Shown here: positions 1-64,000 of the stretch, in pieces
How the letters are laid out: every line of letters begins with the position of its first letter
Position numbering within the stretch: position 1 is the first letter of the stretch
DNA from: Oceanicola sp. 22II-s10i
GTDB lineage: Bacteria > Pseudomonadota > Alphaproteobacteria > Rhodobacterales > Rhodobacteraceae
Length of the DNA stretch: 64,000 nt
Reading direction: 5' to 3'
Assembly (NCBI RefSeq): GCF_002210105.1
Contig: NZ_AQQU01000007.1
Coordinates: 186,001-250,000 of the forward strand
Translations under genes and position numbers: made by a program
Notes under the pieces: model-generated
What the model saw: only the letters and a program-made list of their open reading frames with translations
Databases searched by the model: none
Told to the model about the DNA's origin: nothing

Positions 1-289
1 CATTCCCGTTCACGGTCAGCCAGGGCATCAGCGAATAGTTCTGAAAGATCACCCCGCGTTCCGGGCCGGGGCCGGTCACCGGCTTGCCCTTGTAGGTCAC
101 TTCCCCCTTCGTCGGCATTTCCAGCCCCGCCATCAGGTTGATGAGGGTCGTCTTGCCGGTTCCGGAGAAGCCGAGGAGCACGAGGAACTCGCCCTCCTCG
201 ACCGTCAGGTCGATGTTCCGGAGCACGTGCTTGGCATGAATGCCGTCGCCGAAGCTCTTGGAAACGTTCTTGAACTCGATCGCACCCAT
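1..289 (-). CDS. nrtD: Nitrate ABC transporter ATP-binding subunit (partial, C-terminus outside window)
   Basis: This is the energising ATPase of the nitrate/nitrite importer. Only the first 96 residues lie in the window. The Walker A motif GFSGTGKT is at residues 40-47, and the Q-loop glutamine is near residue 83 in VIFQNYSLMPW, a form typical of the NrtC/NrtD/SsuB/TauB group. The ATG lies 5 bases after the permease stop codon, so the two genes are almost certainly co-transcribed. The specificity call rests on the neighbours NrtA and NrtB. The exact symbol (nrtC, nrtD or nasD) cannot be settled from this fragment. Confidence 0.9.
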   Translation of the reverse strand, partial: MGAIEFKNVSKSFGDGIHAKHVLRNIDLTVEEGEFLVLLGFSGTGKTTLINLMAGLEMPTKGEVTYKGKPVTGPGPERGVIFQNYSLMPWLTVNGN

Positions 290-294
290 GTCGG

Positions 295-1377
295 TCACCG
301 ATTGTTCGAGAAGGTGAAGAGGGACTGGAGGGCAAACATCACCCGGTCCAGCAGGAAGCCGATGATGCCGATGGTCAGCACCGCGACGATGATCTTGGCC
401 AGCGACTGCGACGACCCGTTCTGGAACTCGTCCCAGACGAACTTGCCGAGGCCGGGGTTCTGGGCCAGCATCTCGGCCGCGATCAGCACCATCCAGCCCA
501 CACCGAGCGACAGGCGCAGACCGGTGAAGATCAGCGGCAGCGCGGACGGCAGGACCAGCTTGGTGATCTTGGTCCAGGTATTCATCTTGAGCACCTTGGA
601 GACCGAGACGAGGTCCTTGTCGATCGACGCCACGCCGAGCGCGGTGTTGATCAGCGTCGGCCAGAGCGAGCAGAGCGTCACGGTGATCGCCGAGACGAGG
701 AACGACTTGGCGAAGAAGCCGTCATTGGTGGCGTAGACCGCCGAGACGACCATGGTCACGATCGGCAGCCATGCCAGCGGGCTGACCGGCTTGAAGATCT
801 GCACCAGCGGATTGATCGCGGCATTCGCGGTGGCCGACAGGCCGGCGGCGATGCCGAGCGGGATCGCGACGACGGAGGCCAGCAGGAAGCCAAAGAACAC
901 GGTCTGGATCGAGGTCCAGATCTGGTCGTAGTAGCTGGGCGCGCCGGTATAGGGGATGTCCTTGACCTGGTCCGTCTTGCCCTGCTCGATCAGCCGCGCA
1001 TTGCGCTTCTCGACCCGGTCGTAATGGTCGGCGCGCTTTTCGGCCTTGGCTTCGGCGTCGGCATGCAGGTTCACCGCCTCGGTCCAGACTTCCGCCGGGC
1101 CGGGAATGGCGCCGAGCGAGGTCTGCACCTTGGGCGCCAGCGTGCCCCAGAGCAGCAGGAACGCCATGATGGAGATCAGCGGAACGGCCAGCAGCCGCCA
1201 GATGTCCTTGAGTTGCGCGCGGGGGTTGTCGCCCGCGGCGGCGCGCAGGATCGGGGTGATCCATGCGAGGCCGAGAACCTGGAACCAGGCATCGGCTTTG
1301 TTGATCCGCGTGAAGAGCCGGGCCCGCCGGGCCTCGCGCGCTTCAGTGGCAGCAAATTGGGGGTCGATCGTGGTCAT
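295..1377 (-). CDS. nrtB: Nitrate ABC transporter permease NrtB
   Basis: Inner-membrane permease of the nitrate importer, 360 residues. A soluble N-terminus is followed by a first membrane segment near residues 60-80, then a polar stretch rich in charged residues (about 100-145), then the BPD_transp_1 core. The core contains the EAA-type loop, seen as LSLGVGWMVLIAAEM, which contacts the ATPase. A longer open frame runs upstream to 1650, but it overlaps the hairpin-rich nrtA-nrtB spacer. I chose the ATG at 1377 because the protein that follows matches the expected family length. The gene follows nrtA and precedes the ATPase on the same strand. Confidence 0.9.
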   Translation of the reverse strand: MTTIDPQFAATEAREARRARLFTRINKADAWFQVLGLAWITPILRAAAGDNPRAQLKDIWRLLAVPLISIMAFLLLWGTLAPKVQTSLGAIPGPAEVWTEAVNLHADAEAKAEKRADHYDRVEKRNARLIEQGKTDQVKDIPYTGAPSYYDQIWTSIQTVFFGFLLASVVAIPLGIAAGLSATANAAINPLVQIFKPVSPLAWLPIVTMVVSAVYATNDGFFAKSFLVSAITVTLCSLWPTLINTALGVASIDKDLVSVSKVLKMNTWTKITKLVLPSALPLIFTGLRLSLGVGWMVLIAAEMLAQNPGLGKFVWDEFQNGSSQSLAKIIVAVLTIGIIGFLLDRVMFALQSLFTFSNNR

Positions 1378-1410
1378 TGGTCTCGGTCCGTGTTGTCGGT
1401 TGCGGATGAT

Positions 1411-1446
1411 CCCCGCCGCGCGTCCGGGAGAGTGACGGCGGCGGGG
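1411..1446 (-). other. Inverted repeat in the nrtA-nrtB spacer
   Basis: CCCCGCCGC at 1411-1419 pairs with GCGGCGGGG at 1438-1446, giving a 9-bp stem and an 18-base loop. No T-tract follows on the minus strand. It is more likely an RNA-stability or processing element, lowering nrtB expression relative to nrtA, than a strong terminator. Confidence 0.4.
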
Positions 1447-1474
1447 ACACGCGGGGCGTTGCGTCCAAGCGTAG

Positions 1475-1494
1475 GGTGCGTGCTTGCACGCACC
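1475..1494 (-). other. Stem-loop directly after the nrtA stop codon
   Basis: GGTGCGTGC and GCACGCACC form a perfect 9-bp stem around a 2-base turn, two bases beyond the nrtA stop. There is no T-run. Such hairpins after periplasmic binding-protein genes commonly protect the upstream message from 3' exonucleases, so that binding protein is made in excess over permease. That role is inferred here. Confidence 0.55.
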
Positions 1495-1496
1495 GC

Positions 1497-2864
1497 TCAC
1501 CCCTTGACTTCGTTGCCTTCGACGGTCTGTTCGCCCTTCAGCCCGATCGGCAGGCTTTCGAGGTAGGCGTTCGGTGCCTTGCCGTCGTAGGGGATGCCGT
1601 CGATGATGTCGGCTGCGGGGGTCGGCGCCTTGTAGCCGTCGCTGTCCCACGGGAAGTCGGCTTCGTTCGCCAGACCTTCGTCCACCAGCAGGCGCGCGGC
1701 CTTGAGGTAGATTTCAGGCTTGTAGACCGACTTGGCGACTTCGTCGTACCAGCTGTCCGCCTTCGCCTCGCCGATCTGGCCCCAGCGACGCATCTGGGTC
1801 AGGTACCAGACGGCGTCCGAGTAGTAGGGATAGGTCGCGTTGTAGCGGAAGAAGACGTTGAAGTCGGGAACCGAGCGCTTGTCGCCCTTCTCGTATTCGA
1901 AGGTGCCGGTCATCGAGTTCGCGATCACCTCGGCATCCGCGCCGACATAGTCGGGACGCGACAGGATCTCGACCGCTTCGGGACGGTTGGCGTTTTCGTT
2001 CTCGTCCAGCCAGATCGCGGCGCGGATCAGCGCCTTGGTCACGGCAAGTGTGGTGTTCGGATACTGCTCGGCAAATTCCGCCGTGATTCCAAAGACTTTC
2101 TCGGGGTTGTTCTTCCACAGCTCGTAGTCGGTGATGACCGGCACGCCGATCCCCTTGAACACCGCCTGCTGGTTCCACGGCTCACCCACGCAGTAACCGT
2201 AGATCGTGCCGGCCTCGAGCGTGGCGGGCATCTGCGGCGGCGGGGTCACGGACAGCAGCACGTCGGCGTTGATCTGGCCGGTGATGTTGTCCTGGCTGTA
2301 GTAGCCCGGATGCAGACCGCCCGCGGCCAGCCAGTAGCGCAGTTCGTAGTTGTGGGTGGAGACCGGGAAAACCATGCCCATGTTGAAGGGCTTGCCCTCG
2401 GACTTGTACTTGTCGACCACCGGCGCGAGGGCCGAGGCGGAAATCGGGTGCTGCGGCTTGCCGTCGGCGCCGGTCGGGATGTTCGGCTTCATCTGCTCCC
2501 AGATCTCGTTGGAGACTGTGATGCCGTTGCCGTTCAGGTCCATCGAGAACGGGGTGATGATATGCGCCTCGGTGCCGAAGCCGATGGTGGCGGCCAGCGG
2601 CTGGCCGGCCAGCATGTGCGCACCGTCCAGGGTGCCGTCGATCACGCCGTCCAGCAGGACCTTCCAGTTCGCCTGCGCCTCGAGCGTCACGAACAGGCCC
2701 TCGTCGTCGAAGAAGCCCTTTTCATAGGCCACCGCCAGCGGCGCCATGTCCGTCAGCTTGATGAAGCCGAAGGTCAGCGTGTCCTTTTCCAGGTCCAGCA
2801 TTTCGGCGAAGGCGGGGCTGACCAAAGCCGTGGTTGCCGCCAGTCCGATCAGGAGTTTCTTCAT
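1497..2864 (-). CDS. nrtA: Periplasmic nitrate-binding protein NrtA
   Basis: High-affinity periplasmic solute-binding protein of the NrtA/CmpA family, 455 residues. A signal peptide covers residues 1-20, with a basic start MKK, a hydrophobic core and an AFA cleavage site. Family motifs follow: [19 protein letters not shown] near the N-terminus, and [13 protein letters not shown] and YCVGEPWNQ further in. The start codon is preceded by a purine-rich AGAGAGGGA. It is the first structural gene after the attenuator-type leader at 2900-3025 and is followed by nrtB. Its paralogue NasS, encoded just upstream, lacks a signal peptide. Confidence 0.94.
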
Positions 2865-2910
2865 CGTTCAGTCCCTCTCTCAGCCCCGGTGAAACGGGGA
2901 AAAAAAACGC

Positions 2911-2963
2911 AAAAAAGGCCGCTGCACATCCAGCCGTGGAAACGGCGGAGCGCGAGCGACCTT
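2911..2963 (-). terminator. Intrinsic terminator in the nrtA leader (attenuator)
   Basis: In the RNA sense, AAGGTCGCT (2963 to 2955) pairs with AGCGGCCTT (2923 to 2915), nine pairs with one G-U. A nested 5-bp hairpin (2933-2946) sits in the loop. Six T follow directly, and a second run of eight T lies at 2907-2900. The 5' arm lies inside hairpin P2, so this terminator and P2 are mutually exclusive. Confidence 0.82.
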
Positions 2964-2967
2964 GCTC
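2954..2967 (-). promoter_or_regulatory. ANTAR hexaloop hairpin P2
   Basis: In the RNA sense, stem GAGC/GCTC closes the six-base loop AAGGTC, with A at loop position 1 and G at position 4. The whole loop and three bases of the 3' stem are also the 5' arm of the downstream terminator. Confidence 0.75.
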
Positions 2968-2995
2968 AGCAAATCCCTGTCATTGGGAGAATTCG

Positions 2996-3025
2996 GTATC
3001 GGAACGCCCCGTTGCGGTCCGATAC
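2996..3025 (-). promoter_or_regulatory. ANTAR hexaloop hairpin P1
   Basis: In the RNA sense, GTATCGGA pairs with TCCGATAC (8 bp). After a C-U mismatch, CGC pairs with GCG around the loop AACGGG, which has A at position 1 and G at position 4. This is the upstream half of the paired-hexaloop motif recognised by ANTAR proteins such as NasT. Confidence 0.78.
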
Positions 3026-3029
3026 ACTG

Positions 3030-3059
3030 TCTATAGGGCGGTCCCGCTTTCCCGCGCAA
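3030..3059 (-). promoter_or_regulatory. Candidate sigma-70 promoter of nrtA
   Basis: TTGCGC (3059 to 3054) and TATAGA (3035 to 3030) are 18 bases apart on the minus strand. Both boxes match the consensus only partly. A start 6-8 bases downstream would put the 5' end of the message at hairpin P1, as expected for an attenuator leader. A nitrogen-controlled sigma-54 or NtrC site was not recognised. Confidence 0.35.
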
Positions 3060-3131
3060 ACGTCTTGTGGCCGGATCGGCCGGATTTTCGCTGCAGGGCG
3101 GCGACGGGCGGAAATTCTGCCGTTATTTTGG

Positions 3132-4304
3132 TCAGTCCGACGCCGAAGGATCGAAAATGCGGCCATCGAAGAACGCATCGGGCAGCAGGCTCAGGTGTCC
3201 CTTCTCGGACGAGACCGCCATCGGGACGCGAATCGAGCCTTCCAGTTTCTCCGACGCGCCGGGCAGATCGGCATCCGTGCCGGACATGTGCTGGCGGTAG
3301 AGATCGCTGCGGAACACGGCCCCCGCGCGGGTGACACTGTCCGCCGGCAGCCCGTTCGCCAGCGCCAGCCTGCGCGCGATCCACTTCGCCTGGCTGCGCC
3401 AGGGGAATGTCGCCGCCCCGTCGTGGAATTCGAGGAAGCCGTCCACATCCCGCATCTCGCCCTGCGCGGTGACGGTGAAATGCCCCGTCAGCGAGCGGTC
3501 GATCAGTTCGGGCGCGACATCGAGCCATTCGGGCCGCGCCAGCAGCTCCGCCGTGGCCGTCCGGCTCTCGGGCCGTGCCAGCCAGCGCCCGGCGTTCCAG
3601 ATCGCGCGCATCAGGCGGCCCAGCAGGTGCGGTTCGGTCTCGGCCCAGTCGGTGCGCACGGCCAGCACCTTTTCCGGGGCGAAGGACCAGATCGCCTTGC
3701 CGGGCAGCAGCAGCGCCCCTGCCCCCTGATCGACGGCCACCGACCCCCACGGTTCACCCACGCAGAAGGCGTCGATGTCGCCCTCGGCCAGCGCCTGCGC
3801 CATCAGCGGCGGCGGCACGGTGCGGATCTCGATCGTCCTGCCGGACAGGTCCGTGCTCTCGAACCAGTAGCGCAGCAGTTCGACATGCATCGAGAACGGG
3901 AATGGCACGCCGAAGACCATGCGTTTGCCCGCGACCCCCGCCAGCGCCCGCGCGGCGGCCACCGGATCGGCGAAGTCGAACCCGTAGCCGGTTTCCCGCA
4001 GACGGTCCGCAAGCGCCGAGCTGACGCCGATGACGTCGCCGTTGACCGACAACACCGACACGGCGGAAAGCGGCACGGTCACACCGCCCAGCCCCAGGGC
4101 CATGGCGACGGGCACGGGCGACAGCAGATGCGCGGCATCCACCCGCCCGAAGGCCAGCATATCGCGGACCGAGGACCACGACGGCGCCGCGATCAGGTCG
4201 AGCGTGATGCCCTCGGCCTCGGCAAAGCCCATTTCCTGCGCGATGATCAGCGGGGCCGCATCGACCAGCGGCACGTAGGCGACGGACAGCGTGACGGTCT
4301 TCAT
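3132..4304 (-). CDS. nasS: Nitrate sensor NasS (NrtA-like, cytoplasmic)
   Basis: A 390-residue NrtA/CmpA-family protein without a signal peptide: it starts MKTVTLSVAYVPLVDAAPL and goes straight into the binding fold. It shares the family motifs seen in NrtA, such as HLLSPVPVAMALGLGG and FCVGEPWGSVAV. Cytoplasmic NrtA-like proteins encoded beside an ANTAR protein are NasS nitrate/nitrite sensors. Without ligand they sequester NasT. The start overlaps the nasT stop by 4 bases, implying translational coupling and matched stoichiometry. Confidence 0.9.
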   Translation of the reverse strand: MKTVTLSVAYVPLVDAAPLIIAQEMGFAEAEGITLDLIAAPSWSSVRDMLAFGRVDAAHLLSPVPVAMALGLGGVTVPLSAVSVLSVNGDVIGVSSALADRLRETGYGFDFADPVAAARALAGVAGKRMVFGVPFPFSMHVELLRYWFESTDLSGRTIEIRTVPPPLMAQALAEGDIDAFCVGEPWGSVAVDQGAGALLLPGKAIWSFAPEKVLAVRTDWAETEPHLLGRLMRAIWNAGRWLARPESRTATAELLARPEWLDVAPELIDRSLTGHFTVTAQGEMRDVDGFLEFHDGAATFPWRSQAKWIARRLALANGLPADSVTRAGAVFRSDLYRQHMSGTDADLPGASEKLEGSIRVPMAVSSEKGHLSLLPDAFFDGRIFDPSASD

Positions 4305-4885
4305 CTCAGCAGCCCCGACGCGGTCATCAGCGCCTCGGCCACCTCGGCCACGCGGCGGCCCTGGTCCATCGCGGTCTTGCGCAGCAGGGCATAGGCCTCG
4401 TCCTCGCCGATCCCGCGCGCCTTCATAAGCATGCCCTTGGCGCGGTCGATGACCTTGCGCTCTTCCAGAGCACGCCGCGTTTCGGCCAGTTCGGTGCGCA
4501 TCCGGCGCATCATGCGGAACCGCGCGATGGCGGTGTCCATGACCGGCTTCAGCCGCTCGGGCCGCAGCCCGTCCACCACGTAGGCCGACAGCCCCGCCTC
4601 GATCGCGGCCTGCGACAGGTCGCCCGCCGGGCCCGAGACGAACATGGCGACCGGGCGGTCCAGCGGACCGGATGCCAGCGTCAGTTCCTCGAGCATGTCG
4701 CGGGTCGGGTTGTCGATGTCGATCAGGACCACGTCCGGTGCATGCGCGGCCACTTTGCGGGCCAGGCCCGAGGTGGAGCCGATCACGTGCACATCGTAAT
4801 CGCCCGCATCCCGCAGCGCGTCGACAATGCCGATGGCCCGGTCACGGTCCGGTTCGACGACGACGATGGTGAGCTTGGCGGTCAT
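4301..4885 (-). CDS. nasT: ANTAR-domain antiterminator NasT
   Basis: RNA-binding response-regulator-like protein of 194 residues. Residues 5-120 form a receiver-like domain (IVVVEPDRDRA, VVLIDIDNPT). A coiled linker follows, then a C-terminal ANTAR three-helix domain at about 133-190 (ERKVIDRAKGMLMKARGI, DEAYALLRKTAMDQGR). It is encoded immediately before nasS and upstream of nrtA, whose leader carries the paired hexaloops that ANTAR domains bind. In known NasST systems it is controlled by binding to NasS rather than by phosphorylation. Confidence 0.92.
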   Translation of the reverse strand: MTAKLTIVVVEPDRDRAIGIVDALRDAGDYDVHVIGSTSGLARKVAAHAPDVVLIDIDNPTRDMLEELTLASGPLDRPVAMFVSGPAGDLSQAAIEAGLSAYVVDGLRPERLKPVMDTAIARFRMMRRMRTELAETRRALEERKVIDRAKGMLMKARGIGEDEAYALLRKTAMDQGRRVAEVAEALMTASGLLR

Positions 4886-4980
4886 GATATCAGGGTATGG
4901 TCATGATTGCGGGAGGGGTGCAAGCGTCGGTGCATGTCCCGGCCCGGGGGATCACCGGGATGTCCATTTGTTCATCAACG

Positions 4981-6198
4981 TCAGGGGTTAACCCGCGCCC
5001 CGAGCGCCTGTCCGACCGCGCCGACCTCGGCCCGGATGATCCGCGCGATCAGGGCGCAGTCGTCGAGGCTGAAGGTCAGCGGCAGGCGCATGTCGATGAT
5101 CCCCCTGAGGATATGGTCGGTCGCGGGCATCCGTTCTGACGGGGCATACCGCCAGCTGTCGTAGCGCGAGGTGAAGCCCGTGGGCTCCGCGCCCCCGAAC
5201 CATTTCAGCTCGACGCCACGCTTCAGGCAGCGCGCCAGCACGTCCTTCACCGCCTCGTCCGGCCAATCGAGCAGCAGGACCTGGATCGAGGAACCGACGA
5301 AGTCCTCCACCTCGGGCCTGTCGATGACCGTCAGCCCCGGCACCCCGCGCAACCCGTCCTCGACGACTCGATACCGCGCCGTCCATGCCGCGCATTGATC
5401 CGAGAGCCGCGCCAGCTGGGGCCGCAGGATCGCCGCGCGCAGGTTGTCCATCCGGCCGGAGACGTTCGGCGTGTCGTATTTCACCGCCTCGAACACCTCG
5501 GGCGGCGGCGCGGCAAGGTGGCGGGGATAGAGCATGTAACTGCCCGACAGCATCACCGCGCGGGCCATCACGTCGGCGTCGTCGGTGATCAGCAACCCGC
5601 CCTCGCCCGAATTCATGTGCTTGTAGGTCTGCGTCGAATAGCACCCGATCAGCCCGTGGCGTCCCGACAGCGTGCCGCGCCAGCGCGCGCCCATGGTGTG
5701 GGCGCAGTCCTCGATCACCGTCAGCCCCTGCGCCTTGGCCAGCGCCATCAGCGCGTCCATGTCGCAGATATGCCCGCGCATGTGCGACAGCATCAGCACC
5801 TTGGCGCCCGCGGCCTTGGCGGCGAGGTCGTCGAGGTCGATCACCAGCGCCTCGGTCACGCCGACGAAAACCGGCACCGCCCCGACCGAGGCGATCGCGC
5901 CCGGCACCGGGGCCAGCGTGAAGGCGTTGGTCAGCACCCTGTCGCCCGGCTTCACCCCGACCGCGCGCAGTGCCGTGGCCAGCGCATAGCCGCCCGAGGC
6001 CACGGCCAGCGCATGGCGCGATCCCATGGCCGCCGCGAATTCCTGTTCCAGCAGCGCCGTCTCGCCCGCCTCGTCGCCGAGCGTGTTGTAGCGGTGCAGG
6101 CGTCCGTGGCGCATCACAGCGACGGCCGCCGCGATGGCGTCCTCGGGGATCGGTTCCTGCTGGGTGAAACTGCCGGTGAAACGTTCCATGCCGCGCAT
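4981..6198 (-). CDS. DegT/DnrJ/EryC1/StrS-family PLP aminotransferase
   Basis: A 405-residue fold-type I PLP enzyme of the sugar-aminotransferase family. The PLP lysine is in TQTYKHMNSGEGG, the classic lysine followed by GEGG. The cofactor-contacting aspartate is in VIEDCAHTMGA. Relatives transfer an amino group from glutamate to a nucleotide keto-sugar, or dehydrate it. No other sugar-nucleotide or polysaccharide gene lies beside it, so the substrate is open. A second ATG three codons in (MERFTGS) is an equally good start. It is oriented like its neighbours but separated from nasT by about 95 bases. Confidence 0.82.
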   Translation of the reverse strand: MRGMERFTGSFTQQEPIPEDAIAAAVAVMRHGRLHRYNTLGDEAGETALLEQEFAAAMGSRHALAVASGGYALATALRAVGVKPGDRVLTNAFTLAPVPGAIASVGAVPVFVGVTEALVIDLDDLAAKAAGAKVLMLSHMRGHICDMDALMALAKAQGLTVIEDCAHTMGARWRGTLSGRHGLIGCYSTQTYKHMNSGEGGLLITDDADVMARAVMLSGSYMLYPRHLAAPPPEVFEAVKYDTPNVSGRMDNLRAAILRPQLARLSDQCAAWTARYRVVEDGLRGVPGLTVIDRPEVEDFVGSSIQVLLLDWPDEAVKDVLARCLKRGVELKWFGGAEPTGFTSRYDSWRYAPSERMPATDHILRGIIDMRLPLTFSLDDCALIARIIRAEVGAVGQALGARVNP

Positions 6199-6230
6199 CC
6201 TTCGGGGCGCGCGCGCCCCGCGTCAATGCG

Positions 6231-6896
6231 TCAGAGCGGCAGCAGCCGCGCCACCACGCCCGGCAGTTCGTCGAAATGCGCGATCATCGCCTCGGGCTCC
6301 AGCGCCGCCGTGACATGGCCCGACGGCCCGAACCCCACGAGGACCGAGGCCACCCCCGCCGCCCGTGCCGTTTCCCGGTCGGTGCGGCTGTCACCGATCA
6401 GGCAGGCGCGCAGCGGATCGCCCCCGGCCCGGCGCACGGCCTCGCGCAGCGGTTCCGGATCGGGCTTGCGCACCGCCAGCGTGTCCGCCCCGATCAGCGA
6501 GGCGAAGGCGGCGCGCACGCCGAGGCGCGTCAGCAGCAGCTCGGCGAGCTTTTCCGGCTTGTTGGTGCAGATGCCCACGCGATATCCGCCGGCGACCAGT
6601 GCCGCCACGGCTTCCATCGCGCCGGGAAAGATCACCGTGTGGGTGTCGATCTCGCGCGCGTAATGCTCCAGCAGCAGCGGATATTGCCGGTCGACCTCGG
6701 CCTCGTCGCCCGCCCGGCCGATCCGCTCCATCCCGAGGCGCAGCATCGCCCGCCCGCCGTTCAGCGCGACCGCGGCATCATCGGGCCCCAGCTGATCGCC
6801 CACGCCCATATCCCGGAAACAGGCGTTCGCGGCGGCCAGCAGATCGCCGCTGGTGTCCGCCAGCGTGCCGTCCAGATCGAAGATCACCGTGCCCAT
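6231..6896 (-). CDS. gph: HAD-family phosphoglycolate phosphatase-like hydrolase
   Basis: A 221-residue HAD phosphatase. Motif I is FDLDGTLADTS, with the nucleophile Asp7 and acid/base Asp9. Motif II is the CTNKPEK segment, and motif IV is IGDSRTDRETARAAG. These fit the Gph/PGP group, which hydrolyses 2-phosphoglycolate, although HAD substrate calls are uncertain. The open frame continues upstream to 7154, but that part runs antisense to glmU. I placed the start at the ATG just before FDLDGT. It is divergent from glmU across about 100 bases. Confidence 0.85.
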   Translation of the reverse strand: MGTVIFDLDGTLADTSGDLLAAANACFRDMGVGDQLGPDDAAVALNGGRAMLRLGMERIGRAGDEAEVDRQYPLLLEHYAREIDTHTVIFPGAMEAVAALVAGGYRVGICTNKPEKLAELLLTRLGVRAAFASLIGADTLAVRKPDPEPLREAVRRAGGDPLRACLIGDSRTDRETARAAGVASVLVGFGPSGHVTAALEPEAMIAHFDELPGVVARLLPL

Positions 6897-6933
6897 GATG
6901 CCGCCCTGCCCCTGTTGTGCCCGTGTCGTGCCC

Positions 6934-6961
6934 TTGTGTGCCTCACCGAACCCGATAAAAC
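6934..6961 (+). promoter_or_regulatory. Candidate promoter of glmU
   Basis: TTGTGT (6934-6939) and TAAAAC (6956-6961) are separated by 16 bases, about 35 bases ahead of the glmU GTG. This is a weak sequence match in the only intergenic space upstream of glmU-glmS. Confidence 0.3.
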
Positions 6962-6996
6962 GGGCGCAGCCGAGACACAAGCGACCGGAGCCGCCC

Positions 6997-8349
6997 GTGA
7001 CCGATACCGCCCTCATCATCCTCGCCGCCGGACAGGGCACGCGGATGAACTCCGACCTGCCCAAGGTGCTGCACGAGATCGGCAATGCGCCGATGCTGGT
7101 CCATGCCATAAAGGCGGGCCAGTCGCTGGACCCGGAGCGGATCGTCGTGGTCACCGGTCATGGCGGCGAAGCGGTGGCGGCTGCGGCACGGGACTGGGAC
7201 GACCGGGCCGAGATCGCGGTGCAAACCGAACAACTGGGCACCGGGCACGCCGTCGCGCAGGCCGGGCCGCTGCTCAAGAGCTTCGACGGCGACGCGGTGG
7301 TGCTCTACGGCGACACGCCGTTCCTCAGCGCGGAGACGCTTGAGGCGATGCGCGATGCCCGTGAACGGTTCGACGTCGTCTTCCTCGGCTTCGAGGCCGC
7401 CGATCCCGCGCCTTACGGTCGGCTGGTCATGGACGGCCCGCTGCTGAGCCGGATCGTCGAGGCCAAGGACGCGACGCCCGAGGAGGCGGCCATAACCTTC
7501 TCGAACTCCGGTGTCGTCGCGGCGGATGCGGGAATCCTGTTCTCGCTGGTCTCCGAAATCGGGAACGCCAACAGCAAGGGCGAATACTACCTGACCGACA
7601 TCGCCGCGCTGGCCAATGCGCGCGGGCTGACCGTCACCGCCGTCGCCTGCCCCGAGGCCGAGACGCTGGGCATCAACTCGCGCGACCAGCTCGCCGCCGC
7701 CGAGGCCGCGTTCCAGGCCCGCGCCCGTGCCGCCGCGCAGGATGACGGCGTGACCCTGATCGCGCCCGAGACGGTCTTCTTCTCGCACGACACCGCCATC
7801 GGGCGGGACAGCGTGGTCGAACCCAACGTCGTCTTCGGGCCCGAGGTGACCGTGGAATCCGGCGTCCGCATCCGCGCGTTCTCGCATCTGGAAGGCGCGC
7901 ATGTCTCGCGCGGTTCGACCGTCGGCCCCTTCGCCCGCCTGCGTCCCGGCGCGGAACTGGCCGAGGATGTGCACATCGGCAACTTCGTCGAGGTGAAGAA
8001 CGCGATCATCGACCGGGGGGCAAAGGTGAACCACCTGACCTATATCGGTGACGCCGACATCGGCGAGGCGACGAACATCGGCGCGGGGACGATCACCTGC
8101 AACTACGATGGCGTCATGAAGCACCGCACGAGAATCGGCGCGCGGGTCTTCATCGGGTCCGACACGATGCTGGTCGCCCCCGTTTCGGTCGGCGACGATG
8201 CCATGACGGCGAGCGGTTCGGTCATCACCGAGGACGTGGAACCGGGTGCGCTGGCCCTCGGGCGCGCGCGGCAGGTGACAAAGCCGGGCATGGCCCGCAA
8301 ACTGATGGAAGTGCTTCGCGCGAAGAAAGCGAAGCTTCAGGGCAAGTGA
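6997..8349 (+). CDS. glmU: Bifunctional UDP-GlcNAc pyrophosphorylase / glucosamine-1-P acetyltransferase GlmU
   Basis: Cytoplasmic enzyme making UDP-N-acetylglucosamine for peptidoglycan and lipid A. It is 450 residues from a GTG start with GGAG 7 bases upstream. The N-terminal nucleotidyltransferase domain (1-230) has IILAAGQGTRM and the lysine of LPKVLHE. The C-terminal left-handed beta-helix (250-440) shows hexapeptide repeats and VKNAIIDRGAKVNHLTYIGD, typical of the acetyltransferase site. The coding frame extends further upstream, but the family start is the residue run TDTALIILAAG. glmS follows after 7 bases. Confidence 0.95.
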   Translation: MTDTALIILAAGQGTRMNSDLPKVLHEIGNAPMLVHAIKAGQSLDPERIVVVTGHGGEAVAAAARDWDDRAEIAVQTEQLGTGHAVAQAGPLLKSFDGDAVVLYGDTPFLSAETLEAMRDARERFDVVFLGFEAADPAPYGRLVMDGPLLSRIVEAKDATPEEAAITFSNSGVVAADAGILFSLVSEIGNANSKGEYYLTDIAALANARGLTVTAVACPEAETLGINSRDQLAAAEAAFQARARAAAQDDGVTLIAPETVFFSHDTAIGRDSVVEPNVVFGPEVTVESGVRIRAFSHLEGAHVSRGSTVGPFARLRPGAELAEDVHIGNFVEVKNAIIDRGAKVNHLTYIGDADIGEATNIGAGTITCNYDGVMKHRTRIGARVFIGSDTMLVAPVSVGDDAMTASGSVITEDVEPGALALGRARQVTKPGMARKLMEVLRAKKAKLQGK

Positions 8350-8356
8350 GAGCAGC

Positions 8357-10171
8357 ATGTGTGGAATTATCGGTTACCTCGGCAGTCACGAAGCGGCGCC
8401 GTTCCTCGTCGAGGCGCTGAAGCGGCTCGAATACCGGGGCTATGACAGCGCCGGGATCGCGACGATCCGCGAGGGCCGGCTGGACCGGCGCCGGGCCGTC
8501 GGCAAGCTGGTCAACCTGTCCGACCTGCTGGTGCACACGCCGCTGGCCGGGAAATCCGGCATCGGCCACACCCGCTGGGCCACGCACGGCGCACCGACCG
8601 AGGGCAACGCGCATCCGCACCGCTCGGGCCCCGTGGCGGTGGTGCACAACGGGATCATCGAGAACTTCCGCGAGCTGCGCGAGGAACTGGCGGGCTACGG
8701 GATCGCGCACGAGACCGAGACGGACACCGAGACCGTCGCGCTGTTGGCGAATTACTATCTGACACAGGGCCTCAGCCCGGTCGAGGCCGCGACCAAAACG
8801 ATCCGCCGGCTTGAGGGCGCCTTTGCCCTCGTCTTCTTGTTCGAGACCGACGACGACCTGCTGGTCGCGGCCCGCAAGGGGCCGCCGCTGGCCATCGGCT
8901 ACGGCGAGGGCGAAAATTACGTCGGCTCCGACGCCATCGCGCTGGCGCCGCTGACCGACCGCATCACATATCTGGAGGAAGGCGACATCGCCGTCGTCAC
9001 CCGGACCTCGGTCTCGATCCACGATGCCGACGACCGCCGCGCCAACCGCGAGATCCGGCGGGTGCAGGTCGACACCACCCGCATCGACAAGGCCGGGCAC
9101 AAGCACTTCATGGCCAAGGAGATCGCCGAGCAGCCCAAGGTGATCGGCGAGGCGCTAGGTCATTACCTCGACGGCGAGACGATCACCCTGCCCGGCGAAG
9201 GCTTCGACTTCACCGCCATCGACCGGCTGACACTGGTCGCATGCGGCACCGCGCATATCGCCTGCCTGACCGCCAAACACTGGTTCGAGACGCTGGCGCG
9301 GATTCCGGTCGAGGTCGATATCGCCTCGGAATTCCGCTACCGCGAACCGCCGATCCCTGCCCGCACCGCCGCGCTGTTCGTCAGCCAGTCGGGCGAGACG
9401 GCGGACACGCTGGCCGCGCTGAGGTTCTGCGAGGGCAAGGCGGCGTCGATCCTCGCCGTCGTGAACGTCGCCGAAAGCTCCATCGCGCGGGAATCCGACG
9501 TGGTGCTGCCGATCCATGCGGGGGTGGAGGTCGGCGTGGCCTCGACCAAGGCCTTCACCTGTCAGCTGACCGTGCTGTTCCTGCTGGCGCTCGAGGCCGC
9601 CCGCCAGCGCGGCGAGATCGACGCGGCCCGACTGGCGGACCTGATCGCCAAGCTGCGCGGCCTGCCCGCCGTGATCGGCACCGCGCTGGACGGATCCGGC
9701 CGGATCGAGGCGTTGAGCCAGGAGTTGTCCGAGGCGACCGACGTGCTCTTCCTCGGGCGCGGGCTGATGTATCCGCTCGCCATGGAAGGTGCGCTGAAAC
9801 TCAAGGAAATCAGCTATATCCACGCCGAGGCTTATGCCTCAGGTGAACTCAAGCACGGGCCGATCGCGCTGATCGACAGCCACATGCCGGTGATCGTCAT
9901 GGCACCGCGCGATGCGCTGTTCGACAAGTCCGTGTCGAACATGCAGGAAGTGATGGCACGCGGCGGCAAGGTGCTGCTGATTTCGGACGCCGAGGGGCTG
10001 AAACAGGGCGGCGAGGTCTGGCGCAGCATCGAGATGCCGCGCATCGACCCGCTGCTGACGCCAATGCTCTACGCCCTGCCCGCGCAGCTGGTGGCCTATC
10101 ACACCGCCATCGCCAAGGGCACGGATGTCGACCAGCCGCGCAACCTCGCGAAATCCGTCACCGTGGAGTGA
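8357..10171 (+). CDS. glmS: Glucosamine-6-phosphate synthase (isomerising) GlmS
   Basis: Converts fructose-6-phosphate and glutamine to glucosamine-6-phosphate, the first step of the route completed by GlmU. It has 604 residues, the normal length. The N-terminal Cys2 nucleophile of the glutaminase domain is in MCGIIGYLG, with the YRGYDSAGIA and HTRWATHG motifs following. Two SIS isomerase domains follow (CGTAHIACL; SQSGETADTLAALR; GRGLMYPLAMEGALKLKE), and it ends with LAKSVTVE. It sits in a two-gene unit with glmU. Confidence 0.96.
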   Translation: MCGIIGYLGSHEAAPFLVEALKRLEYRGYDSAGIATIREGRLDRRRAVGKLVNLSDLLVHTPLAGKSGIGHTRWATHGAPTEGNAHPHRSGPVAVVHNGIIENFRELREELAGYGIAHETETDTETVALLANYYLTQGLSPVEAATKTIRRLEGAFALVFLFETDDDLLVAARKGPPLAIGYGEGENYVGSDAIALAPLTDRITYLEEGDIAVVTRTSVSIHDADDRRANREIRRVQVDTTRIDKAGHKHFMAKEIAEQPKVIGEALGHYLDGETITLPGEGFDFTAIDRLTLVACGTAHIACLTAKHWFETLARIPVEVDIASEFRYREPPIPARTAALFVSQSGETADTLAALRFCEGKAASILAVVNVAESSIARESDVVLPIHAGVEVGVASTKAFTCQLTVLFLLALEAARQRGEIDAARLADLIAKLRGLPAVIGTALDGSGRIEALSQELSEATDVLFLGRGLMYPLAMEGALKLKEISYIHAEAYASGELKHGPIALIDSHMPVIVMAPRDALFDKSVSNMQEVMARGGKVLLISDAEGLKQGGEVWRSIEMPRIDPLLTPMLYALPAQLVAYHTAIAKGTDVDQPRNLAKSVTVE

Positions 10172-10184
10172 CAGGAGGACATCA

Positions 10185-10748
10185 ATGGCCAAGCAGTTCG
10201 CAACCATCGAAGACGATCACCGCCGCTTCATCGAGGCGCAGCACATCTTCTTCACCGGCACCGCCGGTCCGGACGGATACGTCAACGTATCGCCCAAGGG
10301 GATGGACGCGCTGCGGGTCATGGGACCGAACCGGATCGTATGGCGGAACCTGACCGGCTCCGGGAACGAGACCGCCGGTCATCTGAATCTGATCAACCGG
10401 ATCACCCTGATGTGGTGCGGCTTCGAAAAGCGCCCGCTGATCCTGCGCTGCTACGGCACCGCGCGGACGGTGCACCGGCGCGATTCCGACTGGGACGAGC
10501 TGAACGGCATGTTCCCCGAGGAAATGGGCGCGCGGCAGGTCTATGACGTCACCGTGGACCTCGTGCAGACCTCCTGCGGCTACGCGGTGCCCTACATGGA
10601 TTACGCGGGCGAACGCGACACGCTGCAGAAATGGGGCGAATCCAAGGGGGCGGACGGCGTCCGCGACTACTGGGTCGAGAAGAACACCGTCACTCTGGAC
10701 GGCGCGCCGACCGGCGTGGTCGAGGGCAATATCGGCCCGGCGGAATGA
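10185..10748 (+). CDS. Pyridoxamine 5'-phosphate oxidase-family (FMN-binding split barrel) protein
   Basis: A 187-residue protein with a single split-barrel domain: FFTGTAGPDGYVNVSPKGMDAL early, then VWRNLTGSGNETAGHL and RPLILRCYGTARTV, the usual flavin-binding pattern of this superfamily. Members are often flavin or F420/heme reductases of unknown substrate, so no specific activity can be assigned. The start is chosen at the ATG preceded by AGGAGGAC. Its stop overlaps the start of the AlkD-like gene (ATGA), so the two are translationally coupled. Confidence 0.78.
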   Translation: MAKQFATIEDDHRRFIEAQHIFFTGTAGPDGYVNVSPKGMDALRVMGPNRIVWRNLTGSGNETAGHLNLINRITLMWCGFEKRPLILRCYGTARTVHRRDSDWDELNGMFPEEMGARQVYDVTVDLVQTSCGYAVPYMDYAGERDTLQKWGESKGADGVRDYWVEKNTVTLDGAPTGVVEGNIGPAE

Positions 10749-11419
10749 CGGCGGACGAGGCGCTGGACGCCCTGCGCGCCGCGGGCGATGCGGACAGGGC
10801 CGCGGGCATGGCGGCTTACCACAAGGCCGAACGCCCCTACCTCGGCACGCCCAATCCGGCGATCAACGACCTGGCGACCGAGTGGCGGCACGCCCTGTCA
10901 CTGGACGACCGTATCGCGCTGGCCGATGCGCTGTGGCGGACGGACATTCACGAGGCCCGTATCGCCGCGTCCAAGCTGCTGACACAGGCGCGCATCCGGC
11001 CCGATGACGGGGTCTGGGCGCTGGTGACCTCTTGGATCCCGCAATGCGACGCTTGGGCCATTGCGGATCACGCCTGCGATGCCGGGCGGCGTCGGGTCAT
11101 GGCGGACCTGACCCGGCTGGACGAGGTGGAGGGATGGACCCGGTCGGATCACCTGTGGACCCGGCGCGCCGCGCTGGTCATCACCCTGCCGCTGGCCCGC
11201 CTGTCGCATCCGTCCGAGGCCGAAACCGCGGCGCGGGAACGGGTGCTGGGCTGGGCCGCAACCTATGTGCCGGACCGGGAGTGGTTCATCCAGAAGGCCA
11301 TAGCCTGGTGGCTGCGGGACCTGTCGAAACACGATCCCGACCGCGTGCGTGCCTTCCTCGACGCACATGGCGCGGGGATGAAGGCATTCGCCCGGAAGGA
11401 AGCGGCGAAGTACCTCTGA
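10745..11419 (+). CDS. DNA alkylation repair (AlkD-like HEAT-repeat) protein
   Basis: A 224-residue all-helical protein with the pattern of the DNA_alkylation family: YHKAERPYLGTPNPAI near the N-terminus, the repeat LADALWRTDIHEARIAASKLL, and the C-terminal segment EWFIQKAIAWWLRDLSKHDP. AlkD glycosylases remove bulky or cationic alkylated purines without base flipping. The WWLRDLSK motif supports this family. It overlaps the upstream flavin-fold gene by 4 bases, which may mark a small damage-response unit, though I see no LexA-type box ahead of it. Confidence 0.82.
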   Translation: MTADEALDALRAAGDADRAAGMAAYHKAERPYLGTPNPAINDLATEWRHALSLDDRIALADALWRTDIHEARIAASKLLTQARIRPDDGVWALVTSWIPQCDAWAIADHACDAGRRRVMADLTRLDEVEGWTRSDHLWTRRAALVITLPLARLSHPSEAETAARERVLGWAATYVPDREWFIQKAIAWWLRDLSKHDPDRVRAFLDAHGAGMKAFARKEAAKYL

Positions 11420-11438
11420 CGGCACCTCGCACGTTGCG

Positions 11439-11894
11439 TTACTTCAGGAAGACCTCGATCTCGGGCAGACCCGTGACCGGCGCCCCGAGGGCCTGGAAAG
11501 CGGCCAGCGACATCCGGCTGCCCGCACCCGGCTCGCCCGGAATGGGGATCAGGTCGACATCGGCACTCTGGCCGCCATAGGCCACACGCCCCTTGGCGTT
11601 GGTCCGCACCAGCGGCGTCTTCAGCCAGAGCCCCTGCTCACCGGGATTGCCGAGCGAGGCGATCGTCACGCCCAGGCGTCCGCCGGCCTCGGGCGTCGTC
11701 ACTTCACCGGCGACCTCGGTCACCTCGGCGGCATCCTCGGCCTCGGGCGTGCCGGGCCGGGCCTGCGGCCGGGTCTGGCCGTCGCCGTCTTGCGCTTCGG
11801 CGGCCGGTTCGCGGGCGCCGAAGTTGATCTCGCCGCAGGCGGCGGGCATGAGGCACAGTAGAAGTGCCGGGATCTTGATCATGGAACTGCTCAT
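11439..11894 (-). CDS. Small lipoprotein of unknown function
   Basis: A 151-residue protein with a signal sequence ending in a lipobox-like PAAC, giving a lipidated cysteine near residue 20. A low-complexity Glu/Ala/Pro region (27-70) is followed by a compact C-terminal domain ([42 protein letters not shown]). From memory, similar short Rhodobacterales lipoproteins are sometimes labelled D-galactarate dehydratase, but nothing here resembles that enzyme. It is convergent with the AlkD-like gene and divergent from moaA. Function is unknown. Confidence 0.72.
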
Positions 11895-11978
11895 ATCCAG
11901 ACCTTAGAACCACGCGGCCCGCCCCGCAACGTGTCGCTGGCCCTTGCCGCCCCGCGCGCGGTTCCTTACCTTCCCCCC

Positions 11979-12986
11979 ATGACCGCACCGCTCATCGACC
12001 CCTTCGCCAGACCGATCTCGTATCTCCGCGTCTCCGTCACGGACCGCTGCGATTTCCGCTGTGTCTACTGCATGGCCGAGAACATGACCTTCCTGCCCAA
12101 GAAGGACCTGCTGACGCTGGAGGAGCTCGACCGGATGTGTTCGACCTTCGTCCGGCTGGGGGTCAGGAAGCTGCGCATCACCGGCGGCGAACCGCTGGTG
12201 CGGCGGGACATCATGACCTTCTTCCGCTCCATGTCGCGGCACCTCGAGTCGGGTGCGCTGGACGAGCTGACGCTGACGACCAACGGGTCGCAGCTGGAAC
12301 GCTTCGCGGGCGATCTGGCGGCGGCGGGGGTGAAGCGGATCAACGTGTCGATCGACACGCTGGACGAGGAGAAATTCGCCCGCGTGACCCGCTGGGGCCG
12401 CCTGCCGCAGGTGCTGCGCGGGCTGGACGCCGCGCTGGCCGCCGGGCTGAAGGTCAAGATCAACGCCGTCGCGCTGAAGGGCTTCAACGAGGACGAGCTG
12501 TTCACGCTGGCCGAGTTCTGCGCGGCGCGCGGCATGGACCTGACCTGGATCGAGGTCATGCCCATGGGCGACATCGGCAACGAGGACCGGGTCGGGCAAT
12601 ACTGGTCGCTCAAGGACCTGCGCGCGCGGCTGGAGGAGAGGTTCACGCTGACCGACCTCGCCGAACGCTCAGGCGGTCCGGCGCGGTATGTGCGGATCGA
12701 GGAGACCGGGCAGAAGATCGGGTTCATCACCCCGCTCAGCCACAATTTCTGCGAGAGCTGCAACCGGGTCCGGATGACCTGCACCGGGCAGCTTTACATG
12801 TGCCTCGGGCAGGAGGACATGGCGGATCTGCGTCCGGCGCTCAGGAATCATCCGTCGGACGATGCCCCGCTGGAGGCGGCGATCCGGGCCGCGATCGGGC
12901 TGAAGCCCGAGGGTCACGATTTCGACTATTCGCGGCAGCGGGCGGATGGCCAGGTGTCGCGGCATATGAGCCATACCGGGGGGTGA
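11979..12986 (+). CDS. moaA: GTP 3',8-cyclase MoaA (molybdopterin biosynthesis)
   Basis: A radical-SAM enzyme for the first step of molybdenum cofactor synthesis, converting GTP to 3',8-cyclo-GTP. It has 335 residues. The radical-SAM cluster cysteines are C24, C28 and C31 in CDFRCVYC. The second, substrate-binding cluster is [11 protein letters not shown] in the C-terminal part, with Cys spacing 2 and 13. The functionally required C-terminal GG is present. No moaC, moeA or nitrate reductase is nearby, although assimilatory nitrate reductase, the likely user of the nitrate importer above, needs this cofactor. Confidence 0.95.
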
Positions 12987-13021
12987 GGCTGGTTTTCGCA
13001 TGACTTGGTGAGGTTTCGCCT

Positions 13022-13080
13022 GAGGCGACCCGCCGGGGGCTCTGGCCCCGGACCCCCGAAGTATTTGAAACCAGAAGAAG
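13022..13080. repeat. Dispersed G/C-rich intergenic repeat, copy A (reverse orientation)
   Basis: Read on the minus strand it begins CTTCTTCTGGTTTCAAATAC, followed by TTCGGGGGTCCGGGG and an imperfect GGGGCC/GGGCCCC hairpin. It closely matches copy B at 40498-40555. It lies in the 110-base gap between moaA and the convergent methyltransferase gene and may serve as a bidirectional terminator. Confidence 0.65.
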
Positions 13081-13096
13081 TAGGGGACCTGCGCCC

Positions 13097-13693
13097 TTAT
13101 CCGGGGCGGCGGGCGACGAGGTCGATGAGGGCGGAGGGGCCGGAATGGCCGCGGCCCTCCTGTACCTCGCGGTCGTAGGCGGCGAGGCGGTCGATGTGCC
13201 AGTCGCCGAAGTGATCGCGCAGCAGGTCCGGGGTGTACATCTGGGCGCGCGACGGTGGGCCGCCGGTGCCGTAGTCCACCTGTTCAGGGCGGTAGCCGTG
13301 CAGCAGCAGGCGGCCGCCGGGGCGGACGGCGTCGCGCAGGGTGGCGAATTGCGCGGGGCGCGCGTCGGGGGTCATGAACTGGACGAAGATCGCGGCGACG
13401 AGGTCGAACTGGCGGGACCAGTCCCAGCCCTCCCACGTCGAGATATGGGTGGCGAGTGTGACACCCGCCTCGGCGGCCAGCGCATTGGCGCGGCCGACGG
13501 CGGTCAGCGAGAGGTCGAAGGCGGTGACGTCGAGGCCCTGCCGGGCGAGGTGGACAGAGTTCCGCCCCTCGCCATCCGCAACGCAGAGCGCGGTCCGCGC
13601 GCCGTCGAGAACCCAGGGGTTCTCGGTCAGCACCCCGGCGGGGGCGCGGCCGAAGAGGTACTCCCCGGCCCCGGCGTAGCGGTCCTCCCACAT
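13097..13693 (-). CDS. Class I SAM-dependent methyltransferase
   Basis: A 198-residue methyltransferase of the TehB/UbiE-like type. The N-terminus has WEDRYAGAGEYLFGRAP, common in TehB-like proteins. SAM-binding motif I reads ALCVADGEGRNSVHLA, with an acidic residue in FDLSLTAVGRA; the post-motif RPGGRLLLHGYRP is also present. The open frame extends far upstream, but only as an antisense shadow of the amidohydrolase. The ATG overlaps that gene's TGA by one base, so this is the last gene of the M20 operon. The substrate is unknown. Confidence 0.82.
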   Translation of the reverse strand: MWEDRYAGAGEYLFGRAPAGVLTENPWVLDGARTALCVADGEGRNSVHLARQGLDVTAFDLSLTAVGRANALAAEAGVTLATHISTWEGWDWSRQFDLVAAIFVQFMTPDARPAQFATLRDAVRPGGRLLLHGYRPEQVDYGTGGPPSRAQMYTPDLLRDHFGDWHIDRLAAYDREVQEGRGHSGPSALIDLVARRPG

Positions 13694-14856
13694 CAGGCGG
13701 CGGGCATCCGGCGCTCGACGATTTCGGCCCACCACGAACAGCCCGCCGGGATCGCCTCGTCGTTGAAGTTGTAGTCCGGCGTGTGCACGTCCGCGCTGTC
13801 GCCGTTGCCGACGAGGATGTAGGCGCCGGGGCGTTCGTTGAGCATGTAGGCGAAATCCTCGCCCCCCATGGTCAGCGCCGCCGTATCGCACTTGCCCGCG
13901 ACCGCCGCGGCGACCTCGGCCGCGAATTCGGTCTGCGCCTCGGAGTTCACCATCGGCGGATAGCCGGGCCGCCAGTCGATCAGCGCCTCGCAGCCGAAGG
14001 CGGCGCAGGTGTTGGTGCAGATCGCCTTGAACCGCGCCTCCGCCAGCGCCTTGGTTTCCGGCGTCATGGTGCGGATCGTGCCGCGGATCGTCACCGTCGG
14101 CGGGATCACGTTGAACGCCTTGGAGGCGGTTTCGAACGAGGTGACCGAGACGACCATTTGTTCCACCGGGTCGACGTTGCGCGACACGATGCTCTGCAGT
14201 GCCACGACGAGGTGCGAGGCGGTCAGGGTCGGATCGCGGGTCTCGTCCGGCTTGGCGGCGTGACCGCCCTGCCCCTTGATCACCACCTCGAACTGGTCGG
14301 TGCCGGCGAAGAACGGGCCGGGACGGATCTGGAACTCGCCCGTCGGGATGCCGGGCCAGTTGTGCATGCCATAGACCTCCTGAATGCCGAAGCGGTCCAT
14401 CATCCCGTCCTCGCACATCTCGCGGCCACCGCCGCCGCCCTCTTCGGCGGGCTGGAAGATCACGACGACAGTGCCGTCGAAGTTGCGCGTCTCGGCCAGG
14501 TACTTGGCGGCGCCGAGCAGCATGGCAGTGTGGCCGTCATGGCCGCAGGCATGCATCGCGCCGGGGGTCTTGGAGGCATAGTCGAGGCCGGTCGCCTCGA
14601 GGATCGGCAGGGCGTCCATGTCGGCGCGCAGGCCGATGACCTTGCCCGAGGTGTTGGTCTTGCCCCGGATCACGCCGACCACGCCGGTCCGGCCGAGACC
14701 GGTGACGATCTCGTCGCAGCCGAAGTCCTTGAGCTTGGCTTCGACCACGCCCGCGGTGCGGATGGTGTCATAGAGGATTTCCGGGTTCTCGTGCAGGTCG
14801 CGCCGCCACGCGGTGATCTCGGGCAGCAGTTCGGCAAAGCGGTTCTTTACGGGCAT
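13693..14856 (-). CDS. M20-family amidohydrolase (hippurate hydrolase-like), paralogue 3 of 3
   Basis: A 387-residue zinc amidohydrolase of the M20D group (HipO, AmaA, IAA-amino-acid hydrolases), which cleave N-acyl amino acids or amide-capped peptides. Metal-site motifs are ACGHDGHTAML, the catalytic QPAEEGGGG and MGGEDFAYML. The ends are conserved with the two upstream paralogues: MPVKNRFAEL at the start, WAEIVERRMPAA at the end. The start was chosen at the ATG preceding this shared N-terminus. It is third in a tandem array of three and is followed with a 1-base overlap by a methyltransferase. Confidence 0.9.
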   Translation of the reverse strand: MPVKNRFAELLPEITAWRRDLHENPEILYDTIRTAGVVEAKLKDFGCDEIVTGLGRTGVVGVIRGKTNTSGKVIGLRADMDALPILEATGLDYASKTPGAMHACGHDGHTAMLLGAAKYLAETRNFDGTVVVIFQPAEEGGGGGREMCEDGMMDRFGIQEVYGMHNWPGIPTGEFQIRPGPFFAGTDQFEVVIKGQGGHAAKPDETRDPTLTASHLVVALQSIVSRNVDPVEQMVVSVTSFETASKAFNVIPPTVTIRGTIRTMTPETKALAEARFKAICTNTCAAFGCEALIDWRPGYPPMVNSEAQTEFAAEVAAAVAGKCDTAALTMGGEDFAYMLNERPGAYILVGNGDSADVHTPDYNFNDEAIPAGCSWWAEIVERRMPAA

Positions 14857-14875
14857 CTGGGGTCCTTTCCGGCGA

Positions 14876-16045
14876 TCAGGCGGCGGGCATGCGGCGTTCG
14901 GCCATCTCGGCCAGCCACGAGCATCCTGCGGGGATCGCCTCGTCGTTGAAGTCATATTCAGGGTGGTGGACGTTGGGGCGTCCTTCGCCGATGCCGAGGA
15001 AGATGTAGGCGCCGGGGCGCTCTTCCAGCATGAAGGCGAAGTCCTCGCCGCCCATGAGCTGCGGGGTGCCACGATCGACGGCGCCCGCGATCGCCTCGGC
15101 GGCGTCGGCGGCGTGATCGGTTTCGGTGTCGTGGTTCACGGTCACCGGATAGCCGCGACGGTAGTCGATTTCCGCTTTGGCGCCAAAGGCTTCGGCGACG
15201 CTGCTGACAAGCGGCTTGAAGCGATCCTCGGCCAGGTCGCGCACGGCGGGGTCGAGGGTGCGGATGGTGCCCTTGAGGTGCACGCTTTCCGGGATCACGT
15301 TGTAGGCGTCCGTCTCGGTCCGGAAGCTGGTGACCGAGATCACGAGCTGTTTGACCGGGTCGAGGTTGCGGCTCTTGATCGTCTGCAGCGCCTGCACGAC
15401 GTTCGAGGCGGCGACGACCGGGTCCACCGCGCGGTTCGGCATGGCCGCATGGCCGCCGACGCCGCGGATCACCACGTCGAATTCATCCGCCGAGGCCATG
15501 ATCGCGCCGGGGCGGATGTGGAACGAGCCGACCGGATGGCCGGGCATGTTGTGCAGGCCATAGACCTCCTGCACGTTCCAGCGCTCCATCAGCCCGTCCT
15601 GGCACATGGCGCGGCCCCCCGCGCCGCCCTCTTCGGCGGGCTGGAAGATCACCACGGCGGTGCCGTCGAAGCGGCGGGTCTCGCAGAGGTATTTCGCCGC
15701 GCCGAGCAGCATCGCGGTGTGTCCGTCATGGCCGCAGGCGTGCGACGCGCCGGGGGTTTTGGAGGCATAGGGTGTGCCGGACATGTCGGGCATCGGCAGC
15801 GCGTCCATGTCGGCGCGCAGGCCGATCACCTTGCCCTTCGTGTCGGTGTTGCCCTTGATGATCCCGACGACGCCGGTCCGGCCGATCCCCTCGACCACCT
15901 CGTCGCAGCCGAATTCGCGCAGCTTCTCGGCCACGATCCCGGCGGTGCGGTGCACCTCGTAGAGGATCTCGGGGTGTTCGTGGAAATCGCGCCGCCATGC
16001 GGTGATTTCCTCGTGCATCTCGGCGAAGCGGTTCTTGATGGGCAT
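14876..16045 (-). CDS. M20-family amidohydrolase (hippurate hydrolase-like), paralogue 2 of 3
   Basis: A 389-residue protein of the M20D zinc amidohydrolase group, starting MPIKNRFAEMHEEITAWRRD and ending LAEMAERRMPAA, nearly the same frame as its two neighbours. It keeps ACGHDGHTAML, FQPAEEGGAGG and the MGGEDFAFML metal site. The substrate-facing middle section (about 180-290, the dimerisation lid) differs more from the paralogues than the catalytic domain does, suggesting diverged substrate ranges. It is separated from both neighbours by fewer than 20 bases. Confidence 0.9.
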   Translation of the reverse strand: MPIKNRFAEMHEEITAWRRDFHEHPEILYEVHRTAGIVAEKLREFGCDEVVEGIGRTGVVGIIKGNTDTKGKVIGLRADMDALPMPDMSGTPYASKTPGASHACGHDGHTAMLLGAAKYLCETRRFDGTAVVIFQPAEEGGAGGRAMCQDGLMERWNVQEVYGLHNMPGHPVGSFHIRPGAIMASADEFDVVIRGVGGHAAMPNRAVDPVVAASNVVQALQTIKSRNLDPVKQLVISVTSFRTETDAYNVIPESVHLKGTIRTLDPAVRDLAEDRFKPLVSSVAEAFGAKAEIDYRRGYPVTVNHDTETDHAADAAEAIAGAVDRGTPQLMGGEDFAFMLEERPGAYIFLGIGEGRPNVHHPEYDFNDEAIPAGCSWLAEMAERRMPAA

Positions 16046-16060
16046 GGGTCTTGGTCCTTC

Positions 16061-17227
16061 TTACGCGGCGGGCATCCGCCGCTCGACCATCTCGGCGAAC
16101 CAGCTGCAGCCGGCGGGGATGGCGTCGTCGTTGAAATTGTACTCCGGGTGGTGCAGCGGCGCGCTGTCGCCGTTGCCGAGCGAGATGTAGGCGCCGGGGC
16201 GACGCTCCAGCAGGTAGGCGAAGTCCTCGCCCCCGAGGCGCGCGGGCGCGTTGCGGTCGACCTCGGCGCTGACGGCCAGCGCGGCATCGGCGGCGAAATC
16301 GACGTTGTCGTCGTGGTTCACCAGCACCGGGTAGCCGCGTTCGTATTCCAGCTCACCAACCGCACCGAAGGCGGCGCAGGTGTGTTCGACGATGGCGCGG
16401 ACGCGGGGTTCGACCTGATCGCGGACGTCGGGGTCGAGCGTTCGGATGGTGCCGCGCAGTTGGACCGACATCGGGATCACGTTGTGCGTGGCGCTGTCGG
16501 CGCGCAGGGTGCAGATCGAGACGACGACCTCCTTCACCGGGTCGATGTTGCGGCTGGCGATGGATTGCAGCGCGACGATCAGGTGCCCGGCGGCGACCAC
16601 CGGGTCGATGGCCAGATGCGGGCGGGCGGCATGTCCGCCCTTGCCGCGCACGACGATGTCGAACTGGTCGGCCGAGGCCATGGTCGCGCCCTTGCGCATG
16701 GAAAACGTGCCGACCGGCAGGCCCGGTGCGTTGTGCAGGCCATAGACCTCCTGCACGTTCCAGCGGTCGAGCATCCCGTCCTCGCACATGGCAAGCCCCC
16801 CGGCCCCGCCTTCCTCGGCGGGCTGGAAGATCAGCACGGCGGTGCCGTCGAAGTTGCGCGTCTCGGCGAGGTATTTCGCGGCGCCGAGCAGGATCGCGGT
16901 GTGCCCGTCATGACCGCAGGCGTGCATCATCCCCGGCGTTTCCGAGGCATAGGCGACGCCCGACGCCTCGTTGATCGGCAGGGCGTCCATATCGGCGCGC
17001 AGGCCGATCACGCGGCCCGACGTGTCCGTGCGGCCCTTGATCGTGGCGACGACGCCGGTCCGGCCGATGCCTTCGACCACCTCGTCGCAGCCGAATTCGC
17101 GCAGCTTCTGGGCGACGATCCCGGCGGTGCGGTGCACCTCGTAGAGCAGTTCGGGATGGCGGTGGAAATCCTGCCGCCATTCGGCGATTTCGCCCTGCAT
17201 TTCGGCGATACGGTTGCGGATCGGCAT
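16061..17227 (-). CDS. M20-family amidohydrolase (hippurate hydrolase-like), paralogue 1 of 3
   Basis: A 388-residue first member of the tandem triplet, beginning MPIRNRIAEMQGEIAEWRQD and ending FAEMVERRMPAA. Metal and catalytic motifs are intact (ACGHDGHTAIL, FQPAEEGGAGG, LGGEDFAYLL), so none of the three copies looks decayed. It begins 5 bases after the ArgE-like gene and is part of the same minus-strand run. The neighbouring peptide ABC transporter suggests that these enzymes process imported acylated peptides or amino acids. Confidence 0.9.
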   Translation of the reverse strand: MPIRNRIAEMQGEIAEWRQDFHRHPELLYEVHRTAGIVAQKLREFGCDEVVEGIGRTGVVATIKGRTDTSGRVIGLRADMDALPINEASGVAYASETPGMMHACGHDGHTAILLGAAKYLAETRNFDGTAVLIFQPAEEGGAGGLAMCEDGMLDRWNVQEVYGLHNAPGLPVGTFSMRKGATMASADQFDIVVRGKGGHAARPHLAIDPVVAAGHLIVALQSIASRNIDPVKEVVVSICTLRADSATHNVIPMSVQLRGTIRTLDPDVRDQVEPRVRAIVEHTCAAFGAVGELEYERGYPVLVNHDDNVDFAADAALAVSAEVDRNAPARLGGEDFAYLLERRPGAYISLGNGDSAPLHHPEYNFNDDAIPAGCSWFAEMVERRMPAA

Positions 17228-17232
17228 GGTCT

Positions 17233-18396
17233 TCAGCCTTTCAGGTGGTCGAGCAGTTTCTTCATGAATGCGTGGCCCTTCTCGAACTCGGCCACGGTGA
17301 TGAATTCGTCCGGCTGGTGCGCCTGCGCGATGTCGCCCGGCCCGCAGACCACGGCGGAAAACCCGTGCGCCTGGAAATAACCCGCCTCGGTGCCGTAGCT
17401 GACGACATGGGTGCCGTTGTCGCCGGTGAGCATCCGGGTCAGCGCCTCGGCCTTGCCGTTCTCCTCGGGGGTCAGGCCCCGGCCGGAAAAGCGTTCGGTC
17501 AGGTCGATCCCGGCCTCGGGGCGGACCGCCTTCATCTCGGCATCGACGCGGGCGACCTCTTCCTTAAACCGGCGGCCCCATTCCTCGGGGTCGTCACCGG
17601 GCACGCAGCGGAAGGTCAGGACGAAGTCGCAGTCCTTGGCGGTGATGTTGTGGGCAGTCCCGCCCGAGATCATGCCGACATGGACGTTGGTCCAGTGCGG
17701 ATCGAACAGCGCGTCCACCCCTTCGGGTTTCCGCGCCTGCCCTTCCTCGTTCATCTTGTTGGCCCAGACGATCAGCTTGGCGCCCTCCATGATCGCGCTG
17801 ACGCCCTTGTAGGCCATCGAGGAATGCACCTCGAACCCGCGCACATGGACCGAGTAGCCCTTGCCCGCCTTGTGGCCGGTCACGACCTCCATCGTCGAGG
17901 GTTCGCCGATGATCGCCGTCTCGCCCTTGGGGAACTTGCCGTCGGCGTCCCGGATCAGGGGATCGACACCGATCAGCCCGACTTCCTCGTCATAGGTCAG
18001 CGCCAGCTGGAGCGGTGTTTTCAGGTCGGCATACTGGGCCTCGACCACGGCCCAGATGGCCAGCGCATCAAAGCCTTTCATGTCGCAGCAGCCGCGGCCG
18101 TAATATTTGCCGTCGCGTTCCGTCACCGTGTAGGGATCGCTCGTCCACTCCTGCCCGTCCACCGGCACCACGTCGGTGTGGCCGGACAGGACGACAGCGC
18201 CTTCGATCATCGGGCCGGCATGGGCCCAGAGCCCGGCCTTGGGTTCGTCGGGATGCAGGTGGCGGAAAGTCTGGACGCCGTGGCCCTGCAGATACTCCTC
18301 CACCCAGTCGATCAGCGGGATATTGGTGTCGCGGCTGACGGTCGGAAAGCTGACGAGCTTTTCCATGATCTCGTAGGGTGTGAGGCGGTCGGTCAT
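17233..18396 (-). CDS. argE: Acetylornithine deacetylase / ArgE-DapE-family deacylase
   Basis: A 387-residue M20A metallopeptidase. Metal ligands and catalytic residues appear as SGHTDVVPVDG, DMKGFDAL and TYDEEVGLIG, with the C-terminal HQPDEFITVAEF, which matches ArgE. ArgE removes the acetyl group of N-acetylornithine in arginine synthesis. In this setting, beside three M20D paralogues and a peptide importer, a catabolic N-acyl amino acid deacylase is also possible. The start ATG overlaps the stop of the small gene upstream (ATGA). A longer frame to 18486 runs through that small gene and is rejected. Confidence 0.85.
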   Translation of the reverse strand: MTDRLTPYEIMEKLVSFPTVSRDTNIPLIDWVEEYLQGHGVQTFRHLHPDEPKAGLWAHAGPMIEGAVVLSGHTDVVPVDGQEWTSDPYTVTERDGKYYGRGCCDMKGFDALAIWAVVEAQYADLKTPLQLALTYDEEVGLIGVDPLIRDADGKFPKGETAIIGEPSTMEVVTGHKAGKGYSVHVRGFEVHSSMAYKGVSAIMEGAKLIVWANKMNEEGQARKPEGVDALFDPHWTNVHVGMISGGTAHNITAKDCDFVLTFRCVPGDDPEEWGRRFKEEVARVDAEMKAVRPEAGIDLTERFSGRGLTPEENGKAEALTRMLTGDNGTHVVSYGTEAGYFQAHGFSAVVCGPGDIAQAHQPDEFITVAEFEKGHAFMKKLLDHLKG

Positions 18397-18674
18397 CGTC
18401 GGGGGCTTTCCTTGGGTTCCGGCACGTCGAAGACGGCCGATTGCAGATGGCGGGCGGCGGCGAGGTCGGCCACGCATCCCGCCCATGTCCGGCCGGTGTC
18501 ACCGAACCAGTCCGGGTAGTCGAATTCAAGGTAGTCGGCCGCCGCTTCCGCGGGGCCGAGCGCGATATCGGTCCGATAGCTGTTCGGATAGCGCGCGGAC
18601 CAGTCGGCCCGGACCTTGGTCAGGATCATCGCGTCATCCAGAAAGACGAGCCAGAATTCGACATCGCCAGGCAT
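18393..18674 (-). CDS. Small conserved-looking protein of unknown function
   Basis: A 93-residue acidic soluble protein beginning MPGDVEFWLVFLDDAMILTK, with several aromatic residues (YLEFDYPDWFGDTGRTW). I do not recognise a family. It is supported as a real gene by its position: it starts 10 bases after the ABC ATPase stop, and its own stop overlaps the argE start by 4 bases, making it a tightly coupled member of the transport/peptidase operon. No signal peptide or membrane segment. Confidence 0.65.
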   Translation of the reverse strand: MPGDVEFWLVFLDDAMILTKVRADWSARYPNSYRTDIALGPAEAAADYLEFDYPDWFGDTGRTWAGCVADLAAARHLQSAVFDVPEPKESPRR

Positions 18675-18684
18675 TGCATTCGTA

Positions 18685-20508
18685 TCAGTAGCCGCTGTCC
18701 GTGGTCAGGATCCAGTGATCCTCGGTCCCGATCTGGCGGTATTCGGACGGGGCCGGTTCGTAGTCGAGCGGATGGATCGGCGAGGGAATCGGCTTGAAGT
18801 TCAGATCGCCCTCGGCCTTGCGGATGGTCGGATCGGCCACCGGCACGGCCTTCATCAGCGCCTGCGTGTAGGGGTGCTGCGGGTTGTCGAAGACGGCGGT
18901 GCGGCTGCCGATCTCGACGATCCGGCCCAGGTACATCACGCCGACGCGGTGGCTGACCCGTTCGACGACCGCCATGTCGTGGCTGATGAAGAGAAACGAG
19001 ATCCCCATCTCGGCCTGAAGCTCCATCATCAGGTTCAGCACCTGCGCCTGCACGCTAACGTCCAGCGCCGAAACCGCCTCGTCCGCGACGATCAGCTTGG
19101 GGTTCAGGGCGAGCGCGCGGGCGATCGCCACCCGCTGCCGCTGACCGCCGGACAGTTCGTGCGGGAACCGGCGCATGAAGTTGCGCGGCAGTTCCACCCG
19201 GTCGAACAGCATCTCGACCCGCTTGTGCAGGTCGCGGCCCTTGTGGGTGCCATAGTTCCACATCGGCTCGGCCACCTGGTCCGAGAGCTGCATCTGCGGA
19301 TTGAGCGATGCGAAGGGATCCTGGAACACCATCTGCATGTCCAGCCGCGCCTTGCGCAGCCCCTGCGGCCCGAGCGCCATGATGTCCTTGCCGTCGAGCA
19401 CGACATGCCCCGACTTCGGTTCCACCAGCCGCAGGACGGAGCGCCCGCAGGACGACTTGCCGCAACCGGATTCGCCCACGAGGCTGAGGGTCTGGCCCTT
19501 GTTGATCGTGAAGGACACGTCCTCGACCGCATGGACCTGCGCGACCGTGCGGCGGAAGAAGCCGCCCTTGACCGAGAAGCGCGTGGTCAGGTTCTTGACC
19601 TCGAGCAGCGGCTTGTCCTGACCGGGGATCGGTTCGATCTTCTGGTTCTCGACGCCGAACAGCTTCATCGGCTCGGGGAACGCCTTGCCCTTCATCTCGC
19701 CCAGCTTGGGCACGGCGGCCAGCAGCGCCTTGGTGTAAGTGTGCTTGGGGTTGTTGAAGATTTCCTCGACCGGGCCTTCCTCGACCTTGTTGCCGCGGAA
19801 CATGACGACGACGCGGTCGGCCATCTGGGCCACCACCGCCATGTCATGGGTGATGAACATCACAGCCGTGCCGGTCTCGCGCTTGAGGCGGTTCATCAGG
19901 GCGAGGATCTCGGCCTGGATCGTCACGTCCAGCGCGGTGGTCGGTTCGTCCGCGATCAGCAGGCGCGGTTCGCAGGCCAGCGCCATGGCGATCACCACCC
20001 GCTGGCGCATGCCGCCTGACAGTTCGTGCGGGTACTGGGTCAGCCGCCGCTCGGGCTCCGGGATACGGACCTGACGCAGAAGTTCGAGTGCCCGTTTTTT
20101 AGCCGCTTCCTTGGTCAACCCCCGGTGGACCCGCAGGCCCTCGGTCAGCTGGCGCCCGACGGTGAAGACCGGGTTCAGGGCCGTCATCGGCTCCTGAAAG
20201 ATCATGCCGATCTCGTTTCCGCGGATCGTGCGCATCAGATCCTGGTCGGTCTTGGCGAGGTCGATTTCGCCCCCGTCCTTGCGGTCAAAGAACAGGTGCC
20301 CCCCGGCGATCGTCCCGCCGCCGTATTCCACCAGCCGCATAAGCGACAGCGAAGACACGGATTTGCCCGACCCGGATTCCCCGACGATGGCGACGGTTTC
20401 CCCCGGATTGATCGAAAAGGACACATCCTCCACGCCCACGACCGGGCCGTCCTTGGTCTGGAACTCGACCCTCAGATTTTCGATACGGGCAAGGGGCTGA
20501 TCCAGCAT
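18685..20508 (-). CDS. Dipeptide/oligopeptide ABC transporter, fused double ATP-binding protein
   Basis: A 607-residue protein containing two complete ABC ATPase domains, equivalent to DppD and DppF fused. Domain 1 (about 5-270) has Walker A GESGSGKS, signature LSGGMRQR and Walker [10 protein letters not shown]. Domain 2 (about 315-585) has [17 protein letters not shown] and [12 protein letters not shown]. Note that the second Walker B region carries EAVS instead of EPTS. Each domain ends with the oligopeptide-type tail ([24 protein letters not shown]). The gene is divergent from the binding protein and permeases at 20774-24544. Confidence 0.93.
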
Positions 20509-20773
20509 ACTCGTGCGTCCTGTTCAGGGGATGATCCGACGCTAGCGAGCAATCCGCACGAATGTCAAACACTGGGCCCAACTCTCCTAGCGTCATCGAC
20601 ATGCGAGGCTTGCATTTTGTTCATAACCCGTTTTCGATGATTGCAACCGTGGGGAAGGTCCGAGCCGGGCCTTTCGGAATACTGGATCGGGGAGCACCAT
20701 CCACGGAATACCCGCCCCGACCCTTCCGTGCCGGTCCGCCAAGAGACCGGTACAGTCCAACTAGGAGTATGAC

Positions 20774-22486
20774 ATGAACGTCAAATCGCTATTGCTGGGC
20801 GCGGCAGCCTCGCTGGCCCTGGCCCCCGCGGCCTATGCCGAGCGCGGGGCCGACGGCCAGCTGAACATCATTTACTGGCAGGCGCCTTCGACCCTGAACC
20901 CGTTCCTTTCCGGCGGGACCAAGGAAGTCGAAAGCTCCTCCATGATCATCGAGCCGCTGATCCGCTTCAACGAGAAGGGCGAGATGGTTCCGATGCTGGT
21001 TTCGGAGATCCCCACCGTCGAGAACGGCGGCGTGGCCGAGGACCTGAAGTCGATCACCTACAAGCTGAAGGAAGGCGTGAAGTGGTCGGACGGCTCTGAC
21101 TTCACCGCCGCCGACGCGGTCTTTACCTGGGAATACTGCACCCATCCGGAAGGCGGCTGCGCGCAGCTGTCCTATTTCGACGGCGTGTCGTCGGTCGAGG
21201 CACCGGATCCGCTGACGGTGAAGATCAACTTCAAGGAACCGAAGCCCTTCCCCTACACCGCGTTCGTCGGGTCGGAATCGCCGATCATCCAGGCCGCGCA
21301 GTTCAAGGATTGCCTCGGCGCCAAGGCTCCGGAATGCACCGACGCCAACTTCGGCCCGATCGGCACCGGCCCCTTCGTCGTGACCGAGTTCAAGCCGAAC
21401 GACGTGATCACGCTGGAAGCGAACCCGAACTACCGCGAAGCGGACAAGCCGGCGTTTTCCAACATCACCTTCAAGGGCGGCGGCGACGCGGCAGCGGCGG
21501 CACGTTCAGTTCTGGAAACCGGCGAGTTCGACTATGCCTGGAACCTGCAGCTTGCGCCTGAAGTGCTGGAAAAGATGGAAGCCGCCGGCAAGGGCAAGGT
21601 CGTCGTGGCCTTCGCGACCTCGGTCGAGCGTCTGCACCTGAACCAGACCAACCCTGACCCGTCGCTCGGGCCCGACATGCGGTCCGTGTGGAAGGAAGAC
21701 GGTTCCAACGCGCACCCGTTCCTGACCGATCCGATGGTCGGCAAGGCGCTGTCGATGGCGATCGACCGCCAGCTCCTGGTGGACATCGGCTATGGCAAGG
21801 CGGGCAAGGTGACCTGTAACGTCCTGCCCGGACCGGAAGCCTACGCTTCGACCGCCAACGACGACTGCATGACGCAGGACATCGAAGGTGCGAAGAAGAT
21901 CCTCGACGACGCGGGCTGGGTCCCCGGCAGCGACGGCGTCCGTGAAAAGGACGGCATGCGTCTGAGCGTGCTCTACCAGACCTCGACCAACGCCGTCCGT
22001 CAGGACGCTCAGGCGCTGATCAAGCAGTGGTGGAACGAACTGGGCGTCGAAACCGAGCTGCGCAACATCAACGCGTCGGTGTTCTTCGGCGGCGATCCGG
22101 CATCCCCGGACACCTTCCAGAAGTTCTATGCCGACATCGAGATGTACACCAACAACTTCTCGGGCGTGGACCCCGAAGCCTACATGGCCAGCTGGCGTTG
22201 CGCGGACATCCCGCGTCCGTCCAAGCAGTGGCAGGGCTCGAACGTCCAGCGCTTCTGCAACCCGGAGTACGAGAAGCTGGTCGACGAGATGTCCAAGACG
22301 GCAGAGCTCGAGAAGCGCCAGGAAATCGCCAAGGCGCAGAACGACATGATCATGCAGTCCTACTCGATCATTCCGCTGGTCTACCGTGGCGGCCAGTCGG
22401 CCCACGCCAACTCGCTCGGCGGCATTCTGATGAATGACTGGGACAGCGAGCTGTGGAACATCGCAGACTGGTATCGCGTCAAGTGA
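20774..22486 (+). CDS. Periplasmic peptide-binding protein (SBP family 5)
   Basis: A 570-residue extracytoplasmic binding protein of the DppA/OppA class. The signal peptide is residues 1-22, ending AAYA. Family features are WQAPSTLNPF, the SITYKLKEGVKWSDG segment with AADAVFTWEY, and FGPIGTGPFVVTEFKPND. Length is typical of the family. AGGAG lies just upstream of the ATG. The following 12-bp hairpin and 80-base gap before the permease genes suggest higher expression of the binding protein. The ligand is not determinable; the clustered amidohydrolases suggest peptides or N-acyl amino acids. Confidence 0.93.
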   Translation: MNVKSLLLGAAASLALAPAAYAERGADGQLNIIYWQAPSTLNPFLSGGTKEVESSSMIIEPLIRFNEKGEMVPMLVSEIPTVENGGVAEDLKSITYKLKEGVKWSDGSDFTAADAVFTWEYCTHPEGGCAQLSYFDGVSSVEAPDPLTVKINFKEPKPFPYTAFVGSESPIIQAAQFKDCLGAKAPECTDANFGPIGTGPFVVTEFKPNDVITLEANPNYREADKPAFSNITFKGGGDAAAAARSVLETGEFDYAWNLQLAPEVLEKMEAAGKGKVVVAFATSVERLHLNQTNPDPSLGPDMRSVWKEDGSNAHPFLTDPMVGKALSMAIDRQLLVDIGYGKAGKVTCNVLPGPEAYASTANDDCMTQDIEGAKKILDDAGWVPGSDGVREKDGMRLSVLYQTSTNAVRQDAQALIKQWWNELGVETELRNINASVFFGGDPASPDTFQKFYADIEMYTNNFSGVDPEAYMASWRCADIPRPSKQWQGSNVQRFCNPEYEKLVDEMSKTAELEKRQEIAKAQNDMIMQSYSIIPLVYRGGQSAHANSLGGILMNDWDSELWNIADWYRVK

Positions 22487-22492
22487 TCCCAT

Positions 22493-22519
22493 GCAGGGGG
22501 GCGGTCGCCGCCCCCCTGC
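22493..22519 (+). other. Stem-loop after the peptide-binding-protein gene
   Basis: GCAGGGGGGCGG and CCGCCCCCCTGC form a perfect 12-bp stem around the loop TCG, 6 bases after the stop codon. There is no T-tract, so it is more likely a message-stabilising or partial-termination element between binding protein and permease genes. Confidence 0.6.
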
Positions 22520-22566
22520 CCGTTCTCCTCGATCTTCATGACACTCAAGAAAAGCTCCGGGGCTGA

Positions 22567-23574
22567 ATGCTAAGCTTTTTCATCAGACGACTGATCCTCG
22601 CGGTTCCGACGCTCCTGTTCATCGGTCTCGCCATCTTCCTGCTTCTGGACCTCGCGCCGGGTGATCCGACCGCGCAGCTTCCCCTGACCATCCCGCCCGA
22701 GGTCCGCGAGCAGATCCGACAATCCCTCGGTCTGGGCGAACCCATGCCGATCCGGTTCTGGAAATGGATGGTCCAGTTCTTCTGGGTCGAACCGCAGGTG
22801 CTGATCGACTCGATCTTCGGCACGCAGTTCTCGCTCGGCGATCAGCGCGTGCTGAGCTGGCAGAGCCGCTCGCCCGTCATGGACATCGTCGTCCAGCGAA
22901 TCCCGCAGACCCTCTGGGTCGTCGGCACCGCCTACGTCGTGGCCATCCTGATCGCGATCCCGATCGGCATCTACTCGGCCTATCGCCAGTATTCGATCTT
23001 CGACAACGTCGGCACCTTCGTGTCGATGGTCGGATTCTCGGTCCCGCCTTTCTTCTCGGGCGTGCTGGTGATCGTGATCTTCGCCGTCCAGCTGGGCTGG
23101 CTGCCGTCGATCTATGACACGACGCATGTCGTGAACGACTGGGACAGCTTCGTCGTGCAGCTGAAACAGATGATCATGCCGGTCATGGTGCTGGCGCTGC
23201 AGATCACCGCCCAGCTCAGCCGGTTCATGCGGGCCTCGATGCTCGACAACCTGAACCAGGACTACGTCCGCACCGCCCGCGCCAAGGGCCTGTCGGAAAA
23301 GGTCGTCGTGCTGGTCCACGTGCTGCGCAACTCGATGATCCCGGTGGTCACCGTCATCGCGCTCGGCATCCCGCAGATCTTCGGCGGCGCGATCATCACG
23401 GAACAGGTGTTCAAGGTGAACGGGATCGGCCAGCTGCTGATCACCGCGATCCAGGCCAATGACATCCCGATGGTCCAGACGCTGACTTTCATCTTCGCCG
23501 CGCTGATCGTGCTCTTCAACCTGATCGCCGACGTGCTTTACGGCATCCTCGACCCCCGGATCCGCTATGACTGA
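22567..23574 (+). CDS. Peptide ABC transporter permease (DppB-like)
   Basis: A 335-residue inner-membrane permease. It has the classic N-terminus of the DppB/OppB class (MLSFFIRRLILAVPTLL), a large periplasmic loop (about 50-100), then five further membrane segments. The EAA loop near residues 230-250 reads DYVRTARAKGLSEKVV. It ends with the family tail YGILDPRIRYD. The stop overlaps the next permease start by 8 bases. Confidence 0.93.
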   Translation: MLSFFIRRLILAVPTLLFIGLAIFLLLDLAPGDPTAQLPLTIPPEVREQIRQSLGLGEPMPIRFWKWMVQFFWVEPQVLIDSIFGTQFSLGDQRVLSWQSRSPVMDIVVQRIPQTLWVVGTAYVVAILIAIPIGIYSAYRQYSIFDNVGTFVSMVGFSVPPFFSGVLVIVIFAVQLGWLPSIYDTTHVVNDWDSFVVQLKQMIMPVMVLALQITAQLSRFMRASMLDNLNQDYVRTARAKGLSEKVVVLVHVLRNSMIPVVTVIALGIPQIFGGAIITEQVFKVNGIGQLLITAIQANDIPMVQTLTFIFAALIVLFNLIADVLYGILDPRIRYD

Positions 23575-24544
23575 CAAGACCAACCCCGCATCCGAGGACA
23601 TGGCCCCCGTCGGCGCCGTGCCGTCCGGCGACGGCGTGCTCGACACCGGCCCCGTGCCCACCAACCCGCCCCGCAGCCAGTGGCGCGAGGTCTGGAGCCA
23701 GTTCATCCACCACAAGGGCGCCGTGGCGGCCGGTATCATCTTCATCCTGATCGTGCTCGGCGTCTTCGTCGGGCCCCTGATCTGGCCGGAAAGCGCGACC
23801 TTCATCGACATACGGGCCCGTAACCAGGGCCCGAGCCTCGCGCATCCCTTCGGCACCGACCAGCTGGGCCGGGACATGCTGGCGCGGATGATGTTCGGCG
23901 GCCAGACCTCGGTCCTCGTCGGTATCGTTGCGATGCTGCTCGGCCTCGTGCTGGGCAGCGCCATCGGGGTGTTGGCAGGTTACTTCCGCCGCCTCGACGG
24001 ACCGCTGATGCGCCTCACGGACCTGTTCCTTGCCCTGCCCCTGCTGCCGCTGCTGCTGGTTATGGTGATGCTGTTCCGCGACGGGCTGGCCGCCGCCTTC
24101 GGGCCGGAGACGGGGATCTTCATCCTGATGGTCACGGCCATCGGCGTCACGTCGTGGATGCCGACCGCGCGGATCGTGCGCGGCGACGTGCTGGCGCTGA
24201 AGGAGCGCGAGTTCGTCCTCGCCGCCCGGTCCATCGGCACCTCGAACTTCAAGCTGATCGCCCGGCACATCCTGCCGAACGTGATCTCGCCCATCGTCGT
24301 GTCCGCGACGCTGGGGATCGCCAACGCCATCATCACCGAAAGCGCGCTGTCGTTCCTCGGCCTCGGCTTCCCGCCGGACTTCCCGACATGGGGCCGGCTG
24401 CTGTTCGACGCCGTCGACTACATGCAGCAGAACCCCGAGCGGGTGATTCTGCCGGGCCTCGCCATCTCGCTGACCGTGCTGTCGGTGAACTACCTCGGCG
24501 ACGGCCTGCGCGACGCGCTGGACCCCCGGATCCGGGGCCGCTGA
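23567..24544 (+). CDS. Peptide ABC transporter permease (DppC-like)
   Basis: A 325-residue second permease subunit. An unusually long polar N-terminus (about 45 residues, Pro/Asp-rich) precedes the first membrane segment. Family motifs follow: HPFGTDQLGRDMLARMM, then the EAA loop with EREFVLAARSIGTSNFKL, then GDGLRDALDPRIRGR at the C-terminus. It pairs with DppB and uses the divergently encoded fused ATPase. A terminator-like hairpin follows at 24574. Confidence 0.93.
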   Translation: MTDKTNPASEDMAPVGAVPSGDGVLDTGPVPTNPPRSQWREVWSQFIHHKGAVAAGIIFILIVLGVFVGPLIWPESATFIDIRARNQGPSLAHPFGTDQLGRDMLARMMFGGQTSVLVGIVAMLLGLVLGSAIGVLAGYFRRLDGPLMRLTDLFLALPLLPLLLVMVMLFRDGLAAAFGPETGIFILMVTAIGVTSWMPTARIVRGDVLALKEREFVLAARSIGTSNFKLIARHILPNVISPIVVSATLGIANAIITESALSFLGLGFPPDFPTWGRLLFDAVDYMQQNPERVILPGLAISLTVLSVNYLGDGLRDALDPRIRGR

Positions 24545-24573
24545 GAAATAAGGACGAGACATCGTCAATCGCG

Positions 24574-24603
24574 ACCGGCCCGGCATGACATGCGCGGGCC
24601 GGT
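24574..24603 (+). terminator. Terminator-like hairpin after the peptide permease genes
   Basis: ACCGGCCCG (24574-24582) pairs with CGGGCCGGT (24595-24603). The loop itself can pair GCAT/ATGC. Only TCGCTTTC follows, so termination may be partial or factor-assisted. It lies about 30 bases after the last permease gene. Confidence 0.5.
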
Positions 24604-24751
24604 TCGCTTTCGGGGACCTTGTTTCGGGTCTGAGGCCTTGTTCGGGAATTCGTTCCCCCAATCGCCCGGATCAAGGTATTCGCCTATCTTGATATGACCG
24701 AGCCACCGGCGTTATCGGAACAAAGTTCTGTTATTTCGCCGGAGCCCTTCC

Positions 24752-25807
24752 ATGTTCGAGTCCCTCGGTTTCGAAACGCTCACCCCGCGCGGGGCCAGCG
24801 TTTACCTCGCCCTCATCCTCGGCGCGCTGTTCGGTCTGCTGGCCGAGCGCACCGCCTTCTGCCTGCGGCGTGCGGTCGTTGGCGAGGACCGGCGGCAGGC
24901 CGCTGGCGTCTGGCTGATGGCACTGGCCGTCGCCGTGGCGGGCACGCAGGCCGCCGCCGTGGCGGGGCTGATCGACTTCGGCGACCACCGCCTGACGACC
25001 GGCTCGCTGCCGCTGCTGGCGCTGGTGGCGGGCGGTCTTGCGTTCGGCACCGGCATGGTCCTGACCCGTGGCTGCATCTCGCGCCTGACGGTGCTGGGCG
25101 CGGGTGGCAACCTGCGGGCGTTCTTCGTCCTCGCCCTCTTCGCCATCGTGGCCCATGCGACGCTCAAGGGCGCGCTTACGCCGCTCCGGACAGTGCTTTC
25201 GGGCTTCACCGTCGAACTGGGTGCGTCCGCCAACCTCGCCACATGGGCCGGCGGCCCGCTGCTGTGGTCCGCCGTCATCGCCCTGCCCGCGCTGGCTGTC
25301 GCGCTGACCTCGGGCAACCGTCCCGGCCGCCTGATCCTCGCCGCCATGATCGGCGCACTGGTGCCGCTCGGCTGGATCGGCACGGGCTACGTCCTGCTGG
25401 ACGAATTCGACCCGATCGCGATGGAGAGCCTGTCCTTCATCGCGCCGTGGACCGAGACGCTGTTCTGGACCATCGCCTCGACCGCCATCGAACCGGGCTT
25501 CGGCACCGGGCTGATCGGCGGCGTGCTGGTCGGTGCCCTCGTCTCCACCCTGATCGCGGGCCGTTTCCGCTGGCAGAGTTTCGAGACGCCCCGCCAGACC
25601 GGCCGCTACGCGGCAGGCGCGGTCCTGATGGGCGTGGGCGGCGTGCTGGCCGGGGGCTGCACCGTGGGCGCGGGCCTGGCCGGTGTGCCGACGCTGGGCC
25701 TGTCGGCGCTGATCGCGCTGGCCTCCATCGTCGCGGGCGCGGCCTTGGCGGCGCGGGTTCTGGGCGAGGCGGGCGGCACATCCGCCCTGCCCGTCCCCGC
25801 CGAATGA
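24752..25807 (+). CDS. YeeE/YedE-family (thiosulfate/sulfur transport) membrane protein
   Basis: A 351-residue polytopic membrane protein with two YeeE repeats. The family's conserved Cys-containing helices are visible as ERTAFCLRRA (about residue 35), LTRGCISRL (about 110) and LAGGCTVGAGLAG (about 300). In the characterised homologue TsuA, such cysteines line a thiosulfate pathway through the membrane. It stands alone, convergent with the DUF3422 gene. A TusA-type sulfur carrier occurs elsewhere in the window (48791) but is not linked. Confidence 0.88.
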   Translation: MFESLGFETLTPRGASVYLALILGALFGLLAERTAFCLRRAVVGEDRRQAAGVWLMALAVAVAGTQAAAVAGLIDFGDHRLTTGSLPLLALVAGGLAFGTGMVLTRGCISRLTVLGAGGNLRAFFVLALFAIVAHATLKGALTPLRTVLSGFTVELGASANLATWAGGPLLWSAVIALPALAVALTSGNRPGRLILAAMIGALVPLGWIGTGYVLLDEFDPIAMESLSFIAPWTETLFWTIASTAIEPGFGTGLIGGVLVGALVSTLIAGRFRWQSFETPRQTGRYAAGAVLMGVGGVLAGGCTVGAGLAGVPTLGLSALIALASIVAGAALAARVLGEAGGTSALPVPAE

Positions 25808-27085
25808 TCAGTGCAGGCGCCTGATCCGGCGCACCAGCAGCCAGACGGACAACACGACCGGCGGCACGATCAGTGCCGTCAGCCATGTCTTGTCCAGCCC
25901 CGCCATGTAGGCGAGCGGCATCGCCAGATAGGCGACGAGGCTGACCGCGTAATAGCTGATCGCCACGACCGACAGCCCCTCCACCGTCTTCTGCAGCCGC
26001 AACTGTGCATCCGCCCGGCGGTCCATGCTTTCCAGCAGCTTCTGGTTCTGCGCGCTGCGTTCGACATCCACGCGGGTCTGCAACAGCTCGCCCGCGCGGA
26101 TCGCCCGGTCGGCCAGCTTCGCCAGCCGCGCCTCGGTCGAACGCACCGTCCGCATCGCCGGGTCGTAGCGCCGGGTGACGAACTCGGTGAAACTCTGCCG
26201 CCCGCGAAACTTCACCTCGCGCAGCAGGTCGATCCGCTCCAGCACGATCGCTTCGTAAGCCGCCGTCGCGCCGAAGCGGAAGGCCGCCTGCGCGCCCATG
26301 TTCTCCAGCTCCGCGGCCACGGCCAGCAGGCGGTCCAGCGTCGCCTCGGCCCGTGTCGCGCCATCCGCCATGGCGCCGATCAGTGCGGTCAGTTCGCGGT
26401 CCATGCCGCCCATCCTCGGGTTGATGTCGCGCGCCCGCGCAAAACCAAGCATCGACATGGCGCGATAGGTCTCGATCTCGCACAGCCGCTGCACGATCCG
26501 CCCCGTGCGCCGCGCCCCCAGTTCGGCACCGGCAAAGACGGCGAACCGCATGTGCCCGGCCGGGTCGATGCGGAAATCGCCCGCCACGACCGCCTCGTCG
26601 TCCAGCACATGCGCGGCGGCGAGGCTTTCGGGCACGAACCAGTCGTCCAGCCGCGCGGCGATCTCGGCCCCGTCCGCCGGGCGCGGCGCGACCCGGACGA
26701 GGATCGACGTCATCCGCACGCCGGGCGCGGTGTCGAGCCACCCGGCCGGAAAGACATCGAACTCCGCCGGATCGAAGGGCCGCCCCGTCAGCCCCTCGCT
26801 GATCGCGGTGTAGGTCACGAATTCCGTGTGGCTTTCCCATTTCAACTGGTGCCGCCCGATCTGCCCTGACCAGTGCGTTGCCCCCGGCTGAGGATGCGGC
26901 GCGCCGTGCCGGTCGAGCAGCGAAACCAGATGCGCGACATCCGCCGCCCGGTCCCGCGCCACCGCCCCGTCGGGACGCTTGATCGCAAGGAAGACGACCG
27001 TCGCCGGGGCGGTCAGGGCCGGAAACGGACGGGCGTGCAGTTCGTTGGCAAGCTGGTAGCGCAGCGGGTGATCTGTGAGGGGCAT
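25808..27085 (-). CDS. DUF3422-family membrane protein
   Basis: A 425-residue protein matching the DUF3422 family: an N-terminal PLTDHPLRYQLANELHARPF motif, a long soluble region, a helical segment (about 290-370) with heptad-like Leu/Arg spacing, and two C-terminal membrane helices (about 375-420). Function is unknown. The ATG was chosen for the GGAGA 8 bases upstream and because the family begins here; the frame continues further upstream without a better start. It is convergent with the YeeE gene, with no spacer. Confidence 0.82.
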   Translation of the reverse strand: MPLTDHPLRYQLANELHARPFPALTAPATVVFLAIKRPDGAVARDRAADVAHLVSLLDRHGAPHPQPGATHWSGQIGRHQLKWESHTEFVTYTAISEGLTGRPFDPAEFDVFPAGWLDTAPGVRMTSILVRVAPRPADGAEIAARLDDWFVPESLAAAHVLDDEAVVAGDFRIDPAGHMRFAVFAGAELGARRTGRIVQRLCEIETYRAMSMLGFARARDINPRMGGMDRELTALIGAMADGATRAEATLDRLLAVAAELENMGAQAAFRFGATAAYEAIVLERIDLLREVKFRGRQSFTEFVTRRYDPAMRTVRSTEARLAKLADRAIRAGELLQTRVDVERSAQNQKLLESMDRRADAQLRLQKTVEGLSVVAISYYAVSLVAYLAMPLAYMAGLDKTWLTALIVPPVVLSVWLLVRRIRRLH

Positions 27086-27241
27086 GGCGCGTCTCCGGGT
27101 CAGGTTGCAACGCATAGCGTGCCGACGCCATCCGAGGAACGCGCTTTTTGTCGCAATATCAATACGTTGAAAGAATACATTTGTATGCCGAAACTTCCGG
27201 CGGGGTAAATGTGTTGTTCCGGCAGAGGAAAGGAGACGGCC

Positions 27242-28045
27242 ATGAGCGCGACTTCGGAACTTGAGGGCACCCTCACAGACCACCGCAAACGGCAGGATGC
27301 CAGCGCACGGCCACGCGCGATCCTCTACCGGATGGTCATGCCCGAACACATCTGCCCCTATGGCCTGAAGTCCAAGTGGCTGCTTGAAAGCCACGGCTTC
27401 GACGTCGAGGACCATCATCTGACGACACGCGCCGAAACAGACGCCTTCATGGAGCGGCACGAGGTCAAGACGACCCCCCAGACCTTCATCGCGCAGGAAC
27501 GGATCGGCGGGTATGACGACCTGCGGGCCTACTTCGGCCAGCCGCTGGCGGATGCGGACGATACCAGCTACCGCCCGGTCATCGCGATCTTCGGCGTTTC
27601 CTTCCTGATGGCCCTGTCCATCATGGCGCTCAGCGGAGGCTCGATCCTGTCGCTGGCCACGGTCACAACATTCATCGCCATCGCGATGTGCCTGCTCGGG
27701 GTCCAGAAGTTGCAGGACGTCGAAGGGTTCTCGACCATGTTCCTGAACTACGACCTGCTGGCCCGTCGCTGGGTGCCCTACGGCTATGTCTATCCCTATG
27801 CCGAAACGCTGGCCGGTGTCCTGATGCTGGGCGGGCTGCTGCCCTGGGTGTCGGGGCCGGTCGCCCTGTTCATCGGCTCGGTCGGGGCGTGGTCGGTGTT
27901 CCGAGCGGTCTATATCGAGAAGCGGGAGCTCAAGTGCGCCTGCGTCGGCGGCGGGTCTAACGTGCCGCTCGGCTTCGTGTCGCTGACCGAGAACGTGATG
28001 ATGATGCTGATGGGGATCTACACGCTGATCGGTATAGCACTGTAG
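27242..28045 (+). CDS. Glutaredoxin-like domain fused to MauE-type membrane domain
   Basis: A 267-residue fusion. Residues 25-105 resemble glutaredoxin: the active-site position is ICPYGLKSK with only Cys38 (CPYG, not CPYC), and VKTTPQTFI supplies the cis-proline TP. Residues 115-265 are four membrane helices of the MauE/DoxX-like family. Near residue 233 is the conserved CACVGGGSNVPLGFVSLTEN motif, whose two cysteines could relay a disulfide. A periplasm-directed thiol relay is plausible but unproven. SD AGGAGACGG precedes the ATG. It is divergent from DUF3422. Confidence 0.8.
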   Translation: MSATSELEGTLTDHRKRQDASARPRAILYRMVMPEHICPYGLKSKWLLESHGFDVEDHHLTTRAETDAFMERHEVKTTPQTFIAQERIGGYDDLRAYFGQPLADADDTSYRPVIAIFGVSFLMALSIMALSGGSILSLATVTTFIAIAMCLLGVQKLQDVEGFSTMFLNYDLLARRWVPYGYVYPYAETLAGVLMLGGLLPWVSGPVALFIGSVGAWSVFRAVYIEKRELKCACVGGGSNVPLGFVSLTENVMMMLMGIYTLIGIAL

Positions 28046-28054
28046 CGCCTTGCG

Positions 28055-29272
28055 TCAGGTGCCCGGAGCGACCGGTTCCGCGTCCGATCCGCCGGACAGG
28101 ACAGCGCCACCGGTGACGTCCTCGCGGTAAATCCAGTCGAACTGACGCACCATGGCTGCCGGCGCGACGATCCCCCCGAGACGCAGCGCCAAGTGGCCTG
28201 CCGCGCGCAAAGGCGGCAGGCTGACATGATACTTCCACGCATTGCGAGAGGCCGCGCCGACGATCCGGGCCGCGCGCCGGGCGCGACGGTCCTGATAGGC
28301 GGCGAGCCGGTCCGGCAAGGCGCCAGGGCCGTCGAGCGTTTCGGCCAGAACCCACGCATCCTCGAGCGCAAGGCATGCGCCCTGCGCCATGAAGGGCAGC
28401 GTCGGATGGGCCGCGTCGCCAAGCAGCGCCAGACCCCCGTCGTGCCACCGCCGGGCCACCGGGTGCCGGAACAGGCCCCAGCGTCCGACCGTCTCGACCC
28501 GCGACAGCAGCTCCCGCACCTCTGGACCGAACCCCGCGAAGAGCGCCCGCAGTGCCGCCGGATCGCCGGGCTGGGACCAGCTTTCCTCGGTCCATTCCGG
28601 GGTTTCATAAACGGCGACTATGTTGCGCGCCCGTCCGCCGCGCAGCGGGTAGGTCACCAGATGCCGCCCCGGCCCCATGAAGAGCCGCACCTCGGGTTCC
28701 AGCGGGCCAGTCTCCTCGACCATCGCACGCCATGCGACCTGTCGGGTGAAGAAAGGCTTGGCCGCGCCGTTCAGGGCGGGACGCACGCGGGAATGCAGAC
28801 CGTCGGCGCCGATGACCACATCGGCCCGCACCCGTGCGCCCTGCATCGTCACGATCTCGGGCCGCGCGCCGCCATGCACCTCGGCCGCCTGATGCATCAG
28901 GCCGATCCTTGCGCCCGCGGCCCGTGCGCCCTGCGCCAGAACGTCGATCAGGTCGGCCCGGTAAACGCAGTAATGCCCGCCCGTCCCGTGCCGCGCGACA
29001 TCCAGCGGCAGCACCTCTTCGCCATGGTGATTGCAGAGCGTCACAGCCTCGGCCCGGACCGCACCGGTCCGCTTGAGCGCGGTGTCGAGGCCAAGACCCC
29101 GCAGCACGGCCATCCCGTTGGGCGACACCTGCAGCCCCGCGCCGACCTCGCGGATCTCGGCGGCCTGCTCCAGCACGCGCACCTCGGCCCCGCGCAGCGC
29201 AAGGGCGCGGGCGGCGGCCAGACCACCGATCCCGGCGCCGATGATCGCGATATGTGTGCCGCTCAGACTCAT
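28055..29272 (-). CDS. FAD-dependent aromatic monooxygenase (salicylate hydroxylase-like)
   Basis: A 405-residue group A flavoprotein monooxygenase. The Rossmann motif GAGIGGLAAARAL is at residues 12-24. The DG motif is DVVIGADGLHSRVR (about 160), and the FAD ribityl motif LLGDAAHPTLPFMAQGACLA is near 290. Such enzymes hydroxylate salicylate, 3- or 6-hydroxybenzoate or 6-hydroxynicotinate using NAD(P)H and O2. No aromatic ring-cleavage genes are linked, so the substrate is open. It lies downstream of dksA on the same strand but beyond a strong terminator. Confidence 0.86.
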   Translation of the reverse strand: MSLSGTHIAIIGAGIGGLAAARALALRGAEVRVLEQAAEIREVGAGLQVSPNGMAVLRGLGLDTALKRTGAVRAEAVTLCNHHGEEVLPLDVARHGTGGHYCVYRADLIDVLAQGARAAGARIGLMHQAAEVHGGARPEIVTMQGARVRADVVIGADGLHSRVRPALNGAAKPFFTRQVAWRAMVEETGPLEPEVRLFMGPGRHLVTYPLRGGRARNIVAVYETPEWTEESWSQPGDPAALRALFAGFGPEVRELLSRVETVGRWGLFRHPVARRWHDGGLALLGDAAHPTLPFMAQGACLALEDAWVLAETLDGPGALPDRLAAYQDRRARRAARIVGAASRNAWKYHVSLPPLRAAGHLALRLGGIVAPAAMVRQFDWIYREDVTGGAVLSGGSDAEPVAPGT

Positions 29273-29288
29273 GGCGCCTGTTGATACG

Positions 29289-29315
29289 AAAAAACGCCGG
29301 GACGAAAGCCCGGCG
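29289..29315 (-). terminator. Intrinsic terminator of dksA
   Basis: On the minus strand CGCCGGG (29315 to 29309) and CCCGGCG (29301 to 29295) form a 7-bp stem with the loop CTTTCGT, followed by six T (29294 to 29289). This is a textbook structure lying 57 bases after dksA and 17 bases ahead of the monooxygenase gene. Confidence 0.85.
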
Positions 29316-29371
29316 CGACCTCTTTACCACCCGATCCGCAAAGCGGAAATTCGAAACCGTCCGCCGCGACC

Positions 29372-29794
29372 TCAGTCGTCGCGATGAACCTTCTCGCGCC
29401 GCTCGTGACGCTCCTGCGCCTCGAGGCTCATGGTAGCGATCGGCCGCGCATCGAGCCGCTTGAGGCTGATCGGCTCACCGGTCACTTCGCAATACCCGTA
29501 TTCGCCCTCGTCGATCCGGCGGAGCGCCGCGTCGATCTTGGACACCAGCTTGCGCTGACGGTCACGGGTTCTGAGTTCCAGTGCGCGATCGGTCTCTTCG
29601 CTCGCGCGGTCTGCGACATCGGGAATGTTACGCGTGCTGCCCTGCAGACCTTCGATGGTCTCCCGGCTGTCTTCGAGGATCTCATCCTTCCAGGCCAGCA
29701 ACTTTCTCCGGAAATATTCGAGCTGACGCTCGTTCATGAAAGGTTCGTCTTCAGCGGGCTGATAGTCATCAGAGAGAAACGTCTCCGCTTTCAT
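29372..29794 (-). CDS. dksA: RNA polymerase-binding transcription factor DksA (degenerate zinc finger)
   Basis: A 140-residue secondary-channel regulator that works with ppGpp. The coiled coil (about 30-95) carries the tip motif DVADRAS, matching DxxDxA. The C-terminal globule has only one of the four zinc cysteines: C102, T105, S123 and A126 form C-x2-T-x17-S-x2-A. This single-Cys form is known in Rhodobacter sphaeroides and is still active. The ATG is preceded by AGGAGCC. The frame runs further upstream without a better start. The gene ends at a strong terminator. Confidence 0.93.
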   Translation of the reverse strand: MKAETFLSDDYQPAEDEPFMNERQLEYFRRKLLAWKDEILEDSRETIEGLQGSTRNIPDVADRASEETDRALELRTRDRQRKLVSKIDAALRRIDEGEYGYCEVTGEPISLKRLDARPIATMSLEAQERHERREKVHRDD

Positions 29795-30100
29795 CCACAA
29801 GGCTCCTTCAAAAACCGGCCGTGTCCGTCGTTTTTGGATCACCGACGACCACAGAGCCACCCCACGCGAGCATCTACCCCTTTCGTTCCCCCATGTCACT
29901 ACACAATGCTGAAAATGCTCGCTTCCCATTCCGAGGTGCGTATCGAGCCGACGACGGATGTCCATGCGATTGCCTCTTGCGTCCGTCCGGGGCCGAGGCA
30001 ATCGTGACCTCCAGCGGACAAGGGTGGGCTATTGGGGCTCCATCCTGATGGTCCGCTGCGCCGGCGGTCCGGGACCGCCGATTTTGTCGGGGCGTATTTC
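29795..30100. other. Divergent spacer between dksA and the pVHL-like gene
   Basis: About 306 bases. It holds the dksA ribosome binding site and, at 30062-30080, a terminator-like hairpin. I found no convincing promoter boxes and no supported gene. Short open frames here have poor start sites. Confidence 0.5.
30062..30080 (+). promoter_or_regulatory. Terminator-like hairpin just upstream of the pVHL-like gene
   Basis: CGGCGGTC and GACCGCCG form an 8-bp stem with a 3-base loop, followed by ATTTTG, ending 20 bases before the ATG at 30101. It could terminate stray transcription or act as a leader element. It could also occlude the weak ribosome binding site. Confidence 0.4.
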
Positions 30101-31441
30101 ATGTCTTCATTTCTCCCGCGCCACGCGTGGTGCATGGTTCTGTGTGTGTCCATTCTGTCGTTTTCACTGACTGCCGGGCGTTCCGAGGAATGGGGAAATG
30201 CCTGGTCCGAGGTCCGAGGCTGGACCGTATATCAATCCGAAGACACCGGGTGTCACGCGAGTCGCAACATCGCCACCACGATGGAGCTGGGGATGCTGGT
30301 GTCCCCGGCGGGCAATTGGGAAATGCTGCTGTCGACCCAGACCGCCCACGACATCAGCGTGCCCGGCAGCTGGACTGTCGACGGGCAGTCGCATGAGACC
30401 GAATTCTATTCCTACGAGGGCTGGTACCGGGTTCCGGTCGACGGCCCCGAACGTCGGACGCTTGCCGCGGGCCGGACTCTGGTGGTCCAGACGCCGACAG
30501 AATACGAGGCGTTCCAGTTGGACGGCATGACCGCCATGCTATTGAAAATGCAGGAATGTTGGGAAAGCGCGACCAACCCTTCGCCGGACAGCAACAAGGC
30601 ACCAGTCGAAGCCCTGCCCAAGCCCGGCACGGGCGCCGAGACGCCGCGCGACGCGACCCGGGCGGTCTATGGGCAGGCCCGTGGGTGGACGATCTATTCG
30701 ACGACCGCCTACGGCGAATACAGCGGTTGCCGGATGGAACGTGGCGGCGGGTTCGACTTTTCCCTGACCCGCAATGTCGGATACTGGACGTTCTCGCTCC
30801 CCGTGTCGCTGCCGCAGGACACGCTTGCCGACGTCATCCTCGACATCGACCGATACAGCTTCGACCTCCGCATGATCGCGTCGTCGAGCGGAGAGCTGAC
30901 GGCCCGGATCGATCCTGCATTGGTGCAGCGGATCGCGCAGGCCGGTGTGATCCAGGTCGTGGTGAATGGCGCCTCGCACGGACTGTCGGCCAGCGGGACG
31001 CAGGCGGCCATCTCGAAGATCGGCGAATGCGACGACCGGCGCGGACGGACCGCGGCGGCGGCCCCTGCCCCGTCTCCGCGGCTACCGGATCGCAACGCAC
31101 AACCGGGGATCAAGCCGGTGCCGCCGCACATCCGCATTCCCGGCGGCGACAGCGATGCCTATAAGATGGGCACCGGCTGTCCGGCGGTCGGGTCGGTCAA
31201 GTCGCCCAACCTTCAGGACTGGGGCAACATCACCTTCGTCAACCGGTCTGACCGCGCGGTCCTCATCTACTGGCTGGACTACGATGGGCTGCCGGTCGAG
31301 ATGGCCGGGCTGGGCCGGAACGAGCAGATCTACATCAACTCGACAGCCGGGCATTTCTTCGTGGCCAAGGACAGCGACTTTGCCTGCCATGGCGGAGTGA
31401 TCGAGGTTCCACTGGGGGAAAACACACATACGATCCGTTGA
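30101..31441 (+). CDS. Secreted protein with duplicated domain and C-terminal pVHL-like beta domain
   Basis: A 446-residue exported protein (signal segment about 1-28, LCVSILSFSLTAG). Two related domains follow: about 30-155, with RGWTVYQSEDTGC near its start and LKMQEC at the end, and about 190-310, with RGWTIYSTTAYGEYSGC and SKIGEC. Each has a conserved Cys pair likely forming a disulfide. After a proline-rich linker, residues 372-446 resemble the von Hippel-Lindau beta domain: ITFVNRSDRAVLIYWLDYDG, then NSTAGHFFVAKD. The family resemblance is by eye. A periplasmic or extracellular binding role is likely. Exact function is unknown. Confidence 0.72.
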   Translation: MSSFLPRHAWCMVLCVSILSFSLTAGRSEEWGNAWSEVRGWTVYQSEDTGCHASRNIATTMELGMLVSPAGNWEMLLSTQTAHDISVPGSWTVDGQSHETEFYSYEGWYRVPVDGPERRTLAAGRTLVVQTPTEYEAFQLDGMTAMLLKMQECWESATNPSPDSNKAPVEALPKPGTGAETPRDATRAVYGQARGWTIYSTTAYGEYSGCRMERGGGFDFSLTRNVGYWTFSLPVSLPQDTLADVILDIDRYSFDLRMIASSSGELTARIDPALVQRIAQAGVIQVVVNGASHGLSASGTQAAISKIGECDDRRGRTAAAAPAPSPRLPDRNAQPGIKPVPPHIRIPGGDSDAYKMGTGCPAVGSVKSPNLQDWGNITFVNRSDRAVLIYWLDYDGLPVEMAGLGRNEQIYINSTAGHFFVAKDSDFACHGGVIEVPLGENTHTIR

Positions 31442-31568
31442 AAGCCCGCGGACCCGACCACATCCTTGCAACCCGGCCCCTGTGACCTGCCGACCGGCAG
31501 GCTGCGGATTGCGGGTCATGCCGAAGCGCACTAGTGTCGATCCCGACACGTCACGAGGAATGGATCGC

Positions 31569-32408
<840 letters not shown>

Positions 32409-32625
32409 GACCAGTCCGATGGCGGCCCCCATCCGGGGTCGCCATCGGCACGCTCCGGCCCGACCCATCTGTCACACAGGGTCACATTCCGCCGGTCACG
32501 TCCCCATGCCCCTTGCCATCGCGCCGCGGCGCTGGAACTATCCGCCAAGCTAAACGCCACATTAATGCCCGCATGGGACAACAGACTGGCGACACGGCAA
32601 GGCAGCGCAAGCAAGAGGTGCACAT

Positions 32626-33084
32626 ATGGCGGAGCGGTCGTTGATCGTGCGCCCGTTGGAAGCGTCGGACCGGGCCGACTGGGAACGTCTCTGGGATCTG
32701 TATCTCGAGTTCTATCACACCTCGACCACGCCCGAGGTGCGGGATGTCTATTTCCAGCGACTGCTCGGCAAGGATCCGCAGGATTTCAGCTGTCTGATCG
32801 CGACGCTTGACGGCCGCGCCGTAGGGCTTACGCATTACCTGTTCCATCGCCACGGCTGGAAGATAGAGAACGTGTGCTACCTGCAGGACCTTTACGCCGA
32901 TCCCGACGTGCGTGGCACCGGTGTCGGGCGTGCGCTGATCGAGGCGGTCTATGCCGCCGCCGATGCTGCCGGCGCGCCCTCGGTCTACTGGCTGACCCAG
33001 ACCGGCAACGCGACCGCGCGGCTGTTGTATGACCGGATCGCCCAGCCCACCGATTTCATGAAGTACCAGCGGGTTACCGGATGA
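32626..33084 (+). CDS. GNAT-family N-acetyltransferase
   Basis: A 152-residue single-domain GNAT protein. Acetyl-CoA motif A is visible as LQDLYADPDVRGTGVGRALI, with the R-x-x-G-x-G core; motif B follows as VYWLTQTGNATARLLYDRI. The substrate (protein, amino acid or small molecule) cannot be told. Its stop overlaps the start of the DUF2927 lipoprotein by 4 bases. It lies in the run of same-strand genes between the MoxR ATPase and its likely VWA partner. Confidence 0.85.
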   Translation: MAERSLIVRPLEASDRADWERLWDLYLEFYHTSTTPEVRDVYFQRLLGKDPQDFSCLIATLDGRAVGLTHYLFHRHGWKIENVCYLQDLYADPDVRGTGVGRALIEAVYAAADAAGAPSVYWLTQTGNATARLLYDRIAQPTDFMKYQRVTG

Positions 33085-34460
33085 AGCTCGCCTTCGCCCC
33101 GGTCATTCTGGCCCTGACGGTCGGCTGCCAGCCGATGGACTACAACCCCGAGCCCGCTTCGCGCGCGGCGGCAGCGCCGGCCGGCCTGCAGATGCAGCCG
33201 ATGAAGCTGTTCTCCGAGGCGCGCGGGGGACAGGCCCGGATCACCCAGTCGAACAGCGACATCGCCCGCGACTTCCTCGATCTGACCTTCATGCTCGAAT
33301 CCGGGCGGGCGCTGCCCGTTCTCACCCGGTTCGAGGAGCCGATCCGCGTCCGCATCAGCGGCGCGCCGCCGGCCGGGATGACGACCGAGCTCGACCGCGT
33401 CCTGAAACGGATGCGGGGCGAGGCGGACATCGACATCCAGCGCACCAGCGGCGAGGCGAATGTCATCATCCAGGCTGTCTCCAGCGCCCAGATCCGCAAG
33501 CATCTGCCGCAAGCCGCCTGTTTCGTGGTGCCGAACGTCACCTCGCTGTCCGACTACGCGGCCGCGCGCCGCAACGACGGCGCGTCCTGGACCACCCTGA
33601 CCGAGCGCAAGCGGATCGCGATCTTCGTGCCCAACGACGTCAGCCCGCAGGAGGTCCGCGACTGCCTGCACGAGGAACTGGCACAGGCGATCGGACCTCT
33701 GAACGACCTCTACCGGCTGGACAGCTCCGTCTTCAACGACGACAACATCCACACCGTCCTGACCTCGTTCGACATGCTGATCCTGCGTGCATATTACGAT
33801 CCGCGCCTGCATTCCGGCATGACCCGCGACGAGGTCGCAGCGCGCCTGCCCGAGATACTGGCGCGGCTGAACCCGGCGGGCGCGAACCGTGGCGCGCAGT
33901 ATATCAGCGCCACCCCGCGTCCGTGGATCGAGGCGATCCAGACCGCCCTCGGGCCGGGCGCCTCGGCCCCGAACCGACTCCGTGCGGCGCAGCGCGCCTT
34001 GGACATCGCGATCGCTCAGGGCTGGAACGATCACCGCCTCGCCTTTTCGCATTACGCCCTCGGCCGTCTGGTCCAGGCACGCGATCCCGCACAGGCCGTC
34101 GCCCATTACCGCAGCGCCGACATCATCTATGCCCGCAGCGGCACAACGGCGATCCACCGGGCATTTGTCCGCACCCAGCTCGCCGCCCATTCCCTCGCCC
34201 GCGGCGATGCCTCCGGCGCACTGCGCACCCTGCGCGGTCAGGCGGAACTGGCCCGCCGTTATGAGAACGCGGCGCTTCTCGCCTCGATCCAGATGCTGGA
34301 GGCCGAGGCGCTGGATTACACCGGTGACGCGGACCAGGCACGCAAGGTCAGGCGGGACAGTATCGGCTGGGCGCGTTATGGCTTCGGTCCCGACTGGGCC
34401 GTCCGCGCCAAGCTGAGCGAGGTCGCCGCCCTGAACCCGAAAAAGACCGGAGGGTCGTGA
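33081..34460 (+). CDS. DUF2927-family lipoprotein with TPR-like C-terminus
   Basis: A 459-residue predicted lipoprotein: signal segment with lipobox LTVGC, lipidated Cys near residue 16. Residues 50-250 match DUF2927, with RFEEPIRVRISG and the conserved CLHEELAQAIGPLNDLYRL, which looks like a HExx-type metal site although no protease activity is established. The C-terminal half (260-450) is helical with repeat-like Ala/Leu spacing, suggesting TPR-like repeats. It overlaps the GNAT gene upstream and is followed at once by a 55-residue membrane protein. Confidence 0.8.
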   Translation: MKLAFAPVILALTVGCQPMDYNPEPASRAAAAPAGLQMQPMKLFSEARGGQARITQSNSDIARDFLDLTFMLESGRALPVLTRFEEPIRVRISGAPPAGMTTELDRVLKRMRGEADIDIQRTSGEANVIIQAVSSAQIRKHLPQAACFVVPNVTSLSDYAAARRNDGASWTTLTERKRIAIFVPNDVSPQEVRDCLHEELAQAIGPLNDLYRLDSSVFNDDNIHTVLTSFDMLILRAYYDPRLHSGMTRDEVAARLPEILARLNPAGANRGAQYISATPRPWIEAIQTALGPGASAPNRLRAAQRALDIAIAQGWNDHRLAFSHYALGRLVQARDPAQAVAHYRSADIIYARSGTTAIHRAFVRTQLAAHSLARGDASGALRTLRGQAELARRYENAALLASIQMLEAEALDYTGDADQARKVRRDSIGWARYGFGPDWAVRAKLSEVAALNPKKTGGS

Positions 34461-34461
34461 C

Positions 34462-34629
34462 ATGCTGGTGATCATCGGCGTCGTTCTGGGCGCAGCCTGG
34501 GGCGGCTGGCGCGCCAAGGCGCGCGGCGGAAAACGGGCGGACATCCTGCAATATGCCGCCGTCCATGCGCTGATCTTCGCGATTGCGGGACTGTTCCTGA
34601 CGCTGTTCCTGCACCGCGCCCTCGTATGA
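34462..34629 (+). CDS. 55-residue two-helix membrane protein
   Basis: An open frame of 55 codons starting one base after the DUF2927 stop. Two hydrophobic helices (MLVIIGVVLGAAWGGW and the LIFAIAGLFLTLFLH segment) are separated by a basic stretch (RAKARGGKRADILQY), so the loop probably faces the cytoplasm. The periodic hydrophobicity and tight spacing argue for a real gene. From memory, similar miniproteins occur in Rhodobacterales, sometimes mislabelled as apolipoprotein acyltransferase. Function is unknown. Confidence 0.68.
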   Translation: MLVIIGVVLGAAWGGWRAKARGGKRADILQYAAVHALIFAIAGLFLTLFLHRALV

Positions 34630-34720
34630 GTGAACCGACCGACCGGCAGGTTATCCTGCTGGCATCCGGAGCAATGACCGGTTAGGCTCGGATCAAGTCA
34701 CGCGCAGGACCGGATCGCCC

Positions 34721-35905
34721 ATGTTCATTCCCTTTTTCGAGAACCTCAGAAAACACGCCGTCCCCGTCACGCTCCGGGAATACCTGACCTTCCTCGAAGC
34801 GATGCGCGCCGGGCTCTGCACCTACGACCCCGAGGCGTTCTATTACCTCGCCCGCACGGCGATGGTGAAGGACGAGCGGAACATCGACAAGTTCGACATC
34901 GCCTTCGCCAAGACCTTCGAAGGGCTGGAAAACATCACCTTCGAACAGGTGATGGAGGCCGTCGAACTGCCCGCCGAATGGCTGGAGCAGATGGCCGAGA
35001 AATACCTGACCGCCGAAGAGATGGCCGAGATCAAGGCGCTCGGCGGCTTCGACAAGCTGATGGAGACGCTCAAGCAGCGGCTCAAGGAACAGCAGGGCCG
35101 GCACGAGGGCGGCAACAAGTGGATCGGCACCAAGGGCACCTCGCCCTTCGGCGCGCAGGGCTACAACCCCGAGGGCGTCCGCATCGGGCAGGAGAAATCG
35201 CGCCACCAACGCGCCGTAAAGGTCTGGGACAAAAGGGAATTCAAGAACTTCGACGACGACGTCGAACTGGGCACCCGCAACATCAAGGTCGCGTTGAAAC
35301 GGCTCAGGAAATGGGCCCGCGACGGGGCGCACGAGGAACTGGACCTCGACAACACCATCCGCTCGACCGCCGAGCATGGCTATCTGGACGTCAAAGTCCG
35401 GCCCGAGCGGCGGAACGCGGTCAAGGTGCTGCTGTTCCTCGACGTCGGCGGGTCCATGGATCCGCACATCAAGGTGATGGAGGAGCTGTTCAGCGCCGCC
35501 AAGGCCGAGTTCAAGCACATGCAGCACTTCTACTTCCACAACTGCCTCTACGAAGGCGTGTGGAAGGACAACCGCCGCCGCTGGTCCGATCAGACCCCGA
35601 CATGGGAGGTGCTGCGGACCTATGGCAGCGACTACAAGGCGATCTTCATCGGTGACGCCTCGATGAGCCCCTACGAGGTCGCCTATCCCGGTGGCGCGAA
35701 CGAGCACTGGAACGAGGAATCGGGCGAAACATGGCTGCGCCGCGCGCGCGAGCAATGGCCGAACAACCTGTGGATCAACCCGGTGCCGCGCAAGTACTGG
35801 GGCTACACCCAGTCGATCAAGCTGATCCGCGAGATCTTCGACGACCGGATGCACCCGATGACGCTCGAGGGGCTGTCGCAGGGGATGAAGGAACTCAGCC
35901 GCTGA
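34721..35905 (+). CDS. VWA (CoxE-like) domain protein
   Basis: A 394-residue cytoplasmic protein of the CoxE/DUF58-like VWA group. An N-terminal helical part (1-220) begins FIPFFENLRKHAVPVTLREY and contains KWIGTKGTSPFGAQGYNPEG. The VWA domain starts near residue 238 with the MIDAS motif FLDVGGSMD. The GDASMSPYEVAYPGG segment lies downstream. Such proteins work with MoxR ATPases; the MoxR gene here is 2.3 kb upstream on the same strand. The client complex is unknown. Confidence 0.88.
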   Translation: MFIPFFENLRKHAVPVTLREYLTFLEAMRAGLCTYDPEAFYYLARTAMVKDERNIDKFDIAFAKTFEGLENITFEQVMEAVELPAEWLEQMAEKYLTAEEMAEIKALGGFDKLMETLKQRLKEQQGRHEGGNKWIGTKGTSPFGAQGYNPEGVRIGQEKSRHQRAVKVWDKREFKNFDDDVELGTRNIKVALKRLRKWARDGAHEELDLDNTIRSTAEHGYLDVKVRPERRNAVKVLLFLDVGGSMDPHIKVMEELFSAAKAEFKHMQHFYFHNCLYEGVWKDNRRRWSDQTPTWEVLRTYGSDYKAIFIGDASMSPYEVAYPGGANEHWNEESGETWLRRAREQWPNNLWINPVPRKYWGYTQSIKLIREIFDDRMHPMTLEGLSQGMKELSR

Positions 35906-35932
35906 ACCGTGACGACGGGCGGCGTGGCGGTC

Positions 35933-36472
35933 TTACTGCCTGCCGCTGTCGATCCGGGCGACAAGCACCCCGTTCTGGATGAAGAGGTCCAGCAATTCCG
36001 TTGCCGCCTCGACCGGCGCGGTGCCGAAATCGACGGTGATCCGCCCGCGTTCGACGACGGCGGAATGAATGACCTGCGACATCATGCTGTCCATCGGACG
36101 CCGGGCCCCTTCCAGGTCGACCCACTTGGCGAACCATGTTTCGAACCCCACCACTTCGGGCGGCGCCGGGGTCAGGTTGAAGGCGATGGATTCCCATGAC
36201 ACCGGCCCGACCTCCAGCGTCAGGTCCCCGTAGGACATGGTGTATCCACCGACATAGGCCCCTTCGTTGAGCGAAACCTCGACCGCGCCGTTGTCAGCGC
36301 CGGTCCGCCCGACGAAATCCACGACATAGATGTCCTGAAAGGTCTCGCCCGGCATCCGGAACGCAATCTCCGGGAACACCGCTTCAAAGCGGTCCAGCTG
36401 CTGCTGGTACGCGTACTGGAACTCGGCGACATATGCCGTCTGCAATAAAGTAAGCAGTGTCAGAATGTTCAT
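35933..36472 (-). CDS. Protein of unknown function, possibly exported
   Basis: A 179-residue protein from the ATG at 36472, or 197 residues from a TTG at 36526. The first 15 residues (MNILTLLTLLQTAYV) are hydrophobic and could be a short signal segment, but no basic N-region is present. The rest is acidic and beta-rich (YVGGYTMSYGDLTLEVGPVSW, ITVDFGTAPVEAATELLDLF). I do not recognise a family. It is convergent with the VWA gene, 27 bases apart. Confidence 0.62.
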   Translation of the reverse strand: MNILTLLTLLQTAYVAEFQYAYQQQLDRFEAVFPEIAFRMPGETFQDIYVVDFVGRTGADNGAVEVSLNEGAYVGGYTMSYGDLTLEVGPVSWESIAFNLTPAPPEVVGFETWFAKWVDLEGARRPMDSMMSQVIHSAVVERGRITVDFGTAPVEAATELLDLFIQNGVLVARIDSGRQ

Positions 36473-36774
36473 GAGGTCAACGTCTTGTGCAGGCACGTTA
36501 TCGACTCTCAAATTCGAGCCTGTCAAACACTGATGTTGAATAGCGTCACTCTGTCCGGCCTCAGATGCCCGTCCGTGTCCGTGACGTCACGGTAAGCGAC
36601 GCGAAAATTAACGAAAGCCGGCAATCGACACCAAAAAACCGGGCCCACCGTGGACTGCGGCTGGATCGTTTCATTCCCTATGCTGCCACTGGAAAAGGCA
36701 CCGCGACAATCAGCCCGCTGTTGCCAGCCAGTCGCGTATGGACCTGCAGCATCCGCTCTGTTTGTCTGCACCGC
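36473..36774. other. Divergent spacer ahead of the first DedA gene
   Basis: About 300 bases without a supported gene. It carries a perfect 14-base palindrome at 36579-36592 and A-rich tracts near 36600-36640. The codons running upstream of the DedA ATG show no good start. Confidence 0.45.
36579..36592. promoter_or_regulatory. Perfect 14-base palindrome, candidate operator
   Basis: CCGTGACGTCACGG is a perfect dyad in the divergent spacer between the gene ending at 36472 and the DedA gene at 36775. It has the form of a homodimeric regulator site, but no regulator is encoded next to it. Confidence 0.35.
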
Positions 36775-37443
36775 ATGGCCGATCCCGCGCGACCGCCCCT
36801 CGGACCCGACACAGCGACCCCGGATGTCCCGGCGGACGACTGGATCCTCAGTGCGCTCTACGATCACGGACCGGCGGTGATGTTCGTCCTGTGCCTCGCT
36901 TCCTGTATCGCCCTGCCCGTCCCGGCCTCGATCGCCATGATCTCGGCCGGGGCCGCCGCCGCGACCGGCGGACTGGAGTTGTGGCAGATCGCGCTTGCCT
37001 CGCTGGCGGGGGCCATCGTGGGCGACCAGATCGCCTATGCCATCGGCGGCGTGGGACGCGGGCCGCTGATCCGCTGGATCGACGCCAAGGAACCGCGCCG
37101 CGCCGCCCGGCTGAAGGCCGAGGACTGGCTGCGCGACCGTGGCGGGCCGGGCGTCTTCCTCAGCCGCTGGCCGGTGTCGCCGATCGGGCCCTACGTGAAC
37201 TTCGCCGCCGGGGCCGCGGCCTTCGGATGGCTGCGCTTCACACTCTGGTCCGCGCCGGGCGAAGCCGTCTGGGTCGCCGTGAACACCGCGCTCGGCTACG
37301 TGTTCTCGGGCCAGATCACCGCAGTGGCCATGGTCGCGCAGGAGGCCACGGGCCTCGTCCTCGCCGTCATCTTCGCCCTCGGGGCAAGCTACGTCCTGCG
37401 CCGCGCGTTAAAGGCCCGGCGCGCCGCGAAAGAGGACGACTGA
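36775..37443 (+). CDS. DedA-family membrane protein (first of two)
   Basis: A 222-residue DedA/VTT-domain membrane protein, starting at MADPARPP. Family features are CLASCIALPVPASIAMISAGA (reentrant segment), GAIVGDQIAYAIGGVGRG, and RGGPGVFLSRWPVSPIGPYVNFAAG with the conserved arginine and proline. VTT-domain proteins are linked to lipid flipping (undecaprenyl phosphate or phosphatidylethanolamine) and proton-motive-force homeostasis. A second DedA gene follows after a small membrane-protein gene. Confidence 0.88.
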   Translation: MADPARPPLGPDTATPDVPADDWILSALYDHGPAVMFVLCLASCIALPVPASIAMISAGAAAATGGLELWQIALASLAGAIVGDQIAYAIGGVGRGPLIRWIDAKEPRRAARLKAEDWLRDRGGPGVFLSRWPVSPIGPYVNFAAGAAAFGWLRFTLWSAPGEAVWVAVNTALGYVFSGQITAVAMVAQEATGLVLAVIFALGASYVLRRALKARRAAKEDD

Positions 37444-37512
37444 GGCACCGCGCCGCCTTGCGCCCGCACCGCCGCTGCGCCACGCTCGGAGCACCTGACC
37501 GGAGCCAAGACC

Positions 37513-37872
37513 CTGCCGCGCCTCGCCACCCTCCTGCGCCTGATCCGGCTGCATCCGTTCGCCGCGCTGCTGTTCGGCGCGGGCACGTTGTTTGCGCTGG
37601 TCTTCGTCGTACGGACGCTGTTTTTCGTCGTCTACTGGTCTGACCCCGCGCATCGCAACCAGGCACCCGAAGTCTGGATGACCCCGCGCTACATCGCGCA
37701 TTCCTGGCAGATTCCACCCGAGGCGCTGGCCGAGGCGCTGCAGATCCCCGACCCGCCCCCGCGCCACGCCACGCTGGCCGAGATCGCCCGCCTGCGCGGG
37801 ATGACCACCGAGGCGCTGATCGCCGAACTGACCGTCTTTCTCGCCCGTCACCGGCAGGCCACGCATGAGTGA
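37513..37872 (+). CDS. Small single-pass membrane protein between two DedA genes (probable CTG start)
   Basis: The frame encodes a hydrophobic segment (HPFAALLFGAGTLFALVFVV) and a soluble tail (MTTEALIAELTVFLARHRQ). There is no ATG or GTG between the upstream stop and the membrane segment. The first standard start is a TTG at 37588, inside the hydrophobic helix. A CTG at 37513 has GGAG at 37501-37504, 8 bases upstream, and gives a basic N-terminus and 119 residues, so I prefer it. The stop overlaps the next DedA start by 8 bases. Function is unknown; a DedA partner is possible. Confidence 0.6.
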   Translation: MPRLATLLRLIRLHPFAALLFGAGTLFALVFVVRTLFFVVYWSDPAHRNQAPEVWMTPRYIAHSWQIPPEALAEALQIPDPPPRHATLAEIARLRGMTTEALIAELTVFLARHRQATHE

Positions 37873-38479
37873 CGCGATCTCCGCCCTCGTCGCGGAATGG
37901 GGCCTGCCGCTGCTCTTCGCCGTGACCTTCCTGTCGTGCCTCGCCCTGCCCGTGCCCTCCTCGCTCGCCATGCTGACGGCCGGGGCCTTCACCGTGACGG
38001 GCGACCTGACACTCTGGGCCACCGCGCTCGCCGCCTTCGCCGGCGCCGTGCTGGGCGACCAGACCGGCTATGTCCTCGCCCGCTTCGGCGCGGACCGGCT
38101 CGACGCCTTCACCGCCACACGCCCGCGCCGCCGGGCCCTGCTGGACCGCGCCCGGCGGATGATCGAAAAACGCGGCGGACCGGGTATCTTCCTCAGCCGC
38201 TGGCTGGTCTCGCCGCTCGGCCCCTATGCGAATTTCATCGCCGGGCTGACCCGGTTCCCGCACCTTGCCTTCACCCTCTGGGGCGCGGCAGGCGAAGCGG
38301 TCTGGGTCGCACTCTACGTCGGGCTCGGGCGGCTCTTCGCCGGTCAGCTCGACATGGCCGCCGAATTCGCGGGCGACCTCTCGGGGCTTTTCGCCGCGCT
38401 CGCCGTGATGGGCGTGTCAGCATGGTGGATGACACATTCGCTGCGCCACCGCCGCCGCATTGCCGGACGCCACGACTGA
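37865..38479 (+). CDS. DedA-family membrane protein (second of two)
   Basis: A 204-residue DedA/VTT-domain protein clearly paralogous to the one at 36775. Aligned segments include FLSCLALPVPSSLAMLTAGAF, GAVLGDQTGYVLARFGADR and RGGPGIFLSRWLVSPLGPYANFIAG. It overlaps the small membrane-protein gene by 8 bases, and an M48 protease follows after 15 bases. Two paralogues in one operon may form a heteromer or act on different lipids. Confidence 0.88.
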   Translation: MSDAISALVAEWGLPLLFAVTFLSCLALPVPSSLAMLTAGAFTVTGDLTLWATALAAFAGAVLGDQTGYVLARFGADRLDAFTATRPRRRALLDRARRMIEKRGGPGIFLSRWLVSPLGPYANFIAGLTRFPHLAFTLWGAAGEAVWVALYVGLGRLFAGQLDMAAEFAGDLSGLFAALAVMGVSAWWMTHSLRHRRRIAGRHD

Positions 38480-38494
38480 CCCCATATCGGATCC

Positions 38495-39187
38495 ATGCTG
38501 CGCTTCACCCCCATCCTGCTCGCCATCCTCTACGGCCTCGTCGTCTACCGCTTCTCGGTCTGGCGCACGAAGAAGGAGCTCGACGCGCGGTCCTCCGAAC
38601 TCGCCGATCCGCAGCTCTTGGCCGTGACCCGCAAGCTGGCACAGGCGCTCGACCTGCCCCGCATCCGCGTCCACCTCTACGAGATCGACCCGGTGAACGG
38701 CCTCGCCGCCCCCGACGGGCGTATCTTCCTGACCCGCGGCTTCTACAACAAGTTCCGCGCGGGCGAAGTTTCGGCCGAGGAGATGGCCTCGGTCATCGCC
38801 CATGAACTGGGCCACGTGGCACTCGGCCATGCCCGGCGGCGGATGATCGACTTTTCCGGCCAGAACGCGCTGCGCACGGCGCTCGGGCTGATCCTGTCGC
38901 GGATCATTCCCGGCATCGGCATCTGGATCGCGGGCATGTTGACCTCGCTTCTGGCCGCGCGCCTGTCGCGCTCGGATGAATACGAGGCCGACGCCTATGC
39001 CGCCGCCCTGCTGACCAAGGCGGGCATCGGCACGGCCCCGCAGAAATCGCTGTTCCGCAAGCTCGCCGCGCTTACGGGCGGCAGCGGCACGGCGCCCGCC
39101 TGGCTGATGAGCCACCCGAAAACCGAGGAACGCATCGCCGCGATCGACAAACTGGAGGCGGGCTGGAACGCCAAGAGGCTGACCTAA
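38495..39187 (+). CDS. M48-family zinc metallopeptidase
   Basis: A 230-residue membrane-anchored protease of the HtpX/Ste24 clan. An N-terminal membrane helix (about 3-20) is followed by the catalytic domain, with zinc motif HELGH at 103-107 and the downstream acidic motif SDEYEADAYAAAL supplying the third ligand. A second hydrophobic segment (about 135-155) lies between them. HtpX-type proteases degrade misfolded membrane proteins. It follows the two DedA genes on the same strand and meets the SAP-like gene with a 4-base convergent overlap. Confidence 0.9.
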   Translation: MLRFTPILLAILYGLVVYRFSVWRTKKELDARSSELADPQLLAVTRKLAQALDLPRIRVHLYEIDPVNGLAAPDGRIFLTRGFYNKFRAGEVSAEEMASVIAHELGHVALGHARRRMIDFSGQNALRTALGLILSRIIPGIGIWIAGMLTSLLAARLSRSDEYEADAYAAALLTKAGIGTAPQKSLFRKLAALTGGSGTAPAWLMSHPKTEERIAAIDKLEAGWNAKRLT

Positions 39188-39369
39188 CCCCGCCAGGGCA
39201 TCGGCGCGCCGTCCAGCCAGGCCTCGACCCGCGCGGCGAGAGCGCCCTTGCTGCCTGACGCGGGCAGACCCCGCAATCTCAGGAAATCCCGCAGGTCCGA
39301 CTTCATCCAGTCGTGATCGCGGAAGTCCTCCGCAGACATGTGTTCGTCCAGTTCCGGCCTTGCCCTCAT
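39184..39369 (-). CDS. SAP-like domain miniprotein
   Basis: A 61-residue protein. Residues about 22-55 ([18 protein letters not shown], then [12 protein letters not shown]) have the helix-turn-helix spacing and the invariant Gly of SAP motifs, which bind DNA or RNA in larger proteins. I set the start at the ATG at 39369 because GGGAG lies 7 bases upstream; an upstream ATG at 39387 would add six residues. It stands alone on the minus strand, overlapping the M48 gene end by 4 bases. Confidence 0.65.
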
Positions 39370-39454
39370 CCCGCGACTCCCGTTCACTGCGCCGCAACGA
39401 AATAGCAGGCCCCTGCTGACAGCCCTCCGTCAGCAGCGTGCCGGGAAGGACCTC

Positions 39455-40456
39455 ATGCGTTACTCACTGCTCGACCTCTCTCCGGTCTCCGAAGGCCACG
39501 ACGCCGCCGAGGCCATCGCCGCCTCCGCCGCGCTCGCGCAGACCGCCGAAGCCGAGGGCTACACCCGCTTCTGGCTGGCCGAACACCACAACATGCCGGG
39601 AATCGCCTCGGCTGCGACCTCGGTGATGATCGGTCACGTGGCGGGCAAGACCTCCAAGATACGCGTCGGTTCGGGCGGGATCATGCTGCCCAACCACTCG
39701 CCGCTGGTGATCGCCGAACAGTTCGGCACGCTGGCCACGATCTATCCGGGGCGCATCGACCTCGGCCTCGGGCGCGCGCCCGGCACCGACATGATGACCG
39801 CCCGCGCCCTGCGCCGGAACCTGCAGGCGCCCGACACCTTCCCGCAGGACGTGCTGGAACTGGCCGCCTACCTCGGACCGGTCGAACCCGGCCAGCACCT
39901 GCGCGCGATCCCCGGTTCGGACACCAACATCCCGATCTGGATCCTCGGCTCCTCGCTCTATGGCGCGCAGCTGGCGGCCCACCTCGGCCTGCCCTACGCC
40001 TTCGCCTCGCACTTCGCCCCCGACGCGCTGGAGGAGGCCTCCGAGATCTACCGCCGCACCTTCCGTCCGTCCGAAGCGCTGGCCGAGCCGCATTTCATGA
40101 TGGCGATCAACGTCTTCGCAGCCGACACGGATGCCGAGGCCGCCCGCATCCGCACCTCCGCCCAGCTCGGCATGATCAACCTCCGCTCGGGCCGCCCCGG
40201 CAAGCTGCCCGCGCCCGTCGACCGGCTGGAGGATCACGTCGACCCCGGCATGATCCAGATGACCAACATCGGCGGTCGTATCCGCGCCTGCGGCGCCCCG
40301 GACACCATCCGCGCCGATCTGAAGACCCTGATCGACACCTACCAGCCAGACGAGGTCATCATCTCCGGCCAGATCCACGACCCCGCCGCACGCCGCCACA
40401 GCTTCACCCTCGCCGCCGCCGCCCTGCGCGACCTCGGCGCCGAACCGGCCCCCTGA
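39455..40456 (+). CDS. LLM-class (luciferase-like) flavin-dependent oxidoreductase
   Basis: A 333-residue bacterial-luciferase-fold monooxygenase of the YhbW/MsnO8 type. Motifs are [67 protein letters not shown] and [21 protein letters not shown] precedes the ATG. Enzymes of this subfamily are usually of unknown substrate. It is followed by an intergenic repeat with a G/C hairpin before guaA. Confidence 0.87.
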
Positions 40457-40497
40457 CCGCTCGCCACACCTTCCGGAGTGTCTCGCAGGCTCCCCTG

Positions 40498-40555
40498 CTT
40501 CTTCTGGTCAAAAATACTTTCGGGGGGTCCGGGGGGCAGACAGCCCCCCGGCCTC
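40498..40555. repeat. Dispersed G/C-rich intergenic repeat, copy B
   Basis: It begins CTTCTTCTGGTCAAAAATAC, then a G-run and an inverted repeat CCGGGGGGC / GCCCCCCGG. It matches copy A (13022-13080, opposite orientation). It lies about 40 bases after the luciferase-like gene and about 100 bases before guaA. The hairpin may terminate transcription. Confidence 0.65.
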
Positions 40556-40651
40556 AACGCCCGCACACCATCCGGGCATCCTTGCGCCCCAGGCACCCCC
40601 GCCTCCAACCACCCACTTGCGCCCGCCCCGTCCCGGCAATAAAGCCGGGTC

Positions 40652-42229
40652 ATGAGCGACCAGATCCACGACCGCCTTCTCATCATCGACTTCGGCAGCC
40701 AGGTGACGCAGCTGATCGCGCGCCGCCTGCGCGAACTGTCGGTCTATTGCGAAATCCATCCCTACCAGAAGGTCGACGACGCCTTCCTCAGGGACTTCGC
40801 CCCGAAGGCCATCATCTTCTCCGGCGGCCCGGACAGCGTGACCCGCGCAGGGTCCCCGCGCCCGCCGCAACTGGCCTATGACCTCGGTGTGCCGATCCTC
40901 GGCATCTGCTACGGCCAGCAGGTGATGATGCAGGATCTCGGCGGCCGGGTCGAAGGCGGCAAGATCTCGGGCGGCGGCGGCACCGCCGAATTCGGCCGCG
41001 CCTACGTCACCCCGTCCGACGAACGCATCGACCTGCTGACGGGCTGGTTCCTCGACGGACGCGAGCAGGTCTGGATGAGCCACGGCGACCATGTCGCGGC
41101 CCTCGCCCCCGGTTTCGCGGTCTACGGCACCTCGCCGAACGCGCCCTTCGCGATCACCGCCGATCTCGACCGTCGCTTCTTCGCCGTCCAGTTCCACCCC
41201 GAGGTGCACCACACCCCCAACGGCAAGACACTCTACGAAAATTTCGTGCGTCTGGCGGGGTTCACCGGCGACTGGACGATGTCCGCCTACCGCGAAGAGG
41301 CAATCCGCCTGATCCGCGAACAGGTCGGCGACAAAAAGGTGATCTGCGGCCTGTCGGGCGGCGTCGACAGTTCCGTCGCCGCCGTGCTGATCCACGAGGC
41401 CATCGGCGACAACCTGACCTGCGTGTTCGTGGACCACGGCCTGCTGCGCCAGAACGAGGCGCAGGAAGTCGTCACGATGTTCCGCGACCACTACAACATC
41501 CCGCTGATCCACGCGGACGAAAGCGAGCTGTTTCTCGGCGAGCTGGAGGGCGTCACGGACCCGGAGGTCAAGCGCAAGACCATCGGACGGCTGTTCATCG
41601 ACGTGTTCCAGAAATACGCGAACCAGATCGAGAACGCCGAGTTCCTGGCCCAGGGCACGCTCTACCCGGACGTCATCGAGTCGGTCTCCTTCTCCGGCGG
41701 TCCCTCGGTCACGATCAAGTCGCACCACAACGTGGGCGGCCTGCCCGAAAAGATGGGCCTCAAGCTGGTCGAGCCGCTGCGCGAGCTCTTCAAGGACGAG
41801 GTCCGCGCGCTCGGCACCGAACTTGGCCTGCCCGCCTCCTTCATCGGTCGCCACCCCTTCCCCGGCCCCGGCCTCGCCATCCGCTGCCCCGGCGAGATCA
41901 CCCGCGACAAGCTCGAGATCCTGCGCAAGGCCGACGCGGTCTACATCGACCAGATCCGCAAGCACGGTCTCTACGACGAGATCTGGCAGGCCTTCGTGGC
42001 CATCCTGCCCGTGCGGACCGTCGGCGTGATGGGCGACGGGCGAACCTACGACTACGCCTGCGCCCTGCGCGCCGTGACGAGCGTCGACGGGATGACGGCG
42101 GACTACTACCCCTTTACGCATGACTTCCTCGGCGAGACCGCGACGCGGATCATCAACGAGGTCGAGGGGATCAACCGCGTGACTTACGACATAACGTCGA
42201 AACCGCCGGGAACGATCGAGTGGGAGTGA
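40652..42229 (+). CDS. guaA: GMP synthase (glutamine-hydrolysing) GuaA
   Basis: Converts XMP to GMP in purine synthesis. It has 525 residues, the usual length. The class I glutaminase domain (1-200) has the nucleophile in [11 protein letters not shown] and the His/Glu pair in [10 protein letters not shown]. The ATP-pyrophosphatase domain follows, with P-loop [15 protein letters not shown] (about 230). The dimerisation domain ends [15 protein letters not shown], the invariant C-terminus. It is a single-gene unit flanked by repeats. Confidence 0.97.
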
Positions 42230-42255
42230 TCCCACGGTCCGGGCAAGCGTGACGG

Positions 42256-42330
42256 ACCGGTTCTCCGGACGGGCTTCGAGCCCGTCCGGAGAAGCCTCCG
42301 GCGGGAGTTTATCCGGCCAGATGAAGCGGA
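42256..42330. repeat. Dispersed intergenic repeat, copy D (reverse orientation)
   Basis: Read on the minus strand it begins CCGCTTCATCTGGCCGGATA, then AACTCCCGCCGG, and continues into a strong hairpin. It shares its first 30 bases almost base for base with copy E (48655-48730). Confidence 0.65.
42261..42293. terminator. Perfect 15-bp hairpin after guaA
   Basis: TTCTCCGGACGGGCT (42261-42275) and AGCCCGTCCGGAGAA (42279-42293) pair fully around the loop TCG, 31 bases after the guaA stop and inside repeat copy D. No T-run follows, so it probably blocks exonucleases or assists termination. Confidence 0.55.
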
Positions 42331-42643
42331 TCGGCATCGCCTGTGCCGACACCGTGCAAGCAGGCCCGAACCCTATGTTGCTCTGCTGTCGTTCAGTCAT
42401 CTGCGACGGAGGCTCGTCGTCCACCTCAATACGGACCGCCGGTGCCCCGGCGCGCTCCACTGAGCGCCGCAGCCGGCATCACGACCGGGCCACTGTCTCC
42501 GGAATCGAAATCACGGGATGCACGCCCATCTTCCTGCAAACCCCGCCCCCCGTTTCAGGCAGTCCCGCCCGCGACCCAAACCGCTTGCCCTGCCCGCCCG
42601 GCTTTTGCGACAAGGAGATCCCAACGACTCGGGCCGGGGCCGG

Positions 42644-43072
42644 ATGACCAGACGCGACACGATCATCGAACGCTGCGCAACGCAGGGCCTGCGCATGACC
42701 GGCCCGCGCCGCGTCATAGCAGAGGTGCTGGACACCTCGCGCGATCACCCGGATGTCGAGGAACTGCACGCCCGCGCCAATGCCCGTGACAACCGGATCT
42801 CGCTGGCGACGGTGTATCGGACCGTGAAGCTGTTCGAGGAGCAGGGCATCCTCGAGAAGGTCGACTTCGGCGATGGCCGCGCCCGCTACGAAGACGCCGA
42901 ACGCGATCACCACGATCACCTGATCGACCTCGATACGGGCCGGGTGATCGAATTCGTCGATCCCGAGATCGAGAAGCTGCAGGAAAGGATCGCGGCCAAG
43001 CTGGGTTACGAGCTGCGCGGTCACCGGCTGGAACTCTACGGCGTGAAACGGCCTCCGCGCGACGACGGGTAA
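42644..43072 (+). CDS. Fur-family metalloregulator (Fur/Mur-like, lacks CxxC zinc site)
   Basis: A 142-residue Fur-superfamily repressor. The N-terminal winged helix has CATQGLRMTGPRRVIAEVL and the recognition segment RISLATVYRTVKLFEEQGI. The hinge metal site reads ERDHHDHLIDLDTGRVIEF. The C-terminal CxxC pairs of enterobacterial Fur are missing; the only cysteine is near the N-terminus. In Rhodobacterales such proteins respond mainly to manganese (Mur) or iron. The ATG was chosen to match the family length; the frame extends further upstream. Confidence 0.87.
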   Translation: MTRRDTIIERCATQGLRMTGPRRVIAEVLDTSRDHPDVEELHARANARDNRISLATVYRTVKLFEEQGILEKVDFGDGRARYEDAERDHHDHLIDLDTGRVIEFVDPEIEKLQERIAAKLGYELRGHRLELYGVKRPPRDDG

Positions 43073-43144
43073 ACCCGCCGCTGCGCTTGACAACGCGACC
43101 CGCCGGGCGCACGAGCCGCGACAGCACTCCAGCCCGGATTTCCC

Positions 43145-44059
43145 ATGGACAACCTGCGCGGCATTCTCCTCGTCCTCTTTTCGATGGCGGCCTTTTCGGT
43201 CGAGGATCTGTGGGTCAAGCAGATGACCCAGTCGGTGCCGACCGGTCAGGTCATCGGCATGATCGGCCTTGGCGGCATGCTGGTCTTTGGACTCGTGGCG
43301 CTGGCCACCCGGACGCCGTTGCTGGTTCCCGCGATGCGCCGGCCGCCCTTCGTCATTCGCACCGTGGCCGAGGGCTTTGCCGCGCTCTCTTTCATCACCT
43401 CGCTTTCGCTCGTCCCGCTTTCGACCGTCGCCGCCGTGTTCCAGGTCGCGCCGTTGGCGATCACGCTGGGCGCTGCGCTGTTTCTGGGCGAAGCCGTCGG
43501 ATGGCGGCGCTGGAGCGCGATCATCATCGGCTTTGTCGGCGTGCTGATCATCATCCGCCCCGGCATGGAGGGCTTCCGCCCCGAAGCGCTGTTGGTGCTG
43601 ATCGCGGTGATCGCCATCGCCGCGCGCGATCTGTCGTCGCGCCGTCTGCCGCAGGATCTGTCGTCGATCTCGGTCTCGTTCTACGGATTCTCGGCCCTTG
43701 TCGTCGCAGCGCCCATCCTGATGACGATCCAGATGACCGCGCCAACGGGGCTTGGCGGGACCGACAGTCTGCGCCTTGTCGGATCGGTCCTGTTCGGCGT
43801 GTCGGGCTACTATGCCATCGTCCTTGCAACCCGCATCGGCGATGTCTCGGCCGTGATGCCGTTCCGCTATTCGCGTCTGGTCTTCTCGCTGATCATCGGT
43901 GTCGCGATCCTTGGCGAAAACCCGGACGGCTACACCCTGCTCGGCGCGGGGATCATCATCGCCTCGGGGCTCTATTCCTACCTCCGCGAGCGCCATCTCG
44001 CCCGGCGCGCGGCGACGCAGGCTCAGCTTTCGCGTTCGGTGGTGAAGGTCAGCGGATAA
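43145..44059 (+). CDS. DMT-superfamily (EamA) transporter
   Basis: A 304-residue inner-membrane protein with ten predicted helices in two EamA repeats (about 5-140 and 150-285). Repeat signatures are LSLVPLSTVAAVFQVAPLAITLGAALFLGE and, in the second half, ATRIGDVSAVMPFRYSRLVFSL, then LGENPDGYTLLGAGIIIAS. These usually export amino acids or metabolites, but the substrate is unknown. Its 3' end overlaps the convergent clpS gene by 37 bases. Confidence 0.88.
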   Translation: MDNLRGILLVLFSMAAFSVEDLWVKQMTQSVPTGQVIGMIGLGGMLVFGLVALATRTPLLVPAMRRPPFVIRTVAEGFAALSFITSLSLVPLSTVAAVFQVAPLAITLGAALFLGEAVGWRRWSAIIIGFVGVLIIIRPGMEGFRPEALLVLIAVIAIAARDLSSRRLPQDLSSISVSFYGFSALVVAAPILMTIQMTAPTGLGGTDSLRLVGSVLFGVSGYYAIVLATRIGDVSAVMPFRYSRLVFSLIIGVAILGENPDGYTLLGAGIIIASGLYSYLRERHLARRAATQAQLSRSVVKVSG

Positions 44060-44334
44060 CCGGCGACCCGACCACGGTCGTTGGCCTGCGCGACCTTCGT
44101 CTCGGCCACCTCTTTGGTATAGACCGCGACCACGCAGGCGCCCCGGCGATGCGCCGTCAGCATCACGCCGAGCGCTTCGCCCTCGGTCATGCGGAACACG
44201 CCCTGGAGCACCTTCACCACGAACTCCCGCGGGGTGAAATCGTCGTTCAGAAGGATGACCTTCCACAGCCTGGGCCGCTCGGTCCGCGCGCGGGTCCGGG
44301 TCTCGGGTTTGACGATGGTGATCTGATCCGACAC
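44023..44334 (-). CDS. clpS: ATP-dependent Clp protease adaptor ClpS
   Basis: A 103-residue N-degron adaptor that delivers substrates to ClpAP. The core motif LWKVILLNDDFTPREFVV contains the NDD residues that bind the substrate alpha-amino group. VMLTAHRRGACVVAVYTKEVAETKV follows, lining the hydrophobic pocket. The N-terminal extension is short. No clpA is adjacent. The gene overlaps the end of the DMT transporter gene on the opposite strand. Confidence 0.95.
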   Translation of the reverse strand: MSDQITIVKPETRTRARTERPRLWKVILLNDDFTPREFVVKVLQGVFRMTEGEALGVMLTAHRRGACVVAVYTKEVAETKVAQANDRGRVAGYPLTFTTERES

Positions 44335-44542
44335 GTCCGCCGCTCCGGCCCGACTGGCATCGGCTTACAGTATCGCCGATCCCCCGGACTGCCGCAAGCG
44401 CGGGTCCTGCCCGGCCATTGCGCAGAAGTTGGCGATTTTCCGCCAGTGCCACCTCGAAACCCTTGAAAATTTACCAAACTTTTGATCAATCTTTTCCGGC
44501 CTCGAGGCAGTGAGGCCATAAGAAAAGAAGACCGAGGGACCT

Positions 44543-45082
44543 ATGAGCTTGACCCGCGTATCGACCGCGACGTTGAAGAAGCTTTGCCTGCTTGGCAGCC
44601 TTATCCTGACCACCGCAGCATGCGCCCCGCGCCATGACAGCGCCGGGCTCGACCCCGAACGGGTGTCGCGCGCCGTGCAGACCGCGACGGACCTGCGCGA
44701 ATCCGGCTACAAGGTCTGGTGCGTGCCCTTCGCCCGTGACGCCAGCGGCATCGACATCCGCGGCAATGCCAACACCTGGTGGTCGCAGGCCTCCAGCAAG
44801 GGCTACGACCGCGGACAGGAACCCAAGGTCGGCTCCGTGATGGCCTTCAGCTCGACCGGCAGCCTGCCGCGCGGCCATGTCGCCGTGGTCTCCAAGCTCA
44901 TCTCCGAGCGCGAGATCCTCGTCGATCACGCCAACTGGGCGCCCAGCCAGGTGTCGCTGGGCATGTATGTGCGCGACGTGTCCGACCGCAACGACTGGTC
45001 CGCCGTGCGGCTGGAAAGCCAGCCCAATGCACTCGGCAGCGTCTATCCGATCCAGGGCTTCATCAGCACGCGGGGGCGCTGA
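44543..45082 (+). CDS. CHAP-domain lipoprotein (putative peptidoglycan amidase)
   Basis: A 179-residue predicted lipoprotein: the signal segment ends TTAAC, lipidated at Cys27. The CHAP fold has its nucleophile Cys60 in KVWCVPFARD and His112 in LPRGHVAVV. DHANW downstream supplies the third polar residue. CHAP proteins cleave peptidoglycan peptide or amide bonds. As a lipoprotein it could act on the cell wall during growth or division. It is divergent from clpS over about 200 bases and convergent with the P450 gene. Confidence 0.86.
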   Translation: MSLTRVSTATLKKLCLLGSLILTTAACAPRHDSAGLDPERVSRAVQTATDLRESGYKVWCVPFARDASGIDIRGNANTWWSQASSKGYDRGQEPKVGSVMAFSSTGSLPRGHVAVVSKLISEREILVDHANWAPSQVSLGMYVRDVSDRNDWSAVRLESQPNALGSVYPIQGFISTRGR

Positions 45083-45091
45083 TCCACCGGA

Positions 45092-46456
45092 TCAGTCCCT
45101 CGGCTCCAGCTGCAGCCAGATCCCGTCCTTCGACCGCACCGTCAGATGCGCCACCGGGACGGGCACGCGGCCTTCGACCGGATGCACCCGGAACCGCCGC
45201 AGCACCTCTGAAAGGATCAGCGGCCCCTCGACCATCGCGAAGCCGGCACCGGTGCAGACACGCGGCCCCGCCGAGAACGGCATGTAGGCGTCGCGCAGAC
45301 AGGCCCGTCCGTTCTCGGTCGCGAACCGGCCCGGATCGAAATCGTCCGGCCGCTCCCATATCCGCTCGTGCCGGTGCAGGTGCCACGGGCTGAGCACAAC
45401 TTGCGATCCCTTCGCGACATCGCGATCGCGGAAATGCTCGGGACAGGCGGCCTCGCGCACCATCATCGGCACCGGCGGATAGAGCCGCAGCGCCTCGCGG
45501 AAGACGTCGCGGCTGACCCGGAGCTTGCCCATCACGCCAAAACCCTCGTCGTCGTCCAGCGCACGGGCCTCCTCGGCCACCTTCTCCTGCCAGTCCGGAC
45601 AGGTCGCCATCAGGTAGAGTGTCCACGCGAGCGCCGAGGCGCTGGTCTCGTGCCCGGCCAGGAAGAAGATCGCGACCTGGTCGACCATCTCCTCGGTGCC
45701 GAAGCCCTCTCCCGTGACCGGGTCGCGCGTCGTCATGATCTTGGTCGCCAGATCGTCGGGCGCGCCGCCCGCCGCGATGGCCTCCGCCCGCTCGGCGGTC
45801 AGGCGGGTGATCAGGCCCCGTATCTTGCGCGCCGCCGCCTTGGTCTCGCGCCGGAAGAACCGCGGCATCCAGCGCGGCAGCGGGACGAAGGCGGCGAGGT
45901 TCACCACCGGCTGCGTCCGTTGATAGGTCCGGAACTCGTGGAAGACCGCGCTCGCGATCTCATGCTCGATGGGGATCGAGAACAGGGTGCGGAAGATCAC
46001 GTCGGCCGCCGCGTGGCTCGTCTCCTCCTCGATCTCGATCGCACCGCCCGTCCGCGCCTCCAGCCGCCGGACGCAGGCCGCAGCCGCCGCCCGCATCGCC
46101 GGAAAGGTATCCTTCAACCGCCCGCCCTCGAAGGCCGGGTCGATGATCCGCCGCTGCCGTTTCCACGTCTCGCCATTGGTCAGGAAGACCGACTCGCCCA
46201 GCAGGGGGCGCAACCCCTCGCTGACACGCCCGCTCTTGGGGAAATCGTCGGGCCGTTCCTTCAGCACCAGTCGGACAAGCTCGGGCTGATTCACCATGTA
46301 GGACCGAAAGAACGGCGTCCGGAACTCCGCCATCCACGCGCGATAAAGCTTGGCCGGCTGCGCCGACAGCAGGTCCGCGCGGAACAGCCGGACGTAGCGC
46401 CTCAGCGACACCTTCTCGGGCCGGGCGGGCGGCTTGGGTGGGATCACCGGTTCCAT
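45092..46456 (-). CDS. Cytochrome P450
   Basis: A 454-residue soluble P450. The I-helix oxygen-activation motif is AGHETSASA; ExxR is in VFREALRLYPPVPMMVREA. The heme loop is FSAGPRVCTGAGFA, with proximal Cys401. The sequence resembles bacterial class I P450s related to CYP4/CYP102-like fatty-acid hydroxylases. No ferredoxin or reductase is next to it. The Shine-Dalgarno AGAGGAAGG lies inside repeat copy C, directly before the ATG. Confidence 0.92.
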   Translation of the reverse strand: MEPVIPPKPPARPEKVSLRRYVRLFRADLLSAQPAKLYRAWMAEFRTPFFRSYMVNQPELVRLVLKERPDDFPKSGRVSEGLRPLLGESVFLTNGETWKRQRRIIDPAFEGGRLKDTFPAMRAAAAACVRRLEARTGGAIEIEEETSHAAADVIFRTLFSIPIEHEIASAVFHEFRTYQRTQPVVNLAAFVPLPRWMPRFFRRETKAAARKIRGLITRLTAERAEAIAAGGAPDDLATKIMTTRDPVTGEGFGTEEMVDQVAIFFLAGHETSASALAWTLYLMATCPDWQEKVAEEARALDDDEGFGVMGKLRVSRDVFREALRLYPPVPMMVREAACPEHFRDRDVAKGSQVVLSPWHLHRHERIWERPDDFDPGRFATENGRACLRDAYMPFSAGPRVCTGAGFAMVEGPLILSEVLRRFRVHPVEGRVPVPVAHLTVRSKDGIWLQLEPRD

Positions 46457-46524
46457 CCTTCCTCTGGCCGAAAATATCCTCGGGGGGGCACGGCGCAGCC
46501 GTGCGGGGGCCAGACAGCCCCCCT
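46457..46524. repeat. Dispersed intergenic repeat, copy C (abuts the P450 start codon)
   Basis: It begins CCTTCCTCTGGCCGAAAATA, then TCCTCGGGGGGG and an inverted repeat around GGCGCAGCC. The outer end touches the P450 ATG, and its complement supplies the ribosome binding site GAGGAAGG. It resembles copies A and B in the AAATA part and D and E in CTCTGGCC. Confidence 0.6.
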
Positions 46525-46559
46525 CGCCGCCCGCCGCAGGCGCTGGTCCACAAGGTCGC

Positions 46560-47777
46560 TCACGCCGCGACGCTCGTATATTTCGACACCGCCGCCTCGA
46601 TGCGCGACTTCGACGGCACCCGGCCCTCGTAGCGATCGGCGAGGGTCAGCGGCCCCGCCGTGATCCGGAAGTAGTCGTAATCCCCCGGCCGGTCGAAGGC
46701 GCAGAGATACTGGAAGTGCAGCCGGAAGAACCGCCAGCGCAGCTCCTTCCACCGCTCGGGGCTCAGCGTCTGGGTGAAGGCAGCCGAGACGACCAGCGGC
46801 CAGCGCTTGCCCTCGGGCGCGACGCCCGACACGGCGACCGGATCGCAGAGCGCGAAGGCGCAGCCGTCGCCCGGCGCGGTCACGTCGATCCACGTCAGCT
46901 CGGTCCGCTGCGACAGGTAGCGCAGGTCGGCCCTCAGCCGGTCCGCGCGCGGCAGGAACGACACCATCGGCACCACCTGTCCGAGGCTGAGGAACGACAG
47001 CACCGGCCCGTCCGCAGGCACCCGCCCCGCCCGGATCAGGTCGGCGAGGATCGAGACGGCCAGATGCGCGCCCGAGGAATGGCCGACGACCAGCACCTCG
47101 TCGCTCCCTTGCGCGAGCGCCTCGGCAATCGCATCGCCGAACTCCGCCATCCGCGCTTCGAGCGCGGGCGGATTGGCCCCGAGCGAGCGGGCAGAGAAGG
47201 AGTAGTCATGCATCAGGTAATAGGCGAAGAACTTGCCGTCCTTCCGGCGGAACCATTCCAGCAGCGCCGCCGCCAGCGCCAGTCCCGCCAGAGCCCCGAT
47301 CCCGGCGCCCAGCCACCCCGGCCCCGGCACCAGCGCGCCGATACCCCACATCACCAGCCCCGCAAGGCCGAGCGCCAGCGCCAGCTGCACCAGCAGGAAC
47401 AGCACCGGGTAAAGCGCCGCGATCACCGGCCCCTTGCGCAGCCGCATCAGCCGCCACAGCGCCCCGGTCCCGATATAGGCCCATGCGGTGCGCACCAGCG
47501 CGAGATAGGTCGCGGGGATCGAATGCCCCATGCTGTCGCGCACGATGTCGGACCAGATCAGGACCTCGACATCCACCTCGACCTCGGCCCCGTCCATCTT
47601 CGACGCCACGTGCCAGCCATAGGGCCCGCCGCCGGTCTTGGGCGACAGCGCGATTTCGTAGCCCGAGATCCCGGCCTGCGCGGCCCCTTCCTTGCGATAG
47701 AGTTCGCGGTAGCGGCGCGGATGGATCGGGTCGTAGCCGGGGATGTAGAACACCCGGCGGCGTGTCACTTGGGTCAT
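46560..47777 (-). CDS. Membrane-embedded alpha/beta hydrolase-fold protein
   Basis: A 405-residue protein. The N-terminal strand and oxyanion region reads RRRVFYIPGYDPIHPRRY, followed by two long hydrophobic segments (about 110-175). The nucleophile elbow is VLVVGHSSGAHLA (near residue 230), with Ser between Gly-His and Ser-Gly. A serine esterase or lipase acting at the inner membrane is likely. Substrate unknown. The start is chosen at the ATG giving MTQVTRRRVF; the frame continues upstream into ccdA. It lies between the P450 and ccdA genes on the same strand. Confidence 0.78.
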   Translation of the reverse strand: MTQVTRRRVFYIPGYDPIHPRRYRELYRKEGAAQAGISGYEIALSPKTGGGPYGWHVASKMDGAEVEVDVEVLIWSDIVRDSMGHSIPATYLALVRTAWAYIGTGALWRLMRLRKGPVIAALYPVLFLLVQLALALGLAGLVMWGIGALVPGPGWLGAGIGALAGLALAAALLEWFRRKDGKFFAYYLMHDYSFSARSLGANPPALEARMAEFGDAIAEALAQGSDEVLVVGHSSGAHLAVSILADLIRAGRVPADGPVLSFLSLGQVVPMVSFLPRADRLRADLRYLSQRTELTWIDVTAPGDGCAFALCDPVAVSGVAPEGKRWPLVVSAAFTQTLSPERWKELRWRFFRLHFQYLCAFDRPGDYDYFRITAGPLTLADRYEGRVPSKSRIEAAVSKYTSVAA

Positions 47778-47841
47778 TGTCGGGCCTGCTCTGCCTCCGT
47801 TTGCATGGAAGCTACCGCCATTTTCGGGCAAGTTTATGGCC

Positions 47842-48591
47842 TTAGCCGAGCGTGGCAAGCCCCGGAAACGTCTCCAGCAGCCAGTAGGAGAAGGCCGAGA
47901 AGCCGCCGGTCAGCATCAGCAGCCCGATGGTCCAGAGCAGCAGGCCCATGATCCGCTCGATCACCTCCATGTGCCGCTTCATCCAGCCCATGACACCGGT
48001 CAGGCGCGGCAGGAAGGCTGCGACCAGCAGGAACGGCACGCCGAGCCCCGCCGCATAGACCGCCAGCAGCAGCGTCCCGCGCGTCACGCTCGCCTCGCCC
48101 GCCGCCAGCGACAGGATCGCGCCGAGCTGCGGGCCGATGCAGGGCGTCCAGCCGAAGGCAAAGGCAAGGCCCAGCACATAGGCGCCAAAGGCCGACCCGC
48201 CCCGGTCGCCCGCATCCAGCCGCGCCTCGCGGTTCAGGAACCCGATGCGGATAATCCCGAGGAAATGCAGCCCGAACACCATCACCAGTATCCCGGCCCC
48301 GGTGTTGAAATAGCCCTGCCACTGCAAAAACGCCCGTCCCGCCGCGCTGGCGGCGAACCCGAGCAGCAGAAACACCGTCGACAGCCCCATCACGAAGAAC
48401 AACGCAGGCACGACCGCAGCCGTCCGCCGCCCTTCGCGCCCGAGGTCGTTCATCGACACGCCGGACATATAGGCCAGGTAGGGCGGCACGATCGGCAGGA
48501 CGCAGGGGCTGAGGAACGAGATCAGCCCCGCGACCAGCGCCACGATCATGGCGGGCAACAATCCCGCGTCGATGATGTCTATCCCGAACAT
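47842..48591 (-). CDS. ccdA: Thiol:disulfide transporter CcdA
   Basis: A 249-residue, six-helix membrane protein of the CcdA/DsbD-beta family that carries reducing power to the periplasm for cytochrome c maturation and other thiol pathways. The redox cysteines are C30 in FLSPCVLPIVPP and C151 in FGWTPCIGPQLG. Both repeats are complete. No ccm genes or TlpA are linked. The next gene on the other strand is the sulfur carrier tusA. Confidence 0.93.
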   Translation of the reverse strand: MFGIDIIDAGLLPAMIVALVAGLISFLSPCVLPIVPPYLAYMSGVSMNDLGREGRRTAAVVPALFFVMGLSTVFLLLGFAASAAGRAFLQWQGYFNTGAGILVMVFGLHFLGIIRIGFLNREARLDAGDRGGSAFGAYVLGLAFAFGWTPCIGPQLGAILSLAAGEASVTRGTLLLAVYAAGLGVPFLLVAAFLPRLTGVMGWMKRHMEVIERIMGLLLWTIGLLMLTGGFSAFSYWLLETFPGLATLG

Positions 48592-48654
48592 GCCACCCGA
48601 TTACCGCAGCCCCGCGCCCCCGTCACGCGCCGGATTGTCACAAGCGCGTGCCGA

Positions 48655-48730
48655 TCCGGCTTCATCTGGCCCGACAAACTCCGGGGGACGACGGGCCGCA
48701 GGCCCGGCGGGGGGCTGGCCCCCTCCCCGC
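48655..48730. repeat. Dispersed intergenic repeat, copy E
   Basis: It begins CCGGCTTCATCTGGCCCGAC, then AAACTCCGGGGG and an inverted repeat GGGCCGCAGGCCC. Close to copy D (42256-42330, opposite orientation) over the first 30 bases. It lies between the divergent ccdA and tusA genes. Confidence 0.65.
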
Positions 48731-48790
48731 GTGCCACCTGCGACACCGCCCCACTGGACGCACTGCCGCCACGGGACTACACCGCGCGCC

Positions 48791-49012
48791 ATGGACGACA
48801 TCCTCGACGCCACCGGTCTGCTCTGCCCGCTGCCCGTGCTGAAGGCACGCAAGGCGCTTATGGCGCTGGCGCCGGGCGCGGTCCTGCGGATCCGCACCTC
48901 GGACCCGGTGGCGGTGATCGACCTGCCCCATTTCTGCACGGAATCGGGGCACGAACTGATCGCAGCGACCGACGAAGGCGCCACGCACCTTTTCACGATC
49001 CGCCGCGGCTGA
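48791..49012 (+). CDS. tusA: Sulfur carrier protein TusA family
   Basis: A 73-residue TusA/SirA-fold protein. The CPxP motif LLCPLPVLKARK carries the active-site Cys12, which bears the persulfide. A second cysteine lies in LPHFCTESGHEL. TusA passes sulfur to tRNA 2-thiouridine synthesis or other acceptors. The upstream frame (to 48548) is open but runs through repeat copy E, so I start at MDDILDATG. It converges with rne. Confidence 0.93.
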   Translation: MDDILDATGLLCPLPVLKARKALMALAPGAVLRIRTSDPVAVIDLPHFCTESGHELIAATDEGATHLFTIRRG

Positions 49013-49022
49013 TCCCGGAACG

Positions 49023-49051
49023 AAAAACGCCGCGCCCTGACAGGCGCGGCG
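49023..49051 (-). terminator. Intrinsic terminator of rne
   Basis: On the minus strand CGCCGCGCC (49051 to 49043) pairs with GGCGCGGCG (49036 to 49028), a 9-bp stem with a 6-base loop, followed by five T (49027 to 49023). It lies 28 bases after the rne stop and could also block read-through from tusA. Confidence 0.82.
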
Positions 49052-49078
49052 TCTCTCATTCCGTCACATGTTCCGGCC

Positions 49079-51868
49079 TCAGCCGCCGAGCGACCACCAG
49101 CCGCGTTTCTTCGGCTTGGACGACGCCTCGGTGTCCTGCGCCTCTCCGACCGGCTCGGGGACCTTCTCCTCGGCGATCTCGGGTTCCGCAGGCTGCTCCG
49201 CGACCGGCTCCGGTGCAACCTCCGGCTCCGGCTCCGGCGTCACCTCGGCCACGGGCTCGGGTGCGGTCTCGGCGACCGGTTCCGGCGCGGGTGCGGGTGC
49301 AGGCGCTTCCGGTTCGGCAGCGGCGGCAGGCTCTTCGGCCACGGGCGCGGCATCAGCCGGCGCGGCCTCCGCCTCGGGCTCAGCCTTTTCCGCAGTCTTC
49401 TTGGTCCGGGACCGCGTGGTCTTGGGCTTGGCGCCCTCGGTCGTCTTCGACCGGGTCGAGCGCGTCCGGGTCCGCTTGGGCTTTTCCTCGGCCGTGGCGT
49501 CCGGTTCGGCCTCTGCAGCCGCTTCTGCCGGGGCTTCGGCGGTTTCGGTCGCCTCGGCGGACGCTTCCGCCGCCACCGGGGCGGAGTCGGCTTCTGCCGT
49601 TAACGGCTCGGCTGCGGGTGCCTCCGTGGCTTCGGCGGCGACCGGTTCGGCCGTCACCTCGGTCTCGGAGGTCGCATCGTCCGATCCATCCTCATCGCCT
49701 TCACCGTCGCCATCGGCGTCGGATCCGTTCTGATCTGTGGCAGTGTCGCCCTCGCCATTGCCCGACTTCGACTTCCGCCGACGCCGGCGCCGACGCTTCT
49801 TCTTGGGCTTGCCTTCCTCGTCAGCCAAAGCAGAGGACGGCGCTTCCGAGGTGGTCGAGGTTTCCTGTTCCTCTTCCTCCTGCTCCTCGACGATATCCTC
49901 GATCTCTTCGTCCTCGAGATCCTCCATGAGGCTCGCATCCGCCGAGATCACCATCGGCACTTCCTTGACCACGCGGGTCGCGGTCTTGAACTTCTCCATC
50001 GAGAAGTCCGGGCTGACCAGATGCGGGTCGCCCTCGATCCGGACCGACAGGCCATAGCGGCCCTCGATGGTCGCGACATGCTCGCGCTTGAGGTTCATCA
50101 GGTAGTTGGCGATGCCCACGGGGCATTTCACCAGCACCTCGCGCGACCGGCGGCGGGTGCCTTCCTCCTCGATCTGGCGCAGGATGGTCAGCGCCATGTT
50201 GTCGTCGGAGCGGATCAGGCCGGTGCCGTGGCAGACGTGGCAGGGCTGGGTCGTCGCCTCGATCATGCCGGGGCGCAGGCGCTGGCGCGACATCTCCAGA
50301 AGGCCGAAGCCCGAGATGCGGCCGACCTGGATGCGCGCACGGTCGGTTTTCAACTTGTCCTTCAGACGCTTTTCGACCGCGTTGTTGTTCTTGCGCTCGT
50401 CCATGTCGATGAAGTCGATGACGATCAGACCGGCAAGGTCGCGCAGGCGCAGCTGGCGGGCGACCTCCTCGGCCGCCTCGAGGTTGGTCTTGAGCGCCGT
50501 TTCCTCGATCGAGCCTTCCTTGGTGGCCCGGCCGGAGTTCACGTCGATCGCCACCAGCGCCTCGGTCACGCCGATGACGATGTAGCCGCCGGATTTCAGC
50601 TGAACGGTCGGGTTGAACATCCCGCCGAGATAGCTTTCCACCTGGTAGCGCGCGAAGAGCGGCAGCTGGTCCTGGTAGTTCTTCACGTTCTTGGCGTGGG
50701 ACGGCATGATCATCTTCATGAAGTCCTTGGCGTTGCGGTAACCGCGTTCGCCTTCCACCAGAACCTCGTCGATGTCGCGCGAATAGAGGTCGCGGATCGA
50801 CCGTTTGATCAGGTCGCCTTCCTCGTAGATCTTCGCCGGTGCGATCGACTGGAGCGTCAGTTCGCGGATCTGTTCCCACATCCGCTGCAGGTATTCGTAG
50901 TCGCGCTTGATCTCGGACTTGGTGCGCTTGGCGCCCGCCGTCCGGACGATCAGCCCGGCCCCGCGCGGCACTTCAAGTTCGCCCGCGATCTCCTTGAGTT
51001 TCTTGCGATCCGCGGCGTTGGTGATCTTGCGCGAGATGCCGCCGCCACGGGCGGTATTGGGCATCAGGACGCAGTAGCGGCCAGCCAGCGACAGGTAGGT
51101 CGTGAGGGCGGCACCCTTGTTGCCACGCTCTTCCTTGACGACCTGCACCAGCATGATCTGGCGCACCTTGACCACTTCCTGGATCTTGTAGCGGCGCGGG
51201 CGCGGCTTGCGCGGGGGACGGATGTCCTCCTGGTCGTCTTCTTCGGCGACGCTTTCGATCTCGGAATCCTTGGCGGACGCGTCGGTCGCCTTGTCCTCGT
51301 CCTCGTCGTCGTGGTCATGATCGTCGTCGTGGCCGTGATCTTCGTCCGAGTCCGCCTCGGGCGTATCCGCCGGTTCCTCGACCGGGGTTTCGGCCACACG
51401 CTCCATCGGCGAGGAGGCTTCACCCTGCTCGTCGTCGAAGTCGATGGTTTCCATTCCGTCGATGTCGGTCACGTCACGCGTGGCGACCGCGTCATCGGAC
51501 TCGGCGCTGGCAGGCTTGCTGCGCGAGCGCGAGGATTTCCGCTTTTCAGATTCCTCTTCGCGGGCCCGCATCGCGTCGGCGTAGGCGCGCTCTTCCTCCA
51601 TCAGCGCTTCGCGGTCGGCGACGGGGATCTGGTAGTAATCCGGGTGGATTTCCGAGAAGGCGAGGAAGCCGTGCCGGTTCCCGCCGTAATCGACAAACGC
51701 CGCCTGAAGCGACGGTTCGACCCGTGTTACCTTTGCGAGGTAGATGTTGCCGGCGAGCTGCCGCTTGTTTTCGGACTCAAAGTCGAATTCCTCGACTTTG
51801 TTGCCGTCCACCACGACCACGCGGGTTTCTTCCGCGTGGGTGGCGTCGATGAGCATTTTCTTGGCCAT
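49079..51868 (-). CDS. rne: Ribonuclease E
   Basis: A 929-residue endoribonuclease that organises the RNA degradosome. It begins MAKKMLIDATHAEETRVVVV. The S1 domain is interrupted by an acidic insertion (about 105-250) including a His/Asp-rich run near 180-190. The DNase I-like catalytic part has VAIDVNSGRAT and LIVIDFIDMDE, holding the Mg-binding aspartates. The zinc-link is CHVCHGTG. The C-terminal 300 residues are low-complexity Ala/Glu/Pro, including a basic KKKRRRRRRRKSKS patch, typical of RNA- and partner-binding scaffolds. An upstream in-frame TTG (51955) would add 29 residues and is not preferred. Confidence 0.95.
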   Translation of the reverse strand: MAKKMLIDATHAEETRVVVVDGNKVEEFDFESENKRQLAGNIYLAKVTRVEPSLQAAFVDYGGNRHGFLAFSEIHPDYYQIPVADREALMEEERAYADAMRAREEESEKRKSSRSRSKPASAESDDAVATRDVTDIDGMETIDFDDEQGEASSPMERVAETPVEEPADTPEADSDEDHGHDDDHDHDDEDEDKATDASAKDSEIESVAEEDDQEDIRPPRKPRPRRYKIQEVVKVRQIMLVQVVKEERGNKGAALTTYLSLAGRYCVLMPNTARGGGISRKITNAADRKKLKEIAGELEVPRGAGLIVRTAGAKRTKSEIKRDYEYLQRMWEQIRELTLQSIAPAKIYEEGDLIKRSIRDLYSRDIDEVLVEGERGYRNAKDFMKMIMPSHAKNVKNYQDQLPLFARYQVESYLGGMFNPTVQLKSGGYIVIGVTEALVAIDVNSGRATKEGSIEETALKTNLEAAEEVARQLRLRDLAGLIVIDFIDMDERKNNNAVEKRLKDKLKTDRARIQVGRISGFGLLEMSRQRLRPGMIEATTQPCHVCHGTGLIRSDDNMALTILRQIEEEGTRRRSREVLVKCPVGIANYLMNLKREHVATIEGRYGLSVRIEGDPHLVSPDFSMEKFKTATRVVKEVPMVISADASLMEDLEDEEIEDIVEEQEEEEQETSTTSEAPSSALADEEGKPKKKRRRRRRRKSKSGNGEGDTATDQNGSDADGDGEGDEDGSDDATSETEVTAEPVAAEATEAPAAEPLTAEADSAPVAAEASAEATETAEAPAEAAAEAEPDATAEEKPKRTRTRSTRSKTTEGAKPKTTRSRTKKTAEKAEPEAEAAPADAAPVAEEPAAAAEPEAPAPAPAPEPVAETAPEPVAEVTPEPEPEVAPEPVAEQPAEPEIAEEKVPEPVGEAQDTEASSKPKKRGWWSLGG

Positions 51869-51892
51869 GTTTTCCAATTGCACGCGCGAAAA

Positions 51893-51912
51893 CGCCCCGT
51901 CCGGGTGGGGCG
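51893..51912 (-). promoter_or_regulatory. Hairpin with T-run in the rne leader
   Basis: On the minus strand CGCCCC and GGGGCG form a 6-bp stem with an 8-base loop, followed by TTTT, ending 25 bases before the rne ATG. It may be a partial attenuator or an RNase E feedback site. Confidence 0.4.
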
Positions 51913-52332
51913 AGGCATCTGTCGGCGTGTCTGTCAGGGGCGATGGCGGCGACAAGGGGACCGGGGCCGATAGGACCCTGCGTTCCGCCTGCGACTATGT
52001 CCGCGCGCCTCATCGCGTTTCTTCTCCGGCGGCGGCCTCGTTCATCGGGCGCGTCACCTGTTCTTTGCCCGTTTCCGTCGTGACGGTGCGGGCGGTGTTG
52101 CGGCCCCCGTGGGGACCTTATCGGTCTGATCCGTCCAAGCTCCGCCCTAGGCGGGCCCCACTCAGCAGATCAGCGAAACTCTCGGCCGGCAGACGCATGG
52201 GTCTGCCCTGACCGTTCTAGGACCATATGTGCATTCAACGGGGAAACACAATCGCGAATTTTCCGATGTGACGCCTTCGCGCGCCCACGGGTTGCGATTG
52301 CCGCATCGACGGGCAGTTGCCGCCCGGATGGC

Positions 52333-52360
52333 GGCGGCCCGGAAAAAGCGCCGGGCCGCC
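52333..52360 (-). terminator. Hairpin after the thiolase gene
   Basis: GGCGGCCCGG (52333-52342) pairs perfectly over 10 bp with CCGGGCCGCC (52351-52360). It lies 6 bases after the thiolase stop codon on the minus strand. T-residues are in the loop rather than trailing, so termination strength is uncertain. Confidence 0.55.
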
Positions 52361-52366
52361 GGGGTG

Positions 52367-53512
52367 TTAGGCTTCGTTGGTCATCACCACGGTGCCCGAG
52401 GCGCCGAACATGCCGCCCACGCCATGGCATACGGACAGCTTCGCGCCCTCAACCTGAGCGGGAGAGATGCCGCGCATCTGGCGCACGCTTTCCTGCAGGG
52501 CATACATGCCGTACATGCCCGAGTGCATGTAGGACAGCCCGCCGCCGTTGGTGTTCATCGGCAGCTTGCCGCCCGGACGGGTGTTGCCCTCGGCGATGAA
52601 CGGGCCGGCCTCGCCGCGTCCGACAAAGCCCAGATCCTCAAGGCCATAGATCGGCAGATGCGCGAAGGCGTCGTAGATCATCAGGTGATCCACGTCGGCA
52701 TGCGTGATGCCCGCCGTCTCGAACGCCTTCTTGCCCGACACGCGGAACGCGGCGGAGGAGGTCAGGTCCTTCATCTGGCTGACGACCGGCGTTTCCACCG
52801 ACTCGCCCACGCCCCGGATGTAGACGGGCTTGGTCGGGAAATCCTTGGCCCGGTCGGCCCGCGTCAGGATCAGCGCGCCGCCCCCGTCCGTCACCAGACA
52901 GCACATCAGCTTGCGGAACGGATAGGCGATCATCTTGGAGTTCAGGACATCGTCCACCGTGATCGGATCGCGGAACGACGCACGCGGATGGTGCGAGGCC
53001 CATTCCCGCTGCACGACCGCGACCATCGCCAGATGTTCCTCGGTCAGCCCGGTGTCCTTCATCATCCGCATGACCGGCAGGGTGAACCGCGTCGGCGGGA
53101 TCGACACGCCGAACGGCGCTTCGAACTGGGCGTCGAACTGCGAGGCGAACATCGGCCGCGACAGGAAGCCGGTACGGCTCCGCCCGCTTTCGCCGTGCGT
53201 GATGAGGACGGTGTTGCAATAGCCCGCCTCGAGCGCCGCAACGGCGTGGCGGACGTGCAGCATGTAGGAACAGCCCCCGACCGAGGTCCCGTCGACCCAG
53301 CTGGGCACGATCCCGAGGTAGTGGGCCAGCTCCTGCGGGGAGTGCCCGGCGGTGGCGACCCCGTCGATGTCCTTGATGCTCAGCCCGCAGTCGGCCAGCG
53401 CGTTCAGCGCGGCGTCGGCATGCAGCTGGATCTGGCCCATGTCGGGGATCTTGCCCAGATCGGTGGTTTCGGCGGCGCCGACGATGGCGCAGGAATTCGG
53501 CGTCATGGTCAT
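52367..53512 (-). CDS. Thiolase-fold acetyl-CoA acetyltransferase / lipid-transfer-type aldolase
   Basis: A 381-residue thiolase of the SCP2/Ltp-like subgroup. The N-terminal reactive region is VGGCSYMLHVRHAVAALEAG with Cys81 where a thiolase nucleophile is expected. YDAFAHLPIYGLEDLGF and CHGVGGMFGASG replace the usual NEAFA and C-terminal CxG motifs. It overlaps the DUF35 gene by 4 bases. Thiolase-like/DUF35 pairs form one enzyme, either a thiolase or, in steroid degradation, a retro-aldolase (Ltp2-ChsH2). Cys81 favours thiolytic chemistry. Exact substrate unknown. Confidence 0.83.
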   Translation of the reverse strand: MTMTPNSCAIVGAAETTDLGKIPDMGQIQLHADAALNALADCGLSIKDIDGVATAGHSPQELAHYLGIVPSWVDGTSVGGCSYMLHVRHAVAALEAGYCNTVLITHGESGRSRTGFLSRPMFASQFDAQFEAPFGVSIPPTRFTLPVMRMMKDTGLTEEHLAMVAVVQREWASHHPRASFRDPITVDDVLNSKMIAYPFRKLMCCLVTDGGGALILTRADRAKDFPTKPVYIRGVGESVETPVVSQMKDLTSSAAFRVSGKKAFETAGITHADVDHLMIYDAFAHLPIYGLEDLGFVGRGEAGPFIAEGNTRPGGKLPMNTNGGGLSYMHSGMYGMYALQESVRQMRGISPAQVEGAKLSVCHGVGGMFGASGTVVMTNEA

Positions 53513-53916
53513 GCCTCCTTGGCCGGACGGAACTGCGGCAGGGTGATGTCATCGGTCACCTTCTCGAACACCACCTCAAGCGGCATGTCGAGTTGCAGCG
53601 CCTCGGGCGTCTGGTCGCATTCGAGGATGTTGGACAGCAGGCGCGGCCCCTCCTCCAGCTGGACGATCGCCACCGCGAAGGGCGGTTTAAGCCCCGGCGC
53701 ACCCAGTTCGTTGATGATGTAGCTGTGCAGCGTGCCCTTGCCCGAGGCCTTGAACACGCTCACATCCCGCGATCCGCATTCGGGGCAGAAGGGGCGCGGC
53801 GGGAAATAGGCCTGGCTGCACTTGTCGCAGCGCTGCAGGCGCAGCTCGCCCGCCTTCGCGCCCTCCCAGTAGTGCCGGGTTTCCGGCGTGGGGGTCGGCA
53901 GAACCCTGTCGGTCAT
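53509..53916 (-). CDS. DUF35 zinc-ribbon/OB-fold acyl-CoA-associated protein
   Basis: A 135-residue protein with an N-terminal helix (HYWEGAKAGELRLQRC), a rubredoxin-like zinc ribbon with C30, C33, C44 and C47 (CDKC and CPEC), and a C-terminal OB fold (KGTLHSYIINE, PFAVAIVQLEEGPRLLSNI). DUF35 proteins dock on a thiolase-like partner and help bind or channel acyl-CoA. The coupled thiolase gene downstream is the obvious partner. Confidence 0.88.
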   Translation of the reverse strand: MTDRVLPTPTPETRHYWEGAKAGELRLQRCDKCSQAYFPPRPFCPECGSRDVSVFKASGKGTLHSYIINELGAPGLKPPFAVAIVQLEEGPRLLSNILECDQTPEALQLDMPLEVVFEKVTDDITLPQFRPAKEA

Positions 53917-53931
53917 CGCAATGCCTTTCTG

Positions 53932-54795
53932 TCACGCCACGCGGGCGTAGCCGTTGTTGAGGACCACCTTGTCGCGTTCCACCACCGTCGTGCGGAACGA
54001 GATGTCGGCGCCGTCCTTCCAGATCTCGGTCCGCAGAGTCTCGCCCGGAAAAACCGGAGAGGAAAAGCGCAGGTCGAGTTGTTTCAGCCTTGTGGGATCG
54101 CCGCCGCAGCAGGACCGGAGGATCGACCAGCCCGCGACGCCGTAGGAACACAGCCCGTGCAGGATCGGCGCGTGGAACCCGGCCTCGGTCGCGACCGAGG
54201 GCGAGGCGTGCAGCGGGTTCGGATCGCCGGAAAGCCGATAGATCAGAGCGGCTTGGGGCAATGTCCTGATCTCGTCCGTCATGTCTGCCGCGCGATCGGG
54301 CAGCGCATGCACCGGCTTGGTCGGCCCCGAGGGCCCGCCGAAGCCGCCATCCGCCCGCGCGAAGGTGGTCGAGGACGACGTGGCGATGTGCGTGCCGGTG
54401 GCCTTGTCGTGGATTTCCCGCGCGACGTAGATCAGCGCGCCCTTGCCCTCGCCCTTGTCGATGACCTCTTCGATCCGGGTCTGGCCGACGACCGTGCCCT
54501 CGGCGGGCATCGGGTTGTGCAGCGTCAGCCGCTGTTCCCCGTGCAGCACCTGCTGCCAGGTGACGCCGCTGTCCGGCTCGCGCACCCAGAATCCGGGACC
54601 GGCCATCACGACCGGCATGGTCGGCAGGGGGGCGAACCCCTCTGCCTCCTCGAAGGTGAACCGGACCTGATCGAGGTCGAGCGGATCCGCCCCCACCCCG
54701 ATCCCGAGCGCGTAGAGGATCGTGTCCTTGGAGGTGTAGCTTTGCTCCACCTCCGGGAACGCCCGCGCGATCAGCTTGTCGTAGTCGATCGCCAT
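53932..54795 (-). CDS. MaoC-type (R)-specific enoyl-CoA hydratase (hydratase 2)
   Basis: A 287-residue double hot-dog hydratase. The C-terminal half has the hydratase-2 motif YRLSGDPNPLHASPSVATEA, with catalytic Asp and His. The N-terminal half (DTILYALGIGVGADPLDL, LPTMPVVM) matches the hydratase unit of peroxisomal MFE-2. It hydrates trans-2-enoyl-CoA to (3R)-hydroxyacyl-CoA. Its ATG overlaps the stop of the SDR gene by one base, and the SDR is the matching (3R)-dehydrogenase. Confidence 0.9.
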   Translation of the reverse strand: MAIDYDKLIARAFPEVEQSYTSKDTILYALGIGVGADPLDLDQVRFTFEEAEGFAPLPTMPVVMAGPGFWVREPDSGVTWQQVLHGEQRLTLHNPMPAEGTVVGQTRIEEVIDKGEGKGALIYVAREIHDKATGTHIATSSSTTFARADGGFGGPSGPTKPVHALPDRAADMTDEIRTLPQAALIYRLSGDPNPLHASPSVATEAGFHAPILHGLCSYGVAGWSILRSCCGGDPTRLKQLDLRFSSPVFPGETLRTEIWKDGADISFRTTVVERDKVVLNNGYARVA

Positions 54796-55721
54796 CAGAT
54801 GGGATCCCAGCTGAACACGTCCGAAGACCGGTCGAGCGGGTAGAAGCTGCCCTTCATCGCCGGCAGCGCGGTTTCGGCCACCGATTGCGGGGTCCAGCCG
54901 TCCGAGGTGTGGACGGCGCGGATCGGGCGGGACTGCGACATCAGGTAGATCTCGTTCATCCGCACGCCGAAGATCTGGCCGGTCACGTCCTTGGCGGCGT
55001 CGGAACACAGGGCGGTCGCCAGCGGCGCGATCTTGCCCGGCGTCATCTGCTTGATCTTCTCGACCCGCTTGGCCTGCGCCTCGTCATTGATCGGGATGGT
55101 GCCGATCAGGCGGCTCCATGCGAAGGGCGAGATGCAGTTGGAACGCACGTTGTAGCGGCTCATGTCCAGCGCGATGGACTTGGACAGGCCGACGATGCCG
55201 AGCTTGGCCGCGGCATAGTTCGCCTGACCGAAGTTACCGACGAGGCCTGAGGTCGAGGTGAAATGCACGAAGCAGCCCGATTCCTGTTCGCGGAAGATCG
55301 GCGCGGCGAAATGCGAGGTGTAGAAGGACCCGTGCAGGTGCACGTCGATGACCGCGTGCCAGTCCTCGATGCTGAGCTTGTGGAAGATCACGTCGCGCAG
55401 GATGCCCGCGTTGTTGATGACGCAGTCCAGACGCCCGAAGGTGTCGCGGGCCTGTTCAATCATGCCCTTGGCGTCGTTCTTGTTGGAGACGGAGCCGAAG
55501 TTCGCGGCCGCATCGCCGCCCGCCGCCTTGATCTCGCGCACGACGTCCGCGGCCGGGCCCTTGTCGTCCGAGCCATCCTCGCCGTCCGGGCTGCCGCCGT
55601 AGTCGTTGACCACGACCTTGGCGCCCTCGGCCGCCATCATCAGCGCCATGTCACGCCCGATCCCACGCCCCGCGCCGGTGACGATCACCACCTTGCCCGC
55701 CAGCATTCCCTCGTCAGCCAT
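54795..55721 (-). CDS. SDR-family (3R)-hydroxyacyl-CoA dehydrogenase, MFE-2 type
   Basis: A 308-residue NAD-dependent short-chain dehydrogenase. The cofactor motif TGAGRGIG is at 15-22. NNAGILRDVIFHKLSIEDW and the catalytic YAAAK in NFGQANYAAAKLGIVGL follow. The acidic loop NDYGGSPDGEDGSDDKGPAA and the VHLHGSFYTSHFA segment are the pattern of the dehydrogenase domain of peroxisomal multifunctional enzyme 2. Together with the MaoC gene it carries out hydration and oxidation of one beta-oxidation cycle. It is the first gene of the minus-strand arm. Confidence 0.9.
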   Translation of the reverse strand: MADEGMLAGKVVIVTGAGRGIGRDMALMMAAEGAKVVVNDYGGSPDGEDGSDDKGPAADVVREIKAAGGDAAANFGSVSNKNDAKGMIEQARDTFGRLDCVINNAGILRDVIFHKLSIEDWHAVIDVHLHGSFYTSHFAAPIFREQESGCFVHFTSTSGLVGNFGQANYAAAKLGIVGLSKSIALDMSRYNVRSNCISPFAWSRLIGTIPINDEAQAKRVEKIKQMTPGKIAPLATALCSDAAKDVTGQIFGVRMNEIYLMSQSRPIRAVHTSDGWTPQSVAETALPAMKGSFYPLDRSSDVFSWDPI

Positions 55722-55781
55722 CTCTGTGTCCTCCTTTGGCTCAGGTCCCCCGGCGGCATTGCCAAGCGCGGAGGATTCGCG

Positions 55782-55798
55782 TTACACGTTATGTGTTA
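55782..55798. promoter_or_regulatory. Inverted repeat in the GntR divergent region, candidate operator
   Basis: TTACAC and GTGTTA form a near-perfect inverted repeat with a 5-base centre (GTTAT), followed by TAACGG. It lies between the SDR and GntR gene starts, 62 and 78 bases away, in the only A/T-rich part of the spacer. It is a plausible site for the neighbouring GntR repressor controlling both arms. Confidence 0.45.
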
Positions 55799-55860
55799 TA
55801 ACGGCAGACCTGCAAGAGAGTCCGGCGCATGTTTCCCTCCACCACCATCCGAGGCCAGAG

Positions 55861-56580
55861 ATGAGCGCGCAGCGCAGCGCGCCCCTCGGCGACGGCGGGC
55901 CGGAGGGCTGGGCGCGGCCCATCGTCAAGGAAAGCCTTGCCGACATCGCCTGCCGGACGATCCGCACCGCGCTGATGGAGGGGCATCTGAAGCCGGGCGA
56001 GGTGATGCACCTGCGCCCGATGTCCGCCCGGTTCGGCATTTCCGTCACCCCCATGCGCGAGGCGCTGGTGCGGCTGGTGTCCGCCAACGCGCTGGCCATG
56101 GACGAGCGCGGCACCGTCGTCGTGCCCGAACTCACCCAGCCCGAACTGCGCGAGATATGGGAGATCCGGGCCGAGATGGAGGCGCGGGCCGCCGGGTTCG
56201 CCGCCGCCCGCGTCACCCCCGATGAGATCGCCCGCCTGCGCGCGCTGAACGACACGATCACGGCGGCGATCGCGGACAAGGACTTTGCCGGGGCCGTGCG
56301 CGGGAACACGCGGTTCCACCTGATGCTGTCGCAGCTTGCGGGCAAACCGGTCCTTGCCGAACTGATCGAAAGCCTGTGGATCCGCACCGGCCCGATCCTG
56401 TGGCACGCCTACGACCGTCAGGCCCCGCGCTGGACGCCCTCGCGGCACCTGCAGATCATCGAGGCGCTGGAAAACCGCGACAGCGCGATGGCCGCCGACA
56501 GCATCCGCAAGGAAATTCTGAAGGGGGCCGAGGGTTTCGTCCGCTTCGCCACGCCGGAGGAACCGCCGCCGGAGAGCTGA
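55861..56580 (+). CDS. GntR-family (FadR/FCD) transcriptional regulator
   Basis: A 239-residue regulator. The winged-helix DNA-binding domain (about 15-85) has RTALMEGHLKPGEVMHLRPMS and the recognition segment RFGISVTPMREALVRLVS. The C-terminal FCD ligand-binding domain (about 95-225) has the metal/ligand histidines in NTRFHLMLSQLAG and SRHLQIIEAL. FCD regulators usually sense a carboxylate or acyl-CoA of the pathway they repress. The position between the two arms of the acyl-CoA locus makes it the likely local repressor. Confidence 0.9.
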   Translation: MSAQRSAPLGDGGPEGWARPIVKESLADIACRTIRTALMEGHLKPGEVMHLRPMSARFGISVTPMREALVRLVSANALAMDERGTVVVPELTQPELREIWEIRAEMEARAAGFAAARVTPDEIARLRALNDTITAAIADKDFAGAVRGNTRFHLMLSQLAGKPVLAELIESLWIRTGPILWHAYDRQAPRWTPSRHLQIIEALENRDSAMAADSIRKEILKGAEGFVRFATPEEPPPES

Positions 56581-56609
56581 CACCGCGCTGACGACAAGGG
56601 GAGGAGATC

Positions 56610-58199
56610 GTGAGCCAGACTGAATACAGGCACGTCGGATACTGGGCGGAACAGACGCCCGACCGGCCCGCCATCATCGACGCCGCGACCGGCGAGGTCG
56701 TGACCTTCGCCCAGTACGAGGCGCTGTCGAACCGCGTCGCGCAGCTGGTCCGCTCGCTCGGACTGAAACGGCACGACCACGTCGTGTTCATGTCCGAGAA
56801 CCGGACGGAGTTCATGCCGTGGTTCTGGGGCTTCATCCGTGCCGGCCTGCGCGCCACGCCGATCCCGACGCACCTGTCCCGCGAAGAGATCGACTATATC
56901 CTGCGCGACTGCGACGCCTCGCTGTTCCTGACGACCGCCGCGATGGCACCGACCGCGACCCGCGTCGATCTGGGCGCGATCCGGCCCGAGGCGCGGTTGA
57001 TGGCTGACGGCCCGGCGGAAGGTTTCGCCGATTTCGACGCGGCGCTTGCGGCGATGCCCGATACCCCGATCCCCGACCAGTCCGAAGGGATCGAGATGCT
57101 CTATTCCTCGGGCACCACCGGGCGGCCCAAGGGCGTGCGCAAGCCGATGCCGGATGTGGAATTCGGCACCTACACCCCTGCCCTGCAGAACGTCGCCGCG
57201 CGCTGGCGGTTCGGCCCGGACGTGGTCTATCTGCACCCCTCGCCGCTCTACCACGCCGCGCCGCTCGGTTTCGCCAACCGCGTCAACCGGCTGGGCGGCT
57301 GTATCGTGGTGATGAAGAAGTTCGACGCCGAGGCCTGCCTGGCCAATATCGAACGCTTCGGCGTCACGCATAGCCAGTGGGTGCCCACCCATTTCATCCG
57401 CCTGCTGCGCCTGCCGCCCGAGGTGCGGTCGAAATACGACCTGTCGACCCTCAGCATGGCGATCCACGCCGCCGCCCCCTGCCCCCATGACGTCAAGCGC
57501 GCCATGATCGACTGGTGGGGTCCGGTGATCGAGGAATATTACGCGGGCTCCGAAGGCAACGGACAGTGCAACCTGACCAGCGCCGAATGGCTGGAAAAGC
57601 CCGGCTCGGTCGGCAAGGCGCATATCGGCGTGCTGCACATCTGCGACGAGGATTTCAACGAGGTCCCCACGGGCGAGATCGGCACGATCTTCTTCGAGAG
57701 CCCCGCCACCTTCGAATACCACAACGATCCCGAAAAGACCGCCGGCGCGCGGCATCCCAAGGGTTGGACCACGCTGGGCGATGTCGGATATGTGGACGAG
57801 GACGGCTATCTGTTCCTGACGGACCGCAAGACCTTCATGATCATTTCGGGCGGGGTGAACATCTACCCGCAGGAGATCGAGGCCGTGCTGCTGACCCATC
57901 CGAAAATCGACGACGCCGCCGTCTTCGGCATCCCGAACGCGGATTTCGGCGAGGAGGTGAAGGCGGTCGTGGAACTCAAGCCCGGCGTAAACGCCGATGC
58001 CGCGATGTCGGAAGAGATCATCGCCTTCTGCCGCGAACACCTGAGCCACGTGAAATGCCCGCGCACGGTCGATTTCATCGACGAGATGCCGCGCGGGGAC
58101 AATGGCAAGCTCTACAAGAAGATACTGCGCGAACCCTATTGGCGCGACCGGGGCAAGACCCTGGCCGAGGCCGTCACCGCGGGAGGAGGAACCGCATGA
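56610..58199 (+). CDS. AMP-forming acyl-CoA synthetase
   Basis: A 529-residue ANL-superfamily ligase that activates a carboxylic acid to its CoA thioester. The P-loop is MLYSSGTTGRPKGVRK. The adenylate region reads YYAGSEGNG, and the hinge/aspartate motif is GWTTLGDVGYVDEDGYLFLTDR. The C-terminal catalytic lysine is in RGDNGKLYKKIL. The start is a GTG with a strong GGGGAGGAG 5 bases upstream. The last 4 bases overlap the first acyl-CoA dehydrogenase gene. Substrate unknown; sequence style is closer to FadD17/FadD19-like steroid or branched-acid ligases than to FadD. Confidence 0.92.
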   Translation: MSQTEYRHVGYWAEQTPDRPAIIDAATGEVVTFAQYEALSNRVAQLVRSLGLKRHDHVVFMSENRTEFMPWFWGFIRAGLRATPIPTHLSREEIDYILRDCDASLFLTTAAMAPTATRVDLGAIRPEARLMADGPAEGFADFDAALAAMPDTPIPDQSEGIEMLYSSGTTGRPKGVRKPMPDVEFGTYTPALQNVAARWRFGPDVVYLHPSPLYHAAPLGFANRVNRLGGCIVVMKKFDAEACLANIERFGVTHSQWVPTHFIRLLRLPPEVRSKYDLSTLSMAIHAAAPCPHDVKRAMIDWWGPVIEEYYAGSEGNGQCNLTSAEWLEKPGSVGKAHIGVLHICDEDFNEVPTGEIGTIFFESPATFEYHNDPEKTAGARHPKGWTTLGDVGYVDEDGYLFLTDRKTFMIISGGVNIYPQEIEAVLLTHPKIDDAAVFGIPNADFGEEVKAVVELKPGVNADAAMSEEIIAFCREHLSHVKCPRTVDFIDEMPRGDNGKLYKKILREPYWRDRGKTLAEAVTAGGGTA

Positions 58200-59305
58200 A
58201 TTTTGAATTTTCCGACGAAACGCAGGAGATCGCGGGCCAGGGCCGCCGGTTCCTGGCGGGCAAGGACTGTCTGAAGACCGTCCGCGCCTCGCTGTCCGGC
58301 GGCGAGGGCTCGGACGCCGCCCTCTGGCGCGAGATGGCCGATCTGGGCTGGGCCGGTGCGGCAATCCCCGAGGAATACGGCGGGCACGGCATCGGCTACG
58401 AGGCGCTCTGCGCCATCGCCGAGGAACTGGGCCGCTCGCTGGCGCCGGTGCCCTTCGCCGCGACCAACCTCGCCGCCGAGGCGCTGCTGCGCACCGGGTC
58501 GGAAGAGCAGAAACAGGCGTGGCTGCCGAAGATCGCCGCCGGTGAGGCGACGGGCACGCTGGCGCTGAGCGAAGGCAACGGGCCGATCTCCGAGGACGCG
58601 GTGACGGTGCGCTATGCGGACGGCAAGCTGACCGGGACGAAATGGCCGGTCGCGCATGGCGCGACGGCGGATTTCGCGGTCGTCGTGGCGCGCGACCCGG
58701 ACGGGCGCATCGTGCAGGTGCTGGCAGAACTGGGCGACGGCGTGACGCGCACGAAACTCGACAGCATCGACGCCTCGCGCCCGCAGGCACGGCTGGATTT
58801 CGACGGCGCACCCGCGGCTCTGCTGCAATCGAACGAGGATCCCTGGGACGCGACACTTTCGGTCATCGACCGGGCGGCGATCATCACCGCTTTTGAGGAG
58901 GTCGGCGGCGCGCAGGCCTGCCTCGACATGGCCGTCGACTACGCCAAGACCCGCTATGCCTTCGGTCGTCCCATCGGGTCGAACCAGGCGATCAAGCACA
59001 AGCTGGCGGATGTCTTCGTCGCACTCGAACTGGCGCGGTCCAATGCGATGATGGGGGCGCTCGGCCTGCTGTCCGGCGAACAGGACCTCTCGCTGGCCGC
59101 CGCCACCGCGCGGGTGTCCTCGATCCAGGCCTTCGTCACGGCATCGAGCGAGAACATCCAGACCCACGGCGGCATCGGCTTCACGTGGGAGGCGGATCCG
59201 CAGCTGTTCTATCGCCGCGCCAATGCGCTGGCCCTCGGCCTCGGCTCGCAGGATTTCTGGAAAGACCGGCTGATCTCGGCGCTCGAACGCCGTCACGCCG
59301 CGTAA
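58196..59305 (+). CDS. Acyl-CoA dehydrogenase, subunit 1
   Basis: A 369-residue acyl-CoA dehydrogenase fold: N-terminal helices (LWREMADLGWAGAAIPEEYGG), a beta domain (about 125-220), and C-terminal helices with YAKTRYAFGRPIGSNQAIKHKLADV and IQTHGGIGFTWEADPQLFYRRA. The beta domain is somewhat shortened and lacks the usual long FAD-contact loop with TGxKxWIT; TGTKWPVAHGATADF stands in its place. This matches the partner subunits of heteromeric dehydrogenases. It begins within the ligase stop codon, and its mate follows 12 bases later. Confidence 0.88.
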   Translation: MNFEFSDETQEIAGQGRRFLAGKDCLKTVRASLSGGEGSDAALWREMADLGWAGAAIPEEYGGHGIGYEALCAIAEELGRSLAPVPFAATNLAAEALLRTGSEEQKQAWLPKIAAGEATGTLALSEGNGPISEDAVTVRYADGKLTGTKWPVAHGATADFAVVVARDPDGRIVQVLAELGDGVTRTKLDSIDASRPQARLDFDGAPAALLQSNEDPWDATLSVIDRAAIITAFEEVGGAQACLDMAVDYAKTRYAFGRPIGSNQAIKHKLADVFVALELARSNAMMGALGLLSGEQDLSLAAATARVSSIQAFVTASSENIQTHGGIGFTWEADPQLFYRRANALALGLGSQDFWKDRLISALERRHAA

Positions 59306-59317
59306 GGGAGGATCGAC

Positions 59318-60550
59318 ATGGATCTCGAAGACACCAAGGAAGAAGCCGACTACCGCGCCAGCGTGCGTGCCTTCCTCGACGCCAACGCCGAACCCCGGTC
59401 GCGCTCTGCCGCGCCCGCGCGGTTCTACCAGGTGAACGAGGACCGGCTGAAGATCGCCAAGGCATGGCAGGCCAAGAAGGCCGCCGCCGGGTTCGCGGGC
59501 ATCCGCTGGCCCACCGAATGGGGCGGTCAGGGCCTGTCGGCGATTCACGACGTCATCTACCAGCAGGAGGAAGGCAAATACGCCGTTCCCAAGGGCGTGT
59601 TCGAAATCGGGCTCGGCATGTGCATCCCGACGATGATGGCCTTCGCATCGAAGGAACAGCTTGAACGCTACACGGGCCCGGCGCTGCGGGGCGAGGAGAT
59701 CTGGTGCCAGCTCTTCTCCGAACCACATGGCGGGTCGGACCTTGCCGGTCTGCGCACCCGCGCGGTGAAGGACGGCGACGACTGGGTTATCAACGGTCAG
59801 AAGATCTGGACCTCGGGCGCGCATCTGTCCGACTACGGCATCCTCGTCACCCGGACGGATCCCAACGTGCCCAAGCACAAGGGGCTGACGATGTTCTTCA
59901 TCGACATGCACGCCCCCGGTGTCGAGGTGCGGCCGATCCACCAGATGTCCGGCGCCTCGCATTTCAACGAAGTGTTCTTTACCGACCTGCGCATCCCCGA
60001 CGCCCAGCGTCTGGGTGAGGTGGGCGACGGCTGGAAGGTCGCGCTGACCACGCTGATGAACGAACGCCTCGCGGTCGGGGATGAGCCTCGGCCCGACATC
60101 GATGACCTGTTCGCCTTCGCGCAGAAGTTCGAGCGCAACGGCAAGCCCGCGATCAAGGACCCTGTCGTGCGCGACCGCATCGCGGACTGGTACGCGAAGT
60201 CCAAGGGGATCGAGGCGACCCGCTATCGCACCTTCACCCGTCTCAGCCGTGGCGCGACGCCGGGGCCGGAAGCGTCCATCGGGCGCGTCGTCAACGCGAT
60301 GAAGCAGCAGGAGATGGCGCGCTTCGCGCTCGAGATGATGGGCGCGGGCGGCATGGTGTCGGATCCGTCCGTCTCGCAGAACGGCGGCGAGTTCCAGCTG
60401 TCGCTGCTGTCCTCGCCCGGCGCGCGGATCGCGGGCGGCACATCCGAGATCCTGCGCAACATCATCGCGGAGCGTGTCCTCGGCCTGCCCGGCGACGTGC
60501 GGGTGGACAAGGACATGGCGTTCAAGGACGTGCCCTCGGGCCGGGGCTGA
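59318..60550 (+). CDS. Acyl-CoA dehydrogenase, subunit 2
   Basis: A 410-residue acyl-CoA dehydrogenase with complete flavin motifs: IWCQLFSEPHGGSDLAGLRTRA, WVINGQKIWTSGAHLSDYGI, and the C-terminal RIAGGTSEILRNIIAERVLGLP. Paired unequal dehydrogenase genes like this and the preceding one form alpha2-beta2 enzymes in steroid side-chain degradation, with FAD at the subunit interface. The pair is therefore probably one enzyme. It is the last gene of the plus-strand arm. Confidence 0.9.
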   Translation: MDLEDTKEEADYRASVRAFLDANAEPRSRSAAPARFYQVNEDRLKIAKAWQAKKAAAGFAGIRWPTEWGGQGLSAIHDVIYQQEEGKYAVPKGVFEIGLGMCIPTMMAFASKEQLERYTGPALRGEEIWCQLFSEPHGGSDLAGLRTRAVKDGDDWVINGQKIWTSGAHLSDYGILVTRTDPNVPKHKGLTMFFIDMHAPGVEVRPIHQMSGASHFNEVFFTDLRIPDAQRLGEVGDGWKVALTTLMNERLAVGDEPRPDIDDLFAFAQKFERNGKPAIKDPVVRDRIADWYAKSKGIEATRYRTFTRLSRGATPGPEASIGRVVNAMKQQEMARFALEMMGAGGMVSDPSVSQNGGEFQLSLLSSPGARIAGGTSEILRNIIAERVLGLPGDVRVDKDMAFKDVPSGRG

Positions 60551-60557
60551 CCCCGGC

Positions 60558-62426
60558 CTAACCCGCCTTCTTGGTCTCGCTCTCGGCAAGACCCCTCTCG
60601 CGCTCGGTCACGATCTGCCGGGCGCGGTTCATGTAGGCAGTGTTCTGGCGCAGCGGGATCGTCGGATCCCAGAGCGGCGCGAGTTCCAGCAATGCCCGCT
60701 TGTCGTCGTCCACGAATTTGCCCGCCAGCGCCTCGGCCCGCGCGCGGTCGATGCCGAGCGCCTCGAAGGCCGACCGCCCTGCCCTCACCCCGCTGTCGAA
60801 GGTCTCGCGGATGATGTCGCGGCAGCCGGCGAAGTAGAGGTCGTAGACATGGGTCCGGTCGATGGCGCGGGCCAGCACGTGGACATGGGGATAGGTCCGG
60901 CAGACATAGCGGACCAGTTCGGTGATCTTCTCCTTGTCGTCGATGGCCACGACAAAAAGCTTCGCCTTCTCGATCCCCGCCGCCTTGAGCAGGTCCGGCC
61001 GGGTCGCATCGCCGTAGAACACCCGGAACCCGAAGTCCCGCAGCATGTCGAGCTGGGCGCTGGAGTGGTCCAGCACGGTTGTTCGATAGCCCGCATCGGT
61101 CAGCATCCGGTTCACGATCCCGCCCCAGCGACCGTGGCCCGCGATCAGGACGTCGTTGTGTTCCTCGATCAGGTCCGGCTCTCGCTGGTCGCCGGTGGCG
61201 AAACGCGGCGCAATGACCCGGTCGAACAGCACGAACAGACCCGGCGTCAGCAGCATCGACAGCGCCACCACCAGCGACAGCCGGTCGGCGAGGTCTGGAG
61301 CGAAGATGTGGCTCGACACGGCGAAGCTCAGCAGGACGAACCCGAATTCCCCGGCCTGCGCGAGGCCGAGCGCGAAAAGCCAGCGGTCGACGCCCCGGAT
61401 CTTCATGACGATCGCGATCCCGAACAGGATCGCAGCCTTGAGCGCCATCAGCCCCAGCGTCGCGCCGAGGATCGGGGCGAGGTTGTCCAGCAGCAGCCCG
61501 AAATCCATCGCCGCGCCGACGGTGATGAAAAAAAGCCCGAGCAGCAGGCCCCGGAACGGGTCGATGTCGCTTTCCAGCTCGTGCCGGTATTCGCTGTTGG
61601 CCAGCATCATCCCGGCAAGGAACGTCCCGAGCGCGGGCGACAGGCCGACCAGCGACATGATCAGCGCGACGGCGACCACGAAGCACAGCGCGGTGGCGAG
61701 GAACAGCTCGCGCAGGCCCGCCATGGCGACGAAGCGGAACATCGGCCGGACGAGGTAGAGCCCCGCCGCCACAACGACCGCAAGTGCCCCCGCCGTGACC
61801 AGCGCGACCTGCCAGCCGGGCAGCCCTTCGACAAGGCTCAGCGACGCGCCGTGCCCCGCTTCGGCCGCGCCATGAGCGGCGTCGGTGGCGTGGGTGTCGA
61901 CAGGGACGGCGCCGGAGATGGCCAGCAGCGGCAGCAGCGCGAGGATCGGGATGACGGCGATGTCCTGGAACAGCAGGACCGAGAACGAACCGCGCCCGCC
62001 CTCAGTCGAGTTCAGGCCCTTTTCGTTAAGCGTCTGCAGCACGATGGCGGTGGATGACATCGTCAGCACCAGCCCCGCCGCCACGGCGAGGCGCCAGTCG
62101 AAGCCCAGCAGGATCATCGCCCCTGCCACGGCCAGCGTCGTCAGGCCCAGTTGCAGCCCGCCCAGCCCCATCAGCCGCCGCCGCATCTGCCAGAGATGGC
62201 GCGGGGCCAGTTCGAGACCGACGAGGAACAGCATCATCACCACGCCGAATTCGGCGAAATGCTGGATGGCGACCACGTCCACCTGGAACCCGGCGAGGAT
62301 CGGGCCGATCAGGATCCCCGCGATCAGGTAGCCCAGCACCGACCCCAGCCCCAGCCGTGCGGCGATCGGGACCGAGATGATGCCCGCGCAGAGGAATATG
62401 AACGCGAGCAGAAGCGTTTCGATCAT
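60558..62426 (-). CDS. Kef-type (CPA2) cation:proton antiporter with RCK domain
   Basis: A 622-residue protein. Twelve to thirteen membrane helices (1-400) include FGVVMMLFLVGLELAP and LFQDIAVIPILALLPL, with the ion-binding QD pair of CPA2 antiporters. A TrkA-N/RCK domain starts near residue 420 (VLIAGHGRWGGIVNRML) and extends to about 540; a short tail follows. Members couple potassium efflux to proton entry. The His-rich loop near 185-200 is unusual but lies in a periplasmic or cytoplasmic loop. No KefF/KefG partner is linked. Confidence 0.92.
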   Translation of the reverse strand: MIETLLLAFIFLCAGIISVPIAARLGLGSVLGYLIAGILIGPILAGFQVDVVAIQHFAEFGVVMMLFLVGLELAPRHLWQMRRRLMGLGGLQLGLTTLAVAGAMILLGFDWRLAVAAGLVLTMSSTAIVLQTLNEKGLNSTEGGRGSFSVLLFQDIAVIPILALLPLLAISGAVPVDTHATDAAHGAAEAGHGASLSLVEGLPGWQVALVTAGALAVVVAAGLYLVRPMFRFVAMAGLRELFLATALCFVVAVALIMSLVGLSPALGTFLAGMMLANSEYRHELESDIDPFRGLLLGLFFITVGAAMDFGLLLDNLAPILGATLGLMALKAAILFGIAIVMKIRGVDRWLFALGLAQAGEFGFVLLSFAVSSHIFAPDLADRLSLVVALSMLLTPGLFVLFDRVIAPRFATGDQREPDLIEEHNDVLIAGHGRWGGIVNRMLTDAGYRTTVLDHSSAQLDMLRDFGFRVFYGDATRPDLLKAAGIEKAKLFVVAIDDKEKITELVRYVCRTYPHVHVLARAIDRTHVYDLYFAGCRDIIRETFDSGVRAGRSAFEALGIDRARAEALAGKFVDDDKRALLELAPLWDPTIPLRQNTAYMNRARQIVTERERGLAESETKKAG

Positions 62427-62534
62427 GTCAGCCGTCCCGGACCCGAAGTTGCCGGGAAACGCTAGACCGGAGTCGCGGATGCATCAACAGGCGGCGCGCG
62501 CCCCGACCGGGGCCGCGCCACCGCTGCCTCAGCT

Positions 62535-64000
62535 TCAGGCCGTGGCGGCCCGCAGTTCGCGCGCCAGCCGTTTTTCTTCCTCGACCTTGGGCTTGGAGAA
62601 GCGGGCCAGCAGCAGGTAGGCCACCGGCGTCAGGTAGAGGGTCGAGATCGTGGCCAGCCCCAGCCCGCCGACGATGACCCAGCCAAGCGCCTCGCGCGCC
62701 TCGGCGCCGGCACCCGACGACAGGATCAGCGGCACGCCGCCCAGCACGGTCGAGGTCATGGTCATCATCACCGGGCGCAGACGGATCGTCGACGCCTCGA
62801 AGATCGCCTCGCGCAGATCCTGCCCCTTGTCCCTGAGCTGGTTGGCGAATTCGACTATGAGAATCCCGTTCTTGGCCATGATCCCTATGAGCATGACCAG
62901 GCCGATCTGCGAATAGACGTTCAGCGTCAGCCCGGTCAGCACCAGCGCGATCGCCGCACAGGCAAGGCCGAGCGGGACGGTCGACATGACGACCACCGCC
63001 GAGATGAAGCTTTCGAACTGCGCGGACAGGACGAGGAAGACGACCACGATGGCGAAACCGAAGGTCAGGAACATGCCGGACGAGGTCTGGTCAAGCGTGG
63101 CCGCCTCGGCCAGCGGGACGATACGGTTCTCTTCGGACAGGATCTCGTCCGCCAGCCGCTCCACCTCGACCATCGCACTGCCGAGCGACATGTTCGGCCC
63201 GAGGCCCGCCGAGATCTCGACCGACCGGTTCTGCCCCTCGCGGTTCAGCTCGGGCGCCACGGCCCGTTCGGACAGGCGGATGAAGGTCGACATGGGCACC
63301 ATCTGGCCGTCGGCGGTGCGGATGAAGATATTCTCCAGATCGCCCGGATCGTTGACCGGGTTGGAGCTGGACAGCATCTGGATGTCGAAGCTGGTGTCCT
63401 CGATGAACACCTCGCCCACCGACTGGCCGTCGAGCACGGCGCGCAGCGCCTCGCCCAGACCCGAGATGTCGATCCCCAGGTCCTGCGCCCGCTCGCGGTC
63501 GATCTCGATGAAAAGCTGCGGCATGGTGGTCTCGTATTCCAGCCGCACCTGCCCGAAATCGGGGTTCTCGGACATGCGCGCGACCAGCGTCTCGGCCACC
63601 TCGGCCAGTTGACCGTAGTTGTTGCCGGTGACGGCGAAGGACAGCCCCCGCCCCGCGCCCCGGATCCCGAGCGAGTTCGGCTGGATGGCAAAGGCCCGCA
63701 CCCCGATGACCGAGAACAGCGCACGGTTGATGTCGCCGACGATGGCGTCCTGACTGCGTTCCCGCTGTTCCCAAGGCGCCAGAGCCATCACCATGAAGCC
63801 GCGCGAGGTGTTGCCGCCGAAGCCGGTGATGGCGAACACGTTCTGTATCTCGCCGCTGTCGCGCAGCGGTTGGATCTTGTCCTCGATCTCGGCCATCTTG
63901 CCGAGCGTGTAGCTCAGCGACACGCCCTGCGGCGCGGTGATCGACAGCAGCGCGATGGAGCGGTCTTCGCGCGGGGTCAGTTCCTGCTTGATGCTGCCGG
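62535..64000 (-). CDS. RND efflux pump inner-membrane protein (partial, N-terminus outside window)
   Basis: The C-terminal 488 residues of an RND (AcrB/MexB-like, HAE1) transporter; reading continues past the right edge. The visible part covers the second half of the porter domain (QPNSLGIRGAGRGLSFAVTG, QLFIEIDRERAQDLGIDISG) and the second membrane bundle, with VMLIGIMAKNGILIVEFANQLRD and PVMMTMTSTVLGGVPLILSSG. A GTG at 63923 could be taken as a start, but the frame upstream (SIKQELTPREDRS) matches the family, so the gene is truncated by the window. The periplasmic adaptor gene should lie to the right. Confidence 0.93.
   Translation of the reverse strand, partial: GSIKQELTPREDRSIALLSITAPQGVSLSYTLGKMAEIEDKIQPLRDSGEIQNVFAITGFGGNTSRGFMVMALAPWEQRERSQDAIVGDINRALFSVIGVRAFAIQPNSLGIRGAGRGLSFAVTGNNYGQLAEVAETLVARMSENPDFGQVRLEYETTMPQLFIEIDRERAQDLGIDISGLGEALRAVLDGQSVGEVFIEDTSFDIQMLSSSNPVNDPGDLENIFIRTADGQMVPMSTFIRLSERAVAPELNREGQNRSVEISAGLGPNMSLGSAMVEVERLADEILSEENRIVPLAEAATLDQTSSGMFLTFGFAIVVVFLVLSAQFESFISAVVVMSTVPLGLACAAIALVLTGLTLNVYSQIGLVMLIGIMAKNGILIVEFANQLRDKGQDLREAIFEASTIRLRPVMMTMTSTVLGGVPLILSSGAGAEAREALGWVIVGGLGLATISTLYLTPVAYLLLARFSKPKVEEEKRLARELRAATA

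Follow-up and report, generated by a model that had tools for sequence, protein, structure and literature searches.

In Paracoccus denitrificans, nitrate or nitrite is reported to dissociate the NasS-NasT complex, and NasT binds the leader of nasA (PMC3795266). Two hairpins of this leader, HI and HII, are named in the paper that places them 137 and 91 bp before nasA; HI was described there, by mutation, as required for expression, and in the HII mutant the expression with nitrate was hardly changed and that with ammonium was two-fold higher (PMC5424462). In Bradyrhizobium diazoefficiens, NasT is described as acting on several operon leaders, including those of nosR and probably nirA (PMC6759348). 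Since NasS-NasT leaders are established in both organisms (PMC3795266, PMC5424462, PMC6759348), the leader described below belongs to a known kind of switch.

Two other ANTAR systems are also relevant. The targets of EutV in Enterococcus faecalis consist of two hairpins with A1/G4 hexaloops, the second of which (P2) overlaps the terminator (PMC3369931). Their linkers are given as 5-12 bases and a linker of 14 already fails (PMC3369931), a 20-base extension abolishes the antitermination in vitro, and the EutV crystal paper argues that the dimer is unable to hold both hairpins at once, although the spacing is critical (PMC8934654). An actinobacterial survey set the linker bound for curation at 2-25 nt (PMC8164766). 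In the nasF leader of Klebsiella oxytoca, which likewise places nas genes under nitrate control, NasR alone senses nitrate and binds RNA, the two-hairpin motif is reported to suffice, and SELEX selected a C:G closing pair and A1/G4 loops (PMC7496416).

The leader between nasS and nrtA

The window (the whole stretch of DNA analysed, 64 kb) carries the genes and leader elements listed in Table 1. As in P. denitrificans, nasT-nasS lie directly upstream of a leader with hairpins: the domain matches to ANTAR and NMT1_2 confirm this arrangement, which an earlier note on this DNA had read from the sequence, and an ANTAR protein and an NrtA-like sensor are encoded by adjacent genes, as expected for NasS-NasT. 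No ANTAR match other than NasT was found in the genome. On reading, an export signal is predicted at the start of nrtA and none in nasS. The match of nrtB to TIGR01183 (E 2.3e-44) falls under the curated cut-off of that model. Past the window follow a double ABC ATPase, nirB, a Rieske-like frame that we take for nirD, a molybdopterin nitrate reductase, a TrpD-type gene of the glycosyl-transferase family, and cysG. The TrpD-like gene (L112:5872-6819, minus strand), between nasA and cysG, adjoins nas genes in many of 20 relatives.

Table 1. Features of the nas locus and its two leaders (window positions, except in the last row)
Feature	Position	Strand	Basis or detail
nrtB, permease	295..1515	-	BPD_transp_1; frame as submitted
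nrtA, transporter's nitrate-binding protein, first controlled gene	1497..2864	-	PF13379 (NMT1_2) E 1.1e-95
Two U-runs	2900..2916	-	2916-2911 and 2907-2900
Intrinsic terminator stem	2915..2963	-	arms 2963-2955 / 2923-2915; nine pairs
P2, ANTAR-type antiterminator hairpin	2954..2967	-	loop AAGGTC; four pairs plus U.G below
Linker from P1 to P2, 28 bases	2968..2995	-	coordinate check
M, middle hairpin UCCC-AAUGACA-GGGA within the linker	2974..2988	-	conservation of the CCC..GGG core; absent from the RNAalifold consensus
P1, ANTAR-type hairpin	2996..3025	-	loop AACGGG at 3013-3008; 11 standard pairs and one C.T mismatch
Possible promoter TTGCGC-18-TATAGA	3030..3059	-	just upstream of P1; read from the sequence
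nasS, NrtA-like nitrate sensor	3132..4304	-	PF13379 (NMT1_2) E 1.7e-64
nasT, ANTAR antiterminator protein	4301..4885	-	PF03861 E 7.1e-22; weak receiver domain match
Second NasT-type leader (P1, P2, terminator, U-run), before cysG	L112:5722-5779 = contig C37:177722-177779	-	R1 E 0.008

The leader falls within the minus-strand gap that separates nasS (3132) from the ATG of nrtA (2864). P1, P2, the nine-pair terminator, and the two U-runs had been proposed in the earlier note, and all of their coordinates were exact on recheck. P1 and P2 agree with the published definition of an ANTAR target, namely a pair of hairpins, each with three or more base pairs and a hexanucleotide loop carrying A1 and G4 (PMC3369931); these two residues, to which the note had drawn attention, are seen in both AACGGG and AAGGTC. 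The C:G closing pair selected by NasR (PMC7496416) is also present, and it is invariant for P1 and P2 in 93 aligned leaders. A combined scan for two A1/G4 hexaloops with an overlapping terminator (at least 8 pairs, T5) found this single site in the 64-kb window, whereas 150 order-1 random windows of 64 kb yielded no such site. Rfam gave no match in the window at the gathering score, the best of four sub-threshold matches having an E of 0.85.

The 5′ arm of the terminator (2963-2955) is composed of the P2 loop and three bases of the P2 3′ stem, and the predicted folds agree with the mutual exclusion that the note had claimed. The full leader (2895-3030) folds into the terminator form at -56.8 kcal/mol (z -4.1), which none of 200 shuffled sequences equals, versus -45.6 kcal/mol when P2 is forced. 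When the leader is cut before the 3′ arm of the terminator, the fold consists of P1, a middle hairpin, and P2, with a weaker signal (z -1.3; 18 of 200 shuffles equal it). Because the terminator is the fold of the full leader and the P2 constraint costs energy, the model predicts that P2 and the terminator are mutually exclusive and that the default state is the stop, whereas read-through requires something that holds P2.

The overlap of P2 with the terminator and the two A1/G4 hexaloops are shared with the E. faecalis targets, from which the present leader differs in its 28-base linker with a conserved internal hairpin. The two systems also differ in their input: EutV is a phosphorylated response regulator, while the present system would work by release from a sensor. 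NasR differs again, in that it combines sensing and RNA binding in one protein.

A further hairpin, CCCCG-TTTCAC-CGGGG (2884-2899, minus strand), follows the U-runs and precedes the ribosome-binding region of nrtA. A hairpin at least as strong is present in 52 of 87 leaders, versus 31% of random tails.

Conservation across relatives and the hairpin within the linker

Relatives of NasS were collected in a scan of genome contigs (226, the best 80 of which were kept), and 120 genomes of the family were searched, which gave 30 loci including the own locus. In total, 109 gaps between nasS and nrtA were read, that of the window among them. The P2 pattern served as the anchor and is present in all 109 gaps; P1 was found by script in 103, and in L065, where the script misassigned it, the usual P1 was placed by alignment. 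Removal of 16 near-duplicates left 93 non-redundant leaders, which were aligned by MAFFT. From these, 87 leaders (without the six lacking a script-found P1) were used for the counts on the linker, the M loop, and the palindrome mentioned below, and 76 stretches were obtained by also dropping loop distances outside 44-53 and sequences more than 90% alike.

In all 93 leaders, the six missed by the script among them, P1 has an invariant C:G closing pair, A1, and G4, and the distance from the P1 loop to the P2 loop is 44-53 in 100 of 103 leaders. In the 76 aligned P1-M-P2 stretches, 85.4% of the cells are paired, as compared with 25-43% when the partners are slid. Covariation of the two hexaloop stems, the absence of which the earlier note had regarded as fatal to its reading, was found for P1, in which both partners change at 8 of 10 pairs. 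P2 hardly varies and gives no covariation signal (94.5% of the cells paired; both-side change at one of five pairs). This near-invariance is expected, since the P2 bases serve both folds, and it makes the covariation test scorable for P1 only; as the G4 of P2 lies within the anchor, its constancy is not independent evidence. The terminator stem has 90.6% of its cells paired in the 93 leaders and both-side changes at three of nine pairs.

A covariance model built from the 76 stretches (R1) matched 38 of the 120 family genomes, and all 38 are within the 43 that have a NasS match better than 1e-45, while none of the 77 genomes lacking a strong NasS was matched. At least 16 of the 43 genomes had fed R1, so that the proportion of 38/43 is partly built in, but that of 0/77 is not. 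The strong-NasS genomes without an R1 match are five (G017, G023, G063, G068, and G105). Eight of the 77 carry weaker NasS matches (1e-42 to 1e-5), mostly at the level of the NrtA-like paralogue; the weak match in G021, on a short contig, may be a fragment of NasS. In the host genus, the leader stands before nrtA in 19 of 19 genomes with NasT and in none of the three without it. These co-occurrences, together with the P1 covariation and the status of NasT as the lone ANTAR protein, support the note's interpretation of the locus as an ANTAR nitrate switch. At an E of 0.01, R1 matched 7 of 240 genomes in a sample of the class and 6 of 249 in a sample of the phylum, the better matches being mostly from the host family. 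Five covariance-model matches outside nas and cysG loci (L117, L118, L119, L120, and L162) were dismissed as chance; no gene of the query set of eight was close to any of them.

The note had recommended comparing the linker with known targets: at 28 nt it is longer than the eut linkers (5-12) and above the survey bound of 2-25, which we read as not defining for ANTAR targets, it fits the variable-linker definition given in PMC3369931, and it holds a conserved hairpin, M (2988-2974), that the note had overlooked. The CCC..GGG core of M is found in 85 of 87 linkers, as compared with 196 of 4350 shuffled ones (4.5%). The pair outside the core is U-A in 67 linkers, G-C in 9, and A-U in 4, and this outer position is paired in 81 of 85, versus a mean of 59.6 and a maximum of 70 after shuffling. 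The inner pairs show no covariation, and the RNAalifold consensus lacks M. A hairpin of the quality of M appears in 26% of the shuffles of the window's linker, with a median of 11% across single linkers; since a hairpin in a single linker is thus often due to chance, the case for M rests on its conservation. When M is formed, the unpaired linker is reduced from 28 to 7+6 bases.

The M loop has seven bases in 63 of the 85 cases. Of these heptaloops, 61 have G4, while 44 begin with A and 13 with G; across all 85 loops, G4 occurs in 65 and A1 in 53. In a separate count of the 30 heptaloops that depart from AATGACA at no fewer than three positions besides the fourth, G4 is kept in 28. In sequence, the M loop resembles an ANTAR loop (C:G closure, purine at position 1, and G4) with one base more. 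No account of a three-hairpin ANTAR target was found in open-licence full texts; the nearest case is that of three hairpins near an mRNA start, described as bound by another ANTAR protein (PMC8131098).

Three loops in succession were also found in other lineages. The gap of Paracoccus versutus (L268) has three successive A1/G4 loops (AATGGC, AATGAT, and AAGGGC). In that of P. denitrificans, where two hairpins are named in PMC5424462, we read three (A/G)1-G4 loops (AACGGC, AATGAT, and GACGAT), the outer two of which start 46 bases apart and match the spacing of HI and HII. Unlike in the present leader, the middle loop of P. denitrificans is a hexaloop, and its gap lacks a U-run of five or more; no U-run of five was found in the gap of P. 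versutus either. In L259, an alphaproteobacterium from a different family, nasS is followed by three hexaloops, of which the second is ccccAAAGGCgggg, and then by a nine-pair terminator. A further such organism, L277, carries three hexaloops roughly 1.1 kb past nasT, and a U-run follows the third. Each of these triples occurs by chance in 0-2 of 3000 random sequences of similar composition. The MFE folds contain all three hairpins in L259 and part of them in the Paracoccus sequences and L277. No clear triple was found in P. yeei (L269) or Paracoccus sp. Arc7-R13 (L270). Among 20 distant loci, L255, L256, L262, L265, and L266 look like compact two-hairpin targets, and the hairpin scan gave no clear target in most of the others.

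A second leader before cysG

R1 has one further match in the host genome, located 11.2 kb downstream of the nrtA leader, before cysG. It comprises P1 (gcgac-AACGGC-gtcgc), P2 (gggc-AAGGCT-gctc), and a terminator with a U-run; the MFE fold of its P1-P2 part does not take the three-hairpin form. The site could have been a one-off, since no hexaloop pair was seen before cysG in the 12 of 20 relatives whose analysed stretch included this gene. This was overturned by the matches within the genus: a second R1 match with an E below 1e-3 was found in 10 other genomes, before cysG in all 10, and the cysG leader of G591 was found through a DNA search, which brings the number to 11 other genomes of the genus. 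Weaker third matches occur in G590 (E 0.0097) and G586 (E 0.033).

A second model (R2), built from 18 cysG leaders, matched 60 of 290 family genomes, many of them at nrtA leaders. Beside the own locus, 29 R2 loci were opened: 9 are before cysG and 20 before nrtA, and 8 of the 9 cysG loci belong to other genera (eight in number). In G088, the cysG match begins at residue 201, and the gene may be of a shorter kind. The cysG leader is 225 kb to 1 Mb away from the nrtA leader in G601, G593, G590, G071, and G088, and in other genomes the two are on different contigs of draft assemblies. NasT would therefore act in trans on these remote cysG leaders. In the 18 cysG leaders, the M core is CCC..GGG in 12 and CC..GG in 17, without support from shuffling.

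Siroheme is described as the cofactor of nitrite reductase (PMC6616083). We infer that NasT binds both the nrtA and cysG leaders, which would make them a candidate shared regulon. Action on several leaders is known from B. diazoefficiens; the text of the paper on that NasT does not name cysG (PMC6759348), whereas the second target here would be siroheme synthase. An account of a NasT leader before cysG was not found in open-licence full texts. The description of the locus as a complete self-contained nitrate switch, given in the earlier note, needs amending in view of the second leader and the structured linker. The switch is ordinary in kind, and the linker hairpin and the cysG target appear to be new.

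Possible modes of action and the promoter question

The gap between nasS and nrtA is very probably a NasT-controlled transcription attenuator with the conserved hairpin M. When nitrate is absent, NasS would hold NasT, the leader would fold into the terminator, and transcription would end before nrtA. When nitrate or nitrite is present, NasS would free NasT, which would bind the hairpins of the emerging RNA and hold P2, the source of the terminator 5′ arm; the polymerase would then go on to transcribe nrtABC and the genes for nitrite reductase and nitrate reductase. M would fold between P1 and P2 and shorten the unpaired distance, and it may be a third, weaker or relay contact of NasT, as its loop has the C:G closure, a purine at position 1, and G4. 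Against this mechanism stand the slight effect of the HII mutation in P. denitrificans (PMC5424462), the lack of a covariation signal for P2, and the five strong-NasS genomes in which R1 had no match.

Alternatively, the leader might be nothing but a terminator that shields nrtA from transcription coming through nasTS, with incidental hexaloops; its site between nasTS and nrtA and the good terminator would suit this. Such a role is nevertheless highly improbable: P1 lies outside the terminator and yet has invariant loop bases and strong covariation, none of the 77 family genomes without a strong NasS carries the leader, an equivalent element stands before cysG, and nasTS points the opposite way in L158. 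The role of M is a separate question. Its fixed place between P1 and P2 and its short, G+C-rich stem would accord with an RNA polymerase pause or timing hairpin that lets NasT load before the terminator arm is made, but the ANTAR-like bases of the M loop are not predicted by such a function, which we consider unlikely.

It is quite conceivable, though short of probable, that M is a compaction element only, which brings P1 and P2 to the short spacing of ANTAR targets and is itself untouched by NasT. The failure of EutV with lengthened linkers (PMC3369931, PMC8934654), the 7+6 unpaired bases left by M, and the better conservation of the stem core (85/87) than of the whole loop all argue for this, as do the cysG leaders with shorter linkers, in which M is weaker. 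A mere spacer, however, leaves unexplained the G4 in 61 of 63 heptaloops (28 of 30 in those diverged elsewhere) and the A1/G4 hexaloops at the middle place in L268, L259, and L277. A bolder reading is proposed here only tentatively: the NasT targets of Rhodobacterales and some other alphaproteobacteria would be three-loop arrays read by a roughly hexameric NasT. M would be the third loop bound by the ANTAR protein, in most Rhodobacterales with seven bases instead of six, and NasT would gate siroheme synthase as well. Three NasT dimers might sit on the three hairpins, or one dimer might be relayed from P1 through M to P2; the hexamer would be the form that nitrate frees from NasS.

If true, such an array would account for the activity of NasT over linkers of a length at which EutV fails. 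The way in which one ANTAR protein makes use of two hairpins can be tested directly on this conserved leader, in which nature has combined a long linker with a third loop of ANTAR-like sequence. Gating of siroheme synthase by NasT, often in trans, would couple the production of nitrite reductase to that of its cofactor; through the cysG leader, the NasT regulon would take in this cofactor in a widespread bacterial group.

As for the start of the leader transcript, a strict sigma-70 scan found no consensus promoter for it, and the relatives have a GCATA-like consensus at the aligned place upstream of P1. In G591 (L158), the leader precedes nrtA even though nasT and nasS are oriented divergently from this gene, which suggests that it has its own promoter between nasTS and nrtA. 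A palindrome close to CTGC-N3-GCAG, described as the PhaR site of Rhodobacter sphaeroides (PMC12542648), was also seen upstream of P1 (window 3091-3101, minus strand). With at most one mismatch it occurs in 70 of the 87 leaders versus 6.7% of random sequences, and in its exact form in 20 of 87 versus 0.7%; through this palindrome, nitrate uptake may be linked to PhaR, a regulator of carbon storage.
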